Shown piece by piece: positions 1 to 64,000 of a stretch of DNA of 64,000 bases. The stretch covers positions 276,844 to 340,843 of the forward strand of contig NZ_DF967965.1 of the NCBI RefSeq assembly GCF_001050195.2, read 5' to 3'. Source of the stretch: Anaerolinea thermolimosa. Lineage in GTDB: Bacteria; Chloroflexota; Anaerolineae; Anaerolineales; Anaerolineaceae. The notes beneath the pieces are model-generated. The model ran no database searches. It was given only the letters and a program-made list of their open reading frames with translations, and was not told the origin of the DNA. A program made the position numbers and the translations under genes. Numbering within the stretch: the first letter of the stretch is position 1; the number at the start of each line of letters is the position of its first letter.

Positions 1-176
1 GGCAGGGAGGGGACGGTGGTGAGAGTCTGGCAGTGGGGCTGGCTGCACCCGGGTTCGAAGGTGGAGGTGGGGGTGGAGAAAGGGAACAGCCACGTTGTAC
101 AGGCGCTGAGCAAGAGGGGTAACGCCGCCCCCGTGATGAGAATCCCTATCCATGGAGAGAAAAGCGATTTCTTCAC
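1..176 (-). CDS. lipoprotein, N-terminal part, runs off the left edge
   Basis: The visible 58 codons start at GTG 176-174 and read a textbook lipoprotein signal: two lysines, a hydrophobic stretch and a lipobox LLSA-C with Cys 26, followed by a Thr/Ser/Pro-rich linker containing two further Cys. The GTG overlaps the TGA stop of the upstream ADP-ribosylglycohydrolase (GTGA), so the two genes are almost certainly translationally coupled in one operon. I see no strong Shine-Dalgarno sequence, which fits re-initiation. The functional domain lies outside the window, so no function can be given. The start choice rests on the overlap and on the signal peptide beginning directly after it. Confidence 0.7.
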   Translation of the reverse strand, partial: MKKSLFSPWIGILITGAALPLLLSACTTWLFPFSTPTSTFEPGCSQPHCQTLTTVPSL

Positions 177-1744
177 GATACCAGGTTCCCGTTTACCAGG
201 AGCACGGGTATCAGCATCACCGTTGGGCGCCCGACAACGGTAATTTCAACCGCAAAACGGATGACGTCACCCTGCACGTGGTCGGTAACCAGCTCAAAGG
301 CAGCCTCGGTGGCGGGCTGGTGAGCCAGCCAGGCGGTGGGGGCAAACAGGCTGCCATCGGCGGAAGGGAAGACCTGCCAGCCATCGGGCAGGTACCAGTG
401 AATACGCAGATGATCCTGAATTTTGTAAAGATTACGAATACGGAGGATTACTTTTTTGGATTGTCCGTCCCGCACCAGTGGATCGGCGCCGAGGTCCACA
501 GAAATTTCATAGAACGGGAATCGGTGGATCACAGCATGCAGGTTGCTGTAATCGGGTGGGGCGGAGGGGCGGGGCGTCAGGCTCTCCAGGGAGCGGATCG
601 AAGGCTCTCTGGCAAACAGGGAATCCGCCTGAAAGCCCGAAAGATCCGTTGCGGCTTCGGTCAGCTGTACGGGAAGGTGGAAGCCGGCCAGCACCTGCCG
701 GGCAATGGCCTCGGTGCGGCGAGTCATTTCGTCCACATCCTGGGGGAGCTGGTTGCCGAAATATCCCAGTTCTCCGAGGTTGAGGCAGGCGGTTTTAATT
801 TTTCGCCCGATGGGTTCGATCCAGCGCGGTGGAATGGCATGGAAGCCATTTAAAATGCCGAAGATCGATCCGGCAGTGGCGGCGGTGCAGTCGGTATCTT
901 CTCCGCAATTGACGGCAGTACAAACGGTGCGGGCAAAGTCATTTTCACCATATAGGAGAGCCAGCGCAAGCAGGCCAAGGTTGGAGGGAGCATCCCAGCC
1001 GCGTTTACCCTCGTGAAAACCTTTCTCGCGGTCGGGGAGCGAGGTGAGTTCAGGGACACCCGCGTGGCTGCTGCCGCGGAAGTGTTGCAAAATGAGATCG
1101 CGGGCGGCGTCCCAGGGTTGTCCTTCATCGTAAGCCTGCATGGCCAGGCGCACAGCCCCGGAGATGGCGCAATCGGTGGGGATGTAGGAAAGGCCGATTT
1201 CGATAAGCCTGCGCAGGTTGTGTTCGACAAAGGCGGCGCTTTCGAGTGTGGCGCAGAAGACAGCCGCAAAAGTCCCTTCTCCATCTCCGTGATCGAGGAT
1301 GGCATCCTGATAGGCATAATGAGCAGCCAGCTGAGGGCAACCGGGGGCAATGCACGCCCAGATTTCTGAACGAATAAAAGCTCCACAGCTATCCTTATAT
1401 TCGTTTTGGAAACTGCCCGAGTAGGGGGGCAACAGGCCCAGGCGCATGTTGTTTTTTGCCGTACCGTATTCGGCCCAGTGAGGGGTCACATAAATGCACC
1501 AGTATTCGGCCAGGGTGCGGGCATCCAGATGAATGCCCATTTCTTCCAGGGCTACCAGCCAGAGCAGTTGAATATCCAGATCGTCGTTAGGGAGGGGATC
1601 GCCGCCCAGATCCTGGGTGTAAAACGTCACCTGGTTGGTTTGCCGACGCCATTCGAAGGGGGCACCGAGCGTCCCGCCGATGTTTTTCCCCATCCAGCAA
1701 CCGAGCACCCTGTCACGATATTCCTGTAGATTGAGATAGATCAT
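173..1744 (-). CDS. ADP-ribosylglycohydrolase (DraG) family protein
   Basis: The 523-aa protein begins with the DraG-type motif GCWMGKNIGGTLGAPFE (about residues 16-32). It has an acidic NDDLDIQ segment near residue 54 and a DTDC-TAA motif near residue 284, which in this family helps hold the two Mg ions that activate water for cleaving ADP-ribosyl groups. The hydrolase core ends near residue 335. The last ~150 residues look like an all-beta extension that DraG itself lacks. No signal peptide is seen, so the protein is probably cytoplasmic. The substrate (ADP-ribosyl-Arg, ADP-ribose-phosphate or a nucleoside) cannot be told. The stop overlaps the start of a lipoprotein gene. Confidence 0.85.
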   Translation of the reverse strand: MIYLNLQEYRDRVLGCWMGKNIGGTLGAPFEWRRQTNQVTFYTQDLGGDPLPNDDLDIQLLWLVALEEMGIHLDARTLAEYWCIYVTPHWAEYGTAKNNMRLGLLPPYSGSFQNEYKDSCGAFIRSEIWACIAPGCPQLAAHYAYQDAILDHGDGEGTFAAVFCATLESAAFVEHNLRRLIEIGLSYIPTDCAISGAVRLAMQAYDEGQPWDAARDLILQHFRGSSHAGVPELTSLPDREKGFHEGKRGWDAPSNLGLLALALLYGENDFARTVCTAVNCGEDTDCTAATAGSIFGILNGFHAIPPRWIEPIGRKIKTACLNLGELGYFGNQLPQDVDEMTRRTEAIARQVLAGFHLPVQLTEAATDLSGFQADSLFAREPSIRSLESLTPRPSAPPDYSNLHAVIHRFPFYEISVDLGADPLVRDGQSKKVILRIRNLYKIQDHLRIHWYLPDGWQVFPSADGSLFAPTAWLAHQPATEAAFELVTDHVQGDVIRFAVEITVVGRPTVMLIPVLLVNGNLVS

Positions 1745-1875
1745 ACCAAACCTTCCGTGGGGAAGAAGAGCCCTGGTGAGAGAATTTTCATGCCCCTGAG
1801 AAAATGGAATGGAAGCGAACCTTATACTATTATATATCTATGGATGGACGGAAGGATGTGAATGTGGAGGGAAAG

Positions 1876-2841
1876 ATGGAGTGGACCTCAAGGGAAATCG
1901 TTCGACGGACGGTGTTGTTTCAGGGGGCACCCCGGTTGCCCTATGATTTTCCAGAACCTTACGGGAGTGATTTTCTCTGGGTGGGGCTTTCTCCTTCCCC
2001 GGATAACCGTCCCTCTTCAGGGCAAGATGAGTGGGGGGCTGTGTGGGCGAATAAGGGGTTTACTCAGCTCGGTGAGGTGAAGGATTTTCCGCTTAAGGAT
2101 TGGGCAGACTTTGAGCGCCTTAAAATTCCGGATATTCGTGAAGAGCGCCGCTGGCGTGTATTGGATGGTTTGCGCGAGCGAGCTGGCGATCGTTTTATTC
2201 TGGCTTCGGGCCTATCGATTTACGAGCGGGTGCATTTCATCCGTGGACTGGAAAACACCTGGATGGACATTTATGACGCCCCCGACCGGCTTGGTGAATT
2301 GCTTGACATCCTGGTGGATATGAATCTGTACGCCATTCAGCGGTATGCTGAGGCAGGCGCCGACGGCCTGATTTTTAGCGATGACTGGGGATTGCAAAAC
2401 CGTTTGATGATCTCTCCCCAGGCCTGGCGGCGAATCTGGAAACCGCGGTACGCGCGCATCTTTGGCGCGGCACGCGAAGCCGGTTTGCTGACTTTTCTGC
2501 ATTCATGCGGCTATATTGTGGATATTCTGGATGACTTGATCGAGATCGGGCTGCAGGTGATCCACATGGATCAGCAGGAAAACATGGGGTTGGAAACTCT
2601 GGGGGCACGGTTTGGGGGACGGTTAACTTTCTTTGCGCCAGTGGATATTCAAAAGACCATGGTGTACGGTACGCTGGATGAAATTCGTGCTTACTGCCGC
2701 AAAATGGCCGCACTGCTGGGTCGCCCGGAAGGTGGGTTCATTCCCAGGTGGTACACCGACCCGCGTGGGGCGGGTCATCGACCGGAGGCCATTCAGGCCA
2801 TGTGTGAAGAATTTTTAAAAATCGGCGCGCATGGGATTTGA
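1876..2841 (+). CDS. uroporphyrinogen decarboxylase (URO-D) family protein
   Basis: The 321-aa protein matches the URO-D/MtaA-CmuA-like fold family: an aromatic-rich N-terminus, DGLIFSDDWGLQ near the centre, and HSCGYIVDILDDLIEIG followed by a conserved C-terminal barrel half ending near PEAIQAM. In the methyltransferase branch the H-x-C-G motif binds zinc for corrinoid-linked methyl transfer. True HemE lacks it, so this is more likely a methyltransferase-like paralogue than a heme enzyme. ATG 1876 is preferred over in-frame ATGs at 1804 and 1840 because GGAGGGA lies just upstream and family homology starts there. It is divergent from the DraG-like gene, with a sugar or one-carbon context unproven. 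Confidence 0.78.
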   Translation: MEWTSREIVRRTVLFQGAPRLPYDFPEPYGSDFLWVGLSPSPDNRPSSGQDEWGAVWANKGFTQLGEVKDFPLKDWADFERLKIPDIREERRWRVLDGLRERAGDRFILASGLSIYERVHFIRGLENTWMDIYDAPDRLGELLDILVDMNLYAIQRYAEAGADGLIFSDDWGLQNRLMISPQAWRRIWKPRYARIFGAAREAGLLTFLHSCGYIVDILDDLIEIGLQVIHMDQQENMGLETLGARFGGRLTFFAPVDIQKTMVYGTLDEIRAYCRKMAALLGRPEGGFIPRWYTDPRGAGHRPEAIQAMCEEFLKIGAHGI

Positions 2842-2939
2842 ATTGTGATAGGATAAAGAAACCAGAACCAGCGCATGCCACGATCTCCGGCGCTTCTGGT
2901 CGTTATTGCCTTTCCAGGTGGATCGAAAGGAGAGGTTTT

Positions 2940-3404
2940 ATGGTTCGGGTGAAGTATCCAGCGCTGGCAGGAATCGTTCTGGGAATGATCCTGGCGGTGG
3001 GCATGGCGGCATGTGGAGGAAAGCCTGCCGCTGAAGAGCCTGCGCGTCCGTTGAATCCCGGTGGGGCAGGTGAGGCGGTCAATCTGAAGGGTGATCCCGT
3101 CAAAGGGGCAGAGATTTTCCAGGCGAACTGTGTTTCGTGCCACGGGGAAGAAGGAAAAGGAGGGGTGGCTAACCCGGGCTCTGACGATGGCGAGGTGCCT
3201 GCGTTAAACCCGATTGACCCGACGCTCGTGAGCCAGGATGCCAAAACCTTTGCCACCAATATCGACCTGTTCCTGGAACATGGGTCGACTCCGGCAGGGA
3301 GCAGCCCTGCCCTTTCGATGCCGAAATTTGGCGATGACGGGATGCTTCAGCCGCAAGAAATTGCGGATGTGATTGCGTATGTAATCCAGCTCAATCAAAA
3401 GTAA
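2940..3404 (+). CDS. c-type cytochrome, membrane-anchored lipoprotein
   Basis: The 154-aa precursor has a lipoprotein-like signal (Cys 25 after GMAA), a short Pro-rich linker and one class I cytochrome c domain. Heme attachment is CVSCH, and the likely axial Met lies in SMPKFG. An electron-carrier role outside the membrane is inferred. ATG 2940 has a strong AAAGGAGAGG site. An in-frame extension upstream overlaps the end of the URO-D gene and is rejected. The gene could supply electrons to, or accept them from, the nitrite reductase or oxidase encoded further along, but that is only suggested by shared content. Confidence 0.88.
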   Translation: MVRVKYPALAGIVLGMILAVGMAACGGKPAAEEPARPLNPGGAGEAVNLKGDPVKGAEIFQANCVSCHGEEGKGGVANPGSDDGEVPALNPIDPTLVSQDAKTFATNIDLFLEHGSTPAGSSPALSMPKFGDDGMLQPQEIADVIAYVIQLNQK

Positions 3405-3430
3405 GTCTCCCGTTTCTGCCTCCTTCCGGC

Positions 3431-3442
3431 TATAATCGGGGC
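3431..3442 (+). promoter_or_regulatory. -10 box of a leaderless promoter
   Basis: A consensus TATAAT (3431-3436) ends 6 nt before the ATG of the LysM gene at 3443, and there is no Shine-Dalgarno sequence. Transcription would begin at or next to the start codon. Confidence 0.55.
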
Positions 3443-3976
3443 ATGTTTTTCCGCATGCCCCGATATTTTTGGATCTCTTTGCTGGTGCTCCCGCTGTTGT
3501 GGCTGGGCCGGGTGAACCACGCCGCGGCACAGGGTATTCCTACCTCGACGCCGATGCCCGATGGTGCGATTGTTCACATCGTAGCGGAGGGAGAAAGCCT
3601 GGCGATGATCGCGGCCTCGTATGGGGTCAGTATGGAAGAAATTCGCGGCCTGAATGGCATGGCCCCCACCTCGAACCTGATTTTTCCCGGCCAGAAGTTA
3701 ATCATCCGGCTGGCGCCAACCGTTACTCTCACCCCCACCATTACACCGGTAACACCACGGCCTACCCGCACGCCAACGCCGGTCACGCCGACCCGCACGC
3801 CTGTTCCCACGCGCACTCCTTTGCCAACTTTCACCCCTACCCCCACTCTTTCGCCCCTGATTGCGGCTTCAACGGAGCTGGTAACCCACTTCCGGCGCCC
3901 TTTGCTGATCGGGATGATTGTGGTATGCGCGCTGGGGCTGGTCTGGACAATCTGGGCGGGTTTCCGCAAGTCGTGA
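3443..3976 (+). CDS. LysM-domain protein with C-terminal membrane anchor
   Basis: The 177-aa protein has an N-terminal signal/TM segment (about 8-28) and one LysM domain (about 43-90: HIVAEGESLAMIAASYGVS... LNGM... IFPGQKLII). A Thr/Pro linker of TPTP-type repeats (about 93-140) and a C-terminal TM helix (about 152-172) follow. LysM binds N-acetylglucosamine polymers, so cell-wall or envelope attachment is likely. The linker style recurs in several proteins of this window. The gene converges on phaR with only 3 bp between the stops, and no terminator is visible. Its promoter is leaderless in form. Confidence 0.82.
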   Translation: MFFRMPRYFWISLLVLPLLWLGRVNHAAAQGIPTSTPMPDGAIVHIVAEGESLAMIAASYGVSMEEIRGLNGMAPTSNLIFPGQKLIIRLAPTVTLTPTITPVTPRPTRTPTPVTPTRTPVPTRTPLPTFTPTPTLSPLIAASTELVTHFRRPLLIGMIVVCALGLVWTIWAGFRKS

Positions 3977-3979
3977 AAA

Positions 3980-4516
3980 TTACAAATTCTGGCGGAGCGA
4001 TTCCAGCTCCTGTTCTAACTGTTCTACTTGCCGCAGGAGCTTCTGAAGGTCGGGTGCGCGGTTCTGTGGTTCATTGAGGGGCCGCTCAGGAGAAAAACGG
4101 GTTGACTCCCAGCGGTGGGCGGGGTCAAGTAAAAGGTCAAGTAAGCGCGAAGCCTCAGACACTGCCAGTTTTTCTTCCAGCACCAGGTTTTCGACCCGAC
4201 GGCGGATTTCGTCTTCGACCATGCCCTGAGGGTCAAATGCGGCCAGAAGCCGGGCACGTATGGTTTCCAGGGTTTCATCGCCGGTGCGGATCAGATGGGT
4301 GAGCACGGCGCGGGGGAGCAGCTCACCCAGTTTTTTTTCTTCCTGAAAAAGGATTTGCATCAGTGTGAGCGAGGTCAGGTCGCGACCGGTGAGATGATCC
4401 ACCACCCTGACTTCCTCCCCGCGCCGGATGAATTCTGCAACATCCTCAAGGGTGACGTACTGCCCGGACTGGGTATCGTAAAGTTTGCGGTTGGCGTAAC
4501 GTTTAATCAGCGGCAT
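3980..4516 (-). CDS. phaR: PhaR-type polyhydroxyalkanoate regulator
   Basis: The first ~60 residues match the PHB/PHA accumulation regulator DNA-binding domain: KRYANRKLYDTQSGQYVTLED, then VVDHLTGRDLT and a LMQILFQEE segment. The remaining ~115 residues are charged and helical with a heptad-rich end (RQVEQLEQELESLRQNL), probably for oligomerisation or granule contact. In known systems PhaR represses phasin genes and is released when it binds nascent PHA. The gene follows the phasin-like gene by one base, so the pair shares the promoter-operator at 4881-4931. No PHA synthase is visible here, so an actual PHA role is inferred. Confidence 0.85.
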   Translation of the reverse strand: MPLIKRYANRKLYDTQSGQYVTLEDVAEFIRRGEEVRVVDHLTGRDLTSLTLMQILFQEEKKLGELLPRAVLTHLIRTGDETLETIRARLLAAFDPQGMVEDEIRRRVENLVLEEKLAVSEASRLLDLLLDPAHRWESTRFSPERPLNEPQNRAPDLQKLLRQVEQLEQELESLRQNL

Positions 4517-4517
4517 G

Positions 4518-4862
4518 TCACTTTTCAGAGGCTTTTTTCAGCTCCTCGATCTGCCGACTCAGTTCAGCGATGCGTGCGGCAAGGGCTTCGATGTCTGCCC
4601 GGGTGATGGGGGTGGCGCCGCTGGTCTTCTGTTCCTGCTGGCGCCGTTCGCGTTCGATCTTCTCGCGGCGCTCCATCACCTCGCGCACCAGCTTGCGGGC
4701 ATCGGCTTCGGCCATTTCACCACGCTCGACCAGCCGGTCCATAAAGGCCGAGAGTTCGTCCTGGGCCAGCGAAGCTGCGCCAATGGCGGCGAGTAAGAGG
4801 GTGCGGGTGGCTTCGTAAAGCGAGCCCCGAACTTTACTCTTTTCTTCTTTTTCTGCAGTCAT
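4518..4862 (-). CDS. phasin-like coiled-coil protein
   Basis: The 114-aa protein has a short amphipathic segment (YEATRTLLLAAIGAASLAQDELSAF) followed by a long charged coiled coil (about 40-114), the pattern of phasin/PHA granule-associated proteins. ATG 4862 is chosen over an in-frame TTG four codons upstream because GGAGG lies 5 nt before the ATG and would be inside the longer form. It is the first gene of the pair with phaR, driven by a consensus promoter overlapped by a dyad. Granule binding is inferred from shape and neighbour rather than from a strict sequence match. Confidence 0.7.
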   Translation of the reverse strand: MTAEKEEKSKVRGSLYEATRTLLLAAIGAASLAQDELSAFMDRLVERGEMAEADARKLVREVMERREKIERERRQQEQKTSGATPITRADIEALAARIAELSRQIEELKKASEK

Positions 4863-4880
4863 TTTATCCTCCAATTCTCA

Positions 4881-4931
4881 TGACGCGATGCGTTATTACA
4901 CTCATTATAACGCGTCGCGTCATCCTGTCAA
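4881..4931 (-). promoter_or_regulatory. consensus promoter overlapped by 16-bp dyad operator (phasin-phaR)
   Basis: On the minus strand there is TTGACA (4926-4931), a 16-bp spacer and TATAAT (4904-4909). A dyad overlaps it: TGACGCGATGCGTTAT at 4881-4896 pairs with 4907-4922 at 15 of 16 positions across a 10-bp centre. One arm covers the spacer and the other the start region, the classic layout of a repressor site. PhaR autoregulation is the natural guess. Confidence 0.75.
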
Positions 4932-4961
4932 GCATCTGTAAAGCATGAACGGTGGGGTTTA

Positions 4962-4970
4962 TGCTATACT
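4962..4970 (+). promoter_or_regulatory. extended -10 promoter of the diguanylate cyclase gene
   Basis: TGCTATACT (4962-4970) is an extended -10 element about 50 nt upstream of ATG 5022. No good -35 element is visible. Confidence 0.45.
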
Positions 4971-5021
4971 GGATTTAAAGTCAGCCATTTCGGCGCTTCT
5001 CTTCTTTTTCTATCACACTGC

Positions 5022-8000
5022 ATGAATGTTCGTATCCGGTTTTCCTGGCTGGTAGTCTTCAGCTTGCTGGCGGCATTGCTGGCGAGCTTTTTTTCACAAT
5101 GGTATCAGACGAATCGCCAGATTGCCGTTCTCAAACAGACCTTTGCCGAGAGCGAGCAAGAGGTAACGCATGCCGTTGTAGATGCGCTCACGGATTCGAT
5201 TCAATGGGATAACTGGGGGCTGGTGGTGCGGCAGGTAGGCTGGCTGCAACAGGCTACCCGTGCCCAGCGCCTGATGCTGTTGCGAGAAAACGGTCAGGTG
5301 ATTGTGGAAAGCCGCAGCGGTGGCATGGATGATCCGCTCCCCGCGGCGTTGATCACCGAGGCGCTGGATCAAGGACATGCCTTTCGGTGGAAACCGAAGG
5401 GTGATGTTTTACAGGTTGCGGTTCGAATTCCTGCGGAAAACCCTCAACAGGCGCGCCTCTTACTTCGCGAAGTTACCCTGCAGCCTGAACTGCTCGATGT
5501 CCGCTTGATGCAGTTTGAAGGCATTCTGCGGAGCGTGCTGCTGGCGTTGGTGCTCGGTTTTGCTGCTGTGGGGCTGCTCTGGACGATGAGCGTGCTTCCG
5601 CTCGGGCGTCTGCATGACCTGGCGCTGAGAATTTCGCAGGGCGACTGGCAATTGCGAGCCGGGCCGCATGCCCTGGCCGAGCTGGATGATCTGAGCCGGG
5701 CGCTCAACCAGATGCTCGATCGGATTGAAGAGCAACAGCGGGAACTGGAGGCGTTGAACCGCAGTCTGGAGCTTACGGTAGCCGAACGTACGGCTGAACT
5801 GGAACAGGCTAACCGGGACCTGGCGCAGCGGGCGGCTGGTCTGGAAATGCTTAACCGCGTTATCGCCAGTGCGTCGTCGGCTTTTACGGTGCATGAGCTG
5901 GCCGAAAATTCTCTGCGCCTGATTTTACCCACCCTGGGGGCGGAATTTGGGTGGATCGTGCTGGACGGGAAGGTGGTGGCGGCAAGTTACCCGGAAGAAT
6001 TCCGCCAGCTGGCCGATCAGGTGATGGGATATGTCCATACTCATTACGATGTTCGGCTGGCTGTGCAGGATTGGATGAAAGATGCGCTTCCTCCCGAACA
6101 GGCTTTTTATGCCAGAGACATTGTGCAAAACCGCATCCGCACTTCGGTCAGCATGGCGATTCGCGCCGGTCAGCAGGCCATCGGGCGGATTGACCTGGCC
6201 AGTTTACAGCCACGGCAGTGGGTAGAAACCGATCTTCACTTGCTGGAGATCATTGGCCAGCAACTGGGGGTGGCCTTCCAGCGGCTGCAGGATTTCCAGG
6301 AAAGCCGTGAAAATTCACGGCTGATGAGCCGACTGGCAGGGCTGGCCAGCCTTTTAAATCGCCCGTTGAGCGTTAACGAAGTGATCGATACCATCGGAAA
6401 TGGCCTGATCGATCTTTCGGGTGCTTCACGGGCGGCAATCTTCCAGCGCGATTCCGAAGGAACCCTGAGCGCGTTGTGGACGCATCATTTACCTGCCCGC
6501 CTGGTGCGTTCACTTCTCGCCCGTGAGAAAGCCTCTCCGGGGTTCTTTTTGCCGGTCAGCCCAGCGCCCGAAGTGATAGAGTGCCTGGATGCGCTCCCCG
6601 AAGAACCGCGTTCCTTCTGGCAACAGGCAGGCGGGGGAATTCAGGGGTACGCTGCCTGGCCACTGGCAACCGGTGGAGACCCGATGGTTAGCCTGGTCTG
6701 CTTCCATGACCGCCCGGTGGCATACAGCGCTATCCAGAAAGAGGTGCTGGAGGCCTTTTCGCGCCAGGCGGCGATTGCCCTGCGGAATGCCCGTCTGCTC
6801 CAGGCCGAACACGAACAACGCGTGCTGGCTGAAGCTCTGCGCGATGTAACAGCTGCACTTTCCAGTACACTGGAGTTTGAAGAGGTCATTGACCGCCTGC
6901 TGGAAAACCTGGAAAAGGTGGTTGCCCACGATGGCGCCAACCTGATGATGCTGGAAGACGACATGTTGCGAATGGTGCGAAAGCGGGGGAGATCGCAACT
7001 GGAACCCCAGGCCCGGGAGTGGCGCTATCCACTCAGCCAGTTTAAAGTGATGGAGCGTGCCTATTCCACCGGCCAGGTGGTCATCATACCCGATACCTGG
7101 CGCGAATCAGAATGGGTGCACCAGCCAGAATCGAGCTGGATTCGCTCTTTTGCAACGGCTCCGGTGCACTCGCGCGGGAAGGTGATTGGCTTTGTCAATG
7201 TAAGCAGTGCTCAACCGGGGTTCTACCACGAAAAACACAGTGAACCGTTACAGGCCTTTGCCAATCAGGCCTCTGTGGCGATGGAGAATGCCCGGTTGTA
7301 TCAGGCCACACGCACCCAGGCGGAAGAGACCAACACGCTGTTGCGTGCCCTGGCGCCCCTGTTTGCCGCCGGGAGTGACCTGGCCACAGTGGCGGAAGAA
7401 ATTACCCGGGCAATGGTGCAGGAATTCAACCGTGCTCATTGTGGCCTTCTGCTGGTTGACCGAGAGCGTCAGCAATTGAATCTGTTCCGTGAAGGGGGAG
7501 ATATGCCCCTGGGTTCTTTTTCGCTCCCCCTGGATGGCCCCGGCCTGACGGTGGCAGCGGTTAGAAGCGGAGAAGTGGTGTATGCACCGGATGTATCGCG
7601 TGACCCGCGTTATATTAATGCCGATCCACATATTCGTTCGGAACTGGTTGTGCCATTGATTGCCGGTGGCGAGGTGATTGGCGCACTCAACCTGGAAAGC
7701 CCTGAACTGGACGCCTTTGACGAGAGCCGCCGGCGCATGCTGGTTACCTTTGCCGAGCGGGCCGCCTGGGTGGTGGCCAATGCCCAGCTCCTCGAGTCCA
7801 CGCGGAAAACGGCGCGCCAATTAATGCTGCTGAATGAGATCACTCAGCTGGCACTGGCAGGGGGAGAGGCCTCAGGTGTGCTGAAGGAGGTGATTCGCCG
7901 GGTGGCGGCGCTGGTAGACGCCGATGGGGCGTATATGACGGCCTGGGAGGAGGAGACGAGGCAAACGATCCCTCTGGCGGCATACGGGCCGAATGCTGAT

Positions 8001-9362
8001 TTGTACACACAGGATATCCCCGAACCAGGGGAAATTAATCTTACCTTTACGATGATGCGGGATGGCCGTTCGGTGGTGGTGGAGGATATTCGTCAGAGTT
8101 CTATAATTCCTCCGCATGTTGCAAGTATTTTCCCGATCACTTCTCTGCTGGGGGTGCCATTAAAAGTGAACCAGCAGAAGCTGGGTGGTTTGCTGGTGGG
8201 GTTTGTGAACTACTACCAGTTTACCCCCTCCGAAATCGCTGTGATTGAGCAGGCCGCCGGACAAATCGCCTTGATCCTGGCGCGGATGAACGCCCTGCAC
8301 GAGGCAGAACGAAGGGCCGCTGAATCGGAGCGCTTACGGCAGGCCGGACTCGCCCTGACTACTACCCTGGATCTGGGCGAGGTGGCGCAACTTATCATCC
8401 AGCACCTTGAAACACTGATTGCCTTTGATACGGCGGTTGTTTATCTTTACACCCCGGAAGGAATACGTCCTCTGGCTTATCGCAACATTCCTATGGGAGA
8501 AGCCTTCCTCAGGCAGTGTTTTCCGAAGGATGATCCTTTGCAACGAGACCTGGAGGCCAGGGACCAACCGCTTTTATTGACGGATGCTCAGAGTGATCCG
8601 CGTTTTAAAAACTGGGGCGAAACTTATTCGATTCGCTCATGGATGGGTATTTTATTACGGGCGGGGAATGAAACCATCGGGACGATTGCTCTGGGGCGGA
8701 CGAAGGTGCAGCCGTTTACGTCAGCCGAGGCGTTACTGGCGCAGTTGTACAGTCATCAGGCAGGCATGGCGCTGCAAAACGCTGTGCTCCATTCTCACCA
8801 GCAGCAACTGGCCATGACCGACCCCCTGACTGGTTTATACAACCGACGGGGGTTCTTTGAACTTGCCCGGCATGAGCTGGAGCGCAGTCGGCGCTTCAAT
8901 CGCCCGCTCACTCTGCTGATCGCTGATATCGACCACTTTAAGCTGGTCAATGACCGTTATGGTCACCCGGTGGGAGATGGTGTGTTACGCGAACTGGCGC
9001 GGCGCTTTCGCAGTGTGATGCGTGAGGTCGATCTCATTGGTCGGTATGGGGGTGAAGAGTTCTGTTTTGTACTTCCGGAGAGCGGATGCCAGCCTTCTTG
9101 CCCGGCGGCTGAACGCCTGCTGGAGGTGGTGCGCTCCAGGCCGTTCCAGGTGGGTGAGGTGAACGTTACAATCACCATTTCGATCGGGGTCACCACCCTC
9201 ACCGAGCCGACCATTTCGCTGGAAGCACTGGTGAAGCAGGCCGACGAGGCCCTCTATCGGGCTAAAGCTAATGGGCGCGATCGCCTGGAATACTGGCGTC
9301 AGGTTTCGCTGGATCAGTCAATCACAGATGCACATCGTGGCAGGCAGGCCGACGAACCGTAA
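5022..9362 (+). CDS. membrane-bound multi-GAF diguanylate cyclase (GGDEF)
   Basis: The 1446-aa sensor has a TM helix (about 8-25), an extracytoplasmic segment (about 28-165), a second TM (about 172-195), HAMP (about 196-245) and a coiled coil (to about 275). About six consecutive GAF-like modules fill residues 280-1260, followed by a C-terminal GGDEF domain (about 1265-1430). The active site is GGEEF (1343-1347), preceded by DPLTGLYNRRG. The inhibitory I-site RxxD (REVD, 1334-1337) lies the canonical five residues upstream, so product inhibition is expected. It should make c-di-GMP in response to an outside signal plus several small-molecule inputs. There is no EAL domain. It is a single gene under its own promoter. 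Confidence 0.92.
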   Translation: MNVRIRFSWLVVFSLLAALLASFFSQWYQTNRQIAVLKQTFAESEQEVTHAVVDALTDSIQWDNWGLVVRQVGWLQQATRAQRLMLLRENGQVIVESRSGGMDDPLPAALITEALDQGHAFRWKPKGDVLQVAVRIPAENPQQARLLLREVTLQPELLDVRLMQFEGILRSVLLALVLGFAAVGLLWTMSVLPLGRLHDLALRISQGDWQLRAGPHALAELDDLSRALNQMLDRIEEQQRELEALNRSLELTVAERTAELEQANRDLAQRAAGLEMLNRVIASASSAFTVHELAENSLRLILPTLGAEFGWIVLDGKVVAASYPEEFRQLADQVMGYVHTHYDVRLAVQDWMKDALPPEQAFYARDIVQNRIRTSVSMAIRAGQQAIGRIDLASLQPRQWVETDLHLLEIIGQQLGVAFQRLQDFQESRENSRLMSRLAGLASLLNRPLSVNEVIDTIGNGLIDLSGASRAAIFQRDSEGTLSALWTHHLPARLVRSLLAREKASPGFFLPVSPAPEVIECLDALPEEPRSFWQQAGGGIQGYAAWPLATGGDPMVSLVCFHDRPVAYSAIQKEVLEAFSRQAAIALRNARLLQAEHEQRVLAEALRDVTAALSSTLEFEEVIDRLLENLEKVVAHDGANLMMLEDDMLRMVRKRGRSQLEPQAREWRYPLSQFKVMERAYSTGQVVIIPDTWRESEWVHQPESSWIRSFATAPVHSRGKVIGFVNVSSAQPGFYHEKHSEPLQAFANQASVAMENARLYQATRTQAEETNTLLRALAPLFAAGSDLATVAEEITRAMVQEFNRAHCGLLLVDRERQQLNLFREGGDMPLGSFSLPLDGPGLTVAAVRSGEVVYAPDVSRDPRYINADPHIRSELVVPLIAGGEVIGALNLESPELDAFDESRRRMLVTFAERAAWVVANAQLLESTRKTARQLMLLNEITQLALAGGEASGVLKEVIRRVAALVDADGAYMTAWEEETRQTIPLAAYGPNADLYTQDIPEPGEINLTFTMMRDGRSVVVEDIRQSSIIPPHVASIFPITSLLGVPLKVNQQKLGGLLVGFVNYYQFTPSEIAVIEQAAGQIALILARMNALHEAERRAAESERLRQAGLALTTTLDLGEVAQLIIQHLETLIAFDTAVVYLYTPEGIRPLAYRNIPMGEAFLRQCFPKDDPLQRDLEARDQPLLLTDAQSDPRFKNWGETYSIRSWMGILLRAGNETIGTIALGRTKVQPFTSAEALLAQLYSHQAGMALQNAVLHSHQQQLAMTDPLTGLYNRRGFFELARHELERSRRFNRPLTLLIADIDHFKLVNDRYGHPVGDGVLRELARRFRSVMREVDLIGRYGGEEFCFVLPESGCQPSCPAAERLLEVVRSRPFQVGEVNVTITISIGVTTLTEPTISLEALVKQADEALYRAKANGRDRLEYWRQVSLDQSITDAHRGRQADEP

Positions 9363-9754
9363 ACTGCGATTCCACAGGTGGCGGGTGATGGGGGTATGGT
9401 AAGGCTCCAGGAAAGAAGGGGCGCTCTTCCCGCGTTTAGAATATTTGTTGTCCAGATCAGGTTAGCATTCCGGCGCCCCGCGGAAGAAACGTTGACCACC
9501 CGGGCCGGGGCAAAGGCCAGAACCCCATCCAATCTTCTGTGACCTTACCGCGCTTCTCTTGGTGGAGATTCAAACCCTGCTATGACCTGTGTAATTCGTC
9601 CTTCCCATTTGCGAATACTGGCCAGCATAGGTGATGAGGCTACGCCTTGCCCGACGCGGTAATTTCAGGGACCAAACCCTGGAGGATCATTGGCGTTATC
9701 GCGGGTGGGTAGAGATGCGATCCGTGTTTGCCGGAAAAGGATGTGACTGTGACA
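9363..9754. other. intergenic region, no gene recognised
   Basis: This is about 390 bp without a convincing coding frame. It contains several short inverted repeats: GGGGCGC 9418-9424 with GCGCCCC 9473-9479, and AGGG-ACCAAA-CCCT near 9667-9680. I compared it by eye with tmRNA, SRP RNA, RNase P and c-di-GMP riboswitch signatures and recognise none. Confidence 0.4.
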
Positions 9755-9794
9755 CGAGACCGCCCCCGGCAAAATGGAACCGGGGGCGGTCTCG
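9755..9794 (-). terminator. perfect 15-bp hairpin downstream of phnE
   Basis: CGAGACCGCCCCCGG (9755-9769) pairs perfectly with 9780-9794 across a 10-nt loop. It lies just after the phnE stop. No T-tract follows on either strand, so it may be an RNA-stability hairpin or a non-canonical terminator. Confidence 0.65.
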
Positions 9795-9821
9795 GTAACG
9801 GAAAAAGGTGCGATGGGTGCC

Positions 9822-11639
9822 TTAAATGACCCGTTCGCGCAACTTGGCGCTCAGGTAGTCCATGCTGGCGACTACGATGGCAATGGCCAGCATCTGGGCG
9901 CTGGCCGCACGGTAGTTAAGCAGATTGATGTTCTGATAAAGCAGGAAGCCAATGCCGCCGCCCCCTGCAAAGCCGATGATGGTGGACATGCGCACATTAA
10001 TATCCCAGCGGTACATGGTAAAAGAAATATACGGGGGAATGATCTGAGGGATGACTGCATACATGATGGTTTGAAGCCGGCTGGCGCCAGTAGCGGATAC
10101 CGCTTCGATGGGCCCTTCCATGATGCTTTCAACCTGCTCGGAATAAAGTTTGGCCAGGGCAGCTACGGTGTGCAATGAAAGCGCCAGCACCCCGGCAAAG
10201 GGACCAATTCCCACCCAGACCACAAAGACAATCACCATAATGAGCGCTTCGATGGAACGCAGGGCATTGAAAATGGTGCGTGAAATGAAGTAAATGGCCA
10301 TGCCCACAGGCAATTCATCGTGCACGCCCAGGCGCAGGGCAATGACAGCCCCCAGAATGGCCCCGATGCCAGCGGGGATGATTCGGGTTACCAGAGGATT
10401 GTTGAATTGATAAAACCAGTCGAGGGCGGCCATCATGAGCATAAGGAGGAGCGCTCCCGCTGCTGCGGCAAGTACTACGTTAAGCATTTTCAGGCCCGAT
10501 TCTGGAAGTCTCCGGCTGAGGTGGCGCCCGATGGAGCCTGCCAGACTGGTGGCCAGCCCTGCACCCCCAAGCGCGGCGATGACCGAGAGGAGCATGCCCA
10601 GAATATCGCCCAGATCAGCGATGAAAGTCCCGATGAACCCGAAATTCCCCAGATGACTCTCCAGCCAGCTGCCGCTGAGGATGAGGATGCTGGAGAAGAA
10701 GGAGAAGACGGCCAGGGCAAGAAGAGAGGCCCCAAGGAGCACGAGGATGCGTGCCAGACGCAACCATGGGCCAGGGGAAGCCAGGTCTTCAGGAGGGATG
10801 GCCCAGCGAATAGCCAAGTAGACCAGGCTCAGACCTGCTCCCATTCCGAGGAGACTCCACAGGGCGCTGGTGCGGAGCGGAGAGGTCAGGTTCCCGATCA
10901 GGCCTGCGGCCTGTGAACCCAGCCAGAACCCTACCGGGAGCAGGAGCAGATTAAGGGCTACTGCCAGAACCGGGCTGGTGACGTCTCTCATCAGGTTATA
11001 GGCGGCAAAGAAACTGAGAGGTACAGCCAGTAAGGTGCCGAAGGTGGTGGCCAGAAGGGCCAGGAATACCGTTTCAACGATTTTGTCCCAGGTTTCGATG
11101 GCAGTACGCGAGGGCATGGGAGCCCCTACGCTCAGGCGGGTAGTCGCACGCAGGTGCTGTACTTCGGGGCTGTCTCGTTTGGGCAGTTTGACCTGCAACG
11201 AGAAGTTGCCCTGTTCGTCGGCCTGGATGGTGCCTATGGTCAATTTAACCCCGCTGGGGGGGATGAAATTGAGCGGGCCTTTGGAATTGGGGGCAAAATG
11301 ATACCCATGCACGGTGATCGTCTCGCCCGGAGAAGCGCAGGGTGGATCGGCTTCGATATAGGGCCGGGAACGATCTATCGTGGGTTCAGGAACGCCTCCC
11401 TCGGGGCAGGGAACATAATAAGGCAGATCAATTTCTACTTCCTGTTGCTGGAAGGTGACCAGGTCGGGTTTGGCCAGTGCCCGTAGAATGCGCACAAGTT
11501 GTTCCTGCCGACGCGGTGAGCGGGTTTCATCAAGGTTAACTTTGGTGACCTGAAACCCATAAGCATATACCACTAACCCGAAAAGGATGGCCAGCCCCAG
11601 CCCAGCAGATTTAAGCAATTGCCGGTTTGGTTTCTGCAT
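9822..11639 (-). CDS. phnE: phosphonate-type ABC transporter permease, enlarged
   Basis: The 605-aa protein is about twice the usual PhnE length. It has an N-terminal TM (about 12-32), then an extracytoplasmic region whose residues ~85-175 resemble an IPT/TIG immunoglobulin-like domain (ADPPCASPGETITVHGYHF). A permease core follows. It opens with TTFGTLLAVPLSFFAAYNLM (~205-224), contains an extra ~150-residue multi-TM insertion, and closes with the EAA-type loop EAVSATGASRLQTIMYAVIP before the last TMs. It should form the membrane channel with PhnC and receive ligand from PhnD. The domain at the outer face may contact PhnD or the wall. It is five bases from phnC, so it is the same operon. Confidence 0.87.
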   Translation of the reverse strand: MQKPNRQLLKSAGLGLAILFGLVVYAYGFQVTKVNLDETRSPRRQEQLVRILRALAKPDLVTFQQQEVEIDLPYYVPCPEGGVPEPTIDRSRPYIEADPPCASPGETITVHGYHFAPNSKGPLNFIPPSGVKLTIGTIQADEQGNFSLQVKLPKRDSPEVQHLRATTRLSVGAPMPSRTAIETWDKIVETVFLALLATTFGTLLAVPLSFFAAYNLMRDVTSPVLAVALNLLLLPVGFWLGSQAAGLIGNLTSPLRTSALWSLLGMGAGLSLVYLAIRWAIPPEDLASPGPWLRLARILVLLGASLLALAVFSFFSSILILSGSWLESHLGNFGFIGTFIADLGDILGMLLSVIAALGGAGLATSLAGSIGRHLSRRLPESGLKMLNVVLAAAAGALLLMLMMAALDWFYQFNNPLVTRIIPAGIGAILGAVIALRLGVHDELPVGMAIYFISRTIFNALRSIEALIMVIVFVVWVGIGPFAGVLALSLHTVAALAKLYSEQVESIMEGPIEAVSATGASRLQTIMYAVIPQIIPPYISFTMYRWDINVRMSTIIGFAGGGGIGFLLYQNINLLNYRAASAQMLAIAIVVASMDYLSAKLRERVI

Positions 11640-11644
11640 AGTTT

Positions 11645-12397
11645 CTACCCCACTCGTTCGGCGTCGCGGCCGTAGATTTCTTTGAATTTCTGATCATCAA
11701 TTTCTCCCGGCAGGCCATCAAATACTTTCCGGCCTTCGTTGAGCGCCACAACCCGGTCGGCATAACGATGTACAAGGTCGAGAAAATGCAGGCTGCAGAG
11801 CACGGTGACGCCGTCTTCCTTGTTGATTTTTTCCAGGTATTGCATAATGCTGTGGGCAAGGACGGGATCGAGGGAGGCCACGGGCTCATCTGCCAGAATC
11901 ATATCCGGATCCTGCATCATGGCGCGGGCAATGCCTACCCGTTGTTGCTGGCCGCCCGAAAGGTCATCAGCACGGACGTTGGCTTTGTCGGCGATGCCCA
12001 CCCGTTCTAACTGACGCATGGCTTTTTCAATATCCTTCCGGGGAAAGCGGTTAATCAGGCTGAGCGCCGGGTTGACATATCCCAGCCGCCCGCTGAGCAC
12101 GTTGGTCAGCACGGTAGAACGCTGGACGAGGTTGAAGTGCTGGAATACCATTCCGATCCGCCGACGGATGAGGCGGAGGTCTTCTCGAGATGCAGCGGTG
12201 ATGTCCAGCCCGTCCCAGAGAATTTGCCCGGAGGTAGGCTCAACCAGCCGGTTTATACACCGCAGCAGGGTCGATTTGCCCGAGCCACTGAGGCCGATGA
12301 TGGCCACGAACTGCCCTGCGGGCACGTCAAAGCTCACATCGGTCAGAGCCTGGACGCCCCCGGGATAAATTTTGGTCAGGTTCTTAATTTCAAGCAT
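11645..12397 (-). CDS. phnC: phosphonate-type ABC transporter ATP-binding protein
   Basis: The 250-aa ABC ATPase has Walker A GLSGSGKST (about 33-41), a Q-loop in MVFQHFNLV, signature LSGGQQQRVGIARAMM, Walker B MILADEP and the switch His in LHFLD. The length and the L-[VI]-x-x-x-x-VLTNVL-G pattern are typical of PhnC. It powers uptake of phosphonate, phosphite or a related anion bound by PhnD. The substrate cannot be fixed from sequence, and no C-P lyase or phosphonatase gene lies nearby. It sits between phnD and phnE on the same strand. Confidence 0.92.
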   Translation of the reverse strand: MLEIKNLTKIYPGGVQALTDVSFDVPAGQFVAIIGLSGSGKSTLLRCINRLVEPTSGQILWDGLDITAASREDLRLIRRRIGMVFQHFNLVQRSTVLTNVLSGRLGYVNPALSLINRFPRKDIEKAMRQLERVGIADKANVRADDLSGGQQQRVGIARAMMQDPDMILADEPVASLDPVLAHSIMQYLEKINKEDGVTVLCSLHFLDLVHRYADRVVALNEGRKVFDGLPGEIDDQKFKEIYGRDAERVG

Positions 12398-12414
12398 GGG
12401 TCATGAATGGTAGA

Positions 12415-12447
12415 ACAGAACGGGCAGGAGTGCCCTGCCCGTTCTGT
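12415..12447 (-). terminator. intercistronic hairpin between phnD and phnC
   Basis: ACAGAACGGGCAGG (12415-12428) pairs perfectly with 12434-12447 around a 5-nt loop. There is no T-tract. Hairpins of this kind after a binding-protein gene usually protect the upstream mRNA or partially attenuate, giving more PhnD than PhnC/PhnE. Confidence 0.7.
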
Positions 12448-12462
12448 GAGTAAAAAACGGAA

Positions 12463-13593
12463 TTACTTGCCGAGGCTTTCGAGGGTGATGCCGGCGGCTT
12501 CGACCATCTTGCGGACGAAGTCATAGTCGGCGTCCTTGGCCGGGCTGAGGCCCGTCCAGCCGTAGAAATCCTGGCTGCCGATTGATTTCTGCCAGTCTTC
12601 GGTCTTGGCAAATTCCACCAGCGCCTTTTCGATCTGAGCGCGCAGGTCGGCGGGGAATTCAGGACCGAAGGAAAGGGTATCGTTGGGGATAGCGGGCGAA
12701 ATGGCCAGTACGCGCACTTTCTGGATCACGTCGGGGGCTTCCTCACGGATGTTGCGGCGGGCATCCAGAACCGTCCAGCCAGAGCAGTCGATATTCTTCT
12801 TGTCTTCGGTGACCTTGCAGGTAGGCACAAGCTCATCGGGAATATCGGGAGCATCCCCTTCCTTCCATTTTGGCTGGTCGGCGGGCTTCAGGGGCGGGGT
12901 ATAGAACGTGGTGGCGAAATCCACCTCTCCGTTGTACACAGCTTTAACGGCCTGGGGGTGTCCGCCGGTTTCAACTGATTCTCCGGGTTTGATACCGGCA
13001 TCTTTGAACATGGCCAGAGGAACGAGGTAACCGGAGGTGGAACCGGGGTCGGTGTAACCCCACTTCTTGCCATCCAGGTCCTTCAGTTCTTTGATATCAC
13101 TGTCGCGAGGGACCAGAATCTGGGCCCAGTAGACATCCGACCCGAAGCGCACGGCCTTGAAAGCCACGTCAACACCACACAGCTGGTTGGCAAGCACATA
13201 ACCGAGTCCGGGGATAAAGCCGATGGTGTCCTTGGGTGAGGCGCACATTTCCTCGATGGTGGCCGCATAGGAGGTGGGCACGCTCACTTCGAAGGTAAGG
13301 CCGGTGGCTTTGTTGAGGGCATCGGCCATGATCTTCCCGCCGGAGACGATGACGTTGGCGTCTACTGAGGGGACGAACAGCACCTTAATGGGGTGTTCAG
13401 GAGAGCCAATGGCGGGTTCAGGGGTAGCCGTGGGCGGTTCCGGCGTGGGTGAAGGGGGCACCGGGGTATTAGTAGGTGCCTGGGTGGGGGTAGCCGTCGG
13501 TTCGGGCGTTGCCGCTGGCTGGCAGGCCGCCAGCAACAGGGTGGCTGTCACCAGGACAGCCAGAAGAATGTGAGTTAAGCGCGAGACTTTCAC
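12463..13593 (-). CDS. phnD: phosphate/phosphite/phosphonate-binding lipoprotein
   Basis: The 376-aa precursor starts with GTG behind GAGGAGAGG. It has a lipoprotein signal (lipobox LLAA-C, Cys 24), a Thr/Pro linker (about 26-62) and a PhnD-type periplasmic-binding domain. Recognisable parts are KVLFVPSVDANVIVSGGKIMADAL, the TIGFIPGLGYVL segment, and KKWGYTDPGSTSGYLVP, where family members bind the oxyanion. It delivers ligand to PhnCE. The gene is first in the operon and separated from phnC by a strong hairpin. Which oxyanion is bound is unknown. Confidence 0.92.
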   Translation of the reverse strand: MKVSRLTHILLAVLVTATLLLAACQPAATPEPTATPTQAPTNTPVPPSPTPEPPTATPEPAIGSPEHPIKVLFVPSVDANVIVSGGKIMADALNKATGLTFEVSVPTSYAATIEEMCASPKDTIGFIPGLGYVLANQLCGVDVAFKAVRFGSDVYWAQILVPRDSDIKELKDLDGKKWGYTDPGSTSGYLVPLAMFKDAGIKPGESVETGGHPQAVKAVYNGEVDFATTFYTPPLKPADQPKWKEGDAPDIPDELVPTCKVTEDKKNIDCSGWTVLDARRNIREEAPDVIQKVRVLAISPAIPNDTLSFGPEFPADLRAQIEKALVEFAKTEDWQKSIGSQDFYGWTGLSPAKDADYDFVRKMVEAAGITLESLGK

Positions 13594-13660
13594 TTTCCTC
13601 TCCTCGATGAAAAGATTTCGGGTTTAAAGACCCGACAGGAATAATCTTAATCCCATTTGG

Positions 13661-13687
13661 GTTAACGGACAACTATTTTTAAGTTAA
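13661..13687 (-). promoter_or_regulatory. possible Pho-type direct repeats upstream of phnD
   Basis: On the minus strand two TTAAC half-sites (complements of 13683-13687 and 13661-13665) lie exactly 22 bp apart, twice the 11-bp period of Pho boxes in Gram-positive bacteria. The middle repeat is poor. Just downstream, TCGGGT/ACCCGA (13618-13623/13630-13635) is a small inverted repeat. Confidence 0.3.
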
Positions 13688-13808
13688 GAAACAGTGATAC
13701 TGTTATAGGTTCGGGCACTTTACCGGGCGCAACTTTTTTATCTGTGTGGCGTATACCTGAATGATCAGTGAAACATTATCGGATTACCAGGGATGAAAGG
13801 AGCATGAG

Positions 13809-14240
13809 ATGATGGGACCAACCGTTACTGTTGAAACCAAACGCAACCCCGGTTGCCTGGTGCAACTTCTGTGGTTTGCTTTTGTGGGTATCTGGCTGGG
13901 GCAGATCTGGATGGTGATCGCCTGGGTGCTGATGATCACCGTGCTTGGCCTGCCGATCGGGATTGCCATGTTGAACAAGCTGCCGCGGGTGATTGCACTG
14001 CGAGAGCCTGATCGGGAAGTGAAGGTGGTTCGGTTTGAGGATGGCCGGGTGATGCTGAGCGAAGCACAGCGCCCTCAACTGCCTTTCCTGTTGCGAGCCT
14101 TATACTTCTTGCTGGTTGGCTGGTGGTTCTCAGCCCTGTGGATGGAGGCAGCTTATCTGCTGTGCACCACAGTGATCGGTATTCCTCTGGGGTTCTGGAT
14201 GTTTGATCAGGTTCCTGCGGTGCTTACGCTGCGCCGTTAA
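13809..14240 (+). CDS. YccF-domain inner membrane protein
   Basis: The 143-aa protein contains two copies of the YccF motif. Residues ~12-60 hold a TM segment with GIWLGQIWMVIAW and VLGLPIGIAML. Residues ~90-140 repeat the pattern with GWWFSALWMEAAY and VIGIPLGFWMF. Each repeat is a helical hairpin, so about four TM segments are expected. The family is of unknown function. An AAAGGAG site lies 8 nt before ATG 13809. It is a stand-alone gene diverging from the phn operon and convergent with the sugar dehydrogenase gene across the terminator at 14277. Confidence 0.85.
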   Translation: MMGPTVTVETKRNPGCLVQLLWFAFVGIWLGQIWMVIAWVLMITVLGLPIGIAMLNKLPRVIALREPDREVKVVRFEDGRVMLSEAQRPQLPFLLRALYFLLVGWWFSALWMEAAYLLCTTVIGIPLGFWMFDQVPAVLTLRR

Positions 14241-14276
14241 TGCCTGAGTGGAGCATCCAACCAGGGTGCTGGAAAA

Positions 14277-14314
14277 ATCCAGAGGCGCGGGTTATCCTGC
14301 CCGCGCCTCTGGAT
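14277..14314 (-). terminator. intrinsic terminator of the sugar dehydrogenase gene
   Basis: A 15-bp perfect stem ATCCAGAGGCGCGGG (14277-14291) / 14300-14314 with an 8-nt loop. On the minus strand it is followed directly by TTTTT. It probably also stops readthrough from yccF. Confidence 0.88.
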
Positions 14315-14321
14315 TCTGAGG

Positions 14322-15728
14322 CTACTGGCCGGTATAAATGACCCGATAGATACGGTTGCTTTTATCGTCTGAAATGAACATTTCACCTCTGGGGCTGGTT
14401 ACAACATCCGCCGGGCGTCCGTAGGATGAGGAGTCACCACATTTTTGCCCCGGGGCGCGAAAACCATTGACAAAGCTCATACTCCCGGTCACCGCTCCCC
14501 CTTCGATCAGAATGCGCTCCACTTTACAATCCCGATAATTGGCGGGATTGTTGGTATTCCATGATCCGTGCAGGGCCAGGTAGAGATCATCGCGATAGGC
14601 GGCAGGCCATTCACTGTTTGGCCCCCAGCCCAGGCCGATTGGTGCGGCATGGGCCGGGCCGGTGAAAAGGGCCGGGATGGCCATGGCACAGGTAAAACCG
14701 GCCGGCAGAGGCATTCGCAGATCACGGATTTCGGGCTGGGGTGGGTTGTTTAAGCCTGAAACGGGGGTATAACAGTAAGGCCAGCCGTGGCTTTGCCCTG
14801 CCTGCACCGGAATGATCAGCTCTTCGGGGGGAAGGGTATCGGGCTGGCCATTGCTATCGAGCAAATTGTCGGAACCGTGAGAACTGGCCCAGAGTTGCCC
14901 TGAGGGAGACCAGGTAAAATCCACGCTGTTGCGCAGCCCGTAGGCCCAGACGGCGCGCAACCGGGTATCAGACGCGTTTCTAAAGGGGTTATCGCTGGGA
15001 ATGGTGCCGTCCGGATTGTAACGCAGGATGGCCGCCCGGCGCGGGTCGTACCCACTGGCCGTATAGGGTCCAGATTCGTCACAGATGTTGCAACTTGAGC
15101 CAACCGAGACATAGAGTTTGCCGTCCGGGCCAAAATGAAGGGTACGTGTGGAGTGTCCCAGGGGGCCGGGAAGGTCAATCTGAAAGGAAGGATCACGCTC
15201 AAAGAGGCCGTCTCCATTGGCGTCGGTAAAGCGCTGGATTTTATCGTTCTGAGCCACATACAGGAAGCCATCGAACCATTCCAGGTTGTGCGGGCCGCTC
15301 AGGCCGTTGATGACCGTCTCCACCCCATCAGCCAGGCCATCCTGGTTGCGGTCAGGCAGGCGCACAATCTTCCCGGCGTCAAGAAGGGCCACATAAAGCG
15401 AGCCATCCGGGCCGATTTCCATCAGGCGGGGGCGGGCAGGCAAGCCGGAGGCGTAGATACGAATGGCAAATCCGGGTGGAACGCTGAGACGGTTGCTGGC
15501 TTCATCGGGTGGGGGCAGGGGCAGCCCTCCCCGGCTGATTACGGGGAGATAAATGACCGGCCCGGGCGTCACAGCGGTGACGGAAAAGGGGGTGAAAACG
15601 CCAGCGAAGAGAAGCAGGGCCAGCGTGACCATTCCCCCCCGCAGCCAGGAAGAAAAAAAGTGGTGCTGGAATGGTTTCTTATTCTCCCTGGAGGCATGTG
15701 AGGGTTTTTCAAAACGTTCTTGATTCAT
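14322..15728 (-). CDS. PQQ-dependent sugar dehydrogenase / sorbosone dehydrogenase-like
   Basis: The 468-aa secreted protein has a signal segment (about 30-52) and a six-bladed propeller of the soluble aldose/sorbosone dehydrogenase family. Landmarks are GPHNLEWFDGFLYVAQ, LGHSTRTLHFGPDGKLYVSVGSS, WAYGLRNSVDFTW, GQSHGWPYCY and HGSWN. In characterised members PQQ sits in the central tunnel and sugars are oxidised at C1. PQQ synthesis genes are absent from the window, so cofactor supply and substrate are inferred. It is a single gene with its own terminator, divergent from an ABC ATPase. Confidence 0.83.
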   Translation of the reverse strand: MNQERFEKPSHASRENKKPFQHHFFSSWLRGGMVTLALLLFAGVFTPFSVTAVTPGPVIYLPVISRGGLPLPPPDEASNRLSVPPGFAIRIYASGLPARPRLMEIGPDGSLYVALLDAGKIVRLPDRNQDGLADGVETVINGLSGPHNLEWFDGFLYVAQNDKIQRFTDANGDGLFERDPSFQIDLPGPLGHSTRTLHFGPDGKLYVSVGSSCNICDESGPYTASGYDPRRAAILRYNPDGTIPSDNPFRNASDTRLRAVWAYGLRNSVDFTWSPSGQLWASSHGSDNLLDSNGQPDTLPPEELIIPVQAGQSHGWPYCYTPVSGLNNPPQPEIRDLRMPLPAGFTCAMAIPALFTGPAHAAPIGLGWGPNSEWPAAYRDDLYLALHGSWNTNNPANYRDCKVERILIEGGAVTGSMSFVNGFRAPGQKCGDSSSYGRPADVVTSPRGEMFISDDKSNRIYRVIYTGQ

Positions 15729-15751
15729 CCTGAAGTCTCGATTCCGGGATC

Positions 15752-15772
15752 TAACTGGTAAGTTTAACTGGT
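15752..15772. repeat. short direct repeat in a divergent promoter region
   Basis: TAACTGGT occurs twice (15752-15759 and 15765-15772) with a 13-bp period, upstream of the sugar dehydrogenase gene. It could be a regulator site. Confidence 0.35.
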
Positions 15773-15901
15773 TTTATTTTATCTGATAAGTCTTGTTTTT
15801 GGTGAAATGGTTACGCCGTTGAACGCCTTTACAGAAGTCTGGCTGCCAACCTCCTCCGGGAGAACACTTCATGGTAAAACTAAAGCACCACGAGGAGAAA
15901 C

Positions 15902-16954
15902 ATGCTCGAAGTACAGGAACTCACCAAAACATACGACGGCCAGCCGCTTTTACGAGGGATCACCTTCAGTTTGCAGGAGGGAGAGACGCTCTGCCTGCTG
16001 GGACCTTCGGGGAGCGGGAAAAGCACACTCTTGCGCATCATTGCCGGGATTGAAGAAGCTGAAAGCGGGCGAGTTTTATGGTCGGGGGTAGATCTGGCCA
16101 GGGTACCGGTTCATCGACGGGGTTTTGGCCTGATGTTTCAGGATTACGCCTTATTCCCGCATTTAAATGTGGCGCAAAATGTGGCTTTTGGCCTGCGTAT
16201 GCAGGGCCTGCCGCGCGCTGAGGTGGAAGCGCGGGTGGCGGAAGCTTTGAAGCAGGTTAACCTGGAGAAATTCGCCTCCCGCCGGGTGACGGATCTCTCG
16301 GGTGGAGAACAACAGCGGGTGGCACTGGCGCGCGCCCTGGCACCCCGCCCGCGACTGTTAATGCTGGATGAGCCGCTGGGGGCGCTTGATCGCACTCTGC
16401 GGGAGCAGTTGCTGGAAGAACTTCGTCATTTACTGCGCACTACCCGCATCCCGGCGATTTACGTCACCCACGACCAGGAAGAGGCTTTTCAGCTGGCCGA
16501 CCGCCTTTTGTTGTTGCATGAGGGGCGAATTGAGCAGGCCGGCACCCCGGATGAGGTGTATACCCATCCGGCCACTCCCTGGGTGGCGGCGTTCCTGGGG
16601 CAGATGAACCTGACTCGTGGACGCGTGGTTAAAGTAGAACCGCTTGAGGTTGAAACCTCCCTGGGGCGGTTCCGTGCCAGCCCGGCAGGGGGAGATGTAT
16701 TTCGGATCGGTGATGAGGCAGTTCTGCTCTTTCGCCCGGAGGGCGCCCGGTTAGAGGGAGCGGATTCAGAAGGGGTTCTTATCCGAGGACACGTAGATGA
16801 TGTGGTGTTCCGTGGGGGAGGGTATTACCTGGAGTTGCGCCTGCCAGAGGGTGAAGTGTTCTCGTTCCATGTCAATCGAGCCGTCTCCCGGGGAGCAAAG
16901 GTGGGGCTTGTGCTTCCGGCTGAGAATATTCTGGCATACCGGGAGGCACGCTGA
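15902..16954 (+). CDS. ABC transporter ATPase of the Fe3+/spermidine/sugar (TOBE) type
   Basis: The 350-aa protein has Walker A GPSGSGKST (about 38-46), Q-loop MFQDYALFPHL, signature LSGGEQQRVALARAL, Walker B LLMLDEPLGALD and the switch His in YVTHDQEEA. A C-terminal TOBE-like beta region spans ~240-345. This subtype normally drives import of ferric iron, thiosulfate/sulfate, polyamines or sugars. No permease or binding protein lies next to it, so it either partners with remote genes or is a shared ATPase. A GAGGAG site precedes ATG 15902. It overlaps the DUF402 gene by one base. Confidence 0.88.
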   Translation: MLEVQELTKTYDGQPLLRGITFSLQEGETLCLLGPSGSGKSTLLRIIAGIEEAESGRVLWSGVDLARVPVHRRGFGLMFQDYALFPHLNVAQNVAFGLRMQGLPRAEVEARVAEALKQVNLEKFASRRVTDLSGGEQQRVALARALAPRPRLLMLDEPLGALDRTLREQLLEELRHLLRTTRIPAIYVTHDQEEAFQLADRLLLLHEGRIEQAGTPDEVYTHPATPWVAAFLGQMNLTRGRVVKVEPLEVETSLGRFRASPAGGDVFRIGDEAVLLFRPEGARLEGADSEGVLIRGHVDDVVFRGGGYYLELRLPEGEVFSFHVNRAVSRGAKVGLVLPAENILAYREAR

Positions 16955-17436
16955 TGGATGATGTGACGGTGATTAAACTGAATATCAGCGGGGAAGAAAC
17001 CTGGCGGTACCACGGCAGGTTAGTCAGGTGCACCGGGCGGGGGGTGTTTCTGGAAGCACATTTCAACCGCGATGATCTCCCCTTTCACGAGATTGTCATG
17101 CGGCGGGGCGACCTGTTCCTGGAGGCCTATTTCAACGACCGCTGGTACAACCTGTTTGAAATCCACGATCGGGAAAGCGGGGAGATCAAAGCCTGGTACT
17201 GTAACGTTACCCGCCCGGCGGAGTTTACCGGGCGGGAGATCCGGTATGTAGACCTGGCGCTTGATATTCTGGTTTACCCCGATGGCCGCCAGCTGGTGCT
17301 CGATGCAGACGAGTTTGCCCTGCTTGAGCTGGATGCGCCCACAAGGCAACAGGCCTGGGCGGCGCTGGAAGAGCTGAAGAGGCTGGTGAAACCGGAGCAG
17401 GGTTTCCGCCTCACGCCTGACTTCCTGCCCGAATAA
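16954..17436 (+). CDS. DUF402 (FomD-like) domain protein
   Basis: The 160-aa protein shows the DUF402 pattern WYCNVTRPAEF... IRYVDLALDILVYPDG... VLDADEF. Conserved acidic residues in this pattern bind divalent metal in solved relatives, some of which are nucleotide phosphatases (for example FomD and YgaC types). A similar hydrolase role is inferred, and the substrate is unknown. It is translationally coupled to the upstream ABC ATPase (TGATG overlap). Its last codons form the left arm of a 16-bp hairpin, with the stop codon in the loop. Confidence 0.85.
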   Translation: MDDVTVIKLNISGEETWRYHGRLVRCTGRGVFLEAHFNRDDLPFHEIVMRRGDLFLEAYFNDRWYNLFEIHDRESGEIKAWYCNVTRPAEFTGREIRYVDLALDILVYPDGRQLVLDADEFALLELDAPTRQQAWAALEELKRLVKPEQGFRLTPDFLPE

Positions 17437-17454
17437 ACCGGGCAGGAAGTCAGG
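17416..17454. terminator. 16-bp perfect hairpin overlapping the DUF402 stop
   Basis: CCTGACTTCCTGCCCG (17416-17431) pairs with 17439-17454, with a 7-nt loop containing the TAA stop. It lies between convergent genes and can act in both directions. No T-tract is present. Confidence 0.65.
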
Positions 17455-17465
17455 TGACGAAGGGT

Positions 17466-17918
17466 TTATGCCGGTAGCAGGCGCAGCAGCTGGCTGAAGT
17501 TGAACATTTCCTGGACGGGCACGAAAGCCAGAATGACCGCCACCACGACTACACAACAGCAACAGAGCACGGCCAGGACGATGAGCAGAATGACCCACCA
17601 CTTAAGACTGCCTTTTGCGGCTGGCGCGCCGGGCGGAGGCGGCACAGTGCCGCCCGTCTGAGGTGTGGGGGATGGGGTGAATGGCTCAGCAGGGGGTGGC
17701 GCTGCTGGTTGTTCAACCTGGCCGGATGATGCCGCCTCGCCACCGGGGAAGGAAGAAGCATCGATGCTGGGGGGAGCAAACAATTCCGGGGCGGGGGTGG
17801 TGTCGCTCATTTCGGCAGGAGGTTCAGCAGTGGGCGGGGTGTAATCTTCCACAGGCTGGTAGGGCTCGCTTGCGCTTTCCTGGGGCTGTTCATCGAAGGG
17901 TTGTTTTTCTTCACTCAT
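17466..17918 (-). CDS. Pro-rich protein with C-terminal TM segment, unknown function
   Basis: The 150-aa protein is acidic and Pro/Ala/Glu-rich for ~100 residues. It then has one strong TM helix (about 107-132) containing four consecutive Cys, and a short tail. No known domain is recognised. The topology suggests a tail-anchored or cytoplasmic-linker membrane protein. AAGGAG lies 9 nt before the ATG. It is last in a run of three same-strand membrane protein genes (with DUF4126 and DUF2085), but a 65-bp gap and its own ribosome site leave operon membership open. The four adjacent Cys could be palmitoylation-like or redox sites, which is speculative. Confidence 0.6.
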   Translation of the reverse strand: MSEEKQPFDEQPQESASEPYQPVEDYTPPTAEPPAEMSDTTPAPELFAPPSIDASSFPGGEAASSGQVEQPAAPPPAEPFTPSPTPQTGGTVPPPPGAPAAKGSLKWWVILLIVLAVLCCCCVVVVAVILAFVPVQEMFNFSQLLRLLPA

Positions 17919-17983
17919 GGGTTTGTCTCCTTATTACTGTGAATCAATGCGGATAAGCGGCTCTTCCACCCCTGAGGATGAGC

Positions 17984-18547
17984 TCAGGCGTTGGGAAGGC
18001 TTCGGCGGCGGTAAAGCCTCCAGATAATATACGCAGTAAGAAGCACAAGGATGCAGGCGATCAGCACTGGAAGGACAACTGCAATGATCGAAAGCGCGGT
18101 TGAGAGGGCATCCTCGGCAATGGAAACTGGTACATTGCCAGCCCCACCGGTGGCGGCAGTAACCGTCGGGCGCACAGCCAGCGATTTAACCGCATGGACA
18201 CCCCCTGCTATCAGAATCCCGGCTCCAATGGCCAGAATGGGATGGATCTCGGTTATGACGTGCGCACTGGCGGCGAAAGCAATGGCCCCCGCGGCCGGGC
18301 GGATAAAGGTCTGGATGAGGTCGTTGATGTGATTGACGGCGGGGATTTTATCGGCGAAAAATTCGATCAACGAAAGCACCACCAGCAGGCCAATGATCCA
18401 CCAGCTGGTGAGGGCGTCCCAGGGTTTGCTTAACTGGATCAGATGGGTAAAGCGCGCCAGCAGAGCGATGACCAGCAGAGGGATATAGGCGTTCAGGCCA
18501 GCGCTGGCTGAAAGCCCGAAGGCTGAGAAAATGCCCAGAAGATCCAC
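17984..18547 (-). CDS. DUF4126 family membrane protein
   Basis: The 187-aa protein has about five hydrophobic segments. The N-terminus FSAFGLSASAGLNAYIPLLV and the segment EFFADKIPAVNHINDLIQTFIRPAAG are characteristic of DUF4126. The function of the family is unknown. The start is GTG at 18547 behind GGGAGGA. It lies 21 bp downstream of the DUF2085 gene, so cotranscription is likely. Confidence 0.85.
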   Translation of the reverse strand: MDLLGIFSAFGLSASAGLNAYIPLLVIALLARFTHLIQLSKPWDALTSWWIIGLLVVLSLIEFFADKIPAVNHINDLIQTFIRPAAGAIAFAASAHVITEIHPILAIGAGILIAGGVHAVKSLAVRPTVTAATGGAGNVPVSIAEDALSTALSIIAVVLPVLIACILVLLTAYIIWRLYRRRSLPNA

Positions 18548-18568
18548 GAGTCCTCCCTTCTGACCAAA

Positions 18569-19363
18569 TTAACCGGGGAGATTGAAGCCTGACCAGGTGC
18601 CAGTGAGAATGAAGCGCACAGCGTCTAATAGCGCAATTTGCGACAGGGCGGTGGCAAAACCAGCTAGGAGCGGCACCCACGCCTCTCTCCATTGATGATA
18701 CCTGTTTTCTCGTTTGAAGAAAAGCACCCAGAGGGTAGAATAGGTCAGGGTGAGGATGGAAAGGACGGCCAGACCGCTCAGCACGGCCAGTGGATAAACC
18801 AGAAAAGGGTTTTCGCTGAGGATGGCCAGATCGAGCAAGGCAGCCAACCCCAGCAGTGTCAACAGCTCCCGCCAGGAGCCGAGGGACGGGCGCGAATCGA
18901 AATTTGCCCAGAGGGCCTGGTTGAATACCGGTGCGAGGAGAGCGCCGATCCCCATACCGACCCCTGTTCCGGTGAGAAGGCGCAGCCAGTTTTGAGAGGG
19001 GTACAGGGAGGGTGCCCCTGGAAGGGTGTGTGCGAGTGAATTGACTCCATCCAGCCCGAAGGCCACGGCAAAAACTCCCAGCAGGAGGGAGGTTTTCAGG
19101 TCGGGCAGTTCACCGCGCCGTCCCAGGCGCAGGATGAAGATGAGGGTCATTAATCCGCTCAGGAAGGTACCCGAACAACGGGCGCACAGGGGGAGGGGCC
19201 GGTCTCCCAGCAGGAAGGAGCGGGCCGGGGCGCGGTGACATACGGCGTAGCCCACGGCATCGGCTTTGCCCAGCAGGCCGGGGGGCGTCTCAATCAGCCA
19301 GACACCCAATAAAACCAGGGTAAAGAGCACAAGCAGGGCTTTCCAGAAGAGCGATCGGAACAT
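18569..19363 (-). CDS. DUF2085 family membrane protein
   Basis: The 264-aa protein has about seven TM segments. It has the DUF2085 signature near residues 45-70: CHRAPARSF, then PLCARCSGTFLSG. The conserved CH...C-x2-C residues suggest a metal or redox site at the membrane surface, with function unknown. ATG 19363 is chosen over an in-frame upstream Met because a consensus TATAAT lies 6 nt before it, so the longer form would start inside the promoter. The gene is divergent from the DUF3048 gene. Confidence 0.82.
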   Translation of the reverse strand: MFRSLFWKALLVLFTLVLLGVWLIETPPGLLGKADAVGYAVCHRAPARSFLLGDRPLPLCARCSGTFLSGLMTLIFILRLGRRGELPDLKTSLLLGVFAVAFGLDGVNSLAHTLPGAPSLYPSQNWLRLLTGTGVGMGIGALLAPVFNQALWANFDSRPSLGSWRELLTLLGLAALLDLAILSENPFLVYPLAVLSGLAVLSILTLTYSTLWVLFFKRENRYHQWREAWVPLLAGFATALSQIALLDAVRFILTGTWSGFNLPG

Positions 19364-19369
19364 AAAAGG

Positions 19370-19413
19370 ATTATACTCATAACCATTCTCTGGTGTCGGT
19401 TTTTTGATATACT
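19370..19413. promoter_or_regulatory. divergent leaderless promoters (DUF2085 / DUF3048)
   Basis: Minus strand: TATAAT (19370-19375) ends 6 nt before ATG 19363. Plus strand: TATACT (19408-19413) ends 7 nt before ATG 19421. Neither gene has a Shine-Dalgarno sequence. Confidence 0.6.
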
Positions 19414-19420
19414 CCAAAGA

Positions 19421-20704
19421 ATGATGAGGAAAAACCCTGTGACCATGAAACTCTTCCTGCGAATGCTGTGCCCGGCGCTGATTCTGCTCAGCGCATGTTC
19501 GGTGGTGATTCCCCAGGCCCCAACTCCCACGCTTACTCCAACCCGGGCGCTGCCCACCCCCACTTCTTTGCCGCCCACTTCAACCCTGGCGCCAAGCGCT
19601 ACCCCTGAACCCACTGCTACTCCGTACCCCACCCCCAATTACCCGCCCCAGGGGATGGGGCCAACGAACTTTCCTGCAGACGTCAACCCTCTGACAGGCT
19701 TGAAGGTAGCCGACCCTGCCGTGCTCGATCGGCGCCCCTTGCTGATTAAAGTGGAAAACCTTCCCCGCGACGACCGCCCACAATTTGGGCTTTCGCGGGC
19801 TGATCTGGTTTACGAGTATTACACCGAACAGGGCGGTACGCGCTTTGCGGCTGTTTTCTACGGCACGGATGCCGAAAAAGTGGGCCCCATTCGTTCCGGG
19901 CGATTCTTTGATACCATGCTTGTGCCCATGTATCGGGCGGTCTTTATTTTTGGTTCGGCGTACTGGGCGGTATGGAATCGGATTGTGAACTCTGACTTCT
20001 CGTCTCGCCTGGTGCTGGAGAATAACTTTTCGTGTCCGGCTCTGTGCCGTTTTGAACCAGAGAAGCGGAATTTTCTCATGGCCAACACGACCGAGATGAA
20101 TGCTTACCTTAAAAGCCGCGGGATTGACAACACCCGTCAGGTGCTGGATGGAATGTTCTTCCAGATGCAGCCCCCGGAGGGCGGCGGAGAAGGCAACCGT
20201 GTGTTTGTGCGTTACTCTGGAGCCATTTATAATCGCTGGGATTACGACTCCGTCAGTGGTCGTTATTTTCGCTTCGTCGATGCACAGAATGATGTCAACC
20301 GCAACAACGAGGTTTATGTTCAGTTGACTGATCAGCTCACCGGCGAGCCCATTGCCGCCGATAATGTGGTAACGATGTGTGTGCCCCACCAGTATTTTTA
20401 TCGATCCAATGAAATTGAGGTGGTAGAAATTCTTCTCGATCCGAATGCGGGGCGATATACTGCCTGTGATGGCCAGCAATATGATGGAGGCAGTGGCCCG
20501 GCGTGGCTGGCGCGCGATGGAAAAGTGTACAAAGTCACCTATAAGCGGGCCGGAAAAGACACCCCCCTTACCCTGCTGGGGAGTGACGGGCAACCTTTCC
20601 CCTTTAAACCCGGCCAGACGTGGTTTGAGGTGATCGGTGCTTCTTCAAAGGTGGAACAGCAGGCGGATGGAGCCTGGCGCTTTACCTTCGGCATTGTGCC
20701 ATAA
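19421..20704 (+). CDS. DUF3048 (YerB-like) lipoprotein
   Basis: The 427-aa precursor has a lipoprotein signal (LLSA-C, Cys 26), a Thr/Pro linker (about 30-72) and the DUF3048 N-domain with NPLTGL, RRPLLIKVEN, RPQFGLSRADLVYEYYTEGG-like and GPIRSGRFFD segments. The C-terminal domain holds the W-x3-GK(V)-Y-K-(V)-T pattern. YerB relatives are surface lipoproteins of unknown role. An in-frame Met at 19445 is an alternative start, but the -10 box position favours 19421. It is single, with the terminator at 20702 shared with guaB. Confidence 0.85.
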   Translation: MMRKNPVTMKLFLRMLCPALILLSACSVVIPQAPTPTLTPTRALPTPTSLPPTSTLAPSATPEPTATPYPTPNYPPQGMGPTNFPADVNPLTGLKVADPAVLDRRPLLIKVENLPRDDRPQFGLSRADLVYEYYTEQGGTRFAAVFYGTDAEKVGPIRSGRFFDTMLVPMYRAVFIFGSAYWAVWNRIVNSDFSSRLVLENNFSCPALCRFEPEKRNFLMANTTEMNAYLKSRGIDNTRQVLDGMFFQMQPPEGGGEGNRVFVRYSGAIYNRWDYDSVSGRYFRFVDAQNDVNRNNEVYVQLTDQLTGEPIAADNVVTMCVPHQYFYRSNEIEVVEILLDPNAGRYTACDGQQYDGGSGPAWLARDGKVYKVTYKRAGKDTPLTLLGSDGQPFPFKPGQTWFEVIGASSKVEQQADGAWRFTFGIVP

Positions 20705-20728
20705 AAAAAGCCCGGGTTATGCCCGGGC
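20702..20728 (-). terminator. intrinsic terminator of guaB
   Basis: GCCCGGG (20710-20716) pairs with 20722-20728 over a TTATG loop. On the minus strand the stem is followed by TTTTTTT, giving a canonical terminator 16 bp after the guaB stop. Confidence 0.88.
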
Positions 20729-20743
20729 CGATGGATTGACGGG

Positions 20744-22183
20744 TTAGAATTTCTCCACATCGTGGGGGCCGGATTCTTCCATGCCAGCCCGGGTAATGGG
20801 GATAAATTCGGCTTTTTCCCAAAGCTCTTCGATGTTGCGGGCACCGGCATAACTTAAGCCGGAGCGCAGACCCCCCACCAGTTGGTGGAGAATATCAGCC
20901 ACTGCGCCGCGTGCGGGCACGACCGCCTCAACTCCTTCGGGTACGACCTCACCCCAGTCTTCCTCACTGATTTCTCCCTTTTCAATGGCTTTGCGCTGGA
21001 TGTTGGCGGTAAGCGAGGCCATACCCCGCACCACTTTATACCGCCGGCCTCCGCGTACAACTGGCGCACCGGGGCTTTCGTCGGTTCCGGCCAGCATACT
21101 TCCCAGCATCACTGTGCTGGCACCAGCGGCAAGCGCTTTCACCAGGTCGCCTGAGTTGCGCACTCCGCCATCTGCGATGATGGGTACCTTCATGCGGTGG
21201 CCCATTTCGGCGCATTCCAGGATGGCGGTAAGTTGTGGAACGCCGAACCCGGTAACCAGGCGGGTGATGCAGATGGAACCGGCCCCCACCCCCACCTTCA
21301 CCGCATCAGCGCCGGCATCGGCCAGGTCGCGCACGCCTTCGGCGGTTGCCACGTTTCCGGCGATGACGGGAACGGAGAAGCGTTTTTTAAGGCTGGAGAC
21401 CATCTGCAGGGTGTGGTCTGAATGACCATGGGCAATATCCACTACCAGCACATCGGCGCCAGCGGCCACACAGGCGGCGGCACGTTCAAGGTCGTCGGCG
21501 CGAGCGCCAACGGCCACGCCCACCATTAACCGCCCGCGCGAGTCTTTGGTGGCATCGGGATGTTGCTCAATTTTCACGATATCCTGGGTGGTGATCAGCC
21601 CGACGATGTGCCCTTCCTCATCAACCAGAGGGAGTTTTTCGATGCGGTAAGAGTGCAGTTTGCGGCGGGCGTTTTCCAGCGTTTCGTCTTTGCTGGCCAC
21701 AATCAACCGTTCGCGGGGTGTCATCACCGTTTGCACCGAATCGGAAGGAGTTTCGGCAAGGAGCACATCGCGGGTGGTGACCACGCCCAGCAAGATCCCG
21801 TTTTCATCGGTGACCATCAGGCCGCCGACCTCTTCCTCGGCCATCAGCTGGCGTGCCTGGGCAATGGTGGCGCTGGCACGGATGGAAATAGGATCTTCAA
21901 CGACCATGTTTTCGGCGCGTTTGACTCGCTCCACCATCTCAGCCTGTTGCTGGATGGTCATGAAGCGGTGGATGATTCCGATGCCGCCGTGCTGGGCCAT
22001 GGCAATGGCCATGCGTGTTTCGGTAACCGTATCCATATTGGCGGAGACGATGGGAATCTGCAGGCGGATGTCGGGGGTTAACCAGGAAGCCGTGGAAACA
22101 TCTCGCCGACTGCGGATCGCCGAACGGCGTGGAACCAGTAACACATCATCAAAAGTCAGCCCTGGGTCAGGACGGATTTTCAT
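20744..22183 (-). CDS. guaB: IMP dehydrogenase
   Basis: The 479-aa enzyme oxidises IMP to XMP with NAD, the committed step of GMP synthesis. It shows TFDDVLLVP (10-18), two CBS domains (about 95-150 and 155-210) inserted in the barrel, the catalytic loop GSICITR with Cys 305, the flap residues VVRGMASL, and the phosphate-binding GGVRNSGD. Full length for the family. GGAGG precedes the ATG. The CBS pair normally senses ATP/GTP. It is monocistronic with a clear terminator and is divergent from the alkyladenine glycosylase gene. Confidence 0.97.
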
Positions 22184-22256
22184 ATTTCCTCCGGTAAAAG
22201 TTCATGGCAAAACGAATTTTAGCCAAGTTCTCCGCTTTGCCTGGCGGTTTCTATTG

Positions 22257-22271
22257 TACAATATCCGCCGT
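22257..22271 (+). promoter_or_regulatory. -10 box close to the MPG start codon
   Basis: TACAAT (22257-22262) ends 9 nt before ATG 22272. No ribosome-binding site is visible, consistent with a leaderless message. Confidence 0.45.
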
Positions 22272-22883
22272 ATGCTGTCACCGCTTCCAGCTTCATTTTA
22301 CGAGCGGAATACCGTCGAGGTGGCGCGCGCTTTGCTGGGGATGCGCCTGGTGCGATGGTATCGGCAAACACGCCTGTGCGGCATTATCGTAGAGGCTGAG
22401 GCGTACCGTGGTGAAGAGGATCTGGCCTGCCATGCCCGCTCCGGGTATACCTCGCGGACACGGGTGATGTATGGCCCGCCCGGGCATGCGTATGTGTATT
22501 TTACTTATGGAATGCACTGGATGCTCAATGTGGTGACCGAACGGGAGGGGTTCCCGGCGGCGGTGCTGATCCGGGCAGTGGAGGTGGTGGAGGGTCACTC
22601 CGTGGTGGCGGAGCGGCGTGCCGGGGTGCCCGCTCACCACTGGACGGATGGCCCGGCCAAACTCTGTCAGGCGTTCGCGATTGATGGTTCTCTCAACTCG
22701 GCTGACCTGACCAATCCTGAAAGCGGGCTGTGGATTGAGCCGGGTACGCCCTTCACTGACTCCATCATCCTCAGCGGCCCTCGGGTGGGTATAGACCGGG
22801 TGCCCGAACCCTGGCGTTCCATGCCCTGGCGTTTTCGAGTTGATACTCACCGGGGACATCCATTTGAGACAAGTATGGTATAA
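22272..22883 (+). CDS. mpg: DNA-3-methyladenine glycosylase (AAG/MPG family)
   Basis: The 203-aa protein excises alkylated purines. Family motifs are present: FYERNTVEVARALLG at the N-terminus and VEAEAYRGEEDLACHA, which carries the catalytic Glu equivalent to human AAG E125. GPPGHAYVYFTYGMHWMLNVV (two sections), the intercalating-loop region and GPAKLCQAFAID follow. Length is typical of bacterial members. An in-frame extension of ~200 codons upstream is antisense to guaB and is rejected. The -10 box at 22257 supports ATG 22272. Confidence 0.94.
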   Translation: MLSPLPASFYERNTVEVARALLGMRLVRWYRQTRLCGIIVEAEAYRGEEDLACHARSGYTSRTRVMYGPPGHAYVYFTYGMHWMLNVVTEREGFPAAVLIRAVEVVEGHSVVAERRAGVPAHHWTDGPAKLCQAFAIDGSLNSADLTNPESGLWIEPGTPFTDSIILSGPRVGIDRVPEPWRSMPWRFRVDTHRGHPFETSMV

Positions 22884-22890
22884 AAGAATT
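22879..22890 (+). promoter_or_regulatory. -10 box close to the acetyltransferase start codon
   Basis: TATAAA (22879-22884) overlaps the stop codon of the glycosylase gene and ends 6 nt before ATG 22891. Either a leaderless promoter or simple cotranscription could serve the gene. Confidence 0.35.
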
Positions 22891-23871
22891 ATGGCCGCAG
22901 TTGCTGTGCAAATTCCATCTCTGGAAAATTCAGGACCGATTTGGGTTGCCAGTCTGGCGATCCGTGAGGGGCAACCTGTGGAGCAGGGGCAGTTGTTAGC
23001 CGGTTTAGAGAGCCGCCATGAACGGGTGGAATTACATGCCGCCACCAGCGGCTATGTGGTTGGGCTTCACGCCCGTCCCGGCCAGACGGTTCTCCCCGGC
23101 GCGGTGCTGTGTTATCTGGCTGAAGCGCCCACCGTGGCTTCGGGTAAGCCCACCGGCAGCCTGGTGCCGTATGCTGAGCAGGCGCCCCTGGAGGCCGCCG
23201 GGATTCTGGTTTATGGCGGCGGTGGGCATGGAAAAGCCGTGATCGAATTGCTGAGGGCCATGCGTACTTTCCGCGTGGTGGGGGTGATTGATGATGGTAT
23301 GCCGCACGGCAGTGATGTGCTGGGGGTGCCGGTGCTCGGCGGGGCCGATCAATTGAAAGACTGGCATGACCGCGGGGTACGCCTGGCGGCCAACGGCGTG
23401 GGGGGCATTGGTAATCCGCAATCGCGCCAGCGAGTTTTTGACGTGCTGGCGCAGGCTGGTTTTGCCTGCCCGGTGCTGGTTCACCCGACGGCTGTGGTTG
23501 AACCGAGTGCGGTACTGGAAGGTGGGGTGCAGGTCATGCCCAAGGCGTATATCGGCAGTGCCGTGCGTGTGGGTTTCGGCTCAGTGATCAACGTGGGAGC
23601 CATTGTGGCGCATGATTGTATTCTCGGCCGGGTTACCAATGTATCACCGGGGGCGGCCCTGGCCGGTGGGGTGCATGTGGAGGAATTCACGCAAATTGGG
23701 ATGAACGCCACCGTCAACCTGAATGTGAGGGTGGGTGCCGGGTGCATGATTGGAAACGGAGCCGATGTCAAAGCCGATGTGCCGGCAGGCACACGGGTAT
23801 GGGCGGGAAGCCTCTGGCCGCCCCGCCCGGGGGGCAGTTCGGGAGTGAGGGAGGAAGGGGATGTTTCGTAA
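22891..23871 (+). CDS. lipoyl-like domain fused to NeuD/PglD-type sugar O-acyltransferase
   Basis: The 326-aa protein joins two modules. Residues ~1-75 form a biotin/lipoyl-like barrel-sandwich domain (VQIPSLENSGPIWVASLAIREGQPVEQGQLL... SGYVVGLHARPGQTV in pieces). The position of the modifiable Lys reads ESRHERVE, so no attachment Lys is present. Residues ~98-315 are a NeuD/PglD acyltransferase: a Rossmann-like start ILVYGGGGHGKAVIELL, then left-handed beta-helix hexapeptides with the catalytic His in GAIVAHDCILG. Acetyl-CoA-dependent O- or N-acetylation of a surface sugar is expected. It overlaps the bactofilin gene by 11 bp, linking it to envelope work. Confidence 0.85.
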   Translation: MAAVAVQIPSLENSGPIWVASLAIREGQPVEQGQLLAGLESRHERVELHAATSGYVVGLHARPGQTVLPGAVLCYLAEAPTVASGKPTGSLVPYAEQAPLEAAGILVYGGGGHGKAVIELLRAMRTFRVVGVIDDGMPHGSDVLGVPVLGGADQLKDWHDRGVRLAANGVGGIGNPQSRQRVFDVLAQAGFACPVLVHPTAVVEPSAVLEGGVQVMPKAYIGSAVRVGFGSVINVGAIVAHDCILGRVTNVSPGAALAGGVHVEEFTQIGMNATVNLNVRVGAGCMIGNGADVKADVPAGTRVWAGSLWPPRPGGSSGVREEGDVS

Positions 23872-24289
23872 ACAACAGCCACAGACACCTCCTGTAGCGC
23901 CGCCGGTGGAACGGGTTACCTCCGTGCTGGGGCCGGGGATCCTCTGGAAGGGCAACCTGCGAGGTACAGGGGGGGTGCGTATTGAAGGGGCATTCGAGGG
24001 AGACATTACTCTGCGGGGGCTGGTGGTGATTGGTGAAACAGGGCGGTTGGTTTGCCAGACGTTACAGGCTAACACGGTGATTGTGGCTGGAACGGTGAGC
24101 GGGAATATCATCGCCGAAAAACTGGAAATCCGTGGAACCGGGCGCGTGTGGGGTGATGTGGTGACGACTTCTCTCTCCACAGAAGAAGGGGCTTTCTTGC
24201 GCGGACAGGTGCGCATGGAAGAGAAGATCGAGATTGTCATTGAGGAAGAACCGGTGGAGGGTACGCAACCCGCCGGTGAAGAAGCCTGA
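23861..24289 (+). CDS. bactofilin (polymer-forming cytoskeletal protein)
   Basis: The 142-aa protein has a Pro-rich N-terminus and a DUF583/bactofilin beta-helix core (about 24-120) made of repeating G-x-[VI]-x-G units: GILWKGNLRGTGGVRIEGAFEG in parts, GTVSGNIIAEKLEIRGTGRVWGDV in parts. An acidic tail follows. Bactofilins form filaments on the inner membrane face and organise wall-shaping or polysaccharide enzymes. The start lies inside the end of the acetyltransferase gene, so both are probably one operon. Confidence 0.9.
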   Translation: MFRKQQPQTPPVAPPVERVTSVLGPGILWKGNLRGTGGVRIEGAFEGDITLRGLVVIGETGRLVCQTLQANTVIVAGTVSGNIIAEKLEIRGTGRVWGDVVTTSLSTEEGAFLRGQVRMEEKIEIVIEEEPVEGTQPAGEEA

Positions 24290-24307
24290 CCTTATTGAGG
24301 AATTCCC

Positions 24308-25060
24308 TTGTATACAACATCCATTGTTGCATTGATTACTGAGTGGCTGGGGGTCATTGCGGTGACCTGGCTGTTATCTCTTTCTCCGCGGTTCAGGCAC
24401 CCTCCCATTGGCTTTAAGTATGCCCGGAGAGATGGACTGGTTGCCATAACTCTGGCGCTGGTGGTTATTTTATTTTCGTTTCTGTTTGCCACCGGGAAGC
24501 TGGGTGGAATGCTTGGGGGGTGGTTCCCATTGCCCGGCGTGGCCGCGGAATTGAGTCGTCCGCTGGCGCTGGCGGTGTTCTCACTGCTGGCTGTGGGAGT
24601 GGCGCTGCTCCTGCGCGGGCAGCCTGTGCGCAGTGCGGGGTGGAATGGTGCTGCAACCGGGCCAGCCTTGCGAGTGGGGTTGGCGCTGGCTTTGCTGACG
24701 ATTTTCCTGCGTAACCGGGTGATGGACGTGGTGAATGGCATTAGCAGTGAAGAGGCCTGGTATCTGCTCGGTGCGTTTGGGATTGCTTTCGCGGAAGAGA
24801 CGATTTTCCGCGGTTATATCCAGTTACGATTATCCTGGTGGCTGGGAGACGCACAGGGCTGGCTGGTGGCTGGCCTGGCATACGCAGCCTGGCGCCTGCC
24901 CCTGATTCTATCCGGGGGTTCTTTGCCAGCGACGTTCATCGGGCTGGGGTTGGTACTGGGGCAGGGGTTGGTTTGTGGCTGGCTCATGCGAAAAAGCGGT
25001 CATGTGCTTGCACCGATCCTTTATCGTACAATGTCACTCTGGTTGAACGTCTTCGTTTGA
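24308..25060 (+). CDS. CPBP/Abi-type intramembrane protease-like protein, likely degenerate
   Basis: The 250-aa protein has about seven TM helices. The CPBP motif 1 is intact (FAEETIFRGYIQLRL, near residue 160). Motif 2, normally W-H-x-P, reads AAWRLPLIL. The final motif normally carrying His/Asn (LAPILaHa-x-N) reads LAPILYRTMSLW. The Glu-Glu-Arg set is there but both expected His are missing, so metalloprotease activity is doubtful. It is six bases before the ProRS-like gene and probably cotranscribed. Confidence 0.8.
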   Translation: MYTTSIVALITEWLGVIAVTWLLSLSPRFRHPPIGFKYARRDGLVAITLALVVILFSFLFATGKLGGMLGGWFPLPGVAAELSRPLALAVFSLLAVGVALLLRGQPVRSAGWNGAATGPALRVGLALALLTIFLRNRVMDVVNGISSEEAWYLLGAFGIAFAEETIFRGYIQLRLSWWLGDAQGWLVAGLAYAAWRLPLILSGGSLPATFIGLGLVLGQGLVCGWLMRKSGHVLAPILYRTMSLWLNVFV

Positions 25061-25066
25061 TGGCTT

Positions 25067-26662
25067 ATGCAGTTTTTGCGTTTGTTTTCCCAGACTCGCC
25101 GTGAAGTTCCCGCTGATCTCTCAATCGTGGGGCAGCAGTGGCTGGCACGAGCGGGGTATATTCAGCCACTGGAGGGTGGCCTGGTGGCGCTGCTACCGCT
25201 GGGAGAGCTGGCTCTGCGAAGCCTTGAGGGGCAAATTCGCCAGGGGCTGATGGGGCTGGGGGCGATGGAACTGGGGCTACCGGCCGAGAATTCCGGTTTT
25301 TGGTTGTTTTTTGAGCTGGCGCGTTCCCATTTGCGCTCATACCGACAGCTTCCTGAGTTCCTTTACCGTTCGGGATGGCAGGATTTACCGGGCGTGGGCC
25401 ATGCCTGTGGTTTACTGGGTGGGCGCGCGGCGTGGGGGGTAGAGGTTTTCAGTCTCACCGGTTCTCAGAACCCTCTTACCGGAGAAGGAAAAGAGGGAGT
25501 GGAAGAAGTGCTGGAGCGTTTCTTTGCTTCCTGCAGACTGCCTGTGAAATCGGCTGAAGACCTGAGCTCGGCCCGCGAAATGATCGGGCGGAGCTGGTTT
25601 TATCCCCACCCGGCAGGGGATGAGGAGTGGCTTTCCTGTGACGGTTGCGGTTATTCTGCAACCCCGGCGGCGGCGCAGTTCAGGCGGCCTCAGGCGGCAG
25701 AGGAAGCCCCTGCCCCCCTGGAGCGGGTGGCTACGCCGGGATGCAAGTCGATTGCGGCACTGGCGGCGTTTCTGGGGATTCCCGAATCGCGCACGGCCAA
25801 AGCGGTTTTCCTGACCCTGAACGAGTCGAAGCTGGTTTTCGCCGTGGTGCGCGGTGATCGAGAGGTTAACGAGATGGCATTGCGGCGTGTACTGGGTAGT
25901 GATCGGGTGCGCCCGGCCACAGAAGATGAAATTCGTGCGGTAGGAGCTGTGCCAGGGTATGCTTCACCGGTGGGATTGAACGGGGCACTGGTAGTGGTGG
26001 ACGTGGAGGTGACCCAGTCGCCCAATTTGACGGCGGGAGCCAACGAGGAAGGATACCATTTACGCAACGTTTGTTTTGGGCGTGATTACACCGCTGACCT
26101 TGTCGCAGAGATTGCCCTTGCCACGGAAGGAGATGCCTGTCCGCGTTGCGGCGGCTCATTACGGGCTCAAAAGGGGTTTTCGCTGGCGGAATCGCGGGGC
26201 TATTCTCAAGAATTTGCTGCCGAACAGGGGGTGCGCTTCTTGAACGAAAGTGGGAAGAGCATGCCCCCCCGGGTAAAGATGCACCGTTTTTACCTGACGC
26301 GCACCCTGGGGTGCCTGGCCGAAGAACATCATGACGGAAATGGCCTGATTCTGCCAGAAGCGGCGGCGCCTTTCAGGGTTCAGGTGGTGGTTTTAGATTC
26401 AAAGAAGCCAGAGGTTGCTGCCATGGCGCGGGCTCTGGAGCAGACCCTGGCCGGCATGGGGATGGAGGCGCTGGTGGACGACCGGCCTGAAAGTCCGGGG
26501 GTGAAGTTCAACGATGCGGATCTGATTGGTCTGCCACTGCGCGTGACTGTTAGCGAAAGGGCGATCCAGCAGGGCGGGGTGGAGGTAAAATGGCGTGCAC
26601 GCCCCGAGAGATGGATTCTCCGGCTGGAGGAAGTTCCCGGGTTATTGCAAGAGAGGATTTGA
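25067..26662 (+). CDS. prolyl-tRNA synthetase-like protein with editing (INS/YbaK) domain, motif 2 lost
   Basis: The 531-aa protein follows bacterial-type ProRS architecture. The N-terminal catalytic fold has PEFLYRSGWQDL at the motif 2 place. An INS/YbaK editing domain follows (about 225-365: TAKAVFLTL, VVRGDREVNE, AVPGYASPVGL), then a zinc-like CPRCGG segment, a motif 3-like RTLGCLAEEHHDGNGL and an anticodon-binding domain. Aligned without gaps to ordinary ProRS, the motif 2 residues FRDE and the following R-rich GLLRGREF-MKDAYSF are replaced (DLPG; GLLGGRAAWGVEVFSL). Aminoacylation is therefore unlikely, while Ala-tRNAPro or free-standing editing remains possible. The kinase gene begins one base after the stop. 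Confidence 0.8.
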   Translation: MQFLRLFSQTRREVPADLSIVGQQWLARAGYIQPLEGGLVALLPLGELALRSLEGQIRQGLMGLGAMELGLPAENSGFWLFFELARSHLRSYRQLPEFLYRSGWQDLPGVGHACGLLGGRAAWGVEVFSLTGSQNPLTGEGKEGVEEVLERFFASCRLPVKSAEDLSSAREMIGRSWFYPHPAGDEEWLSCDGCGYSATPAAAQFRRPQAAEEAPAPLERVATPGCKSIAALAAFLGIPESRTAKAVFLTLNESKLVFAVVRGDREVNEMALRRVLGSDRVRPATEDEIRAVGAVPGYASPVGLNGALVVVDVEVTQSPNLTAGANEEGYHLRNVCFGRDYTADLVAEIALATEGDACPRCGGSLRAQKGFSLAESRGYSQEFAAEQGVRFLNESGKSMPPRVKMHRFYLTRTLGCLAEEHHDGNGLILPEAAAPFRVQVVVLDSKKPEVAAMARALEQTLAGMGMEALVDDRPESPGVKFNDADLIGLPLRVTVSERAIQQGGVEVKWRARPERWILRLEEVPGLLQERI

Positions 26663-26663
26663 A

Positions 26664-28709
26664 ATGCTTGAACAGGGGGCGATGCTCAATAATCGTTATC
26701 GCATTCGAAATAAACTCGGTGAGGGGGGGATGGGGACGGTTTATCTGGCGTTTGATACGTCCTTGAATATAGACGTGGCCATCAAGGCCAGTTTACGCCC
26801 GCTCCCCGAAGTGGAACGTCAGTTTCTCCGTGAAGCGCATTTGCTGGCCGGGTTGCGCCATCCCAATTTGCCCAGAGTAATCGATTATTTCGTGCTGGAT
26901 AATGTCCCCTATCTGGTGATGGATTATATTCCAGGGCAGGATCTGGAGACCCTGATCAAGAAGGAGGGCCGCCAGAGTGTGGAACGCGTGCTGGAATGGG
27001 CCCGGCAGATTGGTGGCGCGGTGAAGTATTTGCATAGCCAGAACCCGCCCGTGATTCACCGGGATATCAAACCGGGGAATATCCGCCTTTCGGTAGAGGG
27101 AGAGGCCGTTCTGGTGGATTTTGGCATTGCCAAGACGGTGATGGGAGACCAGGTCACTGAGACTGCCGCGCGCAGTTATACCCCCGGCTACGCTCCCCCT
27201 GAGCAATATGGAGCCATGCGCACCGGCCCCAAATCGGATCAATACGCACTGGCAGCCACCCTGTATGCCCTGCTCGCCGGGCAAAAGCCAGCCGATGCCG
27301 TTCAGCGAGCCCTGGGAGAGGCGACGCTGACACCGCTGTCTCAACTGGCACCGGAGGTTCCTGCCGGGATTTGTGCGGCTATTGAAAGAGGACTGGCGGT
27401 GCGCCCGGAAGATCGTTTCCCGGATGTAGAGAGCCTGCTCCATGCCCTGGAGGATCCTCTGGCTCAACCGACGGTGCCGGTGCCATCGGTTATACCAGAG
27501 AGGGCGGCTCACCCTGTGAAGGGGAGAAATATTCCCAAACGCAGGCGATGGTGGCTGGCCGGGGCGGCCCTCAGTGGTGTGATGTTTCTGATGCTCTTCG
27601 GGGGTATTTTCTGGCAGGGGGTGGGGCGTATGAGTCAGATGCCTGCTACGCCGACGGTTTCCCCATCCGCTGAGCCAACTTCGACCCATCCACCTGAAGC
27701 AACTGCTACGAGGGTGGTTTTGGGGGCGGCTGACCTTTCTCATGAAGCTACCGAAACTCCCGTGTTACCCACCTTCACCCCGGTAACTCCCACGCCCGTT
27801 CTGTTACCGGTGGGAGGAACAGGGCGGATCGCCTTTGCCAGCGATCGTGGAGATGGGGTAACTTTACAGATCTGGACCGCGAGGGTGATGCTCACCGACG
27901 AGGGCATGTTGGAGGTGTCAGATTTCCAGCAGGTGACGCATTCACCCGGAGATAAGACTCAGCTCCGCTGGTCACCGGACGGCAGATGGATTCTCTTTGT
28001 GGCTCCGGCGGAGGGCGATACTGGTCTGGATGTGTGGGCGATACCGGCAGATGGCAGCCTTCCACCCCTAAACCTTACCCGCCGTAAGGGAGATGATACC
28101 GAACCGGCCTTTTCACCCGATGGACGCCTGATTGCATTTACCAACAATGGCCGTGAGGATGGGGTGAGACAGCTCTATCTGATGAATGTGGATGGGAGCG
28201 GGCAGACCCGGTTGAGCTATGATCAGGAAGAATTCGGGGCGACCTGGTCACCCGATATGCGCATGCTCGCCTTTGTGATGAATGTTTCGGGGCGGCAGAT
28301 TCTCAACCTGCGCGGGGAGTCAGACCCGGCAGTTGAATCCAGACCTTATTATGTCACACCGCAACGGTTTGATTTTTCGAGCCTGGCGGGAAGTTTGGGG
28401 CAGGTGGCGCAGCCAACCTGGTCTCCAGATGGAAACTGGGTGGCATACACGCGGGAAGAGGGGAGCACCCGGCGTATTTTTATGGCACGGTATCCCCTGC
28501 GCAACCCTGAAATGGAAGTGGTGCGGTTGAGCGATGGCCCCAGAGATAGCGCGCCGGCCTGGTCAGTCGATGCACAGTGGCTGGCCTTCAACCGTGTGGT
28601 GGATGGAGACGCGGAAGTTTTCATCATGCGGGCTAACGGCCAATTCCAGAGAAACCTGAGTCAGTCACCGGGGCGCGATCAGGATGCAGCCTGGTGCCCG
28701 GTGCCATAA
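26664..28709 (+). CDS. serine/threonine kinase with extracytoplasmic beta-propeller
   Basis: The 681-aa protein starts with a Hanks-type kinase domain (about 12-265): GEGGMGTVY, the ATP Lys in VAIKAS, HRDIKPGNIRL and DFGIAKT. The activation loop ends in APPEQYG. A TM helix (about 300-320) and a Thr/Pro linker follow. A TolB/PD40-like propeller closes the protein, with repeated W-SPDG-(R/N)W motifs (about 385-681). This is a receptor-kinase layout: sensor outside, kinase inside. ATG 26664 is favoured over an in-frame start inside the preceding gene, because kinase homology begins right after it. Targets are unknown. Confidence 0.92.
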   Translation: MLEQGAMLNNRYRIRNKLGEGGMGTVYLAFDTSLNIDVAIKASLRPLPEVERQFLREAHLLAGLRHPNLPRVIDYFVLDNVPYLVMDYIPGQDLETLIKKEGRQSVERVLEWARQIGGAVKYLHSQNPPVIHRDIKPGNIRLSVEGEAVLVDFGIAKTVMGDQVTETAARSYTPGYAPPEQYGAMRTGPKSDQYALAATLYALLAGQKPADAVQRALGEATLTPLSQLAPEVPAGICAAIERGLAVRPEDRFPDVESLLHALEDPLAQPTVPVPSVIPERAAHPVKGRNIPKRRRWWLAGAALSGVMFLMLFGGIFWQGVGRMSQMPATPTVSPSAEPTSTHPPEATATRVVLGAADLSHEATETPVLPTFTPVTPTPVLLPVGGTGRIAFASDRGDGVTLQIWTARVMLTDEGMLEVSDFQQVTHSPGDKTQLRWSPDGRWILFVAPAEGDTGLDVWAIPADGSLPPLNLTRRKGDDTEPAFSPDGRLIAFTNNGREDGVRQLYLMNVDGSGQTRLSYDQEEFGATWSPDMRMLAFVMNVSGRQILNLRGESDPAVESRPYYVTPQRFDFSSLAGSLGQVAQPTWSPDGNWVAYTREEGSTRRIFMARYPLRNPEMEVVRLSDGPRDSAPAWSVDAQWLAFNRVVDGDAEVFIMRANGQFQRNLSQSPGRDQDAAWCPVP

Positions 28710-28737
28710 AAAAACCGGTCTGGTTTTACAGACCGGT
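28708..28737 (-). terminator. intrinsic terminator of the deoC/zinc-finger operon
   Basis: ACCGGTCTG (28714-28722) pairs with 28729-28737. On the minus strand the stem is followed by TTTTTTT. It lies between convergent genes and overlaps the kinase stop region. Confidence 0.85.
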
Positions 28738-28758
28738 CACCTGTGTGATGCTGGTGGT

Positions 28759-29043
28759 TTACGGACGGCTGGGGCGGGAGCCTTTTTTGCTGGGCGCCGT
28801 GGGGGTGAACTTCCGGTTGCGCTGCCTGGGCCGCCCGGCGTTGGGGTTGAGAAGCAGATTGAGCTGGCTGAGAGCGTGAGGGTCGTACTCACGCCGCCCG
28901 CACACATCGCAAACCCAGGCCGGAAAGTCGGGCACGGTGATTAATTCGTCTCCCAGCCAGGTGAAATAGGTGACGTAAGCCCGCCGTAAGTGCCCGGCCT
29001 GACATTCTCCACAGGAGAAGGTCTGGTTCTCTGATTGATTCAT
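28759..29043 (-). CDS. YgiT-type zinc-finger protein
   Basis: The 94-aa protein has two CxxC pairs (CGEC near residue 11; CDVC near residue 46) spaced as in the YgiT/MqsA N-terminal zinc-finger domain. Before the second pair is TWLGDELITVPDFPAWVC, typical of the family. The C-terminus is basic and Pro-rich. No MqsR-like toxin gene lies beside it, so an antitoxin role is not supported. ATG 29043 has GGAGAGG upstream and follows deoC by 4 bp. An in-frame upstream start inside deoC is rejected. Confidence 0.82.
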   Translation of the reverse strand: MNQSENQTFSCGECQAGHLRRAYVTYFTWLGDELITVPDFPAWVCDVCGRREYDPHALSQLNLLLNPNAGRPRQRNRKFTPTAPSKKGSRPSRP

Positions 29044-29047
29044 GAAG

Positions 29048-29824
29048 TTACCTCTCCAAACCCGCTTCCTGAACAATTTTGACTCCTGCACTGCTTCCAA
29101 GGCGTGTGGCTCCGGCGAGCAACATGGCGCGCGCGTCAGCCAGGGTACGAACCCCCCCGGCGGCTTTGACTCCCATTGCAGGCCCCACGACCCGCCGCAT
29201 TAACTCCACATCTGCGGTGGTCGCTCCTCCCGGCCCAAAGCCGGTGGATGTTTTAACAAAATCAGCCCCGGCGGCCTTAGCGAGCAGGCATCCGGCGATT
29301 TTCTCCTGCTGATTGAGCAGAGCCATTTCGAGGATGACCTTGATCTGCCCGCCCTGGCTGTGGGTTGCCTCGGTCACAGCCTGAATATCTTCCAGCACGG
29401 CAGCATATTCCCCGGCGCGCAACAGGCCGATGGGGATGACCATGTCAATTTCCTGAGCGCCTTCCTCCAGACAGACCCGGGTTTCAAAGACTTTAACACG
29501 GGTGGGGGTAGCACCCAGAGGAAAGCCAACCACACAGCAGGTGCGCACGGGGCTTTCTGCCAGCAGGCGGGCCACCAGGGTGACGTAAAGCGGATTAACG
29601 CAAACCGCAGCAAACTGGAACTGAAGCGCTTCGCGGCTCAGTTGAATAATTTGCTCGGGTAAAGCCTCTGGTTTGAGCAAGGTGTGATCGATCCAGGAGG
29701 CAATGGGGCGGTCACCGGGGTGACCTTCGGGTAAAACCAACGGAGGGAGCTGATGCGTGTATTCTTCGAGCAGGGCACGCACCTGTTGCAAATCCATGCG
29801 AGGGGAAAATTCAGTTTGCGGCAT
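29048..29824 (-). CDS. deoC: deoxyribose-phosphate aldolase
   Basis: The 258-aa enzyme cleaves 2-deoxyribose-5-phosphate to glyceraldehyde-3-phosphate and acetaldehyde. Class I aldolase residues are seen: Schiff-base Lys 191 in FVKTSTGF, the second Lys 220 in GVKAAGGVR, and Asp 127 in EIDMVI. VCVNPLYV and VVGFPLGA are also conserved. An N-terminal extension of ~35 residues is longer than in E. coli. The start overlaps the lepB end by 14 bp, and a zinc-finger gene follows 4 bp after, so the three form an operon. Confidence 0.95.
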   Translation of the reverse strand: MPQTEFSPRMDLQQVRALLEEYTHQLPPLVLPEGHPGDRPIASWIDHTLLKPEALPEQIIQLSREALQFQFAAVCVNPLYVTLVARLLAESPVRTCCVVGFPLGATPTRVKVFETRVCLEEGAQEIDMVIPIGLLRAGEYAAVLEDIQAVTEATHSQGGQIKVILEMALLNQQEKIAGCLLAKAAGADFVKTSTGFGPGGATTADVELMRRVVGPAMGVKAAGGVRTLADARAMLLAGATRLGSSAGVKIVQEAGLER

Positions 29825-30407
29825 TGACCACCGGTGTCTGGTTCAGAATTTTGATGTCGTTGAGGGGCCAGTATACGACCAGAGCCCGACCAACGACGAG
29901 GTTACGGGGGACAAACCCCCAGCTGTGCGAATCGGAAGATTGATTGCGGTTATCGCCTAAAACAAAAACCTGGTCTTCCGGCACCACCCATTCTCCAGTG
30001 TACTGAGGTGGTGCGGAGATGTACGGTTCGTCGAGAGGTTGTCCATTGATGTACACGCGGCCATCCCTGATGGTGACGGTTTCGCCGGGCAGTCCGACCA
30101 CGCGCTTGATGTAATCTTCGTGAGGATCACGCGGATAGTGGAAGATGATCACATCTCCCCGTTTAAATTCACCCAGGCGGTATGCCAGTTTATTGACCAG
30201 GATGAATTGCCCTGGCCTGACGGTGGGTTCCATGCTGATATTTTCAACGCGCACCCTCCCAAGCACGAGGTCAATCAAAAAATAAAGCACCAGCGCCATG
30301 AGAATAGTCTGAATGGTTTCCAAAAGGAAACTGATCACCGGGTTTCTGCGCGGCGCGGGGCGGGTTGGCTCCTCGTTGGGCAGGGGTTCGGAGCGAAACG
30401 ACTCCAA
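29811..30407 (-). CDS. lepB: signal peptidase I
   Basis: The 198-aa type I signal peptidase has a cytoplasmic N-tail and one TM helix (about 25-48). The catalytic Ser 58 lies in ISMEPT and the general base Lys 101 in DYIKRVVGLPGE. The C-terminal box VLGDNRNQSSDSHSWGFV is present. It removes signal peptides at the outer membrane face. The start codon is TTG at 30407, chosen because GGAGG lies about 6 nt before it and no ATG fits. It heads the operon lepB-deoC-zinc finger. Confidence 0.95.
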   Translation of the reverse strand: MESFRSEPLPNEEPTRPAPRRNPVISFLLETIQTILMALVLYFLIDLVLGRVRVENISMEPTVRPGQFILVNKLAYRLGEFKRGDVIIFHYPRDPHEDYIKRVVGLPGETVTIRDGRVYINGQPLDEPYISAPPQYTGEWVVPEDQVFVLGDNRNQSSDSHSWGFVPRNLVVGRALVVYWPLNDIKILNQTPVVNAAN

Positions 30408-30538
30408 TTTTTACCTCCAGAAATCACCACTAAATCCATCCATACCGGATAATGAGATCATTGATAGGTAAGGATAGAACTCTCTGATTTTGATTATAAA
30501 TCGCCTTGATAGTCTGGGCAAGGGCAGGAAAGAAGCGT

Positions 30539-31102
30539 TCAATGGGAAATTCCGCGAATAAAAGTGCTCACGATATACTGAAAACTCACCTCACAATCGA
30601 GCTCCAGCCCGAACCCTCCCAGGTTCTCAAGGGTGGTAAATCCGTGCACCAGGCTTTGAAGGCCCCTCACAATGTGAAGTGCCTGTTCACCCTGGTACCC
30701 CAGAGATTCGATCACAAGCAGGGCAATTTGAATGATGTCCTGTTGCGCCTCTATTAATTCGATGTCATCCTCAGGCTGAGGTGCACTCAGACTGATCCAG
30801 TATAAACCGGGGTTGGCTTTAATATATGCCCGGTAGACGTTTGCCAGCTTTTCTAGCGCCGGTGCGCCCGACTGCCCAATTACGGCCCTTCCCATTTGTT
30901 CGGCTAATTGACGGGCATTGAAAAGAGCCAGTTCGCGTAACAAACCGGGCATACCATGAATATGGTTGTAAAGAGAAGGCGGGCGCACCCCCACATGCGC
31001 GGCAAGGCGATGAAGCGTGAGGGCGCCAACCCCTTCTCTATTCACCAATTCGACCGCCGCTTCGACGATTGTCTCCCGGTTGAGGCCTGTTTTACGAGGC
31101 AT
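30539..31102 (-). CDS. TetR/AcrR family regulator
   Basis: The 187-aa protein has an N-terminal TetR helix-turn-helix (about 8-55: IVEAAVELVNREGVGALTLHRLAAHVGV and PSLYNHIHGMPGLL in pieces) and a C-terminal ligand domain of the WHG type. ATG 31102 lies inside the end of the alpha/beta hydrolase gene (11-bp overlap), so both share one promoter. It probably represses that promoter through the dyad at 31936-31971. The ligand is unknown and may be the hydrolase substrate. Confidence 0.88.
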   Translation of the reverse strand: MPRKTGLNRETIVEAAVELVNREGVGALTLHRLAAHVGVRPPSLYNHIHGMPGLLRELALFNARQLAEQMGRAVIGQSGAPALEKLANVYRAYIKANPGLYWISLSAPQPEDDIELIEAQQDIIQIALLVIESLGYQGEQALHIVRGLQSLVHGFTTLENLGGFGLELDCEVSFQYIVSTFIRGISH

Positions 31103-31916
31103 GCGTCTCCACAGGCTGGTTTTCCAGCTGTTGCAGGAAAGGCAGGATTCTTTCAAAGGTTTCCCGGGGCATCTCGGCGTGCGGATAGTGACCTGCGCCG
31201 TTCACCATTTGATAACTTCCGCGAACCTGTTCGGCCACCCAGCGGGCCTGCCCTTCGGGGTCTTTGAAATCCGGGTCTAAACTTCCCATCAAGATGAAAG
31301 CCGGAACACGGGTCTTATTAAGCCGTTCACCAGATGCAGTTTTATCGGCGGCCATCATTTTCTGCAGGGCTTCCATGCGCCCCGGCTGGCGTAGATTATC
31401 TCTTAAGGTGGCAATGTATTCTGGAAGATCGTGGGGTGGGCGTGTGGGGTAGAGCCTGGCGTAGTATTTGGTCCAGAGAGAGGGCCCCCATGGGCGGGCG
31501 AAAGCGAGCGAGAACAGGAATTTCAGCCACGGATCTCCCTTGCCATGAACAAACGGGCCAATGAGAACCATGCCTGAGATCTGATCGGGGGCTTCCACAG
31601 AGGCCCAGATGGAAGCTCCAGCGGCCATGGAAGTGCCAATCAGCGTTGCAGGCCCTGCTTTCAGCGATTCGATTAATGCGAGGATGTCCTGACCGATGGC
31701 GGCGACAGAATAGTCTGGCCAGCTGGTGCTGGTTTCCCCATGTCCGCGAACATCCATACTCACCGCCCGAAAACCGGCGGATGTGAGCAAAGGGAGCAAA
31801 AACCGATATTCACTGCGCAGATCTCCCATGGAAGGTACGCACACGACCAGCGGGCCTTCGCCCTGGTCGTCATAAGCAATGTTCCCGCCGGAAGTGTGAA
31901 TGAACCGGGTAGGCAT
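31092..31916 (-). CDS. alpha/beta hydrolase
   Basis: The 274-aa protein has the alpha/beta-hydrolase landmarks: GPLVVCVPSMGDL (oxyanion strand), DVRGHGETS, the nucleophile elbow GTSMAAG, an acid in MGSLDPDF, and the His in GAGHYPHAE. The class could be esterase, lactonase or haloperoxidase-like, and the substrate is unknown. ATG 31916 has GAGGAG upstream. A longer in-frame form would begin inside the -35 box and is rejected. It is first in an operon with a TetR regulator. Confidence 0.87.
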   Translation of the reverse strand: MPTRFIHTSGGNIAYDDQGEGPLVVCVPSMGDLRSEYRFLLPLLTSAGFRAVSMDVRGHGETSTSWPDYSVAAIGQDILALIESLKAGPATLIGTSMAAGASIWASVEAPDQISGMVLIGPFVHGKGDPWLKFLFSLAFARPWGPSLWTKYYARLYPTRPPHDLPEYIATLRDNLRQPGRMEALQKMMAADKTASGERLNKTRVPAFILMGSLDPDFKDPEGQARWVAEQVRGSYQMVNGAGHYPHAEMPRETFERILPFLQQLENQPVETHAS

Positions 31917-31935
31917 GAAAGTGATCTCCTCGTAA

Positions 31936-31979
31936 GCTAAATATGTTAGTAATATAACTAATAAGATTAGCTTTGTCAA
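31936..31979 (-). promoter_or_regulatory. promoter with TetR-type operator
   Basis: Minus strand: TTGACA (31974-31979), 17-bp spacer, TATATT (31951-31956). A 16-bp imperfect palindrome TTAGTAATATAACTAA (31946-31961, 14 of 16 symmetric) covers the -10 box, with outer arms GCTAA (31936-31940) and TTAGC (31967-31971). Layout fits self-repression by the TetR protein. Confidence 0.75.
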
Positions 31980-32174
31980 TATTCAATTTAGATAAAATCA
32001 CTCATGAAAGGGGACTTCGGGAGAGGTGTATGGAAGATTACCGGATAGAGCCTCAGAGAGCGAAAATTTTGATATTTTAGGTGCGGTTCAGATACTTTTC
32101 AGTCTATCCATCGACGATAAGAATGTTGATCTGATTTAGTAGAGGGATTGACGCTTTGGGTTCCGTTCCGGCCA

Positions 32175-32552
32175 GGCCTCTGGAGACACTGGAATCAAAA
32201 GTGTCCCTGGCGGAGGTCGAATATCACCCCTCGATGGGGTCTGCGGCCTCTAGTGGCACTGGAATCAAAAGTGCCCCTGGTAGAGGTCGAATATCACCCC
32301 TCGATGGGGTCTGCGGCCTCTGGTGGCACTGGAATCAAAAGTGACCCTGGCAGAGGTCGAATATCACCCCTCGATGGGGTCTGCGGCCTTCTAGTGGCAC
32401 TGGAATCAAAAGTGCCCCTGGTAGAGGTCGAATATCACCCCTCGATGGGGTCTGCGGCCTCTGGTGGCACTGGAATCAAAAGTGCCCCCGGCAGAGGTCG
32501 AATATCACCCCTCGATGGGGTCTGCGGCCTCTGGTGGCACTGGAATCAAAAG
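32175..32552 (-). repeat. 70-bp tandem repeat array directly after a tRNA-Arg gene
   Basis: The core CACTGGAATCAAAAGTG occurs six times (32187, 32257, 32327, 32398, 32468, 32538; period 70, 70, 71, 70, 70). The sixth copy is continuous with the tRNA 3' end. Every copy includes a version of the last ~12 nt of the tRNA (CTGCCGGGGGCA in the nearest copy, CTACCAGGGGCA in others). Each copy can form a hairpin. Its outer stem covaries: CCTCTG with CAGAGG, CCTCTA with TAGAGG. Its inner stem is GGCACT/AGTGCC, but GACACT/AGTGTC in copy 1. A second invariant hairpin, ACCCC-TCGAT-GGGGT, fills the rest of the unit. On the minus strand the array lies downstream of the tRNA and should be in its transcript. 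No protein is encoded. Confidence 0.9.
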
Positions 32553-32626
32553 TGCCCCCGGCAGAACTCGAATCTGCAGCCTTTTGCTCCGCAAGCAAAC
32601 GCTCTATCCAATTGAGCTACGAGGGC
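32553..32626 (-). tRNA. tRNA-Arg, anticodon GCG
   Basis: The minus strand folds into a full cloverleaf. The acceptor stem is GCCCTCG/CGGGGGC with A73 and no encoded CCA. The D stem is GCTC/GAGC with G18 G19 A20. The anticodon stem TTTGC/GCAAA has loop TTGCGGA, and the T arm is GCAGA-TTCGAGT-TCTGC. The anticodon reads GCG (codons CGC/CGU), and A20 with C35 are arginyl identity elements. Most bacteria use ACG (inosine) for these codons, so GCG is unusual. A repeat array follows immediately, and its first hairpin would pair with the 3' acceptor strand. Confidence 0.92.
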
Positions 32627-32637
32627 AGGCGCTTGAA

Positions 32638-32665
32638 ATTATACCGCGTTCAAACAAAACGTCAA
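32638..32665 (-). promoter_or_regulatory. tRNA-Arg promoter
   Basis: Minus strand: TTGACG (32660-32665), 16-bp spacer, TATAAT (32638-32643). The predicted start lies a few nucleotides upstream of the tRNA 5' end at 32626. Confidence 0.85.
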
Positions 32666-32707
32666 GGGACGAAATGAGAGGGAACTTGAGCCCTCTTTAA
32701 TCGGTAT

Positions 32708-32746
32708 GGCCAAAGCCTCCACATTTTCCGGGTGGAGGCTCTGGCC
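32708..32746. terminator. hairpin between the tRNA and the cytochrome remnant
   Basis: AGCCTCCAC (32714-32722) pairs with GTGGAGGCT (32732-32740), extended by GGCC/GGCC arms at 32708-32711 and 32743-32746. There is no T-tract. It probably terminated the former cytochrome gene on the minus strand. Confidence 0.5.
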
Positions 32747-32759
32747 TATGATCTGGAAT

Positions 32760-32966
32760 TTATTGTCCCTGTGAGGGCAGGGCTGGCGACGACTTAAAGT
32801 CCAAGAACATGACGGTCAGATCCTCATCGGTAGCATTTTTATAGCAATCCCATGGCATTAATCCGGCGTTGAGCAGTTGTTTGCCGGGGGTGAAACAGGT
32901 GCGGATAATCGTGATGAAATCGGTCGTGGGCCAGGGAGCCAGGTCTACAATGAAAGGCGAAATGGA
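32760..32966 (-). pseudogene. C-terminal remnant of a cytochrome c gene
   Basis: The minus strand encodes ~68 residues ending at the TAA 32762-32760 and containing PTTDFITIIRTCFTPGKQL, LMPWDCYKNATDEDL and LDFKSSPALP. This is the C-terminal helix pattern of respiratory cytochrome c domains, with the axial-Met segment MPW followed by the T-x-E-D-L helix. There is no start codon and no CXXCH. An in-frame TAA at 32969-32967 closes the frame upstream, and the T-box promoter begins at once after it. It is best read as a truncated relic whose 5' part was replaced. Confidence 0.7.
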
Positions 32967-32978
32967 TTAAAAAAGGGC

Positions 32979-33006
32979 TTGACAACCTTCTGGAAACCCT
33001 TATAAT
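32979..33006 (+). promoter_or_regulatory. consensus promoter of the T-box/trpB unit
   Basis: TTGACA (32979-32984), 16-bp spacer, TATAAT (33001-33006): a full-consensus sigma-70/A promoter, as expected for a leader controlled by attenuation. Confidence 0.88.
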
Positions 33007-33012
33007 CACACA

Positions 33013-33340
33013 AAATACATATTTGAAAGACCATGACGAGGACGAGTACGCGCCACCAGGGCGTCACAGAGAGCAGGGGTTGGGTGAAAACCTGCACGCA
33101 CAGTAGCGCCGAATGGACCTCTGAGTTGCAGGGTGAACGGTTTTCCAAGTAGCCCGCGCCGGAAATGCCACCGTTATCAGGGCAAAGGGTATCGCAGAAA
33201 TGGCTGTACCCGTAAACGAGTGAGGCTGGCTTTTTCCCTGTTGTGCATCACAACAGGTTTTTTGGTTAACCGCAGCCTAAGTTGGGTGGCACCACGGACA
33301 TTAAACGTTCGTCCCAAAGGGAACGAACGTTTTTGTTTTT
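33013..33340 (+). promoter_or_regulatory. T-box riboswitch, tryptophan specifier
   Basis: The leader contains a long Stem I with the GAGGACGAGTACG start. The specifier codon TGG (33114-33116) sits in GAATGGACC. The conserved GCAGGGTGAAC follows, and the T-box AAGTTGGGTGGCACCACGG is at 33279-33297. The terminator stem is AAACGTTCGTCCC (33303-33315) with 33319-33333, then a T-run. Uncharged tRNA-Trp should bind, stabilise the antiterminator and allow trpB expression. A second hairpin (33237-33257) with TTTTTT after it lies before the T-box. Confidence 0.95.
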
Positions 33341-33363
33341 TAATAAACCAAAGGAGGAATCCC

Positions 33364-34737
33364 ATGTCTGAGCAAACGCGTTTTATATTAACCGAGAACG
33401 ATATTCCGCGCTTCTGGTACAACATCGCTGCTGATAGCCCCGTACCGCCTACGCCGGTTTTACATCCGGGTACCAAGGAACCGGTGACCCCCGATTTTCT
33501 TTCGGCGATCTTCCCGATGGAGATCATCTTACAGGAGATCAGCACCGAGCGTTACATCGAAATTCCTGAACCCGTCTACGAGGCGTATAAACTTTACCGC
33601 CCAACGCCCCTCATCCGCGCCCTGCGCCTTGAGAAAGCGCTGGGCACACCGGCTCACATCTACTATAAATACGAAGGAGTATCCCCTTCCGGCAGCCATA
33701 AATCGAACACCGCTCTTGCCCAGGCTTTCTACAATAAGGTGGCCGGCACCAAAGCCATGACCACTGAGACCGGCGCCGGGCAATGGGGGTCGGCGCTTTC
33801 TATGGCCTGTAAATTCTTTGGCATCGATCTGGAAGTTTACATGGTCAAGGTGTCTTACAATCAGAAGCCCTATCGGCGCTACCTGATGGAAACCTTCGGT
33901 GCTCATGTGTATGCCAGCCCAACCCACCGTACTCAGGCCGGACGGAATATCCTGGCGCAGGACCCCGAAAGCCCCGGTTCACTCGGCATCGCCATCTCAG
34001 AAGCCGTGGAGGTGGCTGCCACTTCCAATGGTGCCAAGAAATATTCCCTTGGCTCCGTGCTCAACCATGTTTTACTCCATCAGACGGTGATCGGTGAAGA
34101 AGCCATCAAACAGATGGACCTGGCCGGGGAATACCCGGACATGGTCATTGGTTGTGTGGGGGGCGGTTCAAACTTTGCCGGTATTGCCTTCCCCTTCCTG
34201 CGAGAAAACCTGAAGCATGGGCATCGCACGCGCCTGATCGCGGTGGAACCCAAGGCAGCTCCATCGCTGACGCGGGGGGTTTACGCCTTTGACTATGGCG
34301 ACACCGCCCAGATGGCCCCTATTGTAAAGATGTACACCCTGGGGCATGATTTCATCCCGCCTTCGATTCACGCCGGAGGACTGCGCTATCATGGCATGGC
34401 TCCAGCTTTGTGTGCCCTCTATGATGCCGGGTATATCGAAGCGGTCGCCGTCGGGCAGCTTGGGACGTTTGAGGCGGCGATTCAATTTGCTCAATCGGAG
34501 GGCATTTTACCTGCCCCTGAATCGGCGCATGCCATTCGCACGGCGATCGATGAGGCGTTGAAGTGTAAAGAAACCGGGGAGAAGAAAGTTATTCTGTTCA
34601 ACCTTTCCGGCCACGGGCACTTCGATTTGAGCGCCTATCATAAGTATCTGGCGGGCGAGCTGGAGGATTACGACTTCCCCGAGGAAGCCATTGCATCCAT
34701 CAAGGAACGGCTGCCTGAAGTCAAGGCTTTTGCGTAG
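33364..34737 (+). CDS. trpB: tryptophan synthase beta subunit, TrpB2-like
   Basis: The 457-aa PLP enzyme is of the long TrpB2 type. The PLP Lys 113 lies in [14 protein letters not shown], the glycine-rich phosphate site is [12 protein letters not shown], and [12 protein letters not shown] is the conserved catalytic Glu region. It condenses indole with serine to make tryptophan. No trpA is adjacent, and TrpB2 proteins often act alone as indole-salvage enzymes or replace TrpB1. ATG 33364 has AAAGGAGG at good spacing directly after the T-box terminator, and upstream in-frame codons lie inside the leader. Confidence 0.93.
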
Positions 34738-34752
34738 AGGATAGTCAGAATC

Positions 34753-34796
34753 GCGGGTGGTCTCTGATGGAAAAAAGCCCTTCGGAGACCACCCGC
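34753..34796. terminator. hairpin between trpB and the HAD gene (convergent)
   Basis: GCGGGTGGTCTC (34753-34764) pairs perfectly with 34785-34796 around a 20-nt loop that contains AAAAAA. It probably terminates in both directions. Confidence 0.65.
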
Positions 34797-34800
34797 CAGG

Positions 34801-35481
34801 TTAATCCAGGAGCACGTCAGCCAGTTGCGCTGTATGGGGGAGGATAAGGTCTGCTCCGGCCCGGCGTAATTCTTCTTCCTGCCCAAAACCGCACAGCACC
34901 CCCACGGTCTGAGCGCCAGCAGCCTTACCGGCACGAATATCCACCACGGTGTCGCCAACCATTAATAATTCTTCAGGTTTTACCCCCATTTGAGCGGCGG
35001 CCCAGCGGATCGGATGCGGAAAAGGTTTGGTAAATTCACAGGTCTGAGAGGTGGCTACGCAACGGAAAAAGGGTTCCAGCTCAAAGTGTTGCAAGAAAGC
35101 CAGTGTACCTGCGTGATCACGGGCGCTCACCACCGCCAGTGGAAAATGCTTGTGCAACCTGTGAAGGGCTTCTTGTACCCCGGGGATGAGTAAAAATCGC
35201 TGTGAGCGAAGGACCCCGCGCTGCCTGTTCAGCCAGTGGAAAAGGCGGCCTATTTCATCATCCAATCCGAATCGGTCAAACAGGGAATAAACCAGGTTGC
35301 CCGGGCTTTCTGCCGCCATGATGGCCCAGCGCGCAAACCGCGACGGATTTCGTTGGGGGAAGATCCAGCTCACGGGTTTAAGCCAGCCAGAAAGACGCGC
35401 CACCCACAGGTCATCTGTATCACTCAGGGTGCCGTCTACATCAAAGCAAATCCCGCAAACGCGTTGCCGGTCAATTCCCAT
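34801..35481 (-). CDS. HAD-superfamily hydrolase
   Basis: The 226-aa protein has HAD motif I DVDGTLSDTD (about 14-23), motif II in VVSARDH, and the motif III Lys in FTKPFPHP. Motif IV is VGDTVVDIRAGKAAGAQTVGV. The helical cap between motifs I and II is of the phosphoglycolate-phosphatase/beta-phosphoglucomutase (C1) type. A phosphatase on a small phosphorylated metabolite is likely, with the substrate unknown. It is last gene of a run C39 peptidase - YbjN - HAD with gaps of 9 and 8 bp, so one transcript. Confidence 0.88.
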   Translation of the reverse strand: MGIDRQRVCGICFDVDGTLSDTDDLWVARLSGWLKPVSWIFPQRNPSRFARWAIMAAESPGNLVYSLFDRFGLDDEIGRLFHWLNRQRGVLRSQRFLLIPGVQEALHRLHKHFPLAVVSARDHAGTLAFLQHFELEPFFRCVATSQTCEFTKPFPHPIRWAAAQMGVKPEELLMVGDTVVDIRAGKAAGAQTVGVLCGFGQEEELRRAGADLILPHTAQLADVLLD

Positions 35482-35489
35482 AGTCTTAT

Positions 35490-36014
35490 TTACGCTTCTT
35501 TGTCCTGCATGCCCCCTTCAACTTCTTCGATGGCCTCGAAGGGGGTGGCACCGCCATAACTCACGCGCAGCAAGCCGGGAAGATAACGGTCCATGGTATG
35601 CACGGCGGGATAAATGGCGTTGGAGATCAGGTCTACGGTCAATTCCTGTCCGGCAAAGCCAAGGCTGCTCTTGTAGCGCACTTCACCATCGGCATAATCC
35701 AGCTCGAAGTTCCCGATCCGCAGGCCGTAATTGGCGCGGGTGAGGTATTCAGCCACAGCGGGGCGTACCTCTTCCGGAATTTTTACCGGAGCGATGGCAT
35801 AAAACAGGAATTCTTCTACGTCTACCCGGATGATTGCATAACACCGCAGGTCGCCATGACGCCCGTTGTAGGTCATGGAATAGGAATATTTTCCTCCCAC
35901 CCGGCGGGGGTACCAGCCATCCTCCTCAAGGAAGCGCCCGAGGACATCGAAGGCTCTCAGGCTGTTGGGATGGTGAGAAGACGATTCAGACAGAGGTTCA
36001 TCTTCAGGGGTCAT
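35490..36014 (-). CDS. YbjN-domain protein
   Basis: The 174-aa acidic protein resembles the YbjN/type III chaperone-like fold. An N-terminal helix LRAFDVLGRFLEEDGWYP is followed by beta strands with YAIIRVDVEEFLFYAIAPVKIPE in pieces. The helix VRPAVAEYLTRANYGLRIGNFELD (in pieces) and DGEVRYKSSL close the pattern. YbjN proteins act as regulators or chaperones in stress and motility, and a specific role here is not known. It sits within the C39 peptidase - YbjN - HAD operon. Confidence 0.75.
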   Translation of the reverse strand: MTPEDEPLSESSSHHPNSLRAFDVLGRFLEEDGWYPRRVGGKYSYSMTYNGRHGDLRCYAIIRVDVEEFLFYAIAPVKIPEEVRPAVAEYLTRANYGLRIGNFELDYADGEVRYKSSLGFAGQELTVDLISNAIYPAVHTMDRYLPGLLRVSYGGATPFEAIEEVEGGMQDKEA

Positions 36015-36023
36015 ACTGCCTCA

Positions 36024-37298
36024 TTAATGGGAGCTGACATATTCAAGGGCATACTTTGCGTCCTGGTAGGTAGGGTTGGCACCCAGAGCTTTCCAGAACA
36101 TTTCTACGGCTTCATCTTTTTTACCCTGCCGATAAAGCCCCCAACCACGCCAGAGCATGGCTTCTTCGGAGTTAGGGGTGATTTTGAGGGCATACTCGGT
36201 AAGGGTAAGCAGGTCGTCGGTGCGCAGGGAATGGAAATATGCCAGGAACGGCCCGAACTGATAACGCAACATCCGCTGAGGCAGGCCGATTTTTCTGGCC
36301 TGATCGTAGGCAAGGGCGGCTTCGTTCGCGCGGTCGAAATAGATCAAATTGGTGCCCAGGTTAAACCAGGCAAAGGCATTGCGCGGGTCAGTTTCGGTTT
36401 CACGCCTGGCGCGTTCCAGGGCGCGTTGACGGTTAATATCGCGGTCCCATTCCTCGCCAAGGATCGATCGAACGGTGTCTTCCTGTTCGGGGCGGAACAC
36501 CAGGATGAACACGCGATTAAACGATTGCCAGTTATGATCCAGGTCTGCATACGATACTCGAATATCCGGGCCCACAAAAGAATCCTGCGCGGTAAACAGC
36601 TTCAGGGTGTCGTCGTAACCGGTGACCAGCAGGTAATGGCCAGCCCAGCGGTCGTCGTTGGGCCAGTAGCTTTCGGCCATCATGAAGGTTTCTTCGATCA
36701 TGACGGGAATGCCCGCGGCGATGAAACGGCGCAGTAAATCGGTGCTGCCGCCCACACGGTATTCGGTGCGCAGCCAGCCTACGCGGTTGCGCACGAAGTG
36801 ATCCAGTTCCTCTACATTGACATTGCGATCTTCACGCATGGGCTTGATCATTTCGGCAATGTCTTTCTGGCTGCCGTCCCAGCCATAAAAGCGCAGATAC
36901 ATACTCAGGGTGGCAGGCCCACAGTTGTTGATATCCTGTTGATCGTAAGCCGGAGCGGGTAGCTCCACTGTGGGAGGCAGGGAAGTGGGTGTGGGAGTGA
37001 TGGTGGGTGTGAGGGTCGGCGGAGCGGGCGAGGTGGTTCCCTCGGGGGTTGGGGTGGCCGTTGCCCCGACCGTTGAGGTTGGGGTGGTGGTTGGGTCTAC
37101 GGCGGCCTGCACCACGCGCGGGGTGGGCAGGGGTTTGACCGGATCGATCACTCCACGCAAATAGGTTTTTACCACCATCACCCGCCAGGCAAATCGCTCA
37201 TGAAATTGAGGGTTGAGGTTGAGAAGCCATACCAGTAGGATCAGGCCGGAAAGGGCCAGTATGGCCCATCCGATTTTGGGTATTTTTTGTTTAAACAT
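36024..37298 (-). CDS. membrane-anchored C39-type cysteine peptidase with TPR repeats
   Basis: The 424-aa protein has an N-terminal TM (about 10-28), a Thr/Pro linker (about 68-112) and a C39-like papain-fold domain (about 115-260). The oxyanion Gln 120/121 and catalytic Cys 126 lie in DQQDINNCGPATL, and the His is 221 in WAGHYLLVTGYD. C-terminal TPR helices follow (about 290-424). It would act outside the membrane on peptides or peptidoglycan-linked proteins. The TPR part suggests a protein partner. A TAAAAT box 7 nt before the ATG suggests a leaderless promoter. Confidence 0.88.
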   Translation of the reverse strand: MFKQKIPKIGWAILALSGLILLVWLLNLNPQFHERFAWRVMVVKTYLRGVIDPVKPLPTPRVVQAAVDPTTTPTSTVGATATPTPEGTTSPAPPTLTPTITPTPTSLPPTVELPAPAYDQQDINNCGPATLSMYLRFYGWDGSQKDIAEMIKPMREDRNVNVEELDHFVRNRVGWLRTEYRVGGSTDLLRRFIAAGIPVMIEETFMMAESYWPNDDRWAGHYLLVTGYDDTLKLFTAQDSFVGPDIRVSYADLDHNWQSFNRVFILVFRPEQEDTVRSILGEEWDRDINRQRALERARRETETDPRNAFAWFNLGTNLIYFDRANEAALAYDQARKIGLPQRMLRYQFGPFLAYFHSLRTDDLLTLTEYALKITPNSEEAMLWRGWGLYRQGKKDEAVEMFWKALGANPTYQDAKYALEYVSSH

Positions 37299-37364
37299 AG
37301 GGCGAATTTTACCAGATTAAACCGCCCATCCTTCCTAAAGGAAAGTTCCCCCTGCCAGGATGGC

Positions 37365-37724
37365 CTACTGCCTAAGCATCCATAAAATGCGATCATAAGA
37401 AAGTGCATAGTGGAGGATTATGACCACAAGGAAGGCGATGGCCCATCCACTCTGTCTGGCCGCAAAGAGCAGCCAGACAGCTCCACCAAAGAAGCCTATT
37501 TCTAACAAGAGACGAACGATGCCGTGCACGGCGATTGGGGCATACCCGGGGTCGCCCGGAACACGGACGGTTCCCCAGAGAAGAGCGGCCAGCAGAGGGA
37601 GGATGATCGTCCACAGCCAGCGCTCCAGACCTGTGTGCTGGGTCCACCCCCAGAACCCCATAGCGCCCAGCGCGCCCAGTTCCAGGATAAAACGCAATGC
37701 CAGGTTAAGCGGATGATTTGCCAT
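37365..37724 (-). CDS. YrdB family (DUF2568) membrane protein
   Basis: The 119-aa protein has four TM segments and the DUF2568 pattern: LRFILELGALGAMGFWGW, LPLLAALLWGTVRVPGDPG and LLEIGFFGGAVWLLF. Function unknown. TATGAT lies 6 nt before the ATG (37731-37736 on the plus strand), again a leaderless layout. It is a stand-alone gene, divergent from the DUF4388 gene. Confidence 0.88.
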   Translation of the reverse strand: MANHPLNLALRFILELGALGAMGFWGWTQHTGLERWLWTIILPLLAALLWGTVRVPGDPGYAPIAVHGIVRLLLEIGFFGGAVWLLFAARQSGWAIAFLVVIILHYALSYDRILWMLRQ

Positions 37725-37843
37725 ACGCCTATCATACCCTGAAACTGCGCTATACGCAATTTTGTAAGGTAAACGTAATGGGTGCTTCGATAAATCCTTG
37801 ATATAATTTTTCGCAAGCCCTTTTCAATTTTTACCGAGGCCGC

Positions 37844-38671
37844 ATGGCATTAAAAGGCAACCTGCGCGATTTTTCCATCACTCAATTGCTTAACCTGATT
37901 AACCTGGCACAAAAGACGGGCACACTGGTCATTGAAGGTCCCGGTGAAACAGCGCAGATTGCATTTCGCCAGGGCAAACTGGCTTACGCTCAGCTGGGTG
38001 GGGAAGATGGCAGCCTGGCGGCTATTCTGCATCAGACCCGCCGGATTTCTGCCAGTCAGTACAGGCTGCTGAAAGAGCGTGCTTCGACGATGAGTGACAA
38101 AGAGCTGGGCCTGCTGTTGATTAACGCCGGTTACCTGACCCAGGACGACATTCTCTCCAGCTTACAGACTTATTTTATTAATATTATCCGCCGGCTTTTC
38201 ACCTGGGTGGAAGGGTTCTTCCGCTTTGAGCCCGATACTCTCCCCGGGGATGGCAAAATTACTGTGCGGGTTGACCTGGAAAATTTGATTATCGAAGGTT
38301 CCCGCCAGTTGCGCGAATGGGAACAGCTTCAGGAAGAAATCCCCAGCCTCGATATGGCGCTCAAGTTCACCGAGCGGCCCGGTACAAACCTGCGGAACAT
38401 CAGCCTTTCGGTAGAAGAGTGGCGGGTGGTCTCTTACGTTAATCCGCGAAACACCATCCGTCAGATTGCCCGTGCCACCAAAATGAATGATCTGGAAATC
38501 CGCCGGGTGGTTTACGGGTTAATTCAGGCCGGGCTGGTGGAGATTGTCCGCCCTGAAGGAGCACCGCCGCCCAGACCCCAGGTTCCCCAGGCGCGCCCCT
38601 TCCCGACCGCCGATAAGAACGAGCAAAAATCGCTGGTCAACCGCCTGATTAACCGGATTCGATCCTTATAA
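37844..38671 (+). CDS. DUF4388 (PatA N-terminal-like) protein
   Basis: The 275-aa protein begins with a DUF4388 domain (about 2-115: LKGNLRDFSITQLLNLINLAQKTGTL in pieces, IAFRQGKLAYAQLG). A winged-helix-like region follows (about 195-245: VSYVNPRNTIRQIARATKMNDLEIRRVVYGLIQAGLVEI in pieces), then a basic tail. Such proteins are found next to Ras-like GTPases and roadblock proteins in gliding and polarity systems. It is the first gene of a five-gene same-strand cassette; TATAAT at 37802-37807 is the likely -10. Confidence 0.86.
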   Translation: MALKGNLRDFSITQLLNLINLAQKTGTLVIEGPGETAQIAFRQGKLAYAQLGGEDGSLAAILHQTRRISASQYRLLKERASTMSDKELGLLLINAGYLTQDDILSSLQTYFINIIRRLFTWVEGFFRFEPDTLPGDGKITVRVDLENLIIEGSRQLREWEQLQEEIPSLDMALKFTERPGTNLRNISLSVEEWRVVSYVNPRNTIRQIARATKMNDLEIRRVVYGLIQAGLVEIVRPEGAPPPRPQVPQARPFPTADKNEQKSLVNRLINRIRSL

Positions 38672-38695
38672 CCAGAGTTGTGAGGGAAAGATTTG

Positions 38696-39235
38696 ATGCA
38701 AACTGTCAAGATGGTGGTCACAGGACCTTTCAATGCCGGGAAAACAGCCTTCATCCGGTCTGTCAGTGAGATCGATGTCGTTGCCACCGAACGCCGGATC
38801 ACCTCGGAGGCGGAAAAGGTCAAAGAAACCACCACCGTTGCCATGGACTTTGGGCGGATTACCGTAGATGATGACCTGGTGCTGTATCTCTTTGGCACAC
38901 CGGGCCAGAAACGGTTTGACTTTATGTGGGAAATTCTCTCTGAAGGAATGCTGGGTTTCATCGTTATGGTCGATAGCACCCGCCCCGAAACCTTCCGGGA
39001 GGCGCGCAGTATCCTGCAAACATTCCGGGCTTATGCGCCAACCCCCTATGTGGTGGCGGCTAACAAACAGGATATGAAAGACGCCTGGGAACTGGAAGAT
39101 ATGCGGCTGGCATTACGGCTTGACCCCAAGGTAAAATTACTCCCCTGTGTGGCTCATAAAAAAGAAAGCGTCAAAGCGGTTTTACTCGAATTGTTGTATT
39201 CCATTCTGGCCGAAATGGAAGCGGGCGATGCCTGA
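38696..39235 (+). CDS. small Ras-like GTPase (MglA/Rab-like prokaryotic)
   Basis: The 179-aa GTPase has G1 GPFNAGKT, the switch I Thr in KETTTVAMDFG, G3 FGTPGQKRF (the usual DxxGQ reads GTPGQ), G4 ANKQD and a G5-like VAHKKES. Bacterial members of this kind switch partner proteins in polarity or signalling. ATG 38696 is preferred over a TTG one codon upstream, with GAGGGAAAG before it. The neighbours (DUF4388 before, V4R-like after) match the usual partners of these GTPases. Confidence 0.92.
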   Translation: MQTVKMVVTGPFNAGKTAFIRSVSEIDVVATERRITSEAEKVKETTTVAMDFGRITVDDDLVLYLFGTPGQKRFDFMWEILSEGMLGFIVMVDSTRPETFREARSILQTFRAYAPTPYVVAANKQDMKDAWELEDMRLALRLDPKVKLLPCVAHKKESVKAVLLELLYSILAEMEAGDA

Positions 39236-39258
39236 AGCCACCCGCTGAAGGGGGTACT

Positions 39259-40056
39259 TTGTCTTCCATCACGACGGATCAGGGAATTCTTCATTACGAG
39301 GTCTTTGGCCGTGGTCGGCCGGTGATTCTCCTGCACGGGTGGCTTGGCTCGTGGGGCCTGTGGCAGGAGACGATGACTTTTCTGGGACGATCTTACCGTA
39401 CCTATGCGCTGGATTTCTGGGGCTTTGGCGAGTCTGGCACCAAACGAAACACATATAATGTGCAGGATTTCATCAGCCTGGTAGACCAGTTCATGGAGCA
39501 GCTTGGCATTCAGCAGGCCCCTCTGGTCGGGCATTCCATGGGGGGAACGGTGAGTCTGTCTGTGGCCATTCAATATCCTCACCGGGCGAGTAAGGTGGTG
39601 GTCATCGGTTCTCCCATTGCCGGGTCTTCGCTGGCGCTGGCGCTCAAGTTTGCCGGTTACCGTCCGATTGCGTGGTTGCTTTTTACCTTCTTTCCACTCT
39701 TTCGGGCAGCGATGCGGCTGGCCTCTCCTTTCATTTGCCGCGACCCGCGCTTCCCTGACATGATGGATCGCGACCTCTCGCGAACCACCCTGGAATCGTT
39801 CCTGGTGAGTATTGCCACTCTGCGCCGCACCGATTTGCGACCCAATCTGGGAAAGATCGGGGTGCCAGTGATGGGCATGTACGGAGATCGTGATAATATT
39901 GTGCATCCCCGGCAGTGGCAACCTCTTCTGCAAGGGGTACCTCATGCCCGTATTGAGCGCTTTTCTCGCGCGGGGCATTTTATCATGCTGGATGAACCTC
40001 AGGATTGTATGACGAAGCTGAAAGACTTTCTGGATGAACCTGTAGAAGCGAAATGA
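39259..40056 (+). CDS. alpha/beta hydrolase
   Basis: The 265-aa protein shows PVILLHGWLGSWGLW (oxyanion HG), LDFWGFGES, nucleophile elbow GHSMGGT, acid in MYGDRDNIV and His in RAGHFIMLDEP. A hydrophobic cap (about 135-170) suggests a lipophilic substrate. The start is TTG 39259 behind GAAGGGGG. It sits between the GTPase and the V4R-like gene and overlaps the latter by 4 bp (ATGA), so it belongs to the cassette. Its link to the GTPase is unknown. Confidence 0.88.
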   Translation: MSSITTDQGILHYEVFGRGRPVILLHGWLGSWGLWQETMTFLGRSYRTYALDFWGFGESGTKRNTYNVQDFISLVDQFMEQLGIQQAPLVGHSMGGTVSLSVAIQYPHRASKVVVIGSPIAGSSLALALKFAGYRPIAWLLFTFFPLFRAAMRLASPFICRDPRFPDMMDRDLSRTTLESFLVSIATLRRTDLRPNLGKIGVPVMGMYGDRDNIVHPRQWQPLLQGVPHARIERFSRAGHFIMLDEPQDCMTKLKDFLDEPVEAK

Positions 40057-40655
40057 ACCCCGAATCTCAACCTGCTGGATTGATGAACGAGATAGAAATC
40101 GTTTTGATGGAGGGGATCAAAGAAATCGTGGGGCCTGAACATGCCGGGGAACTCCTGGCTCATCTGCAGAGAAGGCTGGGGATGGCCAACCGGCAGGCGC
40201 CGGTTAATCCGGCGGCTCTCCAGGCGATCTTAACCGAGAGATACGGTTTGTTGAGCGGGCAGGGTGTGGCGCTGCGGAGCGGACGGGCGGCTTTTCATTA
40301 CGGGTTGCGCCGCTGGGGAGAAGAAAGTGGAATGATCTCTCAGGAATTTCGCCTCCTTCCCTTTCAGCGGAGGGTACGCCTCGGGTTAGAAAAGATGGCC
40401 TTCCTGCTCGCGCGGTATTACCAGGCGAAAATCACTACCCATGAGGATGAATTTTACTGGTACTGGAGGGTCGAAGCCTGCCCGGCAGGTAAAGGGATGG
40501 CAACCCCTCCGGGTTGTTCACTGGTGGTCGGCCTGCTGCAGGAGTTCATGACCTGGTCGGGCGGTGGAAAGTTCTTCCGCGTTCGGGAAAACACCTGCCT
40601 GAGCAGGGAGGACGATTGCTGTGAATTTCAAATTGAAAAGAAAGCTGTTGAATAG
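40053..40655 (+). CDS. V4R-like (4-vinyl reductase / hydrocarbon-binding) protein
   Basis: The 200-aa protein resembles V4R sensor domains. It has a helical N-terminus, YGLLSGQGVALRSGRAAFHYGLRR (in pieces), and late Cys residues in the pattern ACPAG, GCSLVVGLLQEF, ENTCLSREDDCCEFQI, where the family binds a small ligand or metal. It is coupled to the hydrolase gene by an ATGA overlap. It could sense a small lipid-like molecule and signal through the GTPase, which is inference from context. Confidence 0.72.
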   Translation: MNPESQPAGLMNEIEIVLMEGIKEIVGPEHAGELLAHLQRRLGMANRQAPVNPAALQAILTERYGLLSGQGVALRSGRAAFHYGLRRWGEESGMISQEFRLLPFQRRVRLGLEKMAFLLARYYQAKITTHEDEFYWYWRVEACPAGKGMATPPGCSLVVGLLQEFMTWSGGGKFFRVRENTCLSREDDCCEFQIEKKAVE

Positions 40656-40676
40656 TTCCCATTCCGGATACCTGCG

Positions 40677-41954
40677 ATGTTGAAGATCATTCTGCAATCC
40701 AGACGCCCCATTGTGCCGTTCAATGAACCGGCGCGTGATTTGCGCGTGCAGAATAAACCCCTCTGGTTGCTTCAGCGCGACGTGCTCGCGCCGTATACCA
40801 CGCGGGAGATCGAACTCCCCCCGGGGGCGCCACTTCCTCAGGTGCATGAACCGTGTATTGTCTACCGGGATAACCTCTTCTTTGACGATGACTACATTCG
40901 GGCCTTTCTGGAAGCGGCCCAGAAAGCGAACCGACCGGTGCGGGCGGCGTTTTCGATCACCGATCCGGCCTTTCGTGAGCACATTCTCCCTCTTTCTTTA
41001 TCTTATACTCCTGCCGGTGAACTTTATCTGGCTGACCTGTGGTATTATCCACGCGGCCCCGAACCAGGCGCCGAGCCGCTGGTGATCGATCTCCTCTCCC
41101 GTGAAATTGGTTATTATCATATTCCTCTGTATATGGCCGCCTCGCAGGGTGACCTTGTCTATCAGGTGCCATTGCGCAGTCTGATTGCCATTGATTCCTG
41201 GGTGCACATTTTCATCGCCGACGAAGTCTTCGGGTTGTTCGGGCGCGGGGCGCGTTTTGAAGAACGGCTGAACCGTGATCCTTTCTTCAAGCTTAAGTTG
41301 TTCGGGAAAGCACTTTACGAAGGTCGCCAGGTGCTTAAATGTTCGGGTGTGGTGCAAATTGGTCGAAACTGTGTCATTGACCCGGATGCCATTATCCATG
41401 GCCCCACCACGATTGGCGATAACGTCACTATCGGCGCCAATGCAGTCATCGAAAACTGTATCATCGGCGATAACGTCAATATTTCGCAGGGATGTCAGCT
41501 GATGCTCTCAGTGATCGGCGATGGTACATTCCTGCCCTTCAGGGCTTCCACTTTTATGACGACGGTGATGGATAATTGCCTGATTGCCCAGAACACCTGC
41601 CTTCAGATGTGTGTGATCGGGAGAAACACGTTTATCGGGGCGGGCTCAACCTGGACAGATTTCAACCTGCTTTCAGCTCCGATTAAGGCCCGGGATGGCG
41701 CGGGGCAATTGAGGCTCTCTAACCGCCCGGTACTGGGCGGCTGTGTGGGGCACAATTGCCGCATTGGGTCAGGAATGATCGTCTATCCTGCGAGGATCAT
41801 CGAAAGTGATGTGGTGCTCTTTGCCAGCAAGGAACGCCGGGTGATCGACCGCGATATTTACTACGAAGACAGCGATCATCACCGTCTGAAACAGGCCAAC
41901 CTCCACAAGCGCCTGTATCCCCGCCCTGGCGAAGAAGCCTCTGAAAGCTGGTAA
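40677..41954 (+). CDS. left-handed beta-helix protein, putative sugar-nucleotidyl/acyl-transferase-like
   Basis: The 425-aa protein has an N-terminal ~190-residue region resembling a degenerate nucleotidyltransferase (ILQSRRPIVPFNEPARDLRVQNKPLWLL, in pieces). It is followed by hexapeptide repeats of a left-handed beta-helix (about 225-390: IGRNCVIDPDAIIHGPTTIGDN in pieces, VIENCIIGDNVNIS). The layout is GlmU/UDP-GlcNAc-diphosphorylase-like, but no clear G-x-G-T-R-x2-P-x-T-K signature is seen, so catalysis is uncertain. It is last in the GTPase cassette. It may supply surface sugar, consistent with bactofilin and NeuD elsewhere in the window. Confidence 0.7.
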   Translation: MLKIILQSRRPIVPFNEPARDLRVQNKPLWLLQRDVLAPYTTREIELPPGAPLPQVHEPCIVYRDNLFFDDDYIRAFLEAAQKANRPVRAAFSITDPAFREHILPLSLSYTPAGELYLADLWYYPRGPEPGAEPLVIDLLSREIGYYHIPLYMAASQGDLVYQVPLRSLIAIDSWVHIFIADEVFGLFGRGARFEERLNRDPFFKLKLFGKALYEGRQVLKCSGVVQIGRNCVIDPDAIIHGPTTIGDNVTIGANAVIENCIIGDNVNISQGCQLMLSVIGDGTFLPFRASTFMTTVMDNCLIAQNTCLQMCVIGRNTFIGAGSTWTDFNLLSAPIKARDGAGQLRLSNRPVLGGCVGHNCRIGSGMIVYPARIIESDVVLFASKERRVIDRDIYYEDSDHHRLKQANLHKRLYPRPGEEASESW

Positions 41955-42002
41955 TCCTGCCAGGGAACAATCCCAGGAAAGCCACCGGGCCTGCGGGTTC
42001 CT

Positions 42003-42383
42003 TCAGCGAGCCACGGTCTCAGGCCGGGGTGCATACCAGGCGTGGTCTTTAATCAGCAGGGCCAGTGGCATGAGGTGGAGAATAAGGACGATCAGGTCGG
42101 ATAGCCCAAAGTCATCGAAGATGATCGTCAGAGAGGCAATGGCCAGGGAGAGGATTGCCCAGGGGTAGGCCAGGCGCATGTGCCTGGTCAGACCGAGGTA
42201 TGCCGCGAGCAAGGCTGCTGCGGCCATCCACGAGAGGATAACCATGGCAACCCTGATCCAGAGCGGGTCGGGCAGGGAAGGGTGAAGCCCGGTAGCGATG
42301 AGCACGCCAAGAATCAGCCAGATCAGGCTATCCATTACGAGCAGGGTTAATCCTAAAGGGATTGTGGCAGGTCGCGCTTTCAT
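42003..42383 (-). CDS. four-TM membrane protein of unknown function
   Basis: The 126-aa protein has four hydrophobic helices (about 9-30, 43-65, 72-92 and 96-112) with short loops and no recognised motif. GGAGG lies 7 nt before the ATG, and TACAAT with an upstream TG (extended -10) is about 20 nt before the start. It is a lone gene between the beta-helix gene and nirS on the opposite strand from the cassette. Confidence 0.65.
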   Translation of the reverse strand: MKARPATIPLGLTLLVMDSLIWLILGVLIATGLHPSLPDPLWIRVAMVILSWMAAAALLAAYLGLTRHMRLAYPWAILSLAIASLTIIFDDFGLSDLIVLILHLMPLALLIKDHAWYAPRPETVAR

Positions 42384-42444
42384 GAGTCACCTCCGAAAAT
42401 GATTGTAGCACTTTCGTGGGATCAGGAATTCCCCCTAAACAAGC

Positions 42445-42471
42445 AGCCCCTTCTCTTGAGGAGAAGGGGCT
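42445..42471 (-). terminator. hairpin downstream of nirS
   Basis: AGCCCCTTCTC (42445-42455) pairs with 42461-42471 around a TTGAG loop, 25 bp after the nirS stop. On the minus strand it is followed by GCTTGTTT, a weak T-tract. Confidence 0.7.
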
Positions 42472-42496
42472 ATCCAGTTTTGGAAAGGTGAGGAGA

Positions 42497-43513
42497 TTAA
42501 TAAATATCGTTCACAGTATTGTAGACATTGAACTTTCCGGTGGGGGTGACCAGATTAAGAATGCGAGTTTTTTCCTGAAGGGTAGCATCATCATAAACCA
42601 CGATTTCACCTGTTTCGCCGGGTTTGCTGGCATCTCCCCACACACTGACCCACACCTCGGTACCCTGACGATTGTATTCCATGTGTACAGCGCGGCCGTA
42701 GGTGGCAATTTCCCAGCATTGATATACTTTAGAGGGGTCTTTTTTGGCAATCACACAGACGGTGCGGGAAAGGGCCGGGTCAGAATTGAGGGCCATGTCC
42801 ACCCAGATCCAGGGGCTGTTGGGGTGGGTCTTGATGAACAGGCTGCCCGAGCCAGGGAGAGGTGTTACCCGCACGGCTTTCCAGGCCGAATCGGGATGGC
42901 CTTCGGGGTCGGTGCCGATGGAAACGATGGCCCCTTCTCCGAGATGCGAGGTGCTCCACACCGGGCCAAATTCAGGGTCAACCCAGTTGGCGCCGCGCCC
43001 GGGATGGGGTACGGCAGGAGTATCGACCAGGGCGGCCAGTTTGCCTTCCAGCGCGTCTACCACGGCGATTTTATTGGACTGGTTAGCCGCCACCAGGAAG
43101 TAACGTTTCGAGGCATCCCAGCCGCCATCATGGAGGAAGCGTGCGGCTTCGATCATTTTGATGGTGGGGTTGTTGGGGTCGGCATAATTCACCAGCCAGA
43201 TCAGGCCGGTCTCTTTGACATTGATAATCCATTCAGGCTTGTATGTAGAGGCAACAATGCTGGCGACGCGTGGTTCGGGGTGATATTCCTCGGTATCAAA
43301 GGTGTAACTGCGGGTGCTGACCACCTTGAAGGGTTCCAGGGTTTGTCCATCGAGGATGACGAAGTGCGGGGGCCAGTAACAACCGACAACGGCATATTTA
43401 TCGGTAAAATCACCTTCCTGGCCATTGTATTTACTCACTTCTACCGAGCGGGCATCGTAACACACCTGAACCTCGGCCACTTTTTGTGGAATCTCAGTCC
43501 ACAGGTCGATCAT
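42497..43513 (-). pseudogene. nirS: nirS, downstream (C-terminal) reading frame
   Basis: The 338-residue frame starts at an internal Met codon (MIDLWTEIPQKVAEVQ) and covers most of the d1-heme propeller of cytochrome cd1 nitrite reductase. It includes HPEPRVASI, NVKETG, ARFLHDGGWDASKRYF, PHPGRGANWVDPEFGPVWSTSHLG in pieces, SLFIKTHPNSP and the terminal TPTGKFNVYNT. It is separated from the upstream frame only by an exact 428-bp tandem duplication. Removing one copy rejoins both frames into a 685-aa NirS. As sequenced, this part has no proper start or ribosome site and would not make a working enzyme alone. Confidence 0.85.
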
Positions 43514-43982
43514 GGCCAGTTTACCGTCTCGCCCGATGACGTAAGCATATCGCCATCATGGAGGAAGCGTGCGGCTTCGATCATTTTGATGGTGGGGTTG
43601 TTGGGGTCGGCATAATTCACCAGCCAGATCAGGCCGGTCTCTTTGACATTGATAATCCATTCAGGCTTGTATGTAGAGGCAACAATGCTGGCGACGCGTG
43701 GTTCGGGGTGATATTCCTCGGTATCAAAGGTGTAACTGCGGGTGCTGACCACCTTGAAGGGTTCCAGGGTTTGTCCATCGAGGATGACGAAGTGCGGGGG
43801 CCAGTAACAACCGACAACGGCATATTTATCGGTAAAATCACCTTCCTGGCCATTGTATTTACTCACTTCTACCGAGCGGGCATCGTAACACACCTGAACC
43901 TCGGCCACTTTTTGTGGAATCTCAGTCCACAGGTCGATCATGGCCAGTTTACCGTCTCGCCCGATGACGTAAGCATATCGCC
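43123..43982. repeat. exact 428-bp tandem duplication inside nirS
   Basis: 43123-43554 and 43551-43982 are identical by eye over 432 positions. The repeat period is 428 bp, with a 4-bp CGCC microhomology at the junction. 428 is not a multiple of three, so the duplication shifts the frame. The total gene length minus 428 is 2058, exactly 686 codons. Confidence 0.95.
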
Positions 43983-44982
43983 CGCTGGCCGACATGCGGG
44001 TAATGTGCACGGCATATCCGGTATCTACCCTGTCGACCACTTCGTAGGTGTCTCCATCGATGATGGCCACCTGACCGGCGTCTCTGAGGGTGACGATGAA
44101 GTAGTTTTCCCAGTCACGCCTGGTCTGCGGGCTGGTGGGGCGCTTTTCGGGGGGCACGAGGACTTTCCAGGTAGCCTTCATCTGTTCAAGCGACATTTCA
44201 GGTGGTGTGGGGGGTTCTTCTTGCAGGAATTTGGCCATGATTTCGGTTTGCTGTTGGGTCAGAAAACCCTGCTTGCCCCAGTCGGGCATACCGCGAGGGG
44301 TGCCGTTGAAGATGATCGAAGCCAGAGCAAGGGTGCCTTTGGGCTGGGTTTTGTCAGGAGTGAGCGCCGGGCCTGTGGCACCTTTGCGCAATGTGCCATG
44401 GCAGCCTGCACAGCGCTCAAAGTAGACCTGCTTGGCCCAGGCGAATTCCTCTTCATTTATGAGTTCAGTCTGGGTGGCTGGAGTGGGGGCATTCTCTTCT
44501 TGAGAAGCGGAGGCTTCTTCTTTCGGTGGATTCATGAGGAATTGCACCATGGCATTGATTTCTTCATCATTAAAAAGATTGGCCAGGGTGGAGGGCATGA
44601 GGCCTTTCTGGCAGGGTGCACCGTTGCAGTCGGGGGCAATGTAGGCATCGGGCTGGCGGATCGATTCCGCCAGGAACTCCTGAACCGTCTTCGCCGATCC
44701 GTGATATTCTCCTTTGTCCAGAGCGGCCTGTGCCGTCTGGTTGATGTTCGTCAGGTCAGGGCCGATGGTGCCGACGGCCCCTTTGACGCTGGGAATGATA
44801 TGGCAGGCGCCGCACCCGCCTTTTTGAAAGGCCTGTGCAGCCAGTTCAGGGCCGTATAAGCCAGCCGGCGCGGGTTGAACCGTGGTGGGTGTGGCAGAGG
44901 GAGCGGCATTTGTCTCTGCACACCCTGCCAGTACCAGCACCAGAAGCAACAACCCGGCACCGAATGTGCATATTTTTTTCAT
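43510..44982 (-). CDS. nirS: cytochrome cd1 nitrite reductase with extra N-terminal cytochrome c, truncated by duplication
   Basis: The 490-aa frame has a lipoprotein signal (LAG-C, Cys 21). A first cytochrome c domain follows (CGACH, 57-61), which ordinary NirS lacks, then the usual NirS cytochrome c (CAGCH, 191-195; KGATGPALTPDKTQPKG). The d1 propeller start includes DAGQVAIIDGD and TGYAVHITRMSASGRY with the d1 ligand His 326. NirS reduces nitrite to nitric oxide. After ARFLHDG the frame runs into the second repeat copy out of phase, adds ~13 wrong residues and stops. GGAGGAG precedes the ATG, and a regulator palindrome lies at 45051-45066. Confidence 0.9.
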   Translation of the reverse strand: MKKICTFGAGLLLLVLVLAGCAETNAAPSATPTTVQPAPAGLYGPELAAQAFQKGGCGACHIIPSVKGAVGTIGPDLTNINQTAQAALDKGEYHGSAKTVQEFLAESIRQPDAYIAPDCNGAPCQKGLMPSTLANLFNDEEINAMVQFLMNPPKEEASASQEENAPTPATQTELINEEEFAWAKQVYFERCAGCHGTLRKGATGPALTPDKTQPKGTLALASIIFNGTPRGMPDWGKQGFLTQQQTEIMAKFLQEEPPTPPEMSLEQMKATWKVLVPPEKRPTSPQTRRDWENYFIVTLRDAGQVAIIDGDTYEVVDRVDTGYAVHITRMSASGRYAYVIGRDGKLAMIDLWTEIPQKVAEVQVCYDARSVEVSKYNGQEGDFTDKYAVVGCYWPPHFVILDGQTLEPFKVVSTRSYTFDTEEYHPEPRVASIVASTYKPEWIINVKETGLIWLVNYADPNNPTIKMIEAARFLHDGDMLTSSGETVNWP

Positions 44983-45025
44983 GGGTTCTCCTCCTGAGGG
45001 GCAATAAACAGACTATTTTGATAAG

Positions 45026-45066
45026 ATTATGTTTTTCGGGGGTTAAATTCTTTGCGCCAGCGCAAA
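45026..45066 (-). promoter_or_regulatory. nirS promoter with Crp/Fnr-type palindrome
   Basis: A perfect palindrome TTTGCGC-CA-GCGCAAA lies at 45051-45066. On the minus strand CATAAT (45026-45031) is a plausible -10. That puts the palindrome centre near -40, the class II activator position of Crp/Fnr proteins. No good -35 exists, as expected for an activated promoter. Confidence 0.6.
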
Positions 45067-45150
45067 TGGAACAAAATACAACCTGGCGGGGAAGGCTTAA
45101 GCACCCATGCTGAAACATGAACCAGAGTAGCTGCCGGAGGAAAAAGGTCA

Positions 45151-45179
45151 TTGAATCGCCTGGAGACTCATGCTATTAT
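45151..45179 (+). promoter_or_regulatory. promoter of the cytidylate-kinase-like gene
   Basis: TTGAAT (45151-45156), 17-bp spacer, TATTAT (45174-45179) with an upstream TG. It leaves a ~120-nt leader (to 45309) in which I see no recognised riboswitch. Confidence 0.6.
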
Positions 45180-45309
45180 TGTTTTGGATGATTCGTCAAA
45201 GCGGCTGAACTCTGGGGCGGCGAAACAACGTTGTGCCGATTCTCTGGATCGATCTCGCCCGATTGCGGACGAGGTTTTTGTTTTTTTGACAGGGAGAGGA
45301 GGTGCAGCT

Positions 45310-45999
45310 ATGGCAGTAATCACCATTTCACGTCAGTTTGGTAGCGGAGGCGATGAAATTGCCGACCGTGTCTGTGCATTGCTGGGGTATCGGCGTTTTG
45401 ACAAGCGTTTGCTGGAGCAGGCAGCTGCCGAGTCGGGGTTATCTGCTCAGGAGGTGATCGATTACTCGGAAGATAATTATCGGGTAAAGGGATTCTTCGA
45501 GCGGCTTTTTAACCGGCCGGTCCCTGTGGCTACGGTCAGTGTATGGCGAGAAGATGCCAGCGGGACGCGCAGTGCAGAAAGTATCGTTCTGGATGATGCG
45601 GCGGCGCTGGGGCTGGTTCAGAAGGCAGTACGGGCCGCCTGCGAAGCGGGGAATATGGTAATTGTCGGGCGAGGCGGACAGATGATCCTCAAGGACCACC
45701 CTGAGGTGCTCCATGTGCGCATCGAAGCCCCGATGGAGGATCGCATTCAGCGCGTCAAAGAACACCTTAAACACGAGCAGAAGGCCTATCGCGCTGATAT
45801 TACCCTGAGACGAGAAGCGCAAGACCTGATCGTAACCCGAGATTACGCCTCAGCCGATTACATCCGGCAATATTACAAGGTGGACTGGGCTGATCCACTG
45901 CTTTATCACATTGTGTTGAATACCGGGTTGTTGGGTATTGAAGAGGCGGCGCAGGTCATCGCGCGCCTGGTGGAGATACGCGAAAAACAACCCGCCTGA
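45310..45999 (+). CDS. cytidylate kinase-like family protein
   Basis: The 229-aa protein starts AVITISRQFGSGGDEIADRVC, a variant P-loop of the cytidylate-kinase-like (AAA_26) family. It continues with RFDKRLLEQAA, VIVGRGGQMIL, LHVRIEAPMEDRIQRV and DLIVTRDYASADYIRQYYKVDWADP in pieces. It is longer than Cmk and lacks clear CMP specificity residues, so the phosphoryl acceptor is unknown. ATG 45310 has GGAGG at 7 nt. An in-frame start 53 codons upstream lies in the promoter and is rejected. A strong terminator follows at 46027. Confidence 0.87.
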   Translation: MAVITISRQFGSGGDEIADRVCALLGYRRFDKRLLEQAAAESGLSAQEVIDYSEDNYRVKGFFERLFNRPVPVATVSVWREDASGTRSAESIVLDDAAALGLVQKAVRAACEAGNMVIVGRGGQMILKDHPEVLHVRIEAPMEDRIQRVKEHLKHEQKAYRADITLRREAQDLIVTRDYASADYIRQYYKVDWADPLLYHIVLNTGLLGIEEAAQVIARLVEIREKQPA

Positions 46000-46026
46000 T
46001 GGCCTGCTGATGGCCTGAAGGACAAA

Positions 46027-46074
46027 GGCAGGGTGCAGGCCAGGCTACGGGAAGGCGCACCCTGCCTTTTTTTT
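46027..46074 (+). terminator. intrinsic terminator
   Basis: GGCAGGGTGC (46027-46036) pairs with 46057-46066, followed by eight T (46067-46074). It ends the kinase-like gene, and the convergent GH-like gene stops in the T-tract. Confidence 0.9.
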
Positions 46075-46915
46075 ATTTTTTCTGCCGGGCGAGTTGAGCA
46101 TAATAAGCACCGATAGGAGTAAGGGTTGCGTTTTCTTTCACCAGCTCCACCCCGGGGCCGATGGCCCATGGTGCATCTACTGGCTGGCGATTGGTATAGG
46201 CGGCGACACGCTCAATCCAGGTTTGACTCAAGAACCAGCTGGTCATAGAGCGAAAATCTTCCAGGTTCCCGGCGGGTGAGCCGTATTCCGTAACCCAGTA
46301 CGTCCCGCCGGTGAGGTTGTGATAACTGGTGAGGAAGTCCTGGGCGACGCGGGGGGTGATCCAGGCTTCGGTGTAGGCGTGGACGTGCCAGTATTCCGGT
46401 AAGGGAAGGTTGTTGTCGCGGAGTTCCCGGATAAAATTGCCAATCCAATCGGAGGCGAAAACACTCCAGCCGCCAACCACCAGCCGGGCATGAGGCAGTT
46501 CCTGCCGCAGGCTGGCATAGCGCCGGGCGGCTTCGGCGGGAGAAAGTCCACACCCATTGGGTGCACCCAGGTTAGGCTCATTGAAAACGAGCAGGTAGCC
46601 CTCAAAGTCAGGGGGCAGGTGGCGGATTTTCCCGTCATACGCCATGGGCACGAACGCCGGTGTACTGGCTGTCATGGGCTGTTCGGACCAGTTGTAATAC
46701 CATGTCACATCGAGCAGACGCAGATCATCAGCCTCGGGCACGGCCAGTGCCAGACCAAAATAGGGCGGGGGAGAGGCTCTGGTGACCAGGGGGAGGAAGA
46801 CGGTGAAATGATCGGTTGAGGGTGGTTCACTTTGAGCGGTGACGCTGCCAGAAGAAAAACACCAGTGAAGAAGGAGCAAACCAAGGAGAACAGGGGCGAA
46901 TCCTTTCGTTTTCAT
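46073..46915 (-). CDS. secreted glycoside hydrolase-like protein (GH128-type fold)
   Basis: The 280-aa precursor has a signal peptide (about 1-27) and a single TIM-barrel-like domain. FGLALAVPEAD comes early, YYNWSEQP, and the acid/base region LLVFNEPNLG. HVHAYTEAW and the nucleophile strand WVTEYGSPAGNLED follow, as in the GH128/glycosyl-hydrolase catalytic-core family, which acts on beta-1,3-glucans. The substrate is inferred. It is a lone gene between the kinase-like gene and the cytochrome oxidase operon. Confidence 0.82.
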   Translation of the reverse strand: MKTKGFAPVLLGLLLLHWCFSSGSVTAQSEPPSTDHFTVFLPLVTRASPPPYFGLALAVPEADDLRLLDVTWYYNWSEQPMTASTPAFVPMAYDGKIRHLPPDFEGYLLVFNEPNLGAPNGCGLSPAEAARRYASLRQELPHARLVVGGWSVFASDWIGNFIRELRDNNLPLPEYWHVHAYTEAWITPRVAQDFLTSYHNLTGGTYWVTEYGSPAGNLEDFRSMTSWFLSQTWIERVAAYTNRQPVDAPWAIGPGVELVKENATLTPIGAYYAQLARQKK

Positions 46916-47052
46916 CCGGTGATACGATCCTCGAGGGTGAGATGATGGGGCGGCTGCTATCCGTGCATGTGCCCATGGTTATCATCGCCAGGAGGAAAGG
47001 CACTTTGAGGCAAGATCTGTAAAAAAGAGGTAAAGCGGGGGTGAATTACAAA
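46916..47052. other. short intergenic stretch, nothing recognised
   Basis: I see no gene, repeat or strong promoter here. It separates the GH-like gene from the end of the cytochrome oxidase operon. Confidence 0.4.
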
Positions 47053-47079
47053 TAAAAAACCCGGCTGGAAGCGCCGGGT
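47053..47079 (-). terminator. intrinsic terminator of the cytochrome oxidase operon
   Basis: ACCCGGC (47059-47065) pairs with 47073-47079. On the minus strand it is followed by TTTTTTATTT, 26 bp after the ctaAB stop. Confidence 0.85.
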
Positions 47080-47104
47080 AGAAGAGAGACCACGAACGGT
47101 GTGT

Positions 47105-48895
47105 TCAGATGAGCACGTCAATCACCATGGCGAGGAAAAGGAAGGCCAGATACATGCTCGAGACGCGATACATCATCCAGGCATTTTTATTGCCGCCCCG
47201 GCGAAACACCCGCCATGCACTGAGGACCAGCCACGCACCGAGAAACAGAGCCGAGACGAGATACACGCTTCCGGCAAGCCTGAACAGGGGGATGAGTAAG
47301 GTGAGGGCGACCAGTTCAAGGGTGTACAAAAAAACCTGTTTGCGGGTGGCTTCTTCACCGCGCACCACGGGGAGCATGGGGACGCCACCGCGGGCATAAT
47401 CATTGCGCCGCACGAGCGCCAGGGCCCAGAAGTGGGGAGGTGTCCACAGGAAGATAATGGCAAACAGGAACAGTGAGGGAATGTTTAAACTACCGGTGGC
47501 GGCGGCCCAGCCCACCAGCGGCGGAATAGCACCTGCCCCTCCACCGATGACGATGTTCTGCACGGTGGTGTACTTAAGCCAGATGCTGTAAATCAACACG
47601 TAGTAGACCATCCCGGCCAGAGAAAGCAATGCCGAGAGCAGGTTCACAAACCCGGCCAGCAGGAAAAAGGAAGCCAGCACAGCCCCGGTGCCATAAGCCA
47701 GAGCCTCGGCAGGCATCATTCGACCTGAAGGGAGGGGGCGCCGTGAAGTGCGCTGCATGGCCCGGTCGGTCTCGCGGTCGATGTACTGGTTGAGCGCGCT
47801 TGAGCCGCCAGCCGCCAGGGCTCCGCCGAGTAAGGTCCAGAAGGTGAGAGAAAGCGAGGGGAGGGTTTTTCTGCCCACTACCATGCCGGCGTAGGTGGTG
47901 ACGAGCAGGAGAAGGACGATGATGGGTTTATTCAGGGCGATAAAATCCTTGAGACGGCCTCCGAATGGCATTGGCCGGGGCAGAGGAGCCGATTCCTCCG
48001 CCGGAGTGCGGAAAACAGATGAGGCCATGGCCAGAATTTGAGCCACCCAGAATGCGGCTGAGGCAACTGCATGAAGGGCATTCAGCTCGGGGGGGAAATT
48101 TCGGCTGACCATGAGCGCTCCCAGGAGAATTTGCCCGGCCAACAGGATGAAAGCGGCTGTAGCGGCGGTCAACTCAACCGCGTGGTGCCGCTCTGAGCGC
48201 CAGGCACGGAGAAAGAGCATGGTCTGCAGGAAGATGGCGATCAGAGTGAGGGTACGATGGGTGAGCGCCAGACGTGCCAGCGGGGTTTCAGCCGGGCAGA
48301 GCGGCCAGGTGGTGCAGGCGGCCCCGGCATGAAGAGCCGAGACAATACTTCCACTGACAAAAAGGGCAAAGAGCACCCCTGTGGTGACAGCCGCCCACCG
48401 GGAAAATGAGGTGCGAAGCCCGGGTGTTGAAGCCACGGGAAGTGACGAACCCAGCACGGCCACAGTCAACCATCCGAGGCTGAGCATGGCAAAAATTTGA
48501 TGTAAGACACCAACAAGAACCCCGGCAGAGAGGTTGCGGGTGGCTGCATACCCCCCCAGAACGACGTTGGCCAGCATGAAAAACGCCGCCGCATAAACTG
48601 AAAATGCAACGGTTTTCTTCCCCGGCATGGAGCGCGCCGCCCAGACCGCCGCCAGGCCGGTGAGCAACATAGAGGCGGCAGATAGCGCACGGTGGAGCAC
48701 CTGCAACCGGGCCTGGTCTCCGGTGGGAAGGGTGAAACTGCCATTGCAGGTGGGCCAGTCAGGGCAGGCATGGGCGGCGTCTCCGATGCGAACCAGCACG
48801 CCAAAGGCCATCAATAGAAATGTGAACAGAAGTGCTGCAAAGAGCAGGTAATGGAAGTTTTTATGAAGGTGAGGAGCGGAGATGTTTGCGGACAT
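47105..48895 (-). CDS. ctaAB: heme A synthase - heme O synthase fusion
   Basis: The 596-aa protein fuses CtaA/Cox15 (about 1-290; VRIGDAAHACPDWPTCNG, and His-bearing VLHR and LTHRTL segments) to CtaB/CyoE protoheme farnesyltransferase (about 310-596). The CtaB half has FIALNKPIIVLLLLVTTYAG, the prenyl-diphosphate motif NQYIDRETDRAMQRTSRRPLP in pieces, and the second Asp motif NDYARGGVPML. Together they turn heme B into heme O and then heme A for the oxidase. The fused form is known from Chloroflexota and Thermus-like bacteria. ATG 48895 lies within the end of the SURF1 gene. It is last in the operon. Confidence 0.94.
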   Translation of the reverse strand: MSANISAPHLHKNFHYLLFAALLFTFLLMAFGVLVRIGDAAHACPDWPTCNGSFTLPTGDQARLQVLHRALSAASMLLTGLAAVWAARSMPGKKTVAFSVYAAAFFMLANVVLGGYAATRNLSAGVLVGVLHQIFAMLSLGWLTVAVLGSSLPVASTPGLRTSFSRWAAVTTGVLFALFVSGSIVSALHAGAACTTWPLCPAETPLARLALTHRTLTLIAIFLQTMLFLRAWRSERHHAVELTAATAAFILLAGQILLGALMVSRNFPPELNALHAVASAAFWVAQILAMASSVFRTPAEESAPLPRPMPFGGRLKDFIALNKPIIVLLLLVTTYAGMVVGRKTLPSLSLTFWTLLGGALAAGGSSALNQYIDRETDRAMQRTSRRPLPSGRMMPAEALAYGTGAVLASFFLLAGFVNLLSALLSLAGMVYYVLIYSIWLKYTTVQNIVIGGGAGAIPPLVGWAAATGSLNIPSLFLFAIIFLWTPPHFWALALVRRNDYARGGVPMLPVVRGEEATRKQVFLYTLELVALTLLIPLFRLAGSVYLVSALFLGAWLVLSAWRVFRRGGNKNAWMMYRVSSMYLAFLFLAMVIDVLI

Positions 48896-49631
48896 AGAAC
48901 GGGTATCCTGCGAGGAAGATAAAAGCGAATGAAAACCATTGCAGGGCATATCCCATGTGCGGGCCTTCACTCAGGTCGGGTTCGGGCAGGCTGCGCGCTG
49001 GCAGAGACTGCCCGTTGAGAGGGGCGGCAATCAGGTAGAGCGGAGCGATCGGAACATTCATCTGCTGGCTCAGACGCGGAAGGTCGATCCAATTCCAGGC
49101 ATCCAGCCGACCCCGGGGAGCATCCACCGCCCCCCCGAGGCTGCGGGTTTGTTGAGATGGCATTAACCGCCCCCGCACGGTGATGCTTCCTTCTTCGGCG
49201 TATTTCGTCCGTTTCGATGGGTCGCCATCTTCCAGAGGGATCCAACCCCGATCGACGATCACGGCCTGGGTGCGGCCTTCGATGAGCAATGGGGTCAGGA
49301 GATGAAACCCGGGCCGGTTTTCCCAGATCTGATTCCGGAGCACCACCTCGCTGGAAAAGTCGTATTTCCCGGTAACGATGGCATCGCGATAGATGGCTGT
49401 GTTCCAGTCGGATGGGTTAGCCTGGTTAAGGTCGAGAGGTGGAAGCCCCATGGCCTGTTGAATCAGGGCATTGCGGGCGCGGCGCTGTTCCAGACGATCC
49501 AGTTGCCAGATGCCAAGCCGCACCATCACCATGGCGGCCAGGAGAACGAGCAGGGTGGTGAACAGCCAGCGCGGGGTTAAGAACGCGCGTAAGGGAGAGC
49601 CTTGCTTCAGGGCAATGCTACGGGGGTTCAT
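48861..49631 (-). CDS. SURF1 family oxidase assembly protein
   Basis: The 256-aa protein has TM helices near each end (about 22-42 and 232-248) and the SURF1 motifs: LGIWQLDRLEQRRARN, VVLRNQIWENRPGFHLLTPL in pieces, VDRGWIPLED, and GPHMGYALQWFSFAF. SURF1 helps insert heme a3 into subunit I. It overlaps the upstream cupredoxin-like gene by 4 bp and the downstream ctaAB start by 35 bp, in keeping with tight cotranslation in the operon. Confidence 0.93.
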   Translation of the reverse strand: MNPRSIALKQGSPLRAFLTPRWLFTTLLVLLAAMVMVRLGIWQLDRLEQRRARNALIQQAMGLPPLDLNQANPSDWNTAIYRDAIVTGKYDFSSEVVLRNQIWENRPGFHLLTPLLIEGRTQAVIVDRGWIPLEDGDPSKRTKYAEEGSITVRGRLMPSQQTRSLGGAVDAPRGRLDAWNWIDLPRLSQQMNVPIAPLYLIAAPLNGQSLPARSLPEPDLSEGPHMGYALQWFSFAFIFLAGYPFYVRKHLRSSPS

Positions 49632-50149
49632 GCTGGGCGCTCCGATGATGGAGAAGGATGGGTTTTAAGGGGAAAAATAAGAAAGGAATAAAGCACAAGC
49701 ATGAGGCTGGTGGGTAATCCCATGGCCAGCACTCCTTCCAGACGTGTGCTGCCGGTGAGGGCCGGAAGAACTTCGATGCCAAAGACTCTGGATTTCTGGA
49801 AGGAACAGTCGTAGGTGTAGCTGTTCGGTGCGCCAACCTCCAGCACCCCACTTGAACCTGGCGGCACCCAGACCGGGCCAAGCTGATGGCTGACGCTGTC
49901 TTCATTGCGGACGATTAAAAGATCACCTTCCACAAAGGTCATTGTGGATGGCAGGGTGAGGGCGTCTTCTCCGGCGGCGATGCGTTCCGCGGTGCCCGGT
50001 GGAATCACCAGGACAATTTGCCGGGCATCATCACGGGTTTGCGGGTCTTTCAGGAAGTGGTACGAGCTTTCAGAGACCAGCCAGGCTCCTCCAAGGCCGA
50101 TCAGGAGAGAAATGAAAATGCGCAGGTAAATGGCCATGCTGGTTTTCAT
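49628..50149 (-). CDS. membrane-anchored cupredoxin-like protein in the oxidase operon
   Basis: The 173-aa protein has an N-terminal TM (about 7-27), a beta-rich domain (about 40-138) and a C-terminal TM (about 143-162). Within the domain, RNEDSVSHQLGPVWVPPGSSG and YTYDCSFQKS give one His and one Cys in the spacing of cupredoxin ligands, but a clear second His/Met set is lacking. It may bind copper transiently and pass it to subunit I or II alongside the SCO protein. It overlaps the genes on both sides by 4 bp. The family is not firmly recognised. Confidence 0.65.
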   Translation of the reverse strand: MKTSMAIYLRIFISLLIGLGGAWLVSESSYHFLKDPQTRDDARQIVLVIPPGTAERIAAGEDALTLPSTMTFVEGDLLIVRNEDSVSHQLGPVWVPPGSSGVLEVGAPNSYTYDCSFQKSRVFGIEVLPALTGSTRLEGVLAMGLPTSLMLVLYSFLIFPLKTHPSPSSERPA

Positions 50150-50733
50150 CGGCGGTTCCGGATGATGGCTTTGATATCAGAAAGCAAATCTTCTACAGGC
50201 GTGCCAAAAGCGTAGGTGACACGCAAATTCCCCTGCGGGTCAATGAGATACAGTCGGGCTGAATGATCCACCAGATATTGCCCGCCTTTACCGGCTGGTT
50301 GTTCAGCGCGGTATACGCCGTAAGCCTGCCAGACGGACTCCAGTTCGCTCAGGCTTCCCGTAAGGCCCAGGATGCGTGGATCAAAAGCGGCGGTGTAACC
50401 GGCAAGCTTTTCCGGGGTATCGCGTTGAGGGTCTACGGTGATAAAGACGGGGGTTACCCGGTCAGCTAATGCACCCAGGCCTTTGAGAACCTGTTTCATT
50501 TCACCGAGGGTAGCCGGGCAGACGTCCGGGCAGTAGGTATAGCCGAAAAAGAGGAGAACGGTCTTTCCGCGTTGCTCACTCAGGCGAAAGTCTCCCAGAG
50601 CAATCTCCGGCGCGGGGATGGGTGGATCGATGACAGATCCACGCAGGGCGTGGGGCTGCAGGCTGAAGGCCGTGATGGCTACCACCAGGCCCGTCAGCAC
50701 CCCGATTACCAGCAACCAGAAAGACCGATGCAT
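50146..50733 (-). CDS. SCO1/SenC family copper chaperone
   Basis: The 195-aa protein has an N-terminal TM anchor (about 5-26) and a thioredoxin-like fold. The copper/thiol motif is C-x3-C (Cys 68 and Cys 72 in YTYCPDVCPATL), and the third ligand His lies in VDHSARLYLID. It delivers copper to the CuA site of subunit II. It follows the subunit III gene by one base and overlaps the cupredoxin-like gene by 4 bp. Confidence 0.94.
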   Translation of the reverse strand: MHRSFWLLVIGVLTGLVVAITAFSLQPHALRGSVIDPPIPAPEIALGDFRLSEQRGKTVLLFFGYTYCPDVCPATLGEMKQVLKGLGALADRVTPVFITVDPQRDTPEKLAGYTAAFDPRILGLTGSLSELESVWQAYGVYRAEQPAGKGGQYLVDHSARLYLIDPQGNLRVTYAFGTPVEDLLSDIKAIIRNRR

Positions 50734-50734
50734 A

Positions 50735-51316
50735 TCAAATCGCCATCCCGATCAGATACAATGCGGGGTAGAAGAAAATCCACACCACATCGACAAAATG
50801 CCAGTAATTGGCGGCGGCTTCCACTGCCCAGTGGCGTTCGGCAGAATAATGGCCTTTAAGACCGTTCCTGAGAATGATGGCCAGGAAGATGACTCCGGTG
50901 AGTACATGGAAGGCGTGCATGCCAGTCATCATATAAAAAACTGCTCCCTGGGGGCCATCGGCAGGGCCAAAATGCGCCATCCGCCATTCCACCCCGATGA
51001 CCCCCGCGAGGAAGCCAATACCGAGGAGCATGGTGATGAGGGTGCTTGTGATGAATCCACGCTGGTTTCCCTGAGAGATGTGCACCTCGGCGCGGTTCAT
51101 AAAGAAGCTGGAAATGAGTAATACCGAGGTAACGATCAATCCCACGAACTGATCCAGATCGGGGCGGCGATTACCGAGCAGGTAGAAGCGCGTCACCAGC
51201 AGGCCGCCAAACATAAAGGCATCGGACAGGATGAACAGCCACAACCCGATCCGCTGTGTGCGCAGTTTGTAGGCATAACTGTGAGCAGGTTTGAGGGCAG
51301 GAACTTCAGCGCTCAT
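50735..51316 (-). CDS. ctaE: cytochrome c oxidase subunit III
   Basis: The 193-aa protein has five TM helices and the subunit III landmarks: RIGLWLFILSDAFMFGGLLV near the N-terminus, FFMNRAEVHISQGN, MTGMHAFHVLTGVIFL, and EAAANYWHFVDVVWIFFYPALYL in pieces. It supports proton supply and stability of subunit I. It overlaps the subunit IV gene by 4 bp. Confidence 0.95.
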   Translation of the reverse strand: MSAEVPALKPAHSYAYKLRTQRIGLWLFILSDAFMFGGLLVTRFYLLGNRRPDLDQFVGLIVTSVLLISSFFMNRAEVHISQGNQRGFITSTLITMLLGIGFLAGVIGVEWRMAHFGPADGPQGAVFYMMTGMHAFHVLTGVIFLAIILRNGLKGHYSAERHWAVEAAANYWHFVDVVWIFFYPALYLIGMAI

Positions 51317-51531
51317 TCGTGTTCTCCTTCTTCGCGGAACGCGCGTTTAAGGTGCATAAAGTACCAGATCACCAGCCCGGCTTTGATCAGGGCAATGACC
51401 CAGAGAAGGATGACCGGTAATTCATGCGTTCCAATAAAGTATTCGATGGCAGTGAGGATGGCCAGAAAGACGAACACCAGCACACCACGGCGGAGTTCAT
51501 CGGGTCTGGAGGGAGAAGTTTCAGGTTCCAT
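51313..51531 (-). CDS. ctaF: cytochrome c oxidase subunit IV (prokaryotic type)
   Basis: The 72-aa protein has two TM helices and the small COX IV pattern: FLAILTAIEYFIGTHELPVI, LIKAGLVIWYFMHLKRAF. It is a structural subunit found in caa3-type oxidases. It lies between the subunit I and III genes, in frame with the operon. Confidence 0.92.
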   Translation of the reverse strand: MEPETSPSRPDELRRGVLVFVFLAILTAIEYFIGTHELPVILLWVIALIKAGLVIWYFMHLKRAFREEGEHE

Positions 51532-51549
51532 GGACAGGCTCCTTGAAGA

Positions 51550-53412
51550 TCAGTCAGCAGGTTGAGGAGAATGGGTGAGGTCGGCTTCCAGGCGAACGTA
51601 ACCGGGAGCTCCTTCCAGGCCATAATCATACGGATCGCCTGTGACCACCACCTCTCCGGAGAAATTGTGTGCAGGGGTTGGCGAAGGAATTTGCCATTCT
51701 GGAGAACGCGATTCCCAGAGGTTGCCGGTGGCGGGTTCGCCTTTACGGGCACTGCGGAACATGTTAATGAACAGTAGAAGAACAGAAAGGGCCACGGCAA
51801 ACCCGGCCAGGGTGATGATCAGATTAGGGAGCTGGAAGCCAAGCGCGGGGTCGTAATCGGCAATACGGCGGCGCATTCCCAGCAGACCAATGCGCATTTG
51901 TCCGAGGGACATCACCATGAAGCCGATGAAAAGCAGCCAGAAATGCCATTTTCCGAGCCGTTCACTCATACGCCTGCCGGTGATTTTAGGGTACCAGTAA
52001 TACAATGCAGCAAAGAAGGGGAAGACATACCCTCCAAACATGGTGGCGTGAAAGTGCCCGACAACGTAGTATGTGTCGGTGGCGTGCAGGTCGGTAGATA
52101 CAGTGCCCAGCAGAGGGCCGGTGATGCCACCCAGCAAGAAGATGACTATGGCTCCAATGAGGAAGAGCATGGGAGTCTGCAGGCGCATGCGTCCCTGCCA
52201 GATGGTGGCCGTCCAGCTGAAGAATTTCACCCCGGTAGGCACGGCGACGAGGAGGGTGCTGTACATGAAGGGTACCCGCAGGTATTCTTCCATACCGGCG
52301 GCAAACATATGATGCGCCCAGACGAGAAAACCAACCAGGCCGATTCCAAAGGAAGACATGGCCACCCAGCGGTAACCGAAGAGCGGCTTGCGCACAAAGA
52401 CGGGCAAGAGTTCACTGACCACTCCCAACCCCGGCAGGACGAAAATGTAAACCGCCGGGTGCGAGTAGAACCAGAAGAGGTGCTGAAAGAGAATGGGGTT
52501 ACCCCCCTGAGCCGGGTCGAAAAAGCCCATCCCCAGCAGGCGTTCAAAGAGCACGAGCTGGAAGGAAAGACCGATCATCTGGGTGGCAGTGAGGGCAATG
52601 ATCGAAGTGGAGAGCACTGCCCAGGCCAGAATGGGCATACGGAAGTAACCCATGCCTTTACTGCGCATACGCAGGATGGTGGTGATGAGGTTAAGCGCCC
52701 CCAGAATGGATGACCAGCCGACGAACCAGACCCCCAGGAAGAACATCTGCACACCCATGGGGCCGCGTACCGAGAGAGGCGGGTAACCCGTCCAACCAGT
52801 CTCGAACCCGCCCAGCGCCAGGCTGAAGACCAGCAGCAGAGCACCGGGCACTGCCACCCAGAAGGAAAAGGCGTTCAGGCGGGGAAAAGCCATGTCTCGG
52901 GCACCGATGATCAGGGGAATGACGTAGTTGGAAATGGCCGAGATGCCCATGAGAATGGAGGCAATCAGCACCATACCATGCAGGCCGATCAGTGTGTTGA
53001 AGAGGTTAAAACTGAGGAACTGTAACCCCGCCTGTGCCAGCTCTACCCGGAAGATGAGGGCAAATGATCCTCCCATGGCGAGGAGGAAGAGGGAGAGAAA
53101 GGCATATTGAACGCCGATGACTTTGTGGTCGTAACTCACACCCCAGTAACGGCGCAGCCCCCGGGGTTCTTCCACTTCTTCAGGCTCGGGCACCTCGTCA
53201 CCACGTGCCATACGGAACCAGTCGTTGAAAATGCCCAGACCGGTGAGGAAACTGAGTGCACTGATGAAACCGCCCACCACCCATGCCGGTTCAGCTTTGA
53301 GCGGCTGGCCGGTGAGCGTCTGCAGAAGGGTTACCAGCCCAAAACCGATGGCCATACCGACCACCTGGGCAAGGAGGCCGCGGATCATTCCGATCGAGAG
53401 GATTTTTTTCAT
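51550..53412 (-). CDS. ctaD: cytochrome c oxidase subunit I (A2-type)
   Basis: The 620-aa catalytic subunit has the low-spin heme His in NTLIGLHGMVLI and the CuB-Tyr site FWFYSHPAVYIFVLPGLG. That is the A2 form with YSHPAVY instead of the Glu-bearing HPEVY, so the D-channel relies on the Tyr-Ser pair. AHHMFAAGM and GHFHATMFGGYVF carry the remaining CuB and heme ligands. About 80 N-terminal residues with an extra TM pair and a ~70-residue soluble tail go beyond the usual core. It reduces O2 to water while pumping protons. Confidence 0.97.
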   Translation of the reverse strand: MKKILSIGMIRGLLAQVVGMAIGFGLVTLLQTLTGQPLKAEPAWVVGGFISALSFLTGLGIFNDWFRMARGDEVPEPEEVEEPRGLRRYWGVSYDHKVIGVQYAFLSLFLLAMGGSFALIFRVELAQAGLQFLSFNLFNTLIGLHGMVLIASILMGISAISNYVIPLIIGARDMAFPRLNAFSFWVAVPGALLLVFSLALGGFETGWTGYPPLSVRGPMGVQMFFLGVWFVGWSSILGALNLITTILRMRSKGMGYFRMPILAWAVLSTSIIALTATQMIGLSFQLVLFERLLGMGFFDPAQGGNPILFQHLFWFYSHPAVYIFVLPGLGVVSELLPVFVRKPLFGYRWVAMSSFGIGLVGFLVWAHHMFAAGMEEYLRVPFMYSTLLVAVPTGVKFFSWTATIWQGRMRLQTPMLFLIGAIVIFLLGGITGPLLGTVSTDLHATDTYYVVGHFHATMFGGYVFPFFAALYYWYPKITGRRMSERLGKWHFWLLFIGFMVMSLGQMRIGLLGMRRRIADYDPALGFQLPNLIITLAGFAVALSVLLLFINMFRSARKGEPATGNLWESRSPEWQIPSPTPAHNFSGEVVVTGDPYDYGLEGAPGYVRLEADLTHSPQPAD

Positions 53413-53429
53413 GAGTCTCTTTCCTCCGG

Positions 53430-54851
53430 TTAATGGATGGACTTGATATATTCAATCAGGTCGTTGATCTGATCGTCAGTAAGCAGAGAACTGTAATTGG
53501 AAGGCATGACATTGGCAGGGTATCCCTGAGTAATCTGGGCATTGGGATCAAGAATGGCGGTGCGCAGGTAGGTTTCATCGGCTACCACGGTGGTTCCGTC
53601 AGCAAGGGTGACGGTTTCACCGTACAGGCCCTTCCAGGTTGGGCCGACGAGTTTCTTGCCGTCCAGCGAGTGGCAGGAAATGCAGCCTGTGTTCTCGGCC
53701 CATTTTTTGCCCCGCTCTACGGGATCGGTGATCACTGCACTGACCTGGGTGCCCAACCATTGATCGAAATCAGCCTTGCTGACTACTTTGACCGGGGCAT
53801 TCATATAGGCGTGGGCTCCCCCGCAAAGTTCAGCACACATCACGGTGTAGTTGCCGATGCGGGTGGGGGTAATGCGCAATTGTTTGACCAGGTTTTCGCC
53901 GGGAAGAGCATCCTGCTTGACGCGAAATTCCGGCACCCAGAAAGAATGGATCACATCACGTGAGGTGAGGCTGAGGAGCGCCTGGCGGTCTACCGGAAGA
54001 TACAACTCGCGAGAGGTGACCCCGAAGTCGGAGTATTCGAAAGACCATCCCCACTGGAAGGCAACCACGCGAATATTCAGGGCCTGGGGTTCAGCTTTCC
54101 GTGTTTCGGCGAGGTTGCGGGCCCCAAAAAACGAGAAGGCGATTACCGTTCCCAGCGGGATGATCGTCCAGAGGATTTCAAGGCGGTTATTGCCCTTGAT
54201 ATAAGCTCCTTCTGTTTTCTCCCCGGGCTTGCTTCGGAATACGACAATGCTGTACACCAGGAAGACGACGATCATCGAGAAAAGCAGAGAGATCATGAAA
54301 AAATGAGCGTTAAACAGCCGATCGATGGTTGCGGCCTGCTGGCTGGCTTCTTCAGGGAGAAGCCCGATGGAGGTGAGTAAGAAGTAAAGCACCGCTGTAG
54401 AAACTATCACGAGCAGGCCAGCAATCAATAGGTGTCTGGTGTTTCCCTTCATTTTGGGGGTTCTCCTGGAGGGGGGATTTGAGGAGGGTTCGGGTTGCCA
54501 CGGCAGGTTAAGCCAGTCGTTTGCCTGAGCGGGTGTCAGGGTGCGGCGGTCGTATACCACCACGGCCCCGCTTTCCTGCAGTGAAACGAGGATCACCTGC
54601 ATGGGGCGGCTTCCGGTGATGAAATGGCTGAGGAATTCTTCGCGATGAATGGCCCGGTCATCGTAATCCACGATGACCAGGTCGGGCTGCCAGGAGTCGA
54701 GGGCGGCCAGGGTCTCTTCCATGCTGCTGGCCAGGCGGGATTGGATGGCCTGTTGCTGCCAGCGTTCACCGTAGAGTTTCATCAGGCCCTTGCCAAACAA
54801 GGGGTTGGCAGAGGCAATGAGTACACGTCGGGGTTTTCTTTCGCCTGTCAT
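53430..54851 (-). CDS. ctaC: cytochrome c oxidase subunit II with C-terminal cytochrome c and N-terminal receiver-like domain
   Basis: The 473-aa frame has three parts. Residues 1-~110 look like a response-regulator receiver (RRVLIASANPLFGKGLMKLY; QPDLVIVDYDD with Asp 62) but lack the acidic pair and conserved Lys. Then come three TM helices (about 138-160, 178-203, 224-246) and the CuA domain (CAELCGGAHAYMN). A cytochrome c follows (CISCH; VMPSNYSSL). Met 134 (codon 54452-54450) has AGGAGA upstream and would give a normal subunit II, so two products are possible. The frame has no stop between the parts. Three TMs put the receiver part inside the cell. It leads the operon. Confidence 0.9.
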   Translation of the reverse strand: MTGERKPRRVLIASANPLFGKGLMKLYGERWQQQAIQSRLASSMEETLAALDSWQPDLVIVDYDDRAIHREEFLSHFITGSRPMQVILVSLQESGAVVVYDRRTLTPAQANDWLNLPWQPEPSSNPPSRRTPKMKGNTRHLLIAGLLVIVSTAVLYFLLTSIGLLPEEASQQAATIDRLFNAHFFMISLLFSMIVVFLVYSIVVFRSKPGEKTEGAYIKGNNRLEILWTIIPLGTVIAFSFFGARNLAETRKAEPQALNIRVVAFQWGWSFEYSDFGVTSRELYLPVDRQALLSLTSRDVIHSFWVPEFRVKQDALPGENLVKQLRITPTRIGNYTVMCAELCGGAHAYMNAPVKVVSKADFDQWLGTQVSAVITDPVERGKKWAENTGCISCHSLDGKKLVGPTWKGLYGETVTLADGTTVVADETYLRTAILDPNAQITQGYPANVMPSNYSSLLTDDQINDLIEYIKSIH

Positions 54852-54903
54852 GACCGATCCCGTCCGCTCCGCTTCATAAAATAAATTCCTGCATCCTGAA
54901 TGG

Positions 54904-54941
54904 ATTGTAGGGGAAAGGATCGGGATTGGCTATCGACCAAT
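54904..54941 (-). promoter_or_regulatory. candidate promoter and inverted repeat of the oxidase operon
   Basis: Minus strand TACAAT (54904-54909) is a plausible -10. The inverted repeat ATTGG-N7-CCAAT (54925-54941) is centred near -36, suggesting activator control. No good -35 box is seen. Confidence 0.4.
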
Positions 54942-55003
54942 GTTGATCTAGAGGAGGATTATTCTCTGAATTTCAGGTGATTTTTCCATCACCCCAGGAA
55001 AGG

Positions 55004-56710
55004 CTATCGGCTGATTACCGGCAGGAAAGTCTGCGGACCGTACAAGACTGCCTTTTCGTGGGAATAGGGAATGCCGTTGATGGTGACCTGAATGTCATAA
55101 AGGCCATTGGGCCAGGCGGGAGGGGTCACTTCGAGTTCCCAGTAAGTGCCGCGATAAGTGGTGCGGTTGATGGTGGCGGCTTGCCCTCCAACACTGACCG
55201 TGAAGACCGGCTCAGGGGTGGCAGAAACCGGGTAAGTGCGTACGAGGAAAGCGTTCAGGCTGGCGGCTGTTCCGGCGTAGGCCGGTTCAAATTCGTTGGG
55301 AATCTTCAGGTAATAGAGCTGAAAAGCCTCATCAACAGCCGCACCGGCATTGAGGATGCCACTTCCACAGATTCTGGAATTTGCGCAGGCAGATCCTGTG
55401 GGAAAGGGGGTTGAACGCTTCTGGAAGATTTGGAGGATACGGTTGTAGGTTAGCTCAGGGTTCACGGCGAGCATCAGTGCCACCGCCCCGCTGACGTGAG
55501 GGGTGGCCATGCTTGTACCGGATTTATAGGAATAAGAATCGCCCCCTGGGGACGTGGTGCCCATATTACCCAGAGATAGAATGGAGCTTCCAGGAGCACT
55601 GATCTCCACTCCATTCCCGTAGTTACTGTAGCTGGCCAGGTAACCGTAGGAATCAGTGGCGGCTACGGTGAATATATTCTGACAGCCAGCGGGAGTAAAA
55701 GCGGCAACATCGGTAGAGCTGTTCCCTGCGGCTGCTACAGTGAATACCCCGCGGGCGAGGAGTTCATCGATAGCGCTCTGGAAGGCAATCGGGCAGGTGC
55801 CTGCCCCGCCCAGGCTAAGGTTGATCACCCGGGCGGGATGGGGATTGATGGAGACTCCCGAGACGTCCAGCCCCCCTGCCCAGCGCATGGCGGCGATGAT
55901 ATCTGAAAGATACCCCGTGCCACAGATTCCCAGAGCGCGTACTGGCAGGATGGGGTTCTGCCAGCTGATGCCAGAAATCCCCGTATTGTTGTTGGTGCTG
56001 GCGCCGAAGATGCCTGCCACATGAATGCCGTGCCAGCTGCTGGGAAGAGAGGATGAACAATATATCCCATCGCCGTAAGTGCCGGGATCAGAGGGATCAC
56101 TGTCCCATCCTCGTTGGGAGTCGCGATCCAGGTCGGGAGAGACGAAGTCGTATCCGGGGAGGAGCCGCCCGGTCAGATCCTGATGCGGTAAAGAACCCGT
56201 ATCGATCACTGCGACGGGCACCGAAGGGCTCCCGGTGGTCATATCCCAGGCGGTTGAGGCATTCATTCCGAAAGGAGCGGTCAGGTTCCACTGCGAATAG
56301 AAGTATGGGTCGTTGGGAACAAGCTGGGTGGTCAGGAGGATATCGGGTTCAGCCGCGGTGACAGCGGGATCATCCAGCAAAGAGTGTACCAGCTCGTCGG
56401 TTTGCTCTGCACTCAGGGGGGATGGAAGCCTCAAAACATGCCAGTTCTCACCCAGCGAGCGCTCATAAGTCAGGGCGACACCTGCTCGATGACTCAGCCC
56501 CTGTACCTCGGCAGCCGATAATACCCTGCCGGTGCTTTCAGGACGGGAAAGCGGGCGCCTGTATTGCACCAGAATGCGGCTGGTGGGAGGTGCGGCCGGG
56601 GCAGATTCGAGCGCGGTGGAGGGCTCCCATGGTGGTGATGCCTGGGCCGTAACGGGAAAGAGAGCCAGAGTGAGGACGAGTAAGTGAAGGAAGAAACGAA
56701 GGCGAATCAT
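55004..56710 (-). CDS. subtilisin-like serine protease (S8), secreted
   Basis: The 568-aa precursor has a signal peptide (about 1-24) and a propeptide-like region (about 45-105). The S8 triad is clear: Asp in VPVAVIDTGSLPHQDLTG, His in SWHGIHVAGIFGAST and Ser in GTSMATPHVSGAVALML, with the oxyanion Asn in TVAAAGNSS. The last ~100 residues form an IPT/Ig-like module. It probably degrades external protein. It lies 18 bp after the response regulator gene, so it may be in the same transcript. Confidence 0.93.
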   Translation of the reverse strand: MIRLRFFLHLLVLTLALFPVTAQASPPWEPSTALESAPAAPPTSRILVQYRRPLSRPESTGRVLSAAEVQGLSHRAGVALTYERSLGENWHVLRLPSPLSAEQTDELVHSLLDDPAVTAAEPDILLTTQLVPNDPYFYSQWNLTAPFGMNASTAWDMTTGSPSVPVAVIDTGSLPHQDLTGRLLPGYDFVSPDLDRDSQRGWDSDPSDPGTYGDGIYCSSSLPSSWHGIHVAGIFGASTNNNTGISGISWQNPILPVRALGICGTGYLSDIIAAMRWAGGLDVSGVSINPHPARVINLSLGGAGTCPIAFQSAIDELLARGVFTVAAAGNSSTDVAAFTPAGCQNIFTVAATDSYGYLASYSNYGNGVEISAPGSSILSLGNMGTTSPGGDSYSYKSGTSMATPHVSGAVALMLAVNPELTYNRILQIFQKRSTPFPTGSACANSRICGSGILNAGAAVDEAFQLYYLKIPNEFEPAYAGTAASLNAFLVRTYPVSATPEPVFTVSVGGQAATINRTTYRGTYWELEVTPPAWPNGLYDIQVTINGIPYSHEKAVLYGPQTFLPVISR

Positions 56711-56728
56711 GATGGCCGGGGAAGAAAG

Positions 56729-57376
56729 TTACCGCCGGGGGATCAAACCCAATTGTGAAGCCTTTCCTACAGCTTCGGTGCGGTTGGAGGCTTCAAGTTT
56801 ATCAAGGATATGCCGAATGTGAGTCTTGACGGTGTTCTCGGAGATGAAGAGACGGGCGGCTATTTGCTGGGTGGTCAGGCCTTCGGCCAGGCAGGCCAGC
56901 ACCTCACGTTCGCGTTCACTGAGCAGTGCCGGGGGCGGCTGGACGAAAGAATGGGAAACGGCATCCAGCACCGGGCCGATCACCTCAGGAGAGAGCGCGC
57001 CCTGCCCCTGAACAACGCTCAGCAAAGCCCGCCGCAATTCTTCTGGTTCGGTGTTTTTAAGCAGGTATCCATTGGCACCCGCCCGGATGGCCCCCAGCAG
57101 GTCTTCGTCTTCCTGGGAAATCGTCAGCATGAGAATGCGTACTTCGTTCTTTGCCCGGCGCAAGGTGCGAATCAGCGTGATGCCATCCATGCGGGGCATG
57201 TTGACATCCAGGAGGAGCACATCGGGATGGGTTTGCTCGATGACCTGAAGGGCCTCTTCGCCGTCACTGGCTTCGCCTACGATAGAAAATTCTGGCATGT
57301 CTCGCAGCAGGCCGATGAGCCCTCTGCGGAAGAGGGCGTGATCGTCGACCACCACCAGACGAACCGGCGTGTTCAT
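56729..57376 (-). CDS. NarL/LuxR-type response regulator
   Basis: The 215-aa protein has a receiver (Asp 57 in LLLDVNMPRMDG; VVDDHALFRRGL at the start; Lys in LLKNTEP) and a LuxR-type HTH (about 148-205: LSEREREVLACLAEGLTTQQIAARLFISENTVKTHI in pieces). It overlaps its histidine kinase gene by 4 bp. Likely targets are the neighbouring respiratory genes, by analogy with NarL. No binding site can be proved here. Confidence 0.95.
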   Translation of the reverse strand: MNTPVRLVVVDDHALFRRGLIGLLRDMPEFSIVGEASDGEEALQVIEQTHPDVLLLDVNMPRMDGITLIRTLRRAKNEVRILMLTISQEDEDLLGAIRAGANGYLLKNTEPEELRRALLSVVQGQGALSPEVIGPVLDAVSHSFVQPPPALLSEREREVLACLAEGLTTQQIAARLFISENTVKTHIRHILDKLEASNRTEAVGKASQLGLIPRR

Positions 57377-59070
57377 GAAGCCGCCTCCAAAACATGCTGA
57401 GGAAGGAGCAGTCGCACCGTAGCTCCCCGCCGCGGTTGACTGATGATTTGAAAATCGGCCCCGATTAATTCCGCCCGCTCACGCATCCCGCGTAATCCGT
57501 GCTGGGCAACGCTGGGCAGATCCTCAGGGTCAAAACCCTGCCCGTCATCGCTGATCTCAAAGATGAGCTGGTCGCACCATTCCCGCAGGCAAATGGATAC
57601 CCGGCTGGCATGGGCGTGCTTGCGCACGTTATTCAGGGCTTCCTGGGTGATGCGCACCAGCTGGGCCTGTACTTCGGGTAAAATGTTGATCGTTTCAGAG
57701 GGCATATCGACCTGTACAGAGAGGCCGGTGTTCTTTTCGAAGGACTCTGCAAGCATTCTGATCCAGGCCTGCATACCTCCATCCGGCTGGACGCGTAAAT
57801 TGTCAATGGCCTGGCGAATTTCCTGATAGGCTTCGGCAATCACCTGTTTACTTTCCTGAAGCAGGGTGTTCAGACGGTGAATATCGCCCTGTGCCAGCGC
57901 TGATTGCATCTGCGCGGAGTGCATCTTAAGGAAGGCCAGGGTTTGAGCCAGTCCATCATGGATTTCGCGCGCCAGGCGGTTGCGTTCCTGGACGATGATG
58001 AGATATTCCAGCGAACGAGTCAGACGTTCGTTTTCGAGAATCCAGGCGGTTTGCGCGGCGAGGGTGCGGAAGAACAGTTCCTGGCGCTGGAGGAGTGCGG
58101 GCTGACGGGTGAAAACGAGGATCACACCCAGGTTTTGTCCTTCGGGCAGGAGGAGCGGGAAAGCCCGCCAGGAAAGTGCGGTGCCCGGGATGGGCTGTGG
58201 GGTAGAAGAGGGCGAAAGCAATTCATTTTTAACCAGCTGATCGGCCAGCCCGGGGGTTATTTCTTCAGAGGTGCCAGAGAGGATGCGTAATTCAGAAAGG
58301 TGCGAATCGGGCAGGGGACGGAGCTGGAGGAGAATTGCCTCAAGATGAAGGGCGTTTCGGACGGAGTCAAAATGTTGGGTAAGGTTGGCTTCCAGATCAT
58401 GACGTGAGGAGGGAAGCGTGTGGAGGGTACGCAGGGTTTCGACTTCCTGATGGCGCAGGCGCACACTCTCAACCGCCATGGCCACTTCATCAAAGAGACT
58501 CTCCAGGAAGGAGCGCAGATGATCTGATAGGCTTCTTCCAACCGGTAGATACAGGTTGAAAATTCCCAGAGGATGCCCGGCGAAGATGAGAGGGAAACAG
58601 TATACCGAAAGGGCGATGCTGAATGGGCCCTGTTTGAGCGGGCATTCTTCACCGGTGAGCGCCTGAAGTTTATGGCACTGTTTGCAGCGGGACTGTACTT
58701 CGGCGGAGAGGAGATGATCTCCCCAAGATTCCAGCGCAGATGGAGGAATATGACCGAAAGTGAAAGCCGGCATGGGCTGTCCCCAGGTGTCGAAAGGCAC
58801 AAAAGACGCCCCGAGGCTTTCGGTCACACTCGAAACCACCGAAAGGGCGGCTTCGACGAGTGTTTTCTCGTCGGATGCTGAGGTGAGTTCCCGGTTCAGT
58901 TGTAACACTGCCGAGAGACGTTTTTCGGTTTCCTGAAGCCGCTGGTTTACCTCATCGAGGGTGGCGCGCCAGGTTTTTCTTTCACGCTGGAAGTGCCAGA
59001 GGCTTTGTGCGGCTATTCCTGCACCGAGGATTACCAGCACCCATGGGAGAACGGTCAAAAGATTGGGCAT
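57373..59070 (-). CDS. NarX/NreB-like histidine kinase with GAF domain and Cys cluster
   Basis: The 565-aa kinase has one N-terminal TM (about 5-25) and a coiled coil. A GAF-like domain (about 60-205) carries Cys 129, Cys 132 (CKQCH), His 133 and Cys 143 (EECPL). A second GAF-like region (about 215-345) leads to a HisKA_3/HATPase pair: RLAREIHDGLAQTLAFLK holds the phospho-His, and SDDGQGFDPEDLP is in the ATP site. The Cys cluster suggests redox or iron-sulfur sensing as in NreB/NarX families. A TAAAAT box 6 nt before the ATG fits a leaderless message. Confidence 0.93.
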   Translation of the reverse strand: MPNLLTVLPWVLVILGAGIAAQSLWHFQRERKTWRATLDEVNQRLQETEKRLSAVLQLNRELTSASDEKTLVEAALSVVSSVTESLGASFVPFDTWGQPMPAFTFGHIPPSALESWGDHLLSAEVQSRCKQCHKLQALTGEECPLKQGPFSIALSVYCFPLIFAGHPLGIFNLYLPVGRSLSDHLRSFLESLFDEVAMAVESVRLRHQEVETLRTLHTLPSSRHDLEANLTQHFDSVRNALHLEAILLQLRPLPDSHLSELRILSGTSEEITPGLADQLVKNELLSPSSTPQPIPGTALSWRAFPLLLPEGQNLGVILVFTRQPALLQRQELFFRTLAAQTAWILENERLTRSLEYLIIVQERNRLAREIHDGLAQTLAFLKMHSAQMQSALAQGDIHRLNTLLQESKQVIAEAYQEIRQAIDNLRVQPDGGMQAWIRMLAESFEKNTGLSVQVDMPSETINILPEVQAQLVRITQEALNNVRKHAHASRVSICLREWCDQLIFEISDDGQGFDPEDLPSVAQHGLRGMRERAELIGADFQIISQPRRGATVRLLLPQHVLEAAS

Positions 59071-59171
59071 AGGGTTATTTTATATCAGAAAGGGGAGATT
59101 GTTTCCAGTGTGGCAATCTCCCCTGTGAATGGGACAAGAGGCAAGGGGGAATTCCCCCCATTACGAAAGAG

Positions 59172-59600
59172 TTACTTAAGGGTCTTCACATACGCCAGGA
59201 TTTTCCAGATTTCATCCTCGGTGAGGATGCCCTTATAGGACGCCATTGAGGCACTGCGCCCGGCTGCAGCTCCACCTTCATTGACTACCCAGAACAGATA
59301 GGCTTCGGAGGCGTCTTTGGAGGCCTGCTGAAGATTGCCCGGATGTGGGTCGAGGGCGGCACCGGCAGGGCCATCGCCGAGACCAGCCGTGCCGTGGCAG
59401 GATTCGCAATTCTGGGTATAAAGGGCCTTTCCCTCGTCGATGGCGGCCTGATCGCCAGTGTAGGGGTTGGTCTTCCCGGCATATTCGGCGGGGGGGTCTT
59501 TACGGACGATGGTGGGCTTGCTCGAACCACCACCGCAGGCGGCAAGGAACAACCCGCTTAGCATTAAAACGGTCAGGGCGATCCAGAATGGTTTTTTCAT
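59172..59600 (-). CDS. small c-type cytochrome, lipoprotein
   Basis: The 142-aa precursor has a lipoprotein signal (lipobox LAA-C, Cys 22) and one cytochrome c domain with heme motif CESCH and a probable axial Met in SMASYKGILTEDE. It should shuttle electrons to the caa3 oxidase or NirS. AGGAGA precedes the ATG. The promoter region carries a TTCAC-type palindrome, and the divergent gene is an Rrf2 regulator, so redox or NO control is likely. Confidence 0.92.
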   Translation of the reverse strand: MKKPFWIALTVLMLSGLFLAACGGGSSKPTIVRKDPPAEYAGKTNPYTGDQAAIDEGKALYTQNCESCHGTAGLGDGPAGAALDPHPGNLQQASKDASEAYLFWVVNEGGAAAGRSASMASYKGILTEDEIWKILAYVKTLK

Positions 59601-59634
59601 CGTTTATTCTCCTGTGAAAACCGGATAACGTTTG

Positions 59635-59660
59635 GTGAATTTGTTCACAAGGTGATTATA
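59635..59660 (-). promoter_or_regulatory. promoter and palindrome upstream of the cytochrome c gene
   Basis: Minus strand TATAAT (59655-59660) with, just downstream, the palindrome GTGAA-TTTG-TTCAC (59635-59648). A site in this place would block the promoter when bound. TGTGAA half-sites also occur nearby (about 59613 and 59679). Confidence 0.55.
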
Positions 59661-59836
59661 ATCCTTTTAAAATTTTTGTGAAGGGGGAGTAGAAGCTTAC
59701 AAAAGGTTATCAATCTCGATAAAATTGGTTGATGATCTGATAGATGACTATTAAAATACAGAGTATTGTCACTAACGTGAACGATATCGATCGATTAAGA
59801 TGTATGACAATATCCTATATTTTTAGAGGTGGAACT

Positions 59837-60280
59837 ATGTTTCGAATCAGTCGAAGGCTGGATTATGGCTTGCAGTTGATGACCGCTCTGGCACAGAGCG
59901 ACCAGAATCATGCCCAGGCGACGGCATCCCTTGCTGATCGGCTGGGTATTCCTCTGCCGTTCCTGCATCAGATCGGTCGGTCGCTTATTCAAGGCGGGTT
60001 GATCAAAGCCACACCTGGGCCGCGTGGCGGTTTGCGGCTCAATCGACGGGCCGAAGATATCACGTTGTTGCAGATCGTGGAAACCCTGGAAGGCCCCGTG
60101 CGCATCACTCCAGAGCCGAACGGGAACGGCAACCACCACGGGGTGAATACCCAGGTCGTCTGGGAAAGTTTGCAGAATAAGGTGATGGCTCACCTTTCAT
60201 CCATCCGGCTGAGCGAAATTGCATCCGGAATGGAATCAACGCCTGAAAAGGTATTTACTACCTTTGCATCTTCCAATTAA
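59837..60280 (+). CDS. Rrf2 family transcriptional regulator lacking cysteines
   Basis: The 147-aa protein has the Rrf2 winged helix (MFRISRRLDYGLQLMTALAQ; TASLADRLGIPLPFLHQIGRSLIQGGL in pieces; PGPRGGLRLNR, the wing) and a C-terminal helix. Family members such as IscR and NsrR use three Cys for a cluster, but here no Cys exists and the loop reads NGNGNHHGV. So it uses another signal or none. ATG 59837 has AGAGGTGG upstream; in-frame codons before it lie in the promoter. Divergent from the cytochrome c gene. Confidence 0.9.
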   Translation: MFRISRRLDYGLQLMTALAQSDQNHAQATASLADRLGIPLPFLHQIGRSLIQGGLIKATPGPRGGLRLNRRAEDITLLQIVETLEGPVRITPEPNGNGNHHGVNTQVVWESLQNKVMAHLSSIRLSEIASGMESTPEKVFTTFASSN

Positions 60281-60301
60281 CTGACAGGCTGTACTTCCAG
60301 C

Positions 60302-60342
60302 AAAGCAGCAGGCGGTCCCCAGGCGGGACTGCCTGCTGCTTT
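60302..60342 (+). terminator. intrinsic terminator of the Rrf2 gene
   Basis: AAAGCAGCAGGC (60302-60313) pairs with 60331-60342, with further internal pairing GTCCC/GGGAC. It is followed by TTTATTT-like sequence. Confidence 0.85.
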
Positions 60343-60427
60343 ATTTCGCTTAATTTGTGTCATAATAGATTCTGCCGGGATGGGTGGCCTCATAAGATGA
60401 GGAAAGCCGGTGAATGGGAGGAGATGG

Positions 60428-60712
60428 ATGGCTGGAACTTTTTGGGTGAGGAAAATATCCGAGGGGAAACCGCTGACGGTGAACGGGTGGACACTGGTAC
60501 CGCTCTCTCAGGCGCTGGTTATTCAGCTCCCGGGCTGGCGGGGTGGCCTGGTGTGGAATCGGCCGCTGGGTGTGTGGGTAAGCCGGGACGAAGGGCAAGA
60601 ACATTTTTTACCTGTGCGTGATACCACACGTACGGCGATCCTGGCCATGCTGGCAGGAGCAATTTCTTTTCTGCTGGTTATGAGCTTATTCCGCCGCAGG
60701 GGGTGGTGCTAA
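60428..60712 (+). CDS. small membrane protein of unknown function next to gerW-like gene
   Basis: The 94-aa protein has a soluble beta-rich N-part (about 1-65, with RGGLVWNRPLGVWVSRD) and one TM helix (about 70-90) with a basic end. No domain is recognised. ATG 60428 has GGAGGAG directly upstream, and an in-frame Met 6 codons earlier lacks one. It lies 28 bp before the GerW-like gene on the same strand, so a shared role at the membrane is likely. Confidence 0.6.
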   Translation: MAGTFWVRKISEGKPLTVNGWTLVPLSQALVIQLPGWRGGLVWNRPLGVWVSRDEGQEHFLPVRDTTRTAILAMLAGAISFLLVMSLFRRRGWC

Positions 60713-60740
60713 GAATTCCGGGTAGCGAGGAGGTGGAAAG

Positions 60741-61163
60741 ATGACGGAGGAATCAGAAGTGAAACAGGCAGGGGCAGTGGCCACAGGAAAGGCGCTGGAT
60801 GTGGCTGAAGGAACGCTGTACCAGTTTTTGAAGACAGCCGAAGCCAGCGCAGTATACGGCGAACCTGTACGTGAGGGTGATGTGCTCCTGTTGCCCACGG
60901 CAGAGGTGGTGACATTCCTGGGTTTTGGGGTTGGAGAAGGGGGCGGTAGTGGCCCTGAAGGCACCGGCGGAGGTTCGGGAGAAGGAGGCGGGGGCGGAGG
61001 CAAGACCTACGCCCGGCCGGTCTCGGTGGTGGTGGTCAGCCCGCAGGGGGTAGAGGTGAAGCATATTCTCGACGTCACCAAAGTGGTGCTGGCCGCGTTG
61101 ACCACCTGGGGGTTCATCGTTGGGATGGCCCTGCGGATGTCGCGCCGCCCGTCCAGGCATTAA
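60741..61163 (+). CDS. GerW/YtfJ family protein
   Basis: The 140-aa protein has the GerW core: AVYGEPVREGDVLLLPTAEV, FLGFGVGEGGGSG, a long Gly/Glu-rich segment (about 68-92), then ARPVSVVVVSPQGVEV and a C-terminal TM-like helix (about 110-130). GerW is a spore germination protein in Firmicutes, but homologues occur in non-sporulating bacteria with unknown role. RBS AGGTGGAAAG. Follows a small membrane protein gene, and a terminator for the convergent bcp gene lies just after. Confidence 0.85.
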   Translation: MTEESEVKQAGAVATGKALDVAEGTLYQFLKTAEASAVYGEPVREGDVLLLPTAEVVTFLGFGVGEGGGSGPEGTGGGSGEGGGGGGKTYARPVSVVVVSPQGVEVKHILDVTKVVLAALTTWGFIVGMALRMSRRPSRH

Positions 61164-61164
61164 A

Positions 61165-61196
61165 AAAACCACCCCCCGCCGATAAAGGCGGGGGGT
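61165..61196 (-). terminator. intrinsic terminator of the moeA-bcp unit
   Basis: ACCCCCCGCC (61171-61180) pairs with 61187-61196 around GATAAA. On the minus strand it is followed by GGTTTTTTT, 18 bp after the bcp stop. Confidence 0.88.
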
Positions 61197-61214
61197 AGAA
61201 AAACTTGAGAAGTT

Positions 61215-61688
61215 TCAGGCATTTTGCCAGGCGTCGAGGGCTTCGAGCACTTCCTGGCTGTGCCCTTCTGGTTTGACTCCTTCCCAAACCTTTACAATGA
61301 TTCCCTGGGGGTCGATCAGGAATGTGGTGCGGAAGACTCCATCATACTCTCGCCCCATGGCCTTCTTTTTTCCCCATACGCCGTAAAGCTCGCAAACGCG
61401 ATGGTCTTCATCGGCAAGAAGGGTGAAGGGGAGGTGGTATTTTTCTTTAAACTTCGCGTGTGAACGGCTGCTGTCGGGGCTGACCCCCAGGATCACCACA
61501 CCGCGTTGTTGATAGACATGGTAATCGTCGCGAAAACTGCACGCTTCGGTAGTACAACCGGGGGTGTCGTCTTTGGGGTAAAAATACAGCACAACCGGGC
61601 TTCCGCGGAAGTCTGAAAGATTGCGCTCAATGCCGTTTTCATCGGCGAGTTGAAAATTGGGTGCGGGTTGATTGGCTGAAATGGGCAT
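61215..61688 (-). CDS. bcp: peroxiredoxin (thioredoxin-dependent thiol peroxidase)
   Basis: The 157-aa Bcp/PrxQ enzyme reduces hydrogen peroxide and alkyl peroxides with thioredoxin. Peroxidatic Cys 45 and resolving Cys 50 are in the PrxQ spacing (TPGCTTEACSFRD), with the conserved PKDDTPG before and the Arg in YDGVFRTTFLID. AAGGAG is 9 nt before ATG 61688; a longer in-frame form would overlap moeA and is rejected. It follows moeA by 19 bp, so both are probably on one transcript. Confidence 0.95.
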   Translation of the reverse strand: MPISANQPAPNFQLADENGIERNLSDFRGSPVVLYFYPKDDTPGCTTEACSFRDDYHVYQQRGVVILGVSPDSSRSHAKFKEKYHLPFTLLADEDHRVCELYGVWGKKKAMGREYDGVFRTTFLIDPQGIIVKVWEGVKPEGHSQEVLEALDAWQNA

Positions 61689-61707
61689 GGCAAATATCTC
61701 CTTCTGT

Positions 61708-63669
61708 TTATAATTTTGCCACAATTTGTCCCATTTTAGAAGGGTCATACCCATCCAGTCCCTGTACAAGTTTCTGGAATGAGGAACTGTGCATCAGCTC
61801 TATGAGCGGTTGCAGCAATTCGGATTCGTAATGGCGGGTGGGGATGACCAGCTGGTAGGGCTCGGTGAAGAGGGGCAAAAAATCGAGGTCAAGGGCGCGG
61901 GCTGCTGCCAGAACCCCCAGCCCGCAATCGGCGCGGCCTGACGCTACGGCTGCGGCGACTGCCAGATGGGTATATTCTTCATGCTCATATCCGCGAATAG
62001 CCGTCGGATCGATGCCAAGGCGTGAGAGATGAAAGTCGAGGAGCACCCGCGTTCCGGCTCCACGCTGACGATTGACAAAGACCACATCCTCGCGCGTCAG
62101 ATCTTCCAGGCTGGATATTTTTTTGGGGTTTCCTCTGGCCACCAGCAGGCCCTGCAGGCGGTCGGCCCATTGCACCAGGGTAACCGGAATGTCTGGCAGG
62201 TATTGACGGATATACGGAAGGTTGTATTCACCACTCTGGGGATCGAGCAGATGCGAACCCGTCAGATGGGCTTCACCACGTCGCAGGGCTACCAACCCTC
62301 CCAGGCTGCCCACATTGGCTGAGACCAGGCGTCGGTTCTTCCGGGGTAATTCCTGGGCGAGCAGGTCGAGGCTCGGGTCGTGGGAGCCAATCGCCAGGAT
62401 AGTGCGCTCGATTTCACCGGCAGAGCGATAGAGGTTCACACGCACGCTGGAGCCAGCTTCCAGCCCCTGAATGCCACGGGGAATGATAGCCAGCCCGTCG
62501 GCGCGAACCAGCGAGGTGATCACCCCTGCTCCGCGCGAGAGCGGGGACGCCAGAAGGGTATCATCGACTTTTCCAACCACCACGCGCACAAAATCATCGT
62601 CACCGGGGGGAGAAGTGATCTTGCGGGTAAGGCAGGCTTCGATCTGTACTGGCTCGCGGGGAGCTCGTCCCAGCCAGGTATCGAGCAGAGGGCGGACGAA
62701 AATCTCGCCGGTGAGCGCAGCTGACACCGGGTATCCCGGCACCCCGATAATGGGGATATCTCCGCCGGTGCGGCGATGAATCATGCCCAGAATCACCGGG
62801 TGCCCGGGGCGCACGGCCACACCATGGACGAGTAACTCACCCAGCCGGGCCACCACACTGGCTGAGAAATCTTCTGCACCGGCGGAAGAACCGGCGTTGA
62901 GGAGGATGAGATCGCATTCCTCCGCGGCCTGCTGCACCCGCTGGCAGATTTGCTCCTGATCATCTGGAGTGATGGGATATCGAATAGCCGTGCCACCCCA
63001 TTCGTTCACCTGTGCTGAAAGAACCACGGAGTTGAATTCGATGATGTCACCAGGCTTAACTGGTTGCCCAATAGGCACCAGCTCGCTGCCGGTGGGTAAG
63101 ACCCCCACCCGTGGGCGCCGGGCAACCTGAAGCTGGACGTTCCCGCTGGCCGCCAGGGCGCCCAGGTCGATGGGGCGCAGGGTGTGCCCTGCGGGGAGAA
63201 CCAGCTCGGTGGCAACGATATCTTCACCCATCGGGCGGACGTGAGTCCATGGCGGGAGGGGTTCACGCAGGCGGATGGTATGAGGATGGCGCGGGTCGGA
63301 GGCTGGTTGACCGTGGGCGTCTAGCGGCTCAACCGCTTCAATGGGCACCACGGCGTTGGCCCACTCGGGCAGAGGATCACCCGTGTCGACATACCTGGCC
63401 TGTTCCCCGATTGACAGAGCCACAGGACGGGATGGTAGAGCCCCTGAAGTATGTTCAGCACGCAGGGCAAAACCATCCATCGCGGCGGCGTGGTAATGGG
63501 GTGAAGAGAGCCGTGCCCAGACGGGTTGTGCCAGTGTGCGCCCGGCGGCATGTTCATCGAGGGGAATCGATTCCACCCCCAGAACCCCCCAGAGGCCGGC
63601 TTTTTCCAGAGCCTGCTGGAATCGTTCCTTTGCCTGGGCGAGCGGAATATCGTGCAGGTAGACGGACAT
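61708..63669 (-). CDS. moeA: molybdopterin molybdotransferase MoeA with C-terminal substrate-binding-like domain
   Basis: The 653-aa protein has a complete MoeA (about 1-410): AMDGFALRAEH, MGEDIV, RRPRVGVLPTGSELV, LLNAGSSAGAEDF, GVAVRPGHPVILG and VPGYPVSAALTGEIFVRP in pieces. A PBP-like domain follows (about 430-653; VSANVGSLGGLVALRRGEAHLTGSHLLDP in pieces, NRQRGAGTRVLLDF). MoeA inserts molybdate into adenylylated molybdopterin. The fused domain may bind the oxyanion or a regulator ligand. Such fusions are known in archaea and some bacteria. A 610-bp-offset copy of part of the gene lies upstream (63701-64000). Confidence 0.92.
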   Translation of the reverse strand: MSVYLHDIPLAQAKERFQQALEKAGLWGVLGVESIPLDEHAAGRTLAQPVWARLSSPHYHAAAMDGFALRAEHTSGALPSRPVALSIGEQARYVDTGDPLPEWANAVVPIEAVEPLDAHGQPASDPRHPHTIRLREPLPPWTHVRPMGEDIVATELVLPAGHTLRPIDLGALAASGNVQLQVARRPRVGVLPTGSELVPIGQPVKPGDIIEFNSVVLSAQVNEWGGTAIRYPITPDDQEQICQRVQQAAEECDLILLNAGSSAGAEDFSASVVARLGELLVHGVAVRPGHPVILGMIHRRTGGDIPIIGVPGYPVSAALTGEIFVRPLLDTWLGRAPREPVQIEACLTRKITSPPGDDDFVRVVVGKVDDTLLASPLSRGAGVITSLVRADGLAIIPRGIQGLEAGSSVRVNLYRSAGEIERTILAIGSHDPSLDLLAQELPRKNRRLVSANVGSLGGLVALRRGEAHLTGSHLLDPQSGEYNLPYIRQYLPDIPVTLVQWADRLQGLLVARGNPKKISSLEDLTREDVVFVNRQRGAGTRVLLDFHLSRLGIDPTAIRGYEHEEYTHLAVAAAVASGRADCGLGVLAAARALDLDFLPLFTEPYQLVIPTRHYESELLQPLIELMHSSSFQKLVQGLDGYDPSKMGQIVAKL

Positions 63670-64000
63670 GGCTGGCTCCCAGCTTTATAAAATCTCAATA
63701 GGTGGGTAAGACCCCCACCCGTGGGCGCCGGGCAACCTGAAGCTGGACGTTCCCGCTGGCCGCCAGGGCGCCCAGGTCGATGGGGCGCAGGGTGTGCCCT
63801 GCGGGGAGAACCAGCTCGGTGGCAACGATATCTTCACCCATCGGGCGGACGTGAGTCCATGGCGGGAGGGGTTCACGCAGGCGGATGGTATGAGGATGGC
63901 GCGGGTCGGAGGCTGGTTGACCGTGGGCGTCTAGCGGCTCAACCGCTTCAATGGGCACCACGGCGTTGGCCCACTCGGGCAGAGGATCACCCGTGTCGAC
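63091..64000. repeat. direct repeat, offset 610 bp, at the right edge
   Basis: The 300 bp from 63091 to 63390 recur exactly at 63701-64000. The left junction at 63700/63701 shows no clear microhomology (preceding bases GCTGCC versus TCAATA). The right junction is outside the window. Confidence 0.92.
63695..64000 (-). pseudogene. moeA: second, truncated copy of an internal moeA segment, cut by window edge
   Basis: 63701-64000 equals 63091-63390 with no difference that I can see. On the minus strand it encodes MoeA residues ~94-193 and breaks off after RVGVLPT, adding Tyr and a stop at the junction. The rest of this copy lies beyond the right edge. It is either a tandem duplication with a 610-bp period or an assembly artefact; as it stands it cannot make MoeA. 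Confidence 0.85.

Follow-up and report, generated by a model that had tools for sequence, protein, structure and literature searches.

Our analysis uncovered a type of tandem array behind tRNA and other stable-RNA genes of the Anaerolineales, with units that combine a copy of the tail of the adjacent gene and a tiny hairpin. We read these arrays as gene-less repeats at the level of DNA, which form on the 3′ ends of stable-RNA genes via hairpin insertion at the T loop and tandem growth, and assign to this reading a probability of about one half. The case from which we started is an array next to a tRNA-Arg gene in the window (the whole 64,000-nucleotide stretch of the Anaerolinea thermolimosa genome under analysis). 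Its arrangement points to a process building on tRNA genes, and arrays of this type are a widespread form of a known, unexplained kind, that of the tyrT repeats of E. coli.

As the tRNA-Arg gene is on the minus strand, the array (32175–32551) lies 3′ of it. The features of the locus, in the direction of the tRNA, are:

32638–32665, minus strand: promoter-like site TTGACG-16-TATAAT, 11 nt 5′ of the tRNA (consensus scan, 11 of 12 matches; such a match alone is no evidence of function)
32552–32626, minus strand: intact tRNA-Arg, anticodon GCG, without an encoded CCA (ARAGORN; RF00005, 68.4 bits)
32503–32572, minus strand: copy u0, comprising the functional tRNA from T loop to 3′ end, the first trailer, a copy of tRNA nt ~45–53 (32521–32529) and insert 1
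32503–32520, minus strand: hairpin insert 1, CCCCATCGAGGGGTGATA, invariant in u0–u4
32433–32502, minus strand: copy u1, with hairpin insert 2 at 32433–32450
32362–32432, minus strand: copy u2, 71 nt, with hairpin insert 3 at 32362–32379
32292–32361, minus strand: copy u3, with hairpin insert 4 at 32292–32309
32222–32291, minus strand: copy u4, with hairpin insert 5 at 32222–32239
32175–32221, minus strand: copy u5, distal, ending short of the hairpin and the most diverged

The six-copy array of ~70 bp next to tRNA-Arg had been noticed in a prior sequence-only reading and was borne out: the copies, all on the minus strand, are spaced at 70, 70, 71, 70 and 70 bp, and TRF recovers 32175–32573 with a period of 70, 5.7 copies, 94% match and a score of 698. 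The only place in the window with a higher TRF score is an exact tandem duplication elsewhere (43123–43982; a 428-bp unit in 2 copies with 100% match). On the minus strand, a unit starts with TTCGA...GGGGGCAC, which is the tRNA from nt 54 to its 3′ end, and continues with a 22-nt trailer, followed by GGCCGCAGA, a copy of tRNA nt ~45–53 (in the gene, GGCTGCAGA), then CCCCATCGAGGGGTGATA and the TTCGA of the next unit. Thus, the window unit is a partial tRNA copy split in the T loop by an 18-nt hairpin. This hairpin, situated within the copied T arm and invariant in all five full units, is the conserved part of the array, rather than the hairpin of the spacer considered below; in their match to the tRNA, u1 retains 18 of 20 positions and u5 15 of 20. 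The locus thereby displays the tyrT-type architecture, namely units that are arrayed in tandem 3′ of a tRNA and include its 3′ end, the tRNA copy in them being interrupted in the T loop by a palindrome. The three scanned neighbors of the array encode a PLP enzyme, an alpha/beta hydrolase and a TetR protein, with no recombinase among them. Near the tRNA-Arg, a T-box leader (33024–33319, plus strand; RF00230, 107.8 bits) is found at the start of the frame for the PLP-dependent enzyme (33133–34737; PF00291), which by eye is tryptophan-synthase-beta-like.

The tail-repeat arrays are no peculiarity of tRNA-Arg. In the same genome the pattern GGGRTGNTATTCGA has 47 exact matches (its reversed control has 1 at ≤1 mismatch), 46 of them in units 3′ of RNA genes or tRNA remnants and 1 in coding-like DNA. 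Clear units are present at 14 of the 51 tRNA genes above the RF00005 cut-off: twelve were recovered by the exact pattern (Arg-GCG, Val-CAC, Glu-TTC, Gly-TCC, two Ser-GCT, Ser-CGA, two Ser-GGA, two Asn and Lys-CTT) and two further ones are Arg-CCT, with one mismatch, and Gln-CTG, with a variant insert point. Degenerate units accompany Pro-CGG and Glu-CTC. For the remaining tRNA genes the first 150 nt 3′ were read, the flank of Lys-TTT (L228; L and G numbers are our handles for loci and genomes) being masked beyond ~40 nt, and the flanks of two Ser-TGA genes without clear units were read separately. A hairpin pattern shorn of most of the T-loop part yields 74 matches, with overlaps counted twice, as against 3 for its control, and a single place falls outside arrays. 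Matches in this genome away from tRNAs (L165, L170, L175–L182 and L223) look by eye like chance. The Ser-GGA genes in duplicated segments carry 2 and 6 units; the Ser-tRNA segmental duplications at L168 and L172, with tRNA starts 1,588 and 583 bp apart, differ in their unit sets, pointing to fast array turnover.

The same type of unit recurs in relatives. CCATCGAGGGNTGNTATTCGA at ≤2 mismatches has matches in 25 of 147 genomes of the family, where L095, L101 and L109 among the places read are chance and the place in G137 is unread; exact GGGRTGNTATTCGANTC also has matches in 25 of the 147, none of them in the genera g11, g16 and g18, and its reversed control in one. In a sample of 400 genomes from the phylum, 19 match, namely 3 of 10 from the family itself, 14 of 24 from another family of the same order and 2 of the other 366, of which the one read is chance (L222) and the other unread. 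The exact ATCGAG form is found in 26 stretches from a collection of 84,980 species, all titled as Chloroflexota or Anaerolineae genera or families, with Bellilinea caldifistulae and Levilinea saccharolytica among the carriers. Nearly all matches are thus within one order; the variant is widespread there and found in that one order so far. In these relatives units occur behind tRNAs for Ser, Glu, Met, Gly, Lys, Asn, Val and Arg, a tmRNA and an RNase P RNA: 40 loci taken from pattern matches consist of 32 with an intact tRNA, 1 with a tmRNA (RF00023, L211), 1 with a tRNA half (L195), 3 cut by contig ends and 3 chance matches. The insert is a clean 18-nt interruption in the tmRNA gene (GACCCGGG-insert-TTCGATTCC) and likewise in the array 3′ of the RNase P RNA gene (RF00010, L091; GACAGAA-insert-TGCGGC). 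By an automatic rule, 71 of 151 tRNA loci in the fetched DNA bear units (Glu 13, Ser 13, Arg 12, Met 10, Gly 8, Lys 8, Asn 4 and Val 3), counts that are no frequencies because the loci were largely fetched by pattern. In G031, a tRNA-Val-like stretch (L104) has a hairpin inside its own T loop and by eye is apparently a broken gene fused to a unit.

Across these loci the general unit comprises the tRNA from nt ~44 to its 3′ end and a trailer; an 18–20-nt hairpin of the form (T/C)CCC(C)-loop-GGG(G)RTGNTA interrupts this partial copy at the T loop (nt 53/54). The copy preceding the insert matches its own tRNA at a mean of 9.8 of 14 positions, versus 6.5 for other isotypes (p = 7e-41), and the own tRNA beats 95% of other-isotype tRNAs in 51 of the 71 loci. 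The insert stem in first units is perfect (G-T allowed) over at least 3 pairs in 71 of 71 loci and over at least 4 pairs in 44, versus 14% of shuffles, a result favored by the unit-picking rule, which requires a G-rich 3′ arm; a cruder hairpin fit gives a stem pairing of 0.76 versus a mean of 0.72 and a maximum of 0.74 for shuffled arms. The outermost pair of the stem is C-G in 17 loci, T-A in 20, C-A in 16, T-G in 0 and G-A in 18 (Fisher p = 4e-5 on the C/T rows; 3e-4 with like loci removed). The stem is kept and the loop takes 22 sequences among the 71 loci, with ATCGA recurring in 25 of them at eight isotypes. Among 162 units, picked by a rule that itself asks for the general form of the 3′ motif, this motif is RTGNTA in 153, ACGNTG in 7 and GCGNTA in 2; the idea that RTG might serve as start codon for mini-ORFs was given up. 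At L196 and L208 a second hairpin-RTGATA-like insert adjoins the start of the nt-44 copy, so that hairpins flank the copied ~11 nt at either end. Other palindromes of ~20 nt interrupt the tRNA-derived part of units at L207, L208, L192 and L249, which suggests that several families of tiny palindromic insertions exist in these genomes.

The arrays also bear traces of their histories. By eye, G001 differs from its congener G002 by one additional, terminator-bearing unit, located between the tRNA and a trailer that the two have in common, L054 has an extra unit relative to L055, and the single arrays at L221 and L197 combine differing hairpins, trailers and terminators. The mixed units of L221 and L197 and the extra unit of L054 argue for separate insertions. 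A gapless comparison of first and last trailers at 50 loci that offered enough sequence and a complete last copy, with three more loci set aside because contigs end there, finds them clearly different in 28, alike in 16 and in between in 6, a mix that fits repeated T-loop insertion together with tandem duplication. There is also a tendency for units to decay tail-ward, the trend being negative in 12 of 24 arrays, positive in 6 and zero in 6; at p = 0.067 it is not significant, and we rejected it as proof of polar growth.

Each unit runs from the gene tail (T loop through 3′ end) into a trailer, then a copy of the ~10 nt that precede the T-loop point, and finally the hairpin. As the units are stacked head to tail after an intact gene, that functional gene retains a proper 3′ end. 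We propose that a candidate nuclease or recombinase recognizes the hairpin-RTGNTA end and acts at the T-loop sequence, between the G and TTCGA. A new unit would enter at the tRNA or be copied from it, and the array might then expand or shrink by unequal exchange or slippage, with its far end decaying. An RNA product would be unnecessary for a gene-less DNA repeat of this kind. In a bolder and more tentative form of this idea, stable-RNA genes may be subject, at their T loop, to an undescribed site-specific process by which small hairpins are inserted and the tail of the gene is duplicated. It would be at work in Anaerolineales and would have acted, using a different palindrome, in the lineage leading to E. 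coli tyrT, and its products would be a class of gene-less mobile units resident on tRNA genes. No enzyme tied to the arrays emerged from the relatives of the L042 integrase (see below), PF01797 proteins and viral matches that we checked.

A simpler history would dispense with any ongoing insertion or function: one ancient hairpin insertion per locus into a duplicated tRNA tail, then multiplied by replication slippage and gene conversion. The near-identical units of some arrays (e.g., Ser-GCT in G102 and Met in G024), the different numbers of units in the duplicated Ser-GGA segments and the 16 of 50 loci with like first and last trailers would all follow from such plain tandem duplication. However, the same hairpin types, such as those with the ATCGA loop, recur at unrelated tRNAs and genomes, different hairpins and terminators coexist within the arrays at L221 and L197, and tRNAs and tmRNA are interrupted at one and the same T-loop point; hence, we consider duplication alone unlikely, though the arrays probably owe something to it. 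A step less probable is the interpretation of the units as minimal attL/attR remnants of tRNA-targeted integrative elements, with the hairpin-RTGNTA as the crossover half contributed by the element. As integrated elements do, the units re-form the 3′ end of the tRNA and frequently supply a terminator, and at three places an integrase-like frame is found upstream of a unit-bearing tRNA half: at L042/L110 and L114 frames matching Pfam Phage_integrase end just before such 3′ halves, and at L088 a weak integrase match lies further upstream. The tRNA-Lys half at L195 is similar to those of these loci, and all four places have the look of integrated-element junctions in the anticodon region. Yet these elements share the tRNA sequence from the anticodon on, the three integrases show no more than distant similarity (E = 6.5e-24 and 1.3e-5 against the first), and proteins like the L042 integrase were found at only 3 places among the loci up to L142, most of the loci searched holding 1–3 kb. 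Moreover, the enlarged units (249 bp in L203; 318 bp to the next insert in L125; first inserts 227 and 267 nt past the tRNA in L216 and L123, respectively) by eye contain other repeats or non-coding DNA and no genes, and we accordingly rejected the idea of units as gene cassettes. Also contrary to this interpretation are the 44 viral matches to a loose motif, none of which by eye has a tRNA tail (a loose hairpin rule flagged 6); a phage origin was likewise discarded, though one IMG/VR contig end (L142) carries units.

The least probable of the alternatives, in our estimate, is a functional trailer RNA, with the array being co-transcribed with the tRNA to give rtT-like small RNAs or to tune tRNA maturation. 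The sequence-only reading had proposed such an RNA for tRNA-Arg, on the strength of spacer stems with compensatory changes that would compete with the tRNA fold. These stems are located in the trailer and acceptor part of the unit, and in the six-copy alignment 89 of 92 cells (96.7%) pair, three being broken, versus 38–52% when partners are slid by 1–3 columns. Two pairs show double changes, in 3 cells in total (G-C to A-U in u2 and u4; G-C to A-U in the distal u5). The pairing itself therefore stands, but its covariation is weak: in a sample of six related copies of one array, 3 of 500 shuffles match the score and cell count and 56 of 500 match the two double-changed pairs. RNA folding is modest too, with z of −0.57, −1.35 and −2.23 for three single units, −1.60 for the opposite strand of one unit and −0.33 for the tRNA with the first unit. 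Inspection by eye found no spacer hairpin in the arrays or units that accompany this tRNA in five genomes (G007, G044, G001, G031 and G015), spacers vary by eye between arrays, and the exact hairpin GGCACTTTTGATTCCAGTGCC has no match in the genome and viral collections, which may leave out this genome's own records. An array-specific spacer hairpin is hence only weakly supported, and the inverted repeat of the window spacer is a local feature.

In favor of a trailer RNA, E. coli tyrT, with the same architecture, yields an RNA (RttR is annotated, and an rtT transcript is cited in PMC2965389), at the window locus the promoter match is good and the array is not preceded by a strong terminator, and compensatory changes occur both in the six window copies and in the insert hairpin. 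However, in the stretch from the tRNA to the first insert, a simple script detects an intrinsic terminator at no fewer than 26 of 71 loci (a lower bound, as imperfect stems are missed), a T run only in 16 others and neither in 29. Quasi-palindrome correction can make paired changes without selection, and the units also stand behind tmRNA and RNase P RNA. With terminators preceding the first insert at so many loci, a general RNA role is unlikely; transcription through the 29 loci with neither signal is possible. At the window locus, where a T run and no scripted terminator precedes the first insert, an rtT-like by-product RNA is possible. The weakly supported spacer hairpin and these terminators leave the proposed switch in tRNA-Arg maturation without support, the unit type being common to other RNA genes.

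Viewed in this light, the tyrT repeats, which had looked like the curiosity of one operon, are part of a broader phenomenon: roughly one in four tRNA genes of a single Chloroflexota genome follow the same grammar, as do a tmRNA and an RNase P RNA gene of its relatives. With many cases at hand, the origin and possible role of such arrays are opened to comparative testing, and if an enzyme does insert hairpins at T loops, it would represent a new kind of tRNA-targeted recombination.

Several known systems invite comparison. Like integron attC cassette arrays, the units are arranged head to tail and bounded by hairpin-forming sites; unlike them, they hold no cassette genes, no integrase is found among the three scanned neighbors, and by eye no attC core sites were seen. 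Integrative elements with tyrosine recombinases use the 3′ portion of tRNA and tmRNA genes as their target and leave the gene with a restored 3′ end, as the units do; in contrast, the units are devoid of genes, a hairpin breaks up their duplicated stretch, and the three scanned neighbors of the window array include no recombinase. REPs, which carry a GTAG foot and form BIMEs associated with RAYT (Y1) transposases, resemble the inserts in having a short GC-rich hairpin and a conserved foot (on the bottom strand, TANCAY and the hairpin); the units, however, lack the GTAG foot and are in this genome nearly confined to the tails of stable-RNA genes. A RAYT/Y1 transposase as mobilizer was rejected, since array presence does not track PF01797: at E = 0.001 it is found in 14 of the 15 genomes with arrays and 18 of the 21 without (the latter including G163, with a single unread motif match), with one in the array-rich G000 and none in the array-bearing G054.

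The closest parallel is with the tyrT repeats, known since about 1978, and it proved closer than the sequence-only reading had claimed. Like the Anaerolineales arrays, the 178-bp repeats of E. coli tyrT/tyrV (RttR; RtT RNA, RF00391) lie in tandem 3′ of a tRNA; each includes the 3′ end of that tRNA and a trailer, copies the tRNA just before the T-loop point (AAGCTTCGACCAAGGTTCGA versus CTTCGAAGGTTCGA) and has a palindrome-rich T-loop insert. In the K-12 tyrT (L317) a unit consists of AATCCTTCCCCCACCACCA (the tRNA end), the trailer, AGCTTCGACCAAGGTTCGA (a copy of the tRNA CTTCGAAGGTTCGA), an insert of ~67 nt and the next AATCC; the tyrT-tyrV spacer is one such unit, and RF00391 matches four times, one of the matches falling in this spacer. 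For rtT, membership of rtT-like elements in BIMEs (PMC2965389), covariation support in its structure (PMC8250186, PMC7657543) and an antisense RNA next to it at the E. coli tRNA-Tyr (PMC11623569) have been reported. In the literature outside subscription papers, judged by listing, we found no description of such arrays beyond tyrT. RF00391 has no match up to E = 10 in 31900–33100 and none at gathering in the whole window. The ~67-nt tyrT insert is unrelated in sequence to the window insert and enters after GGTTCGA, whereas that of Anaerolineales enters before TTCGA; further, the tyrT units are 178 bp versus mostly 56–112 bp, CCA is encoded in E. coli, and the one locus read there contrasts with 14 of 51 tRNA genes here. 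The likeness of the window array to tyrT is thus supported and extended: the grammar is shared, the insert is not.
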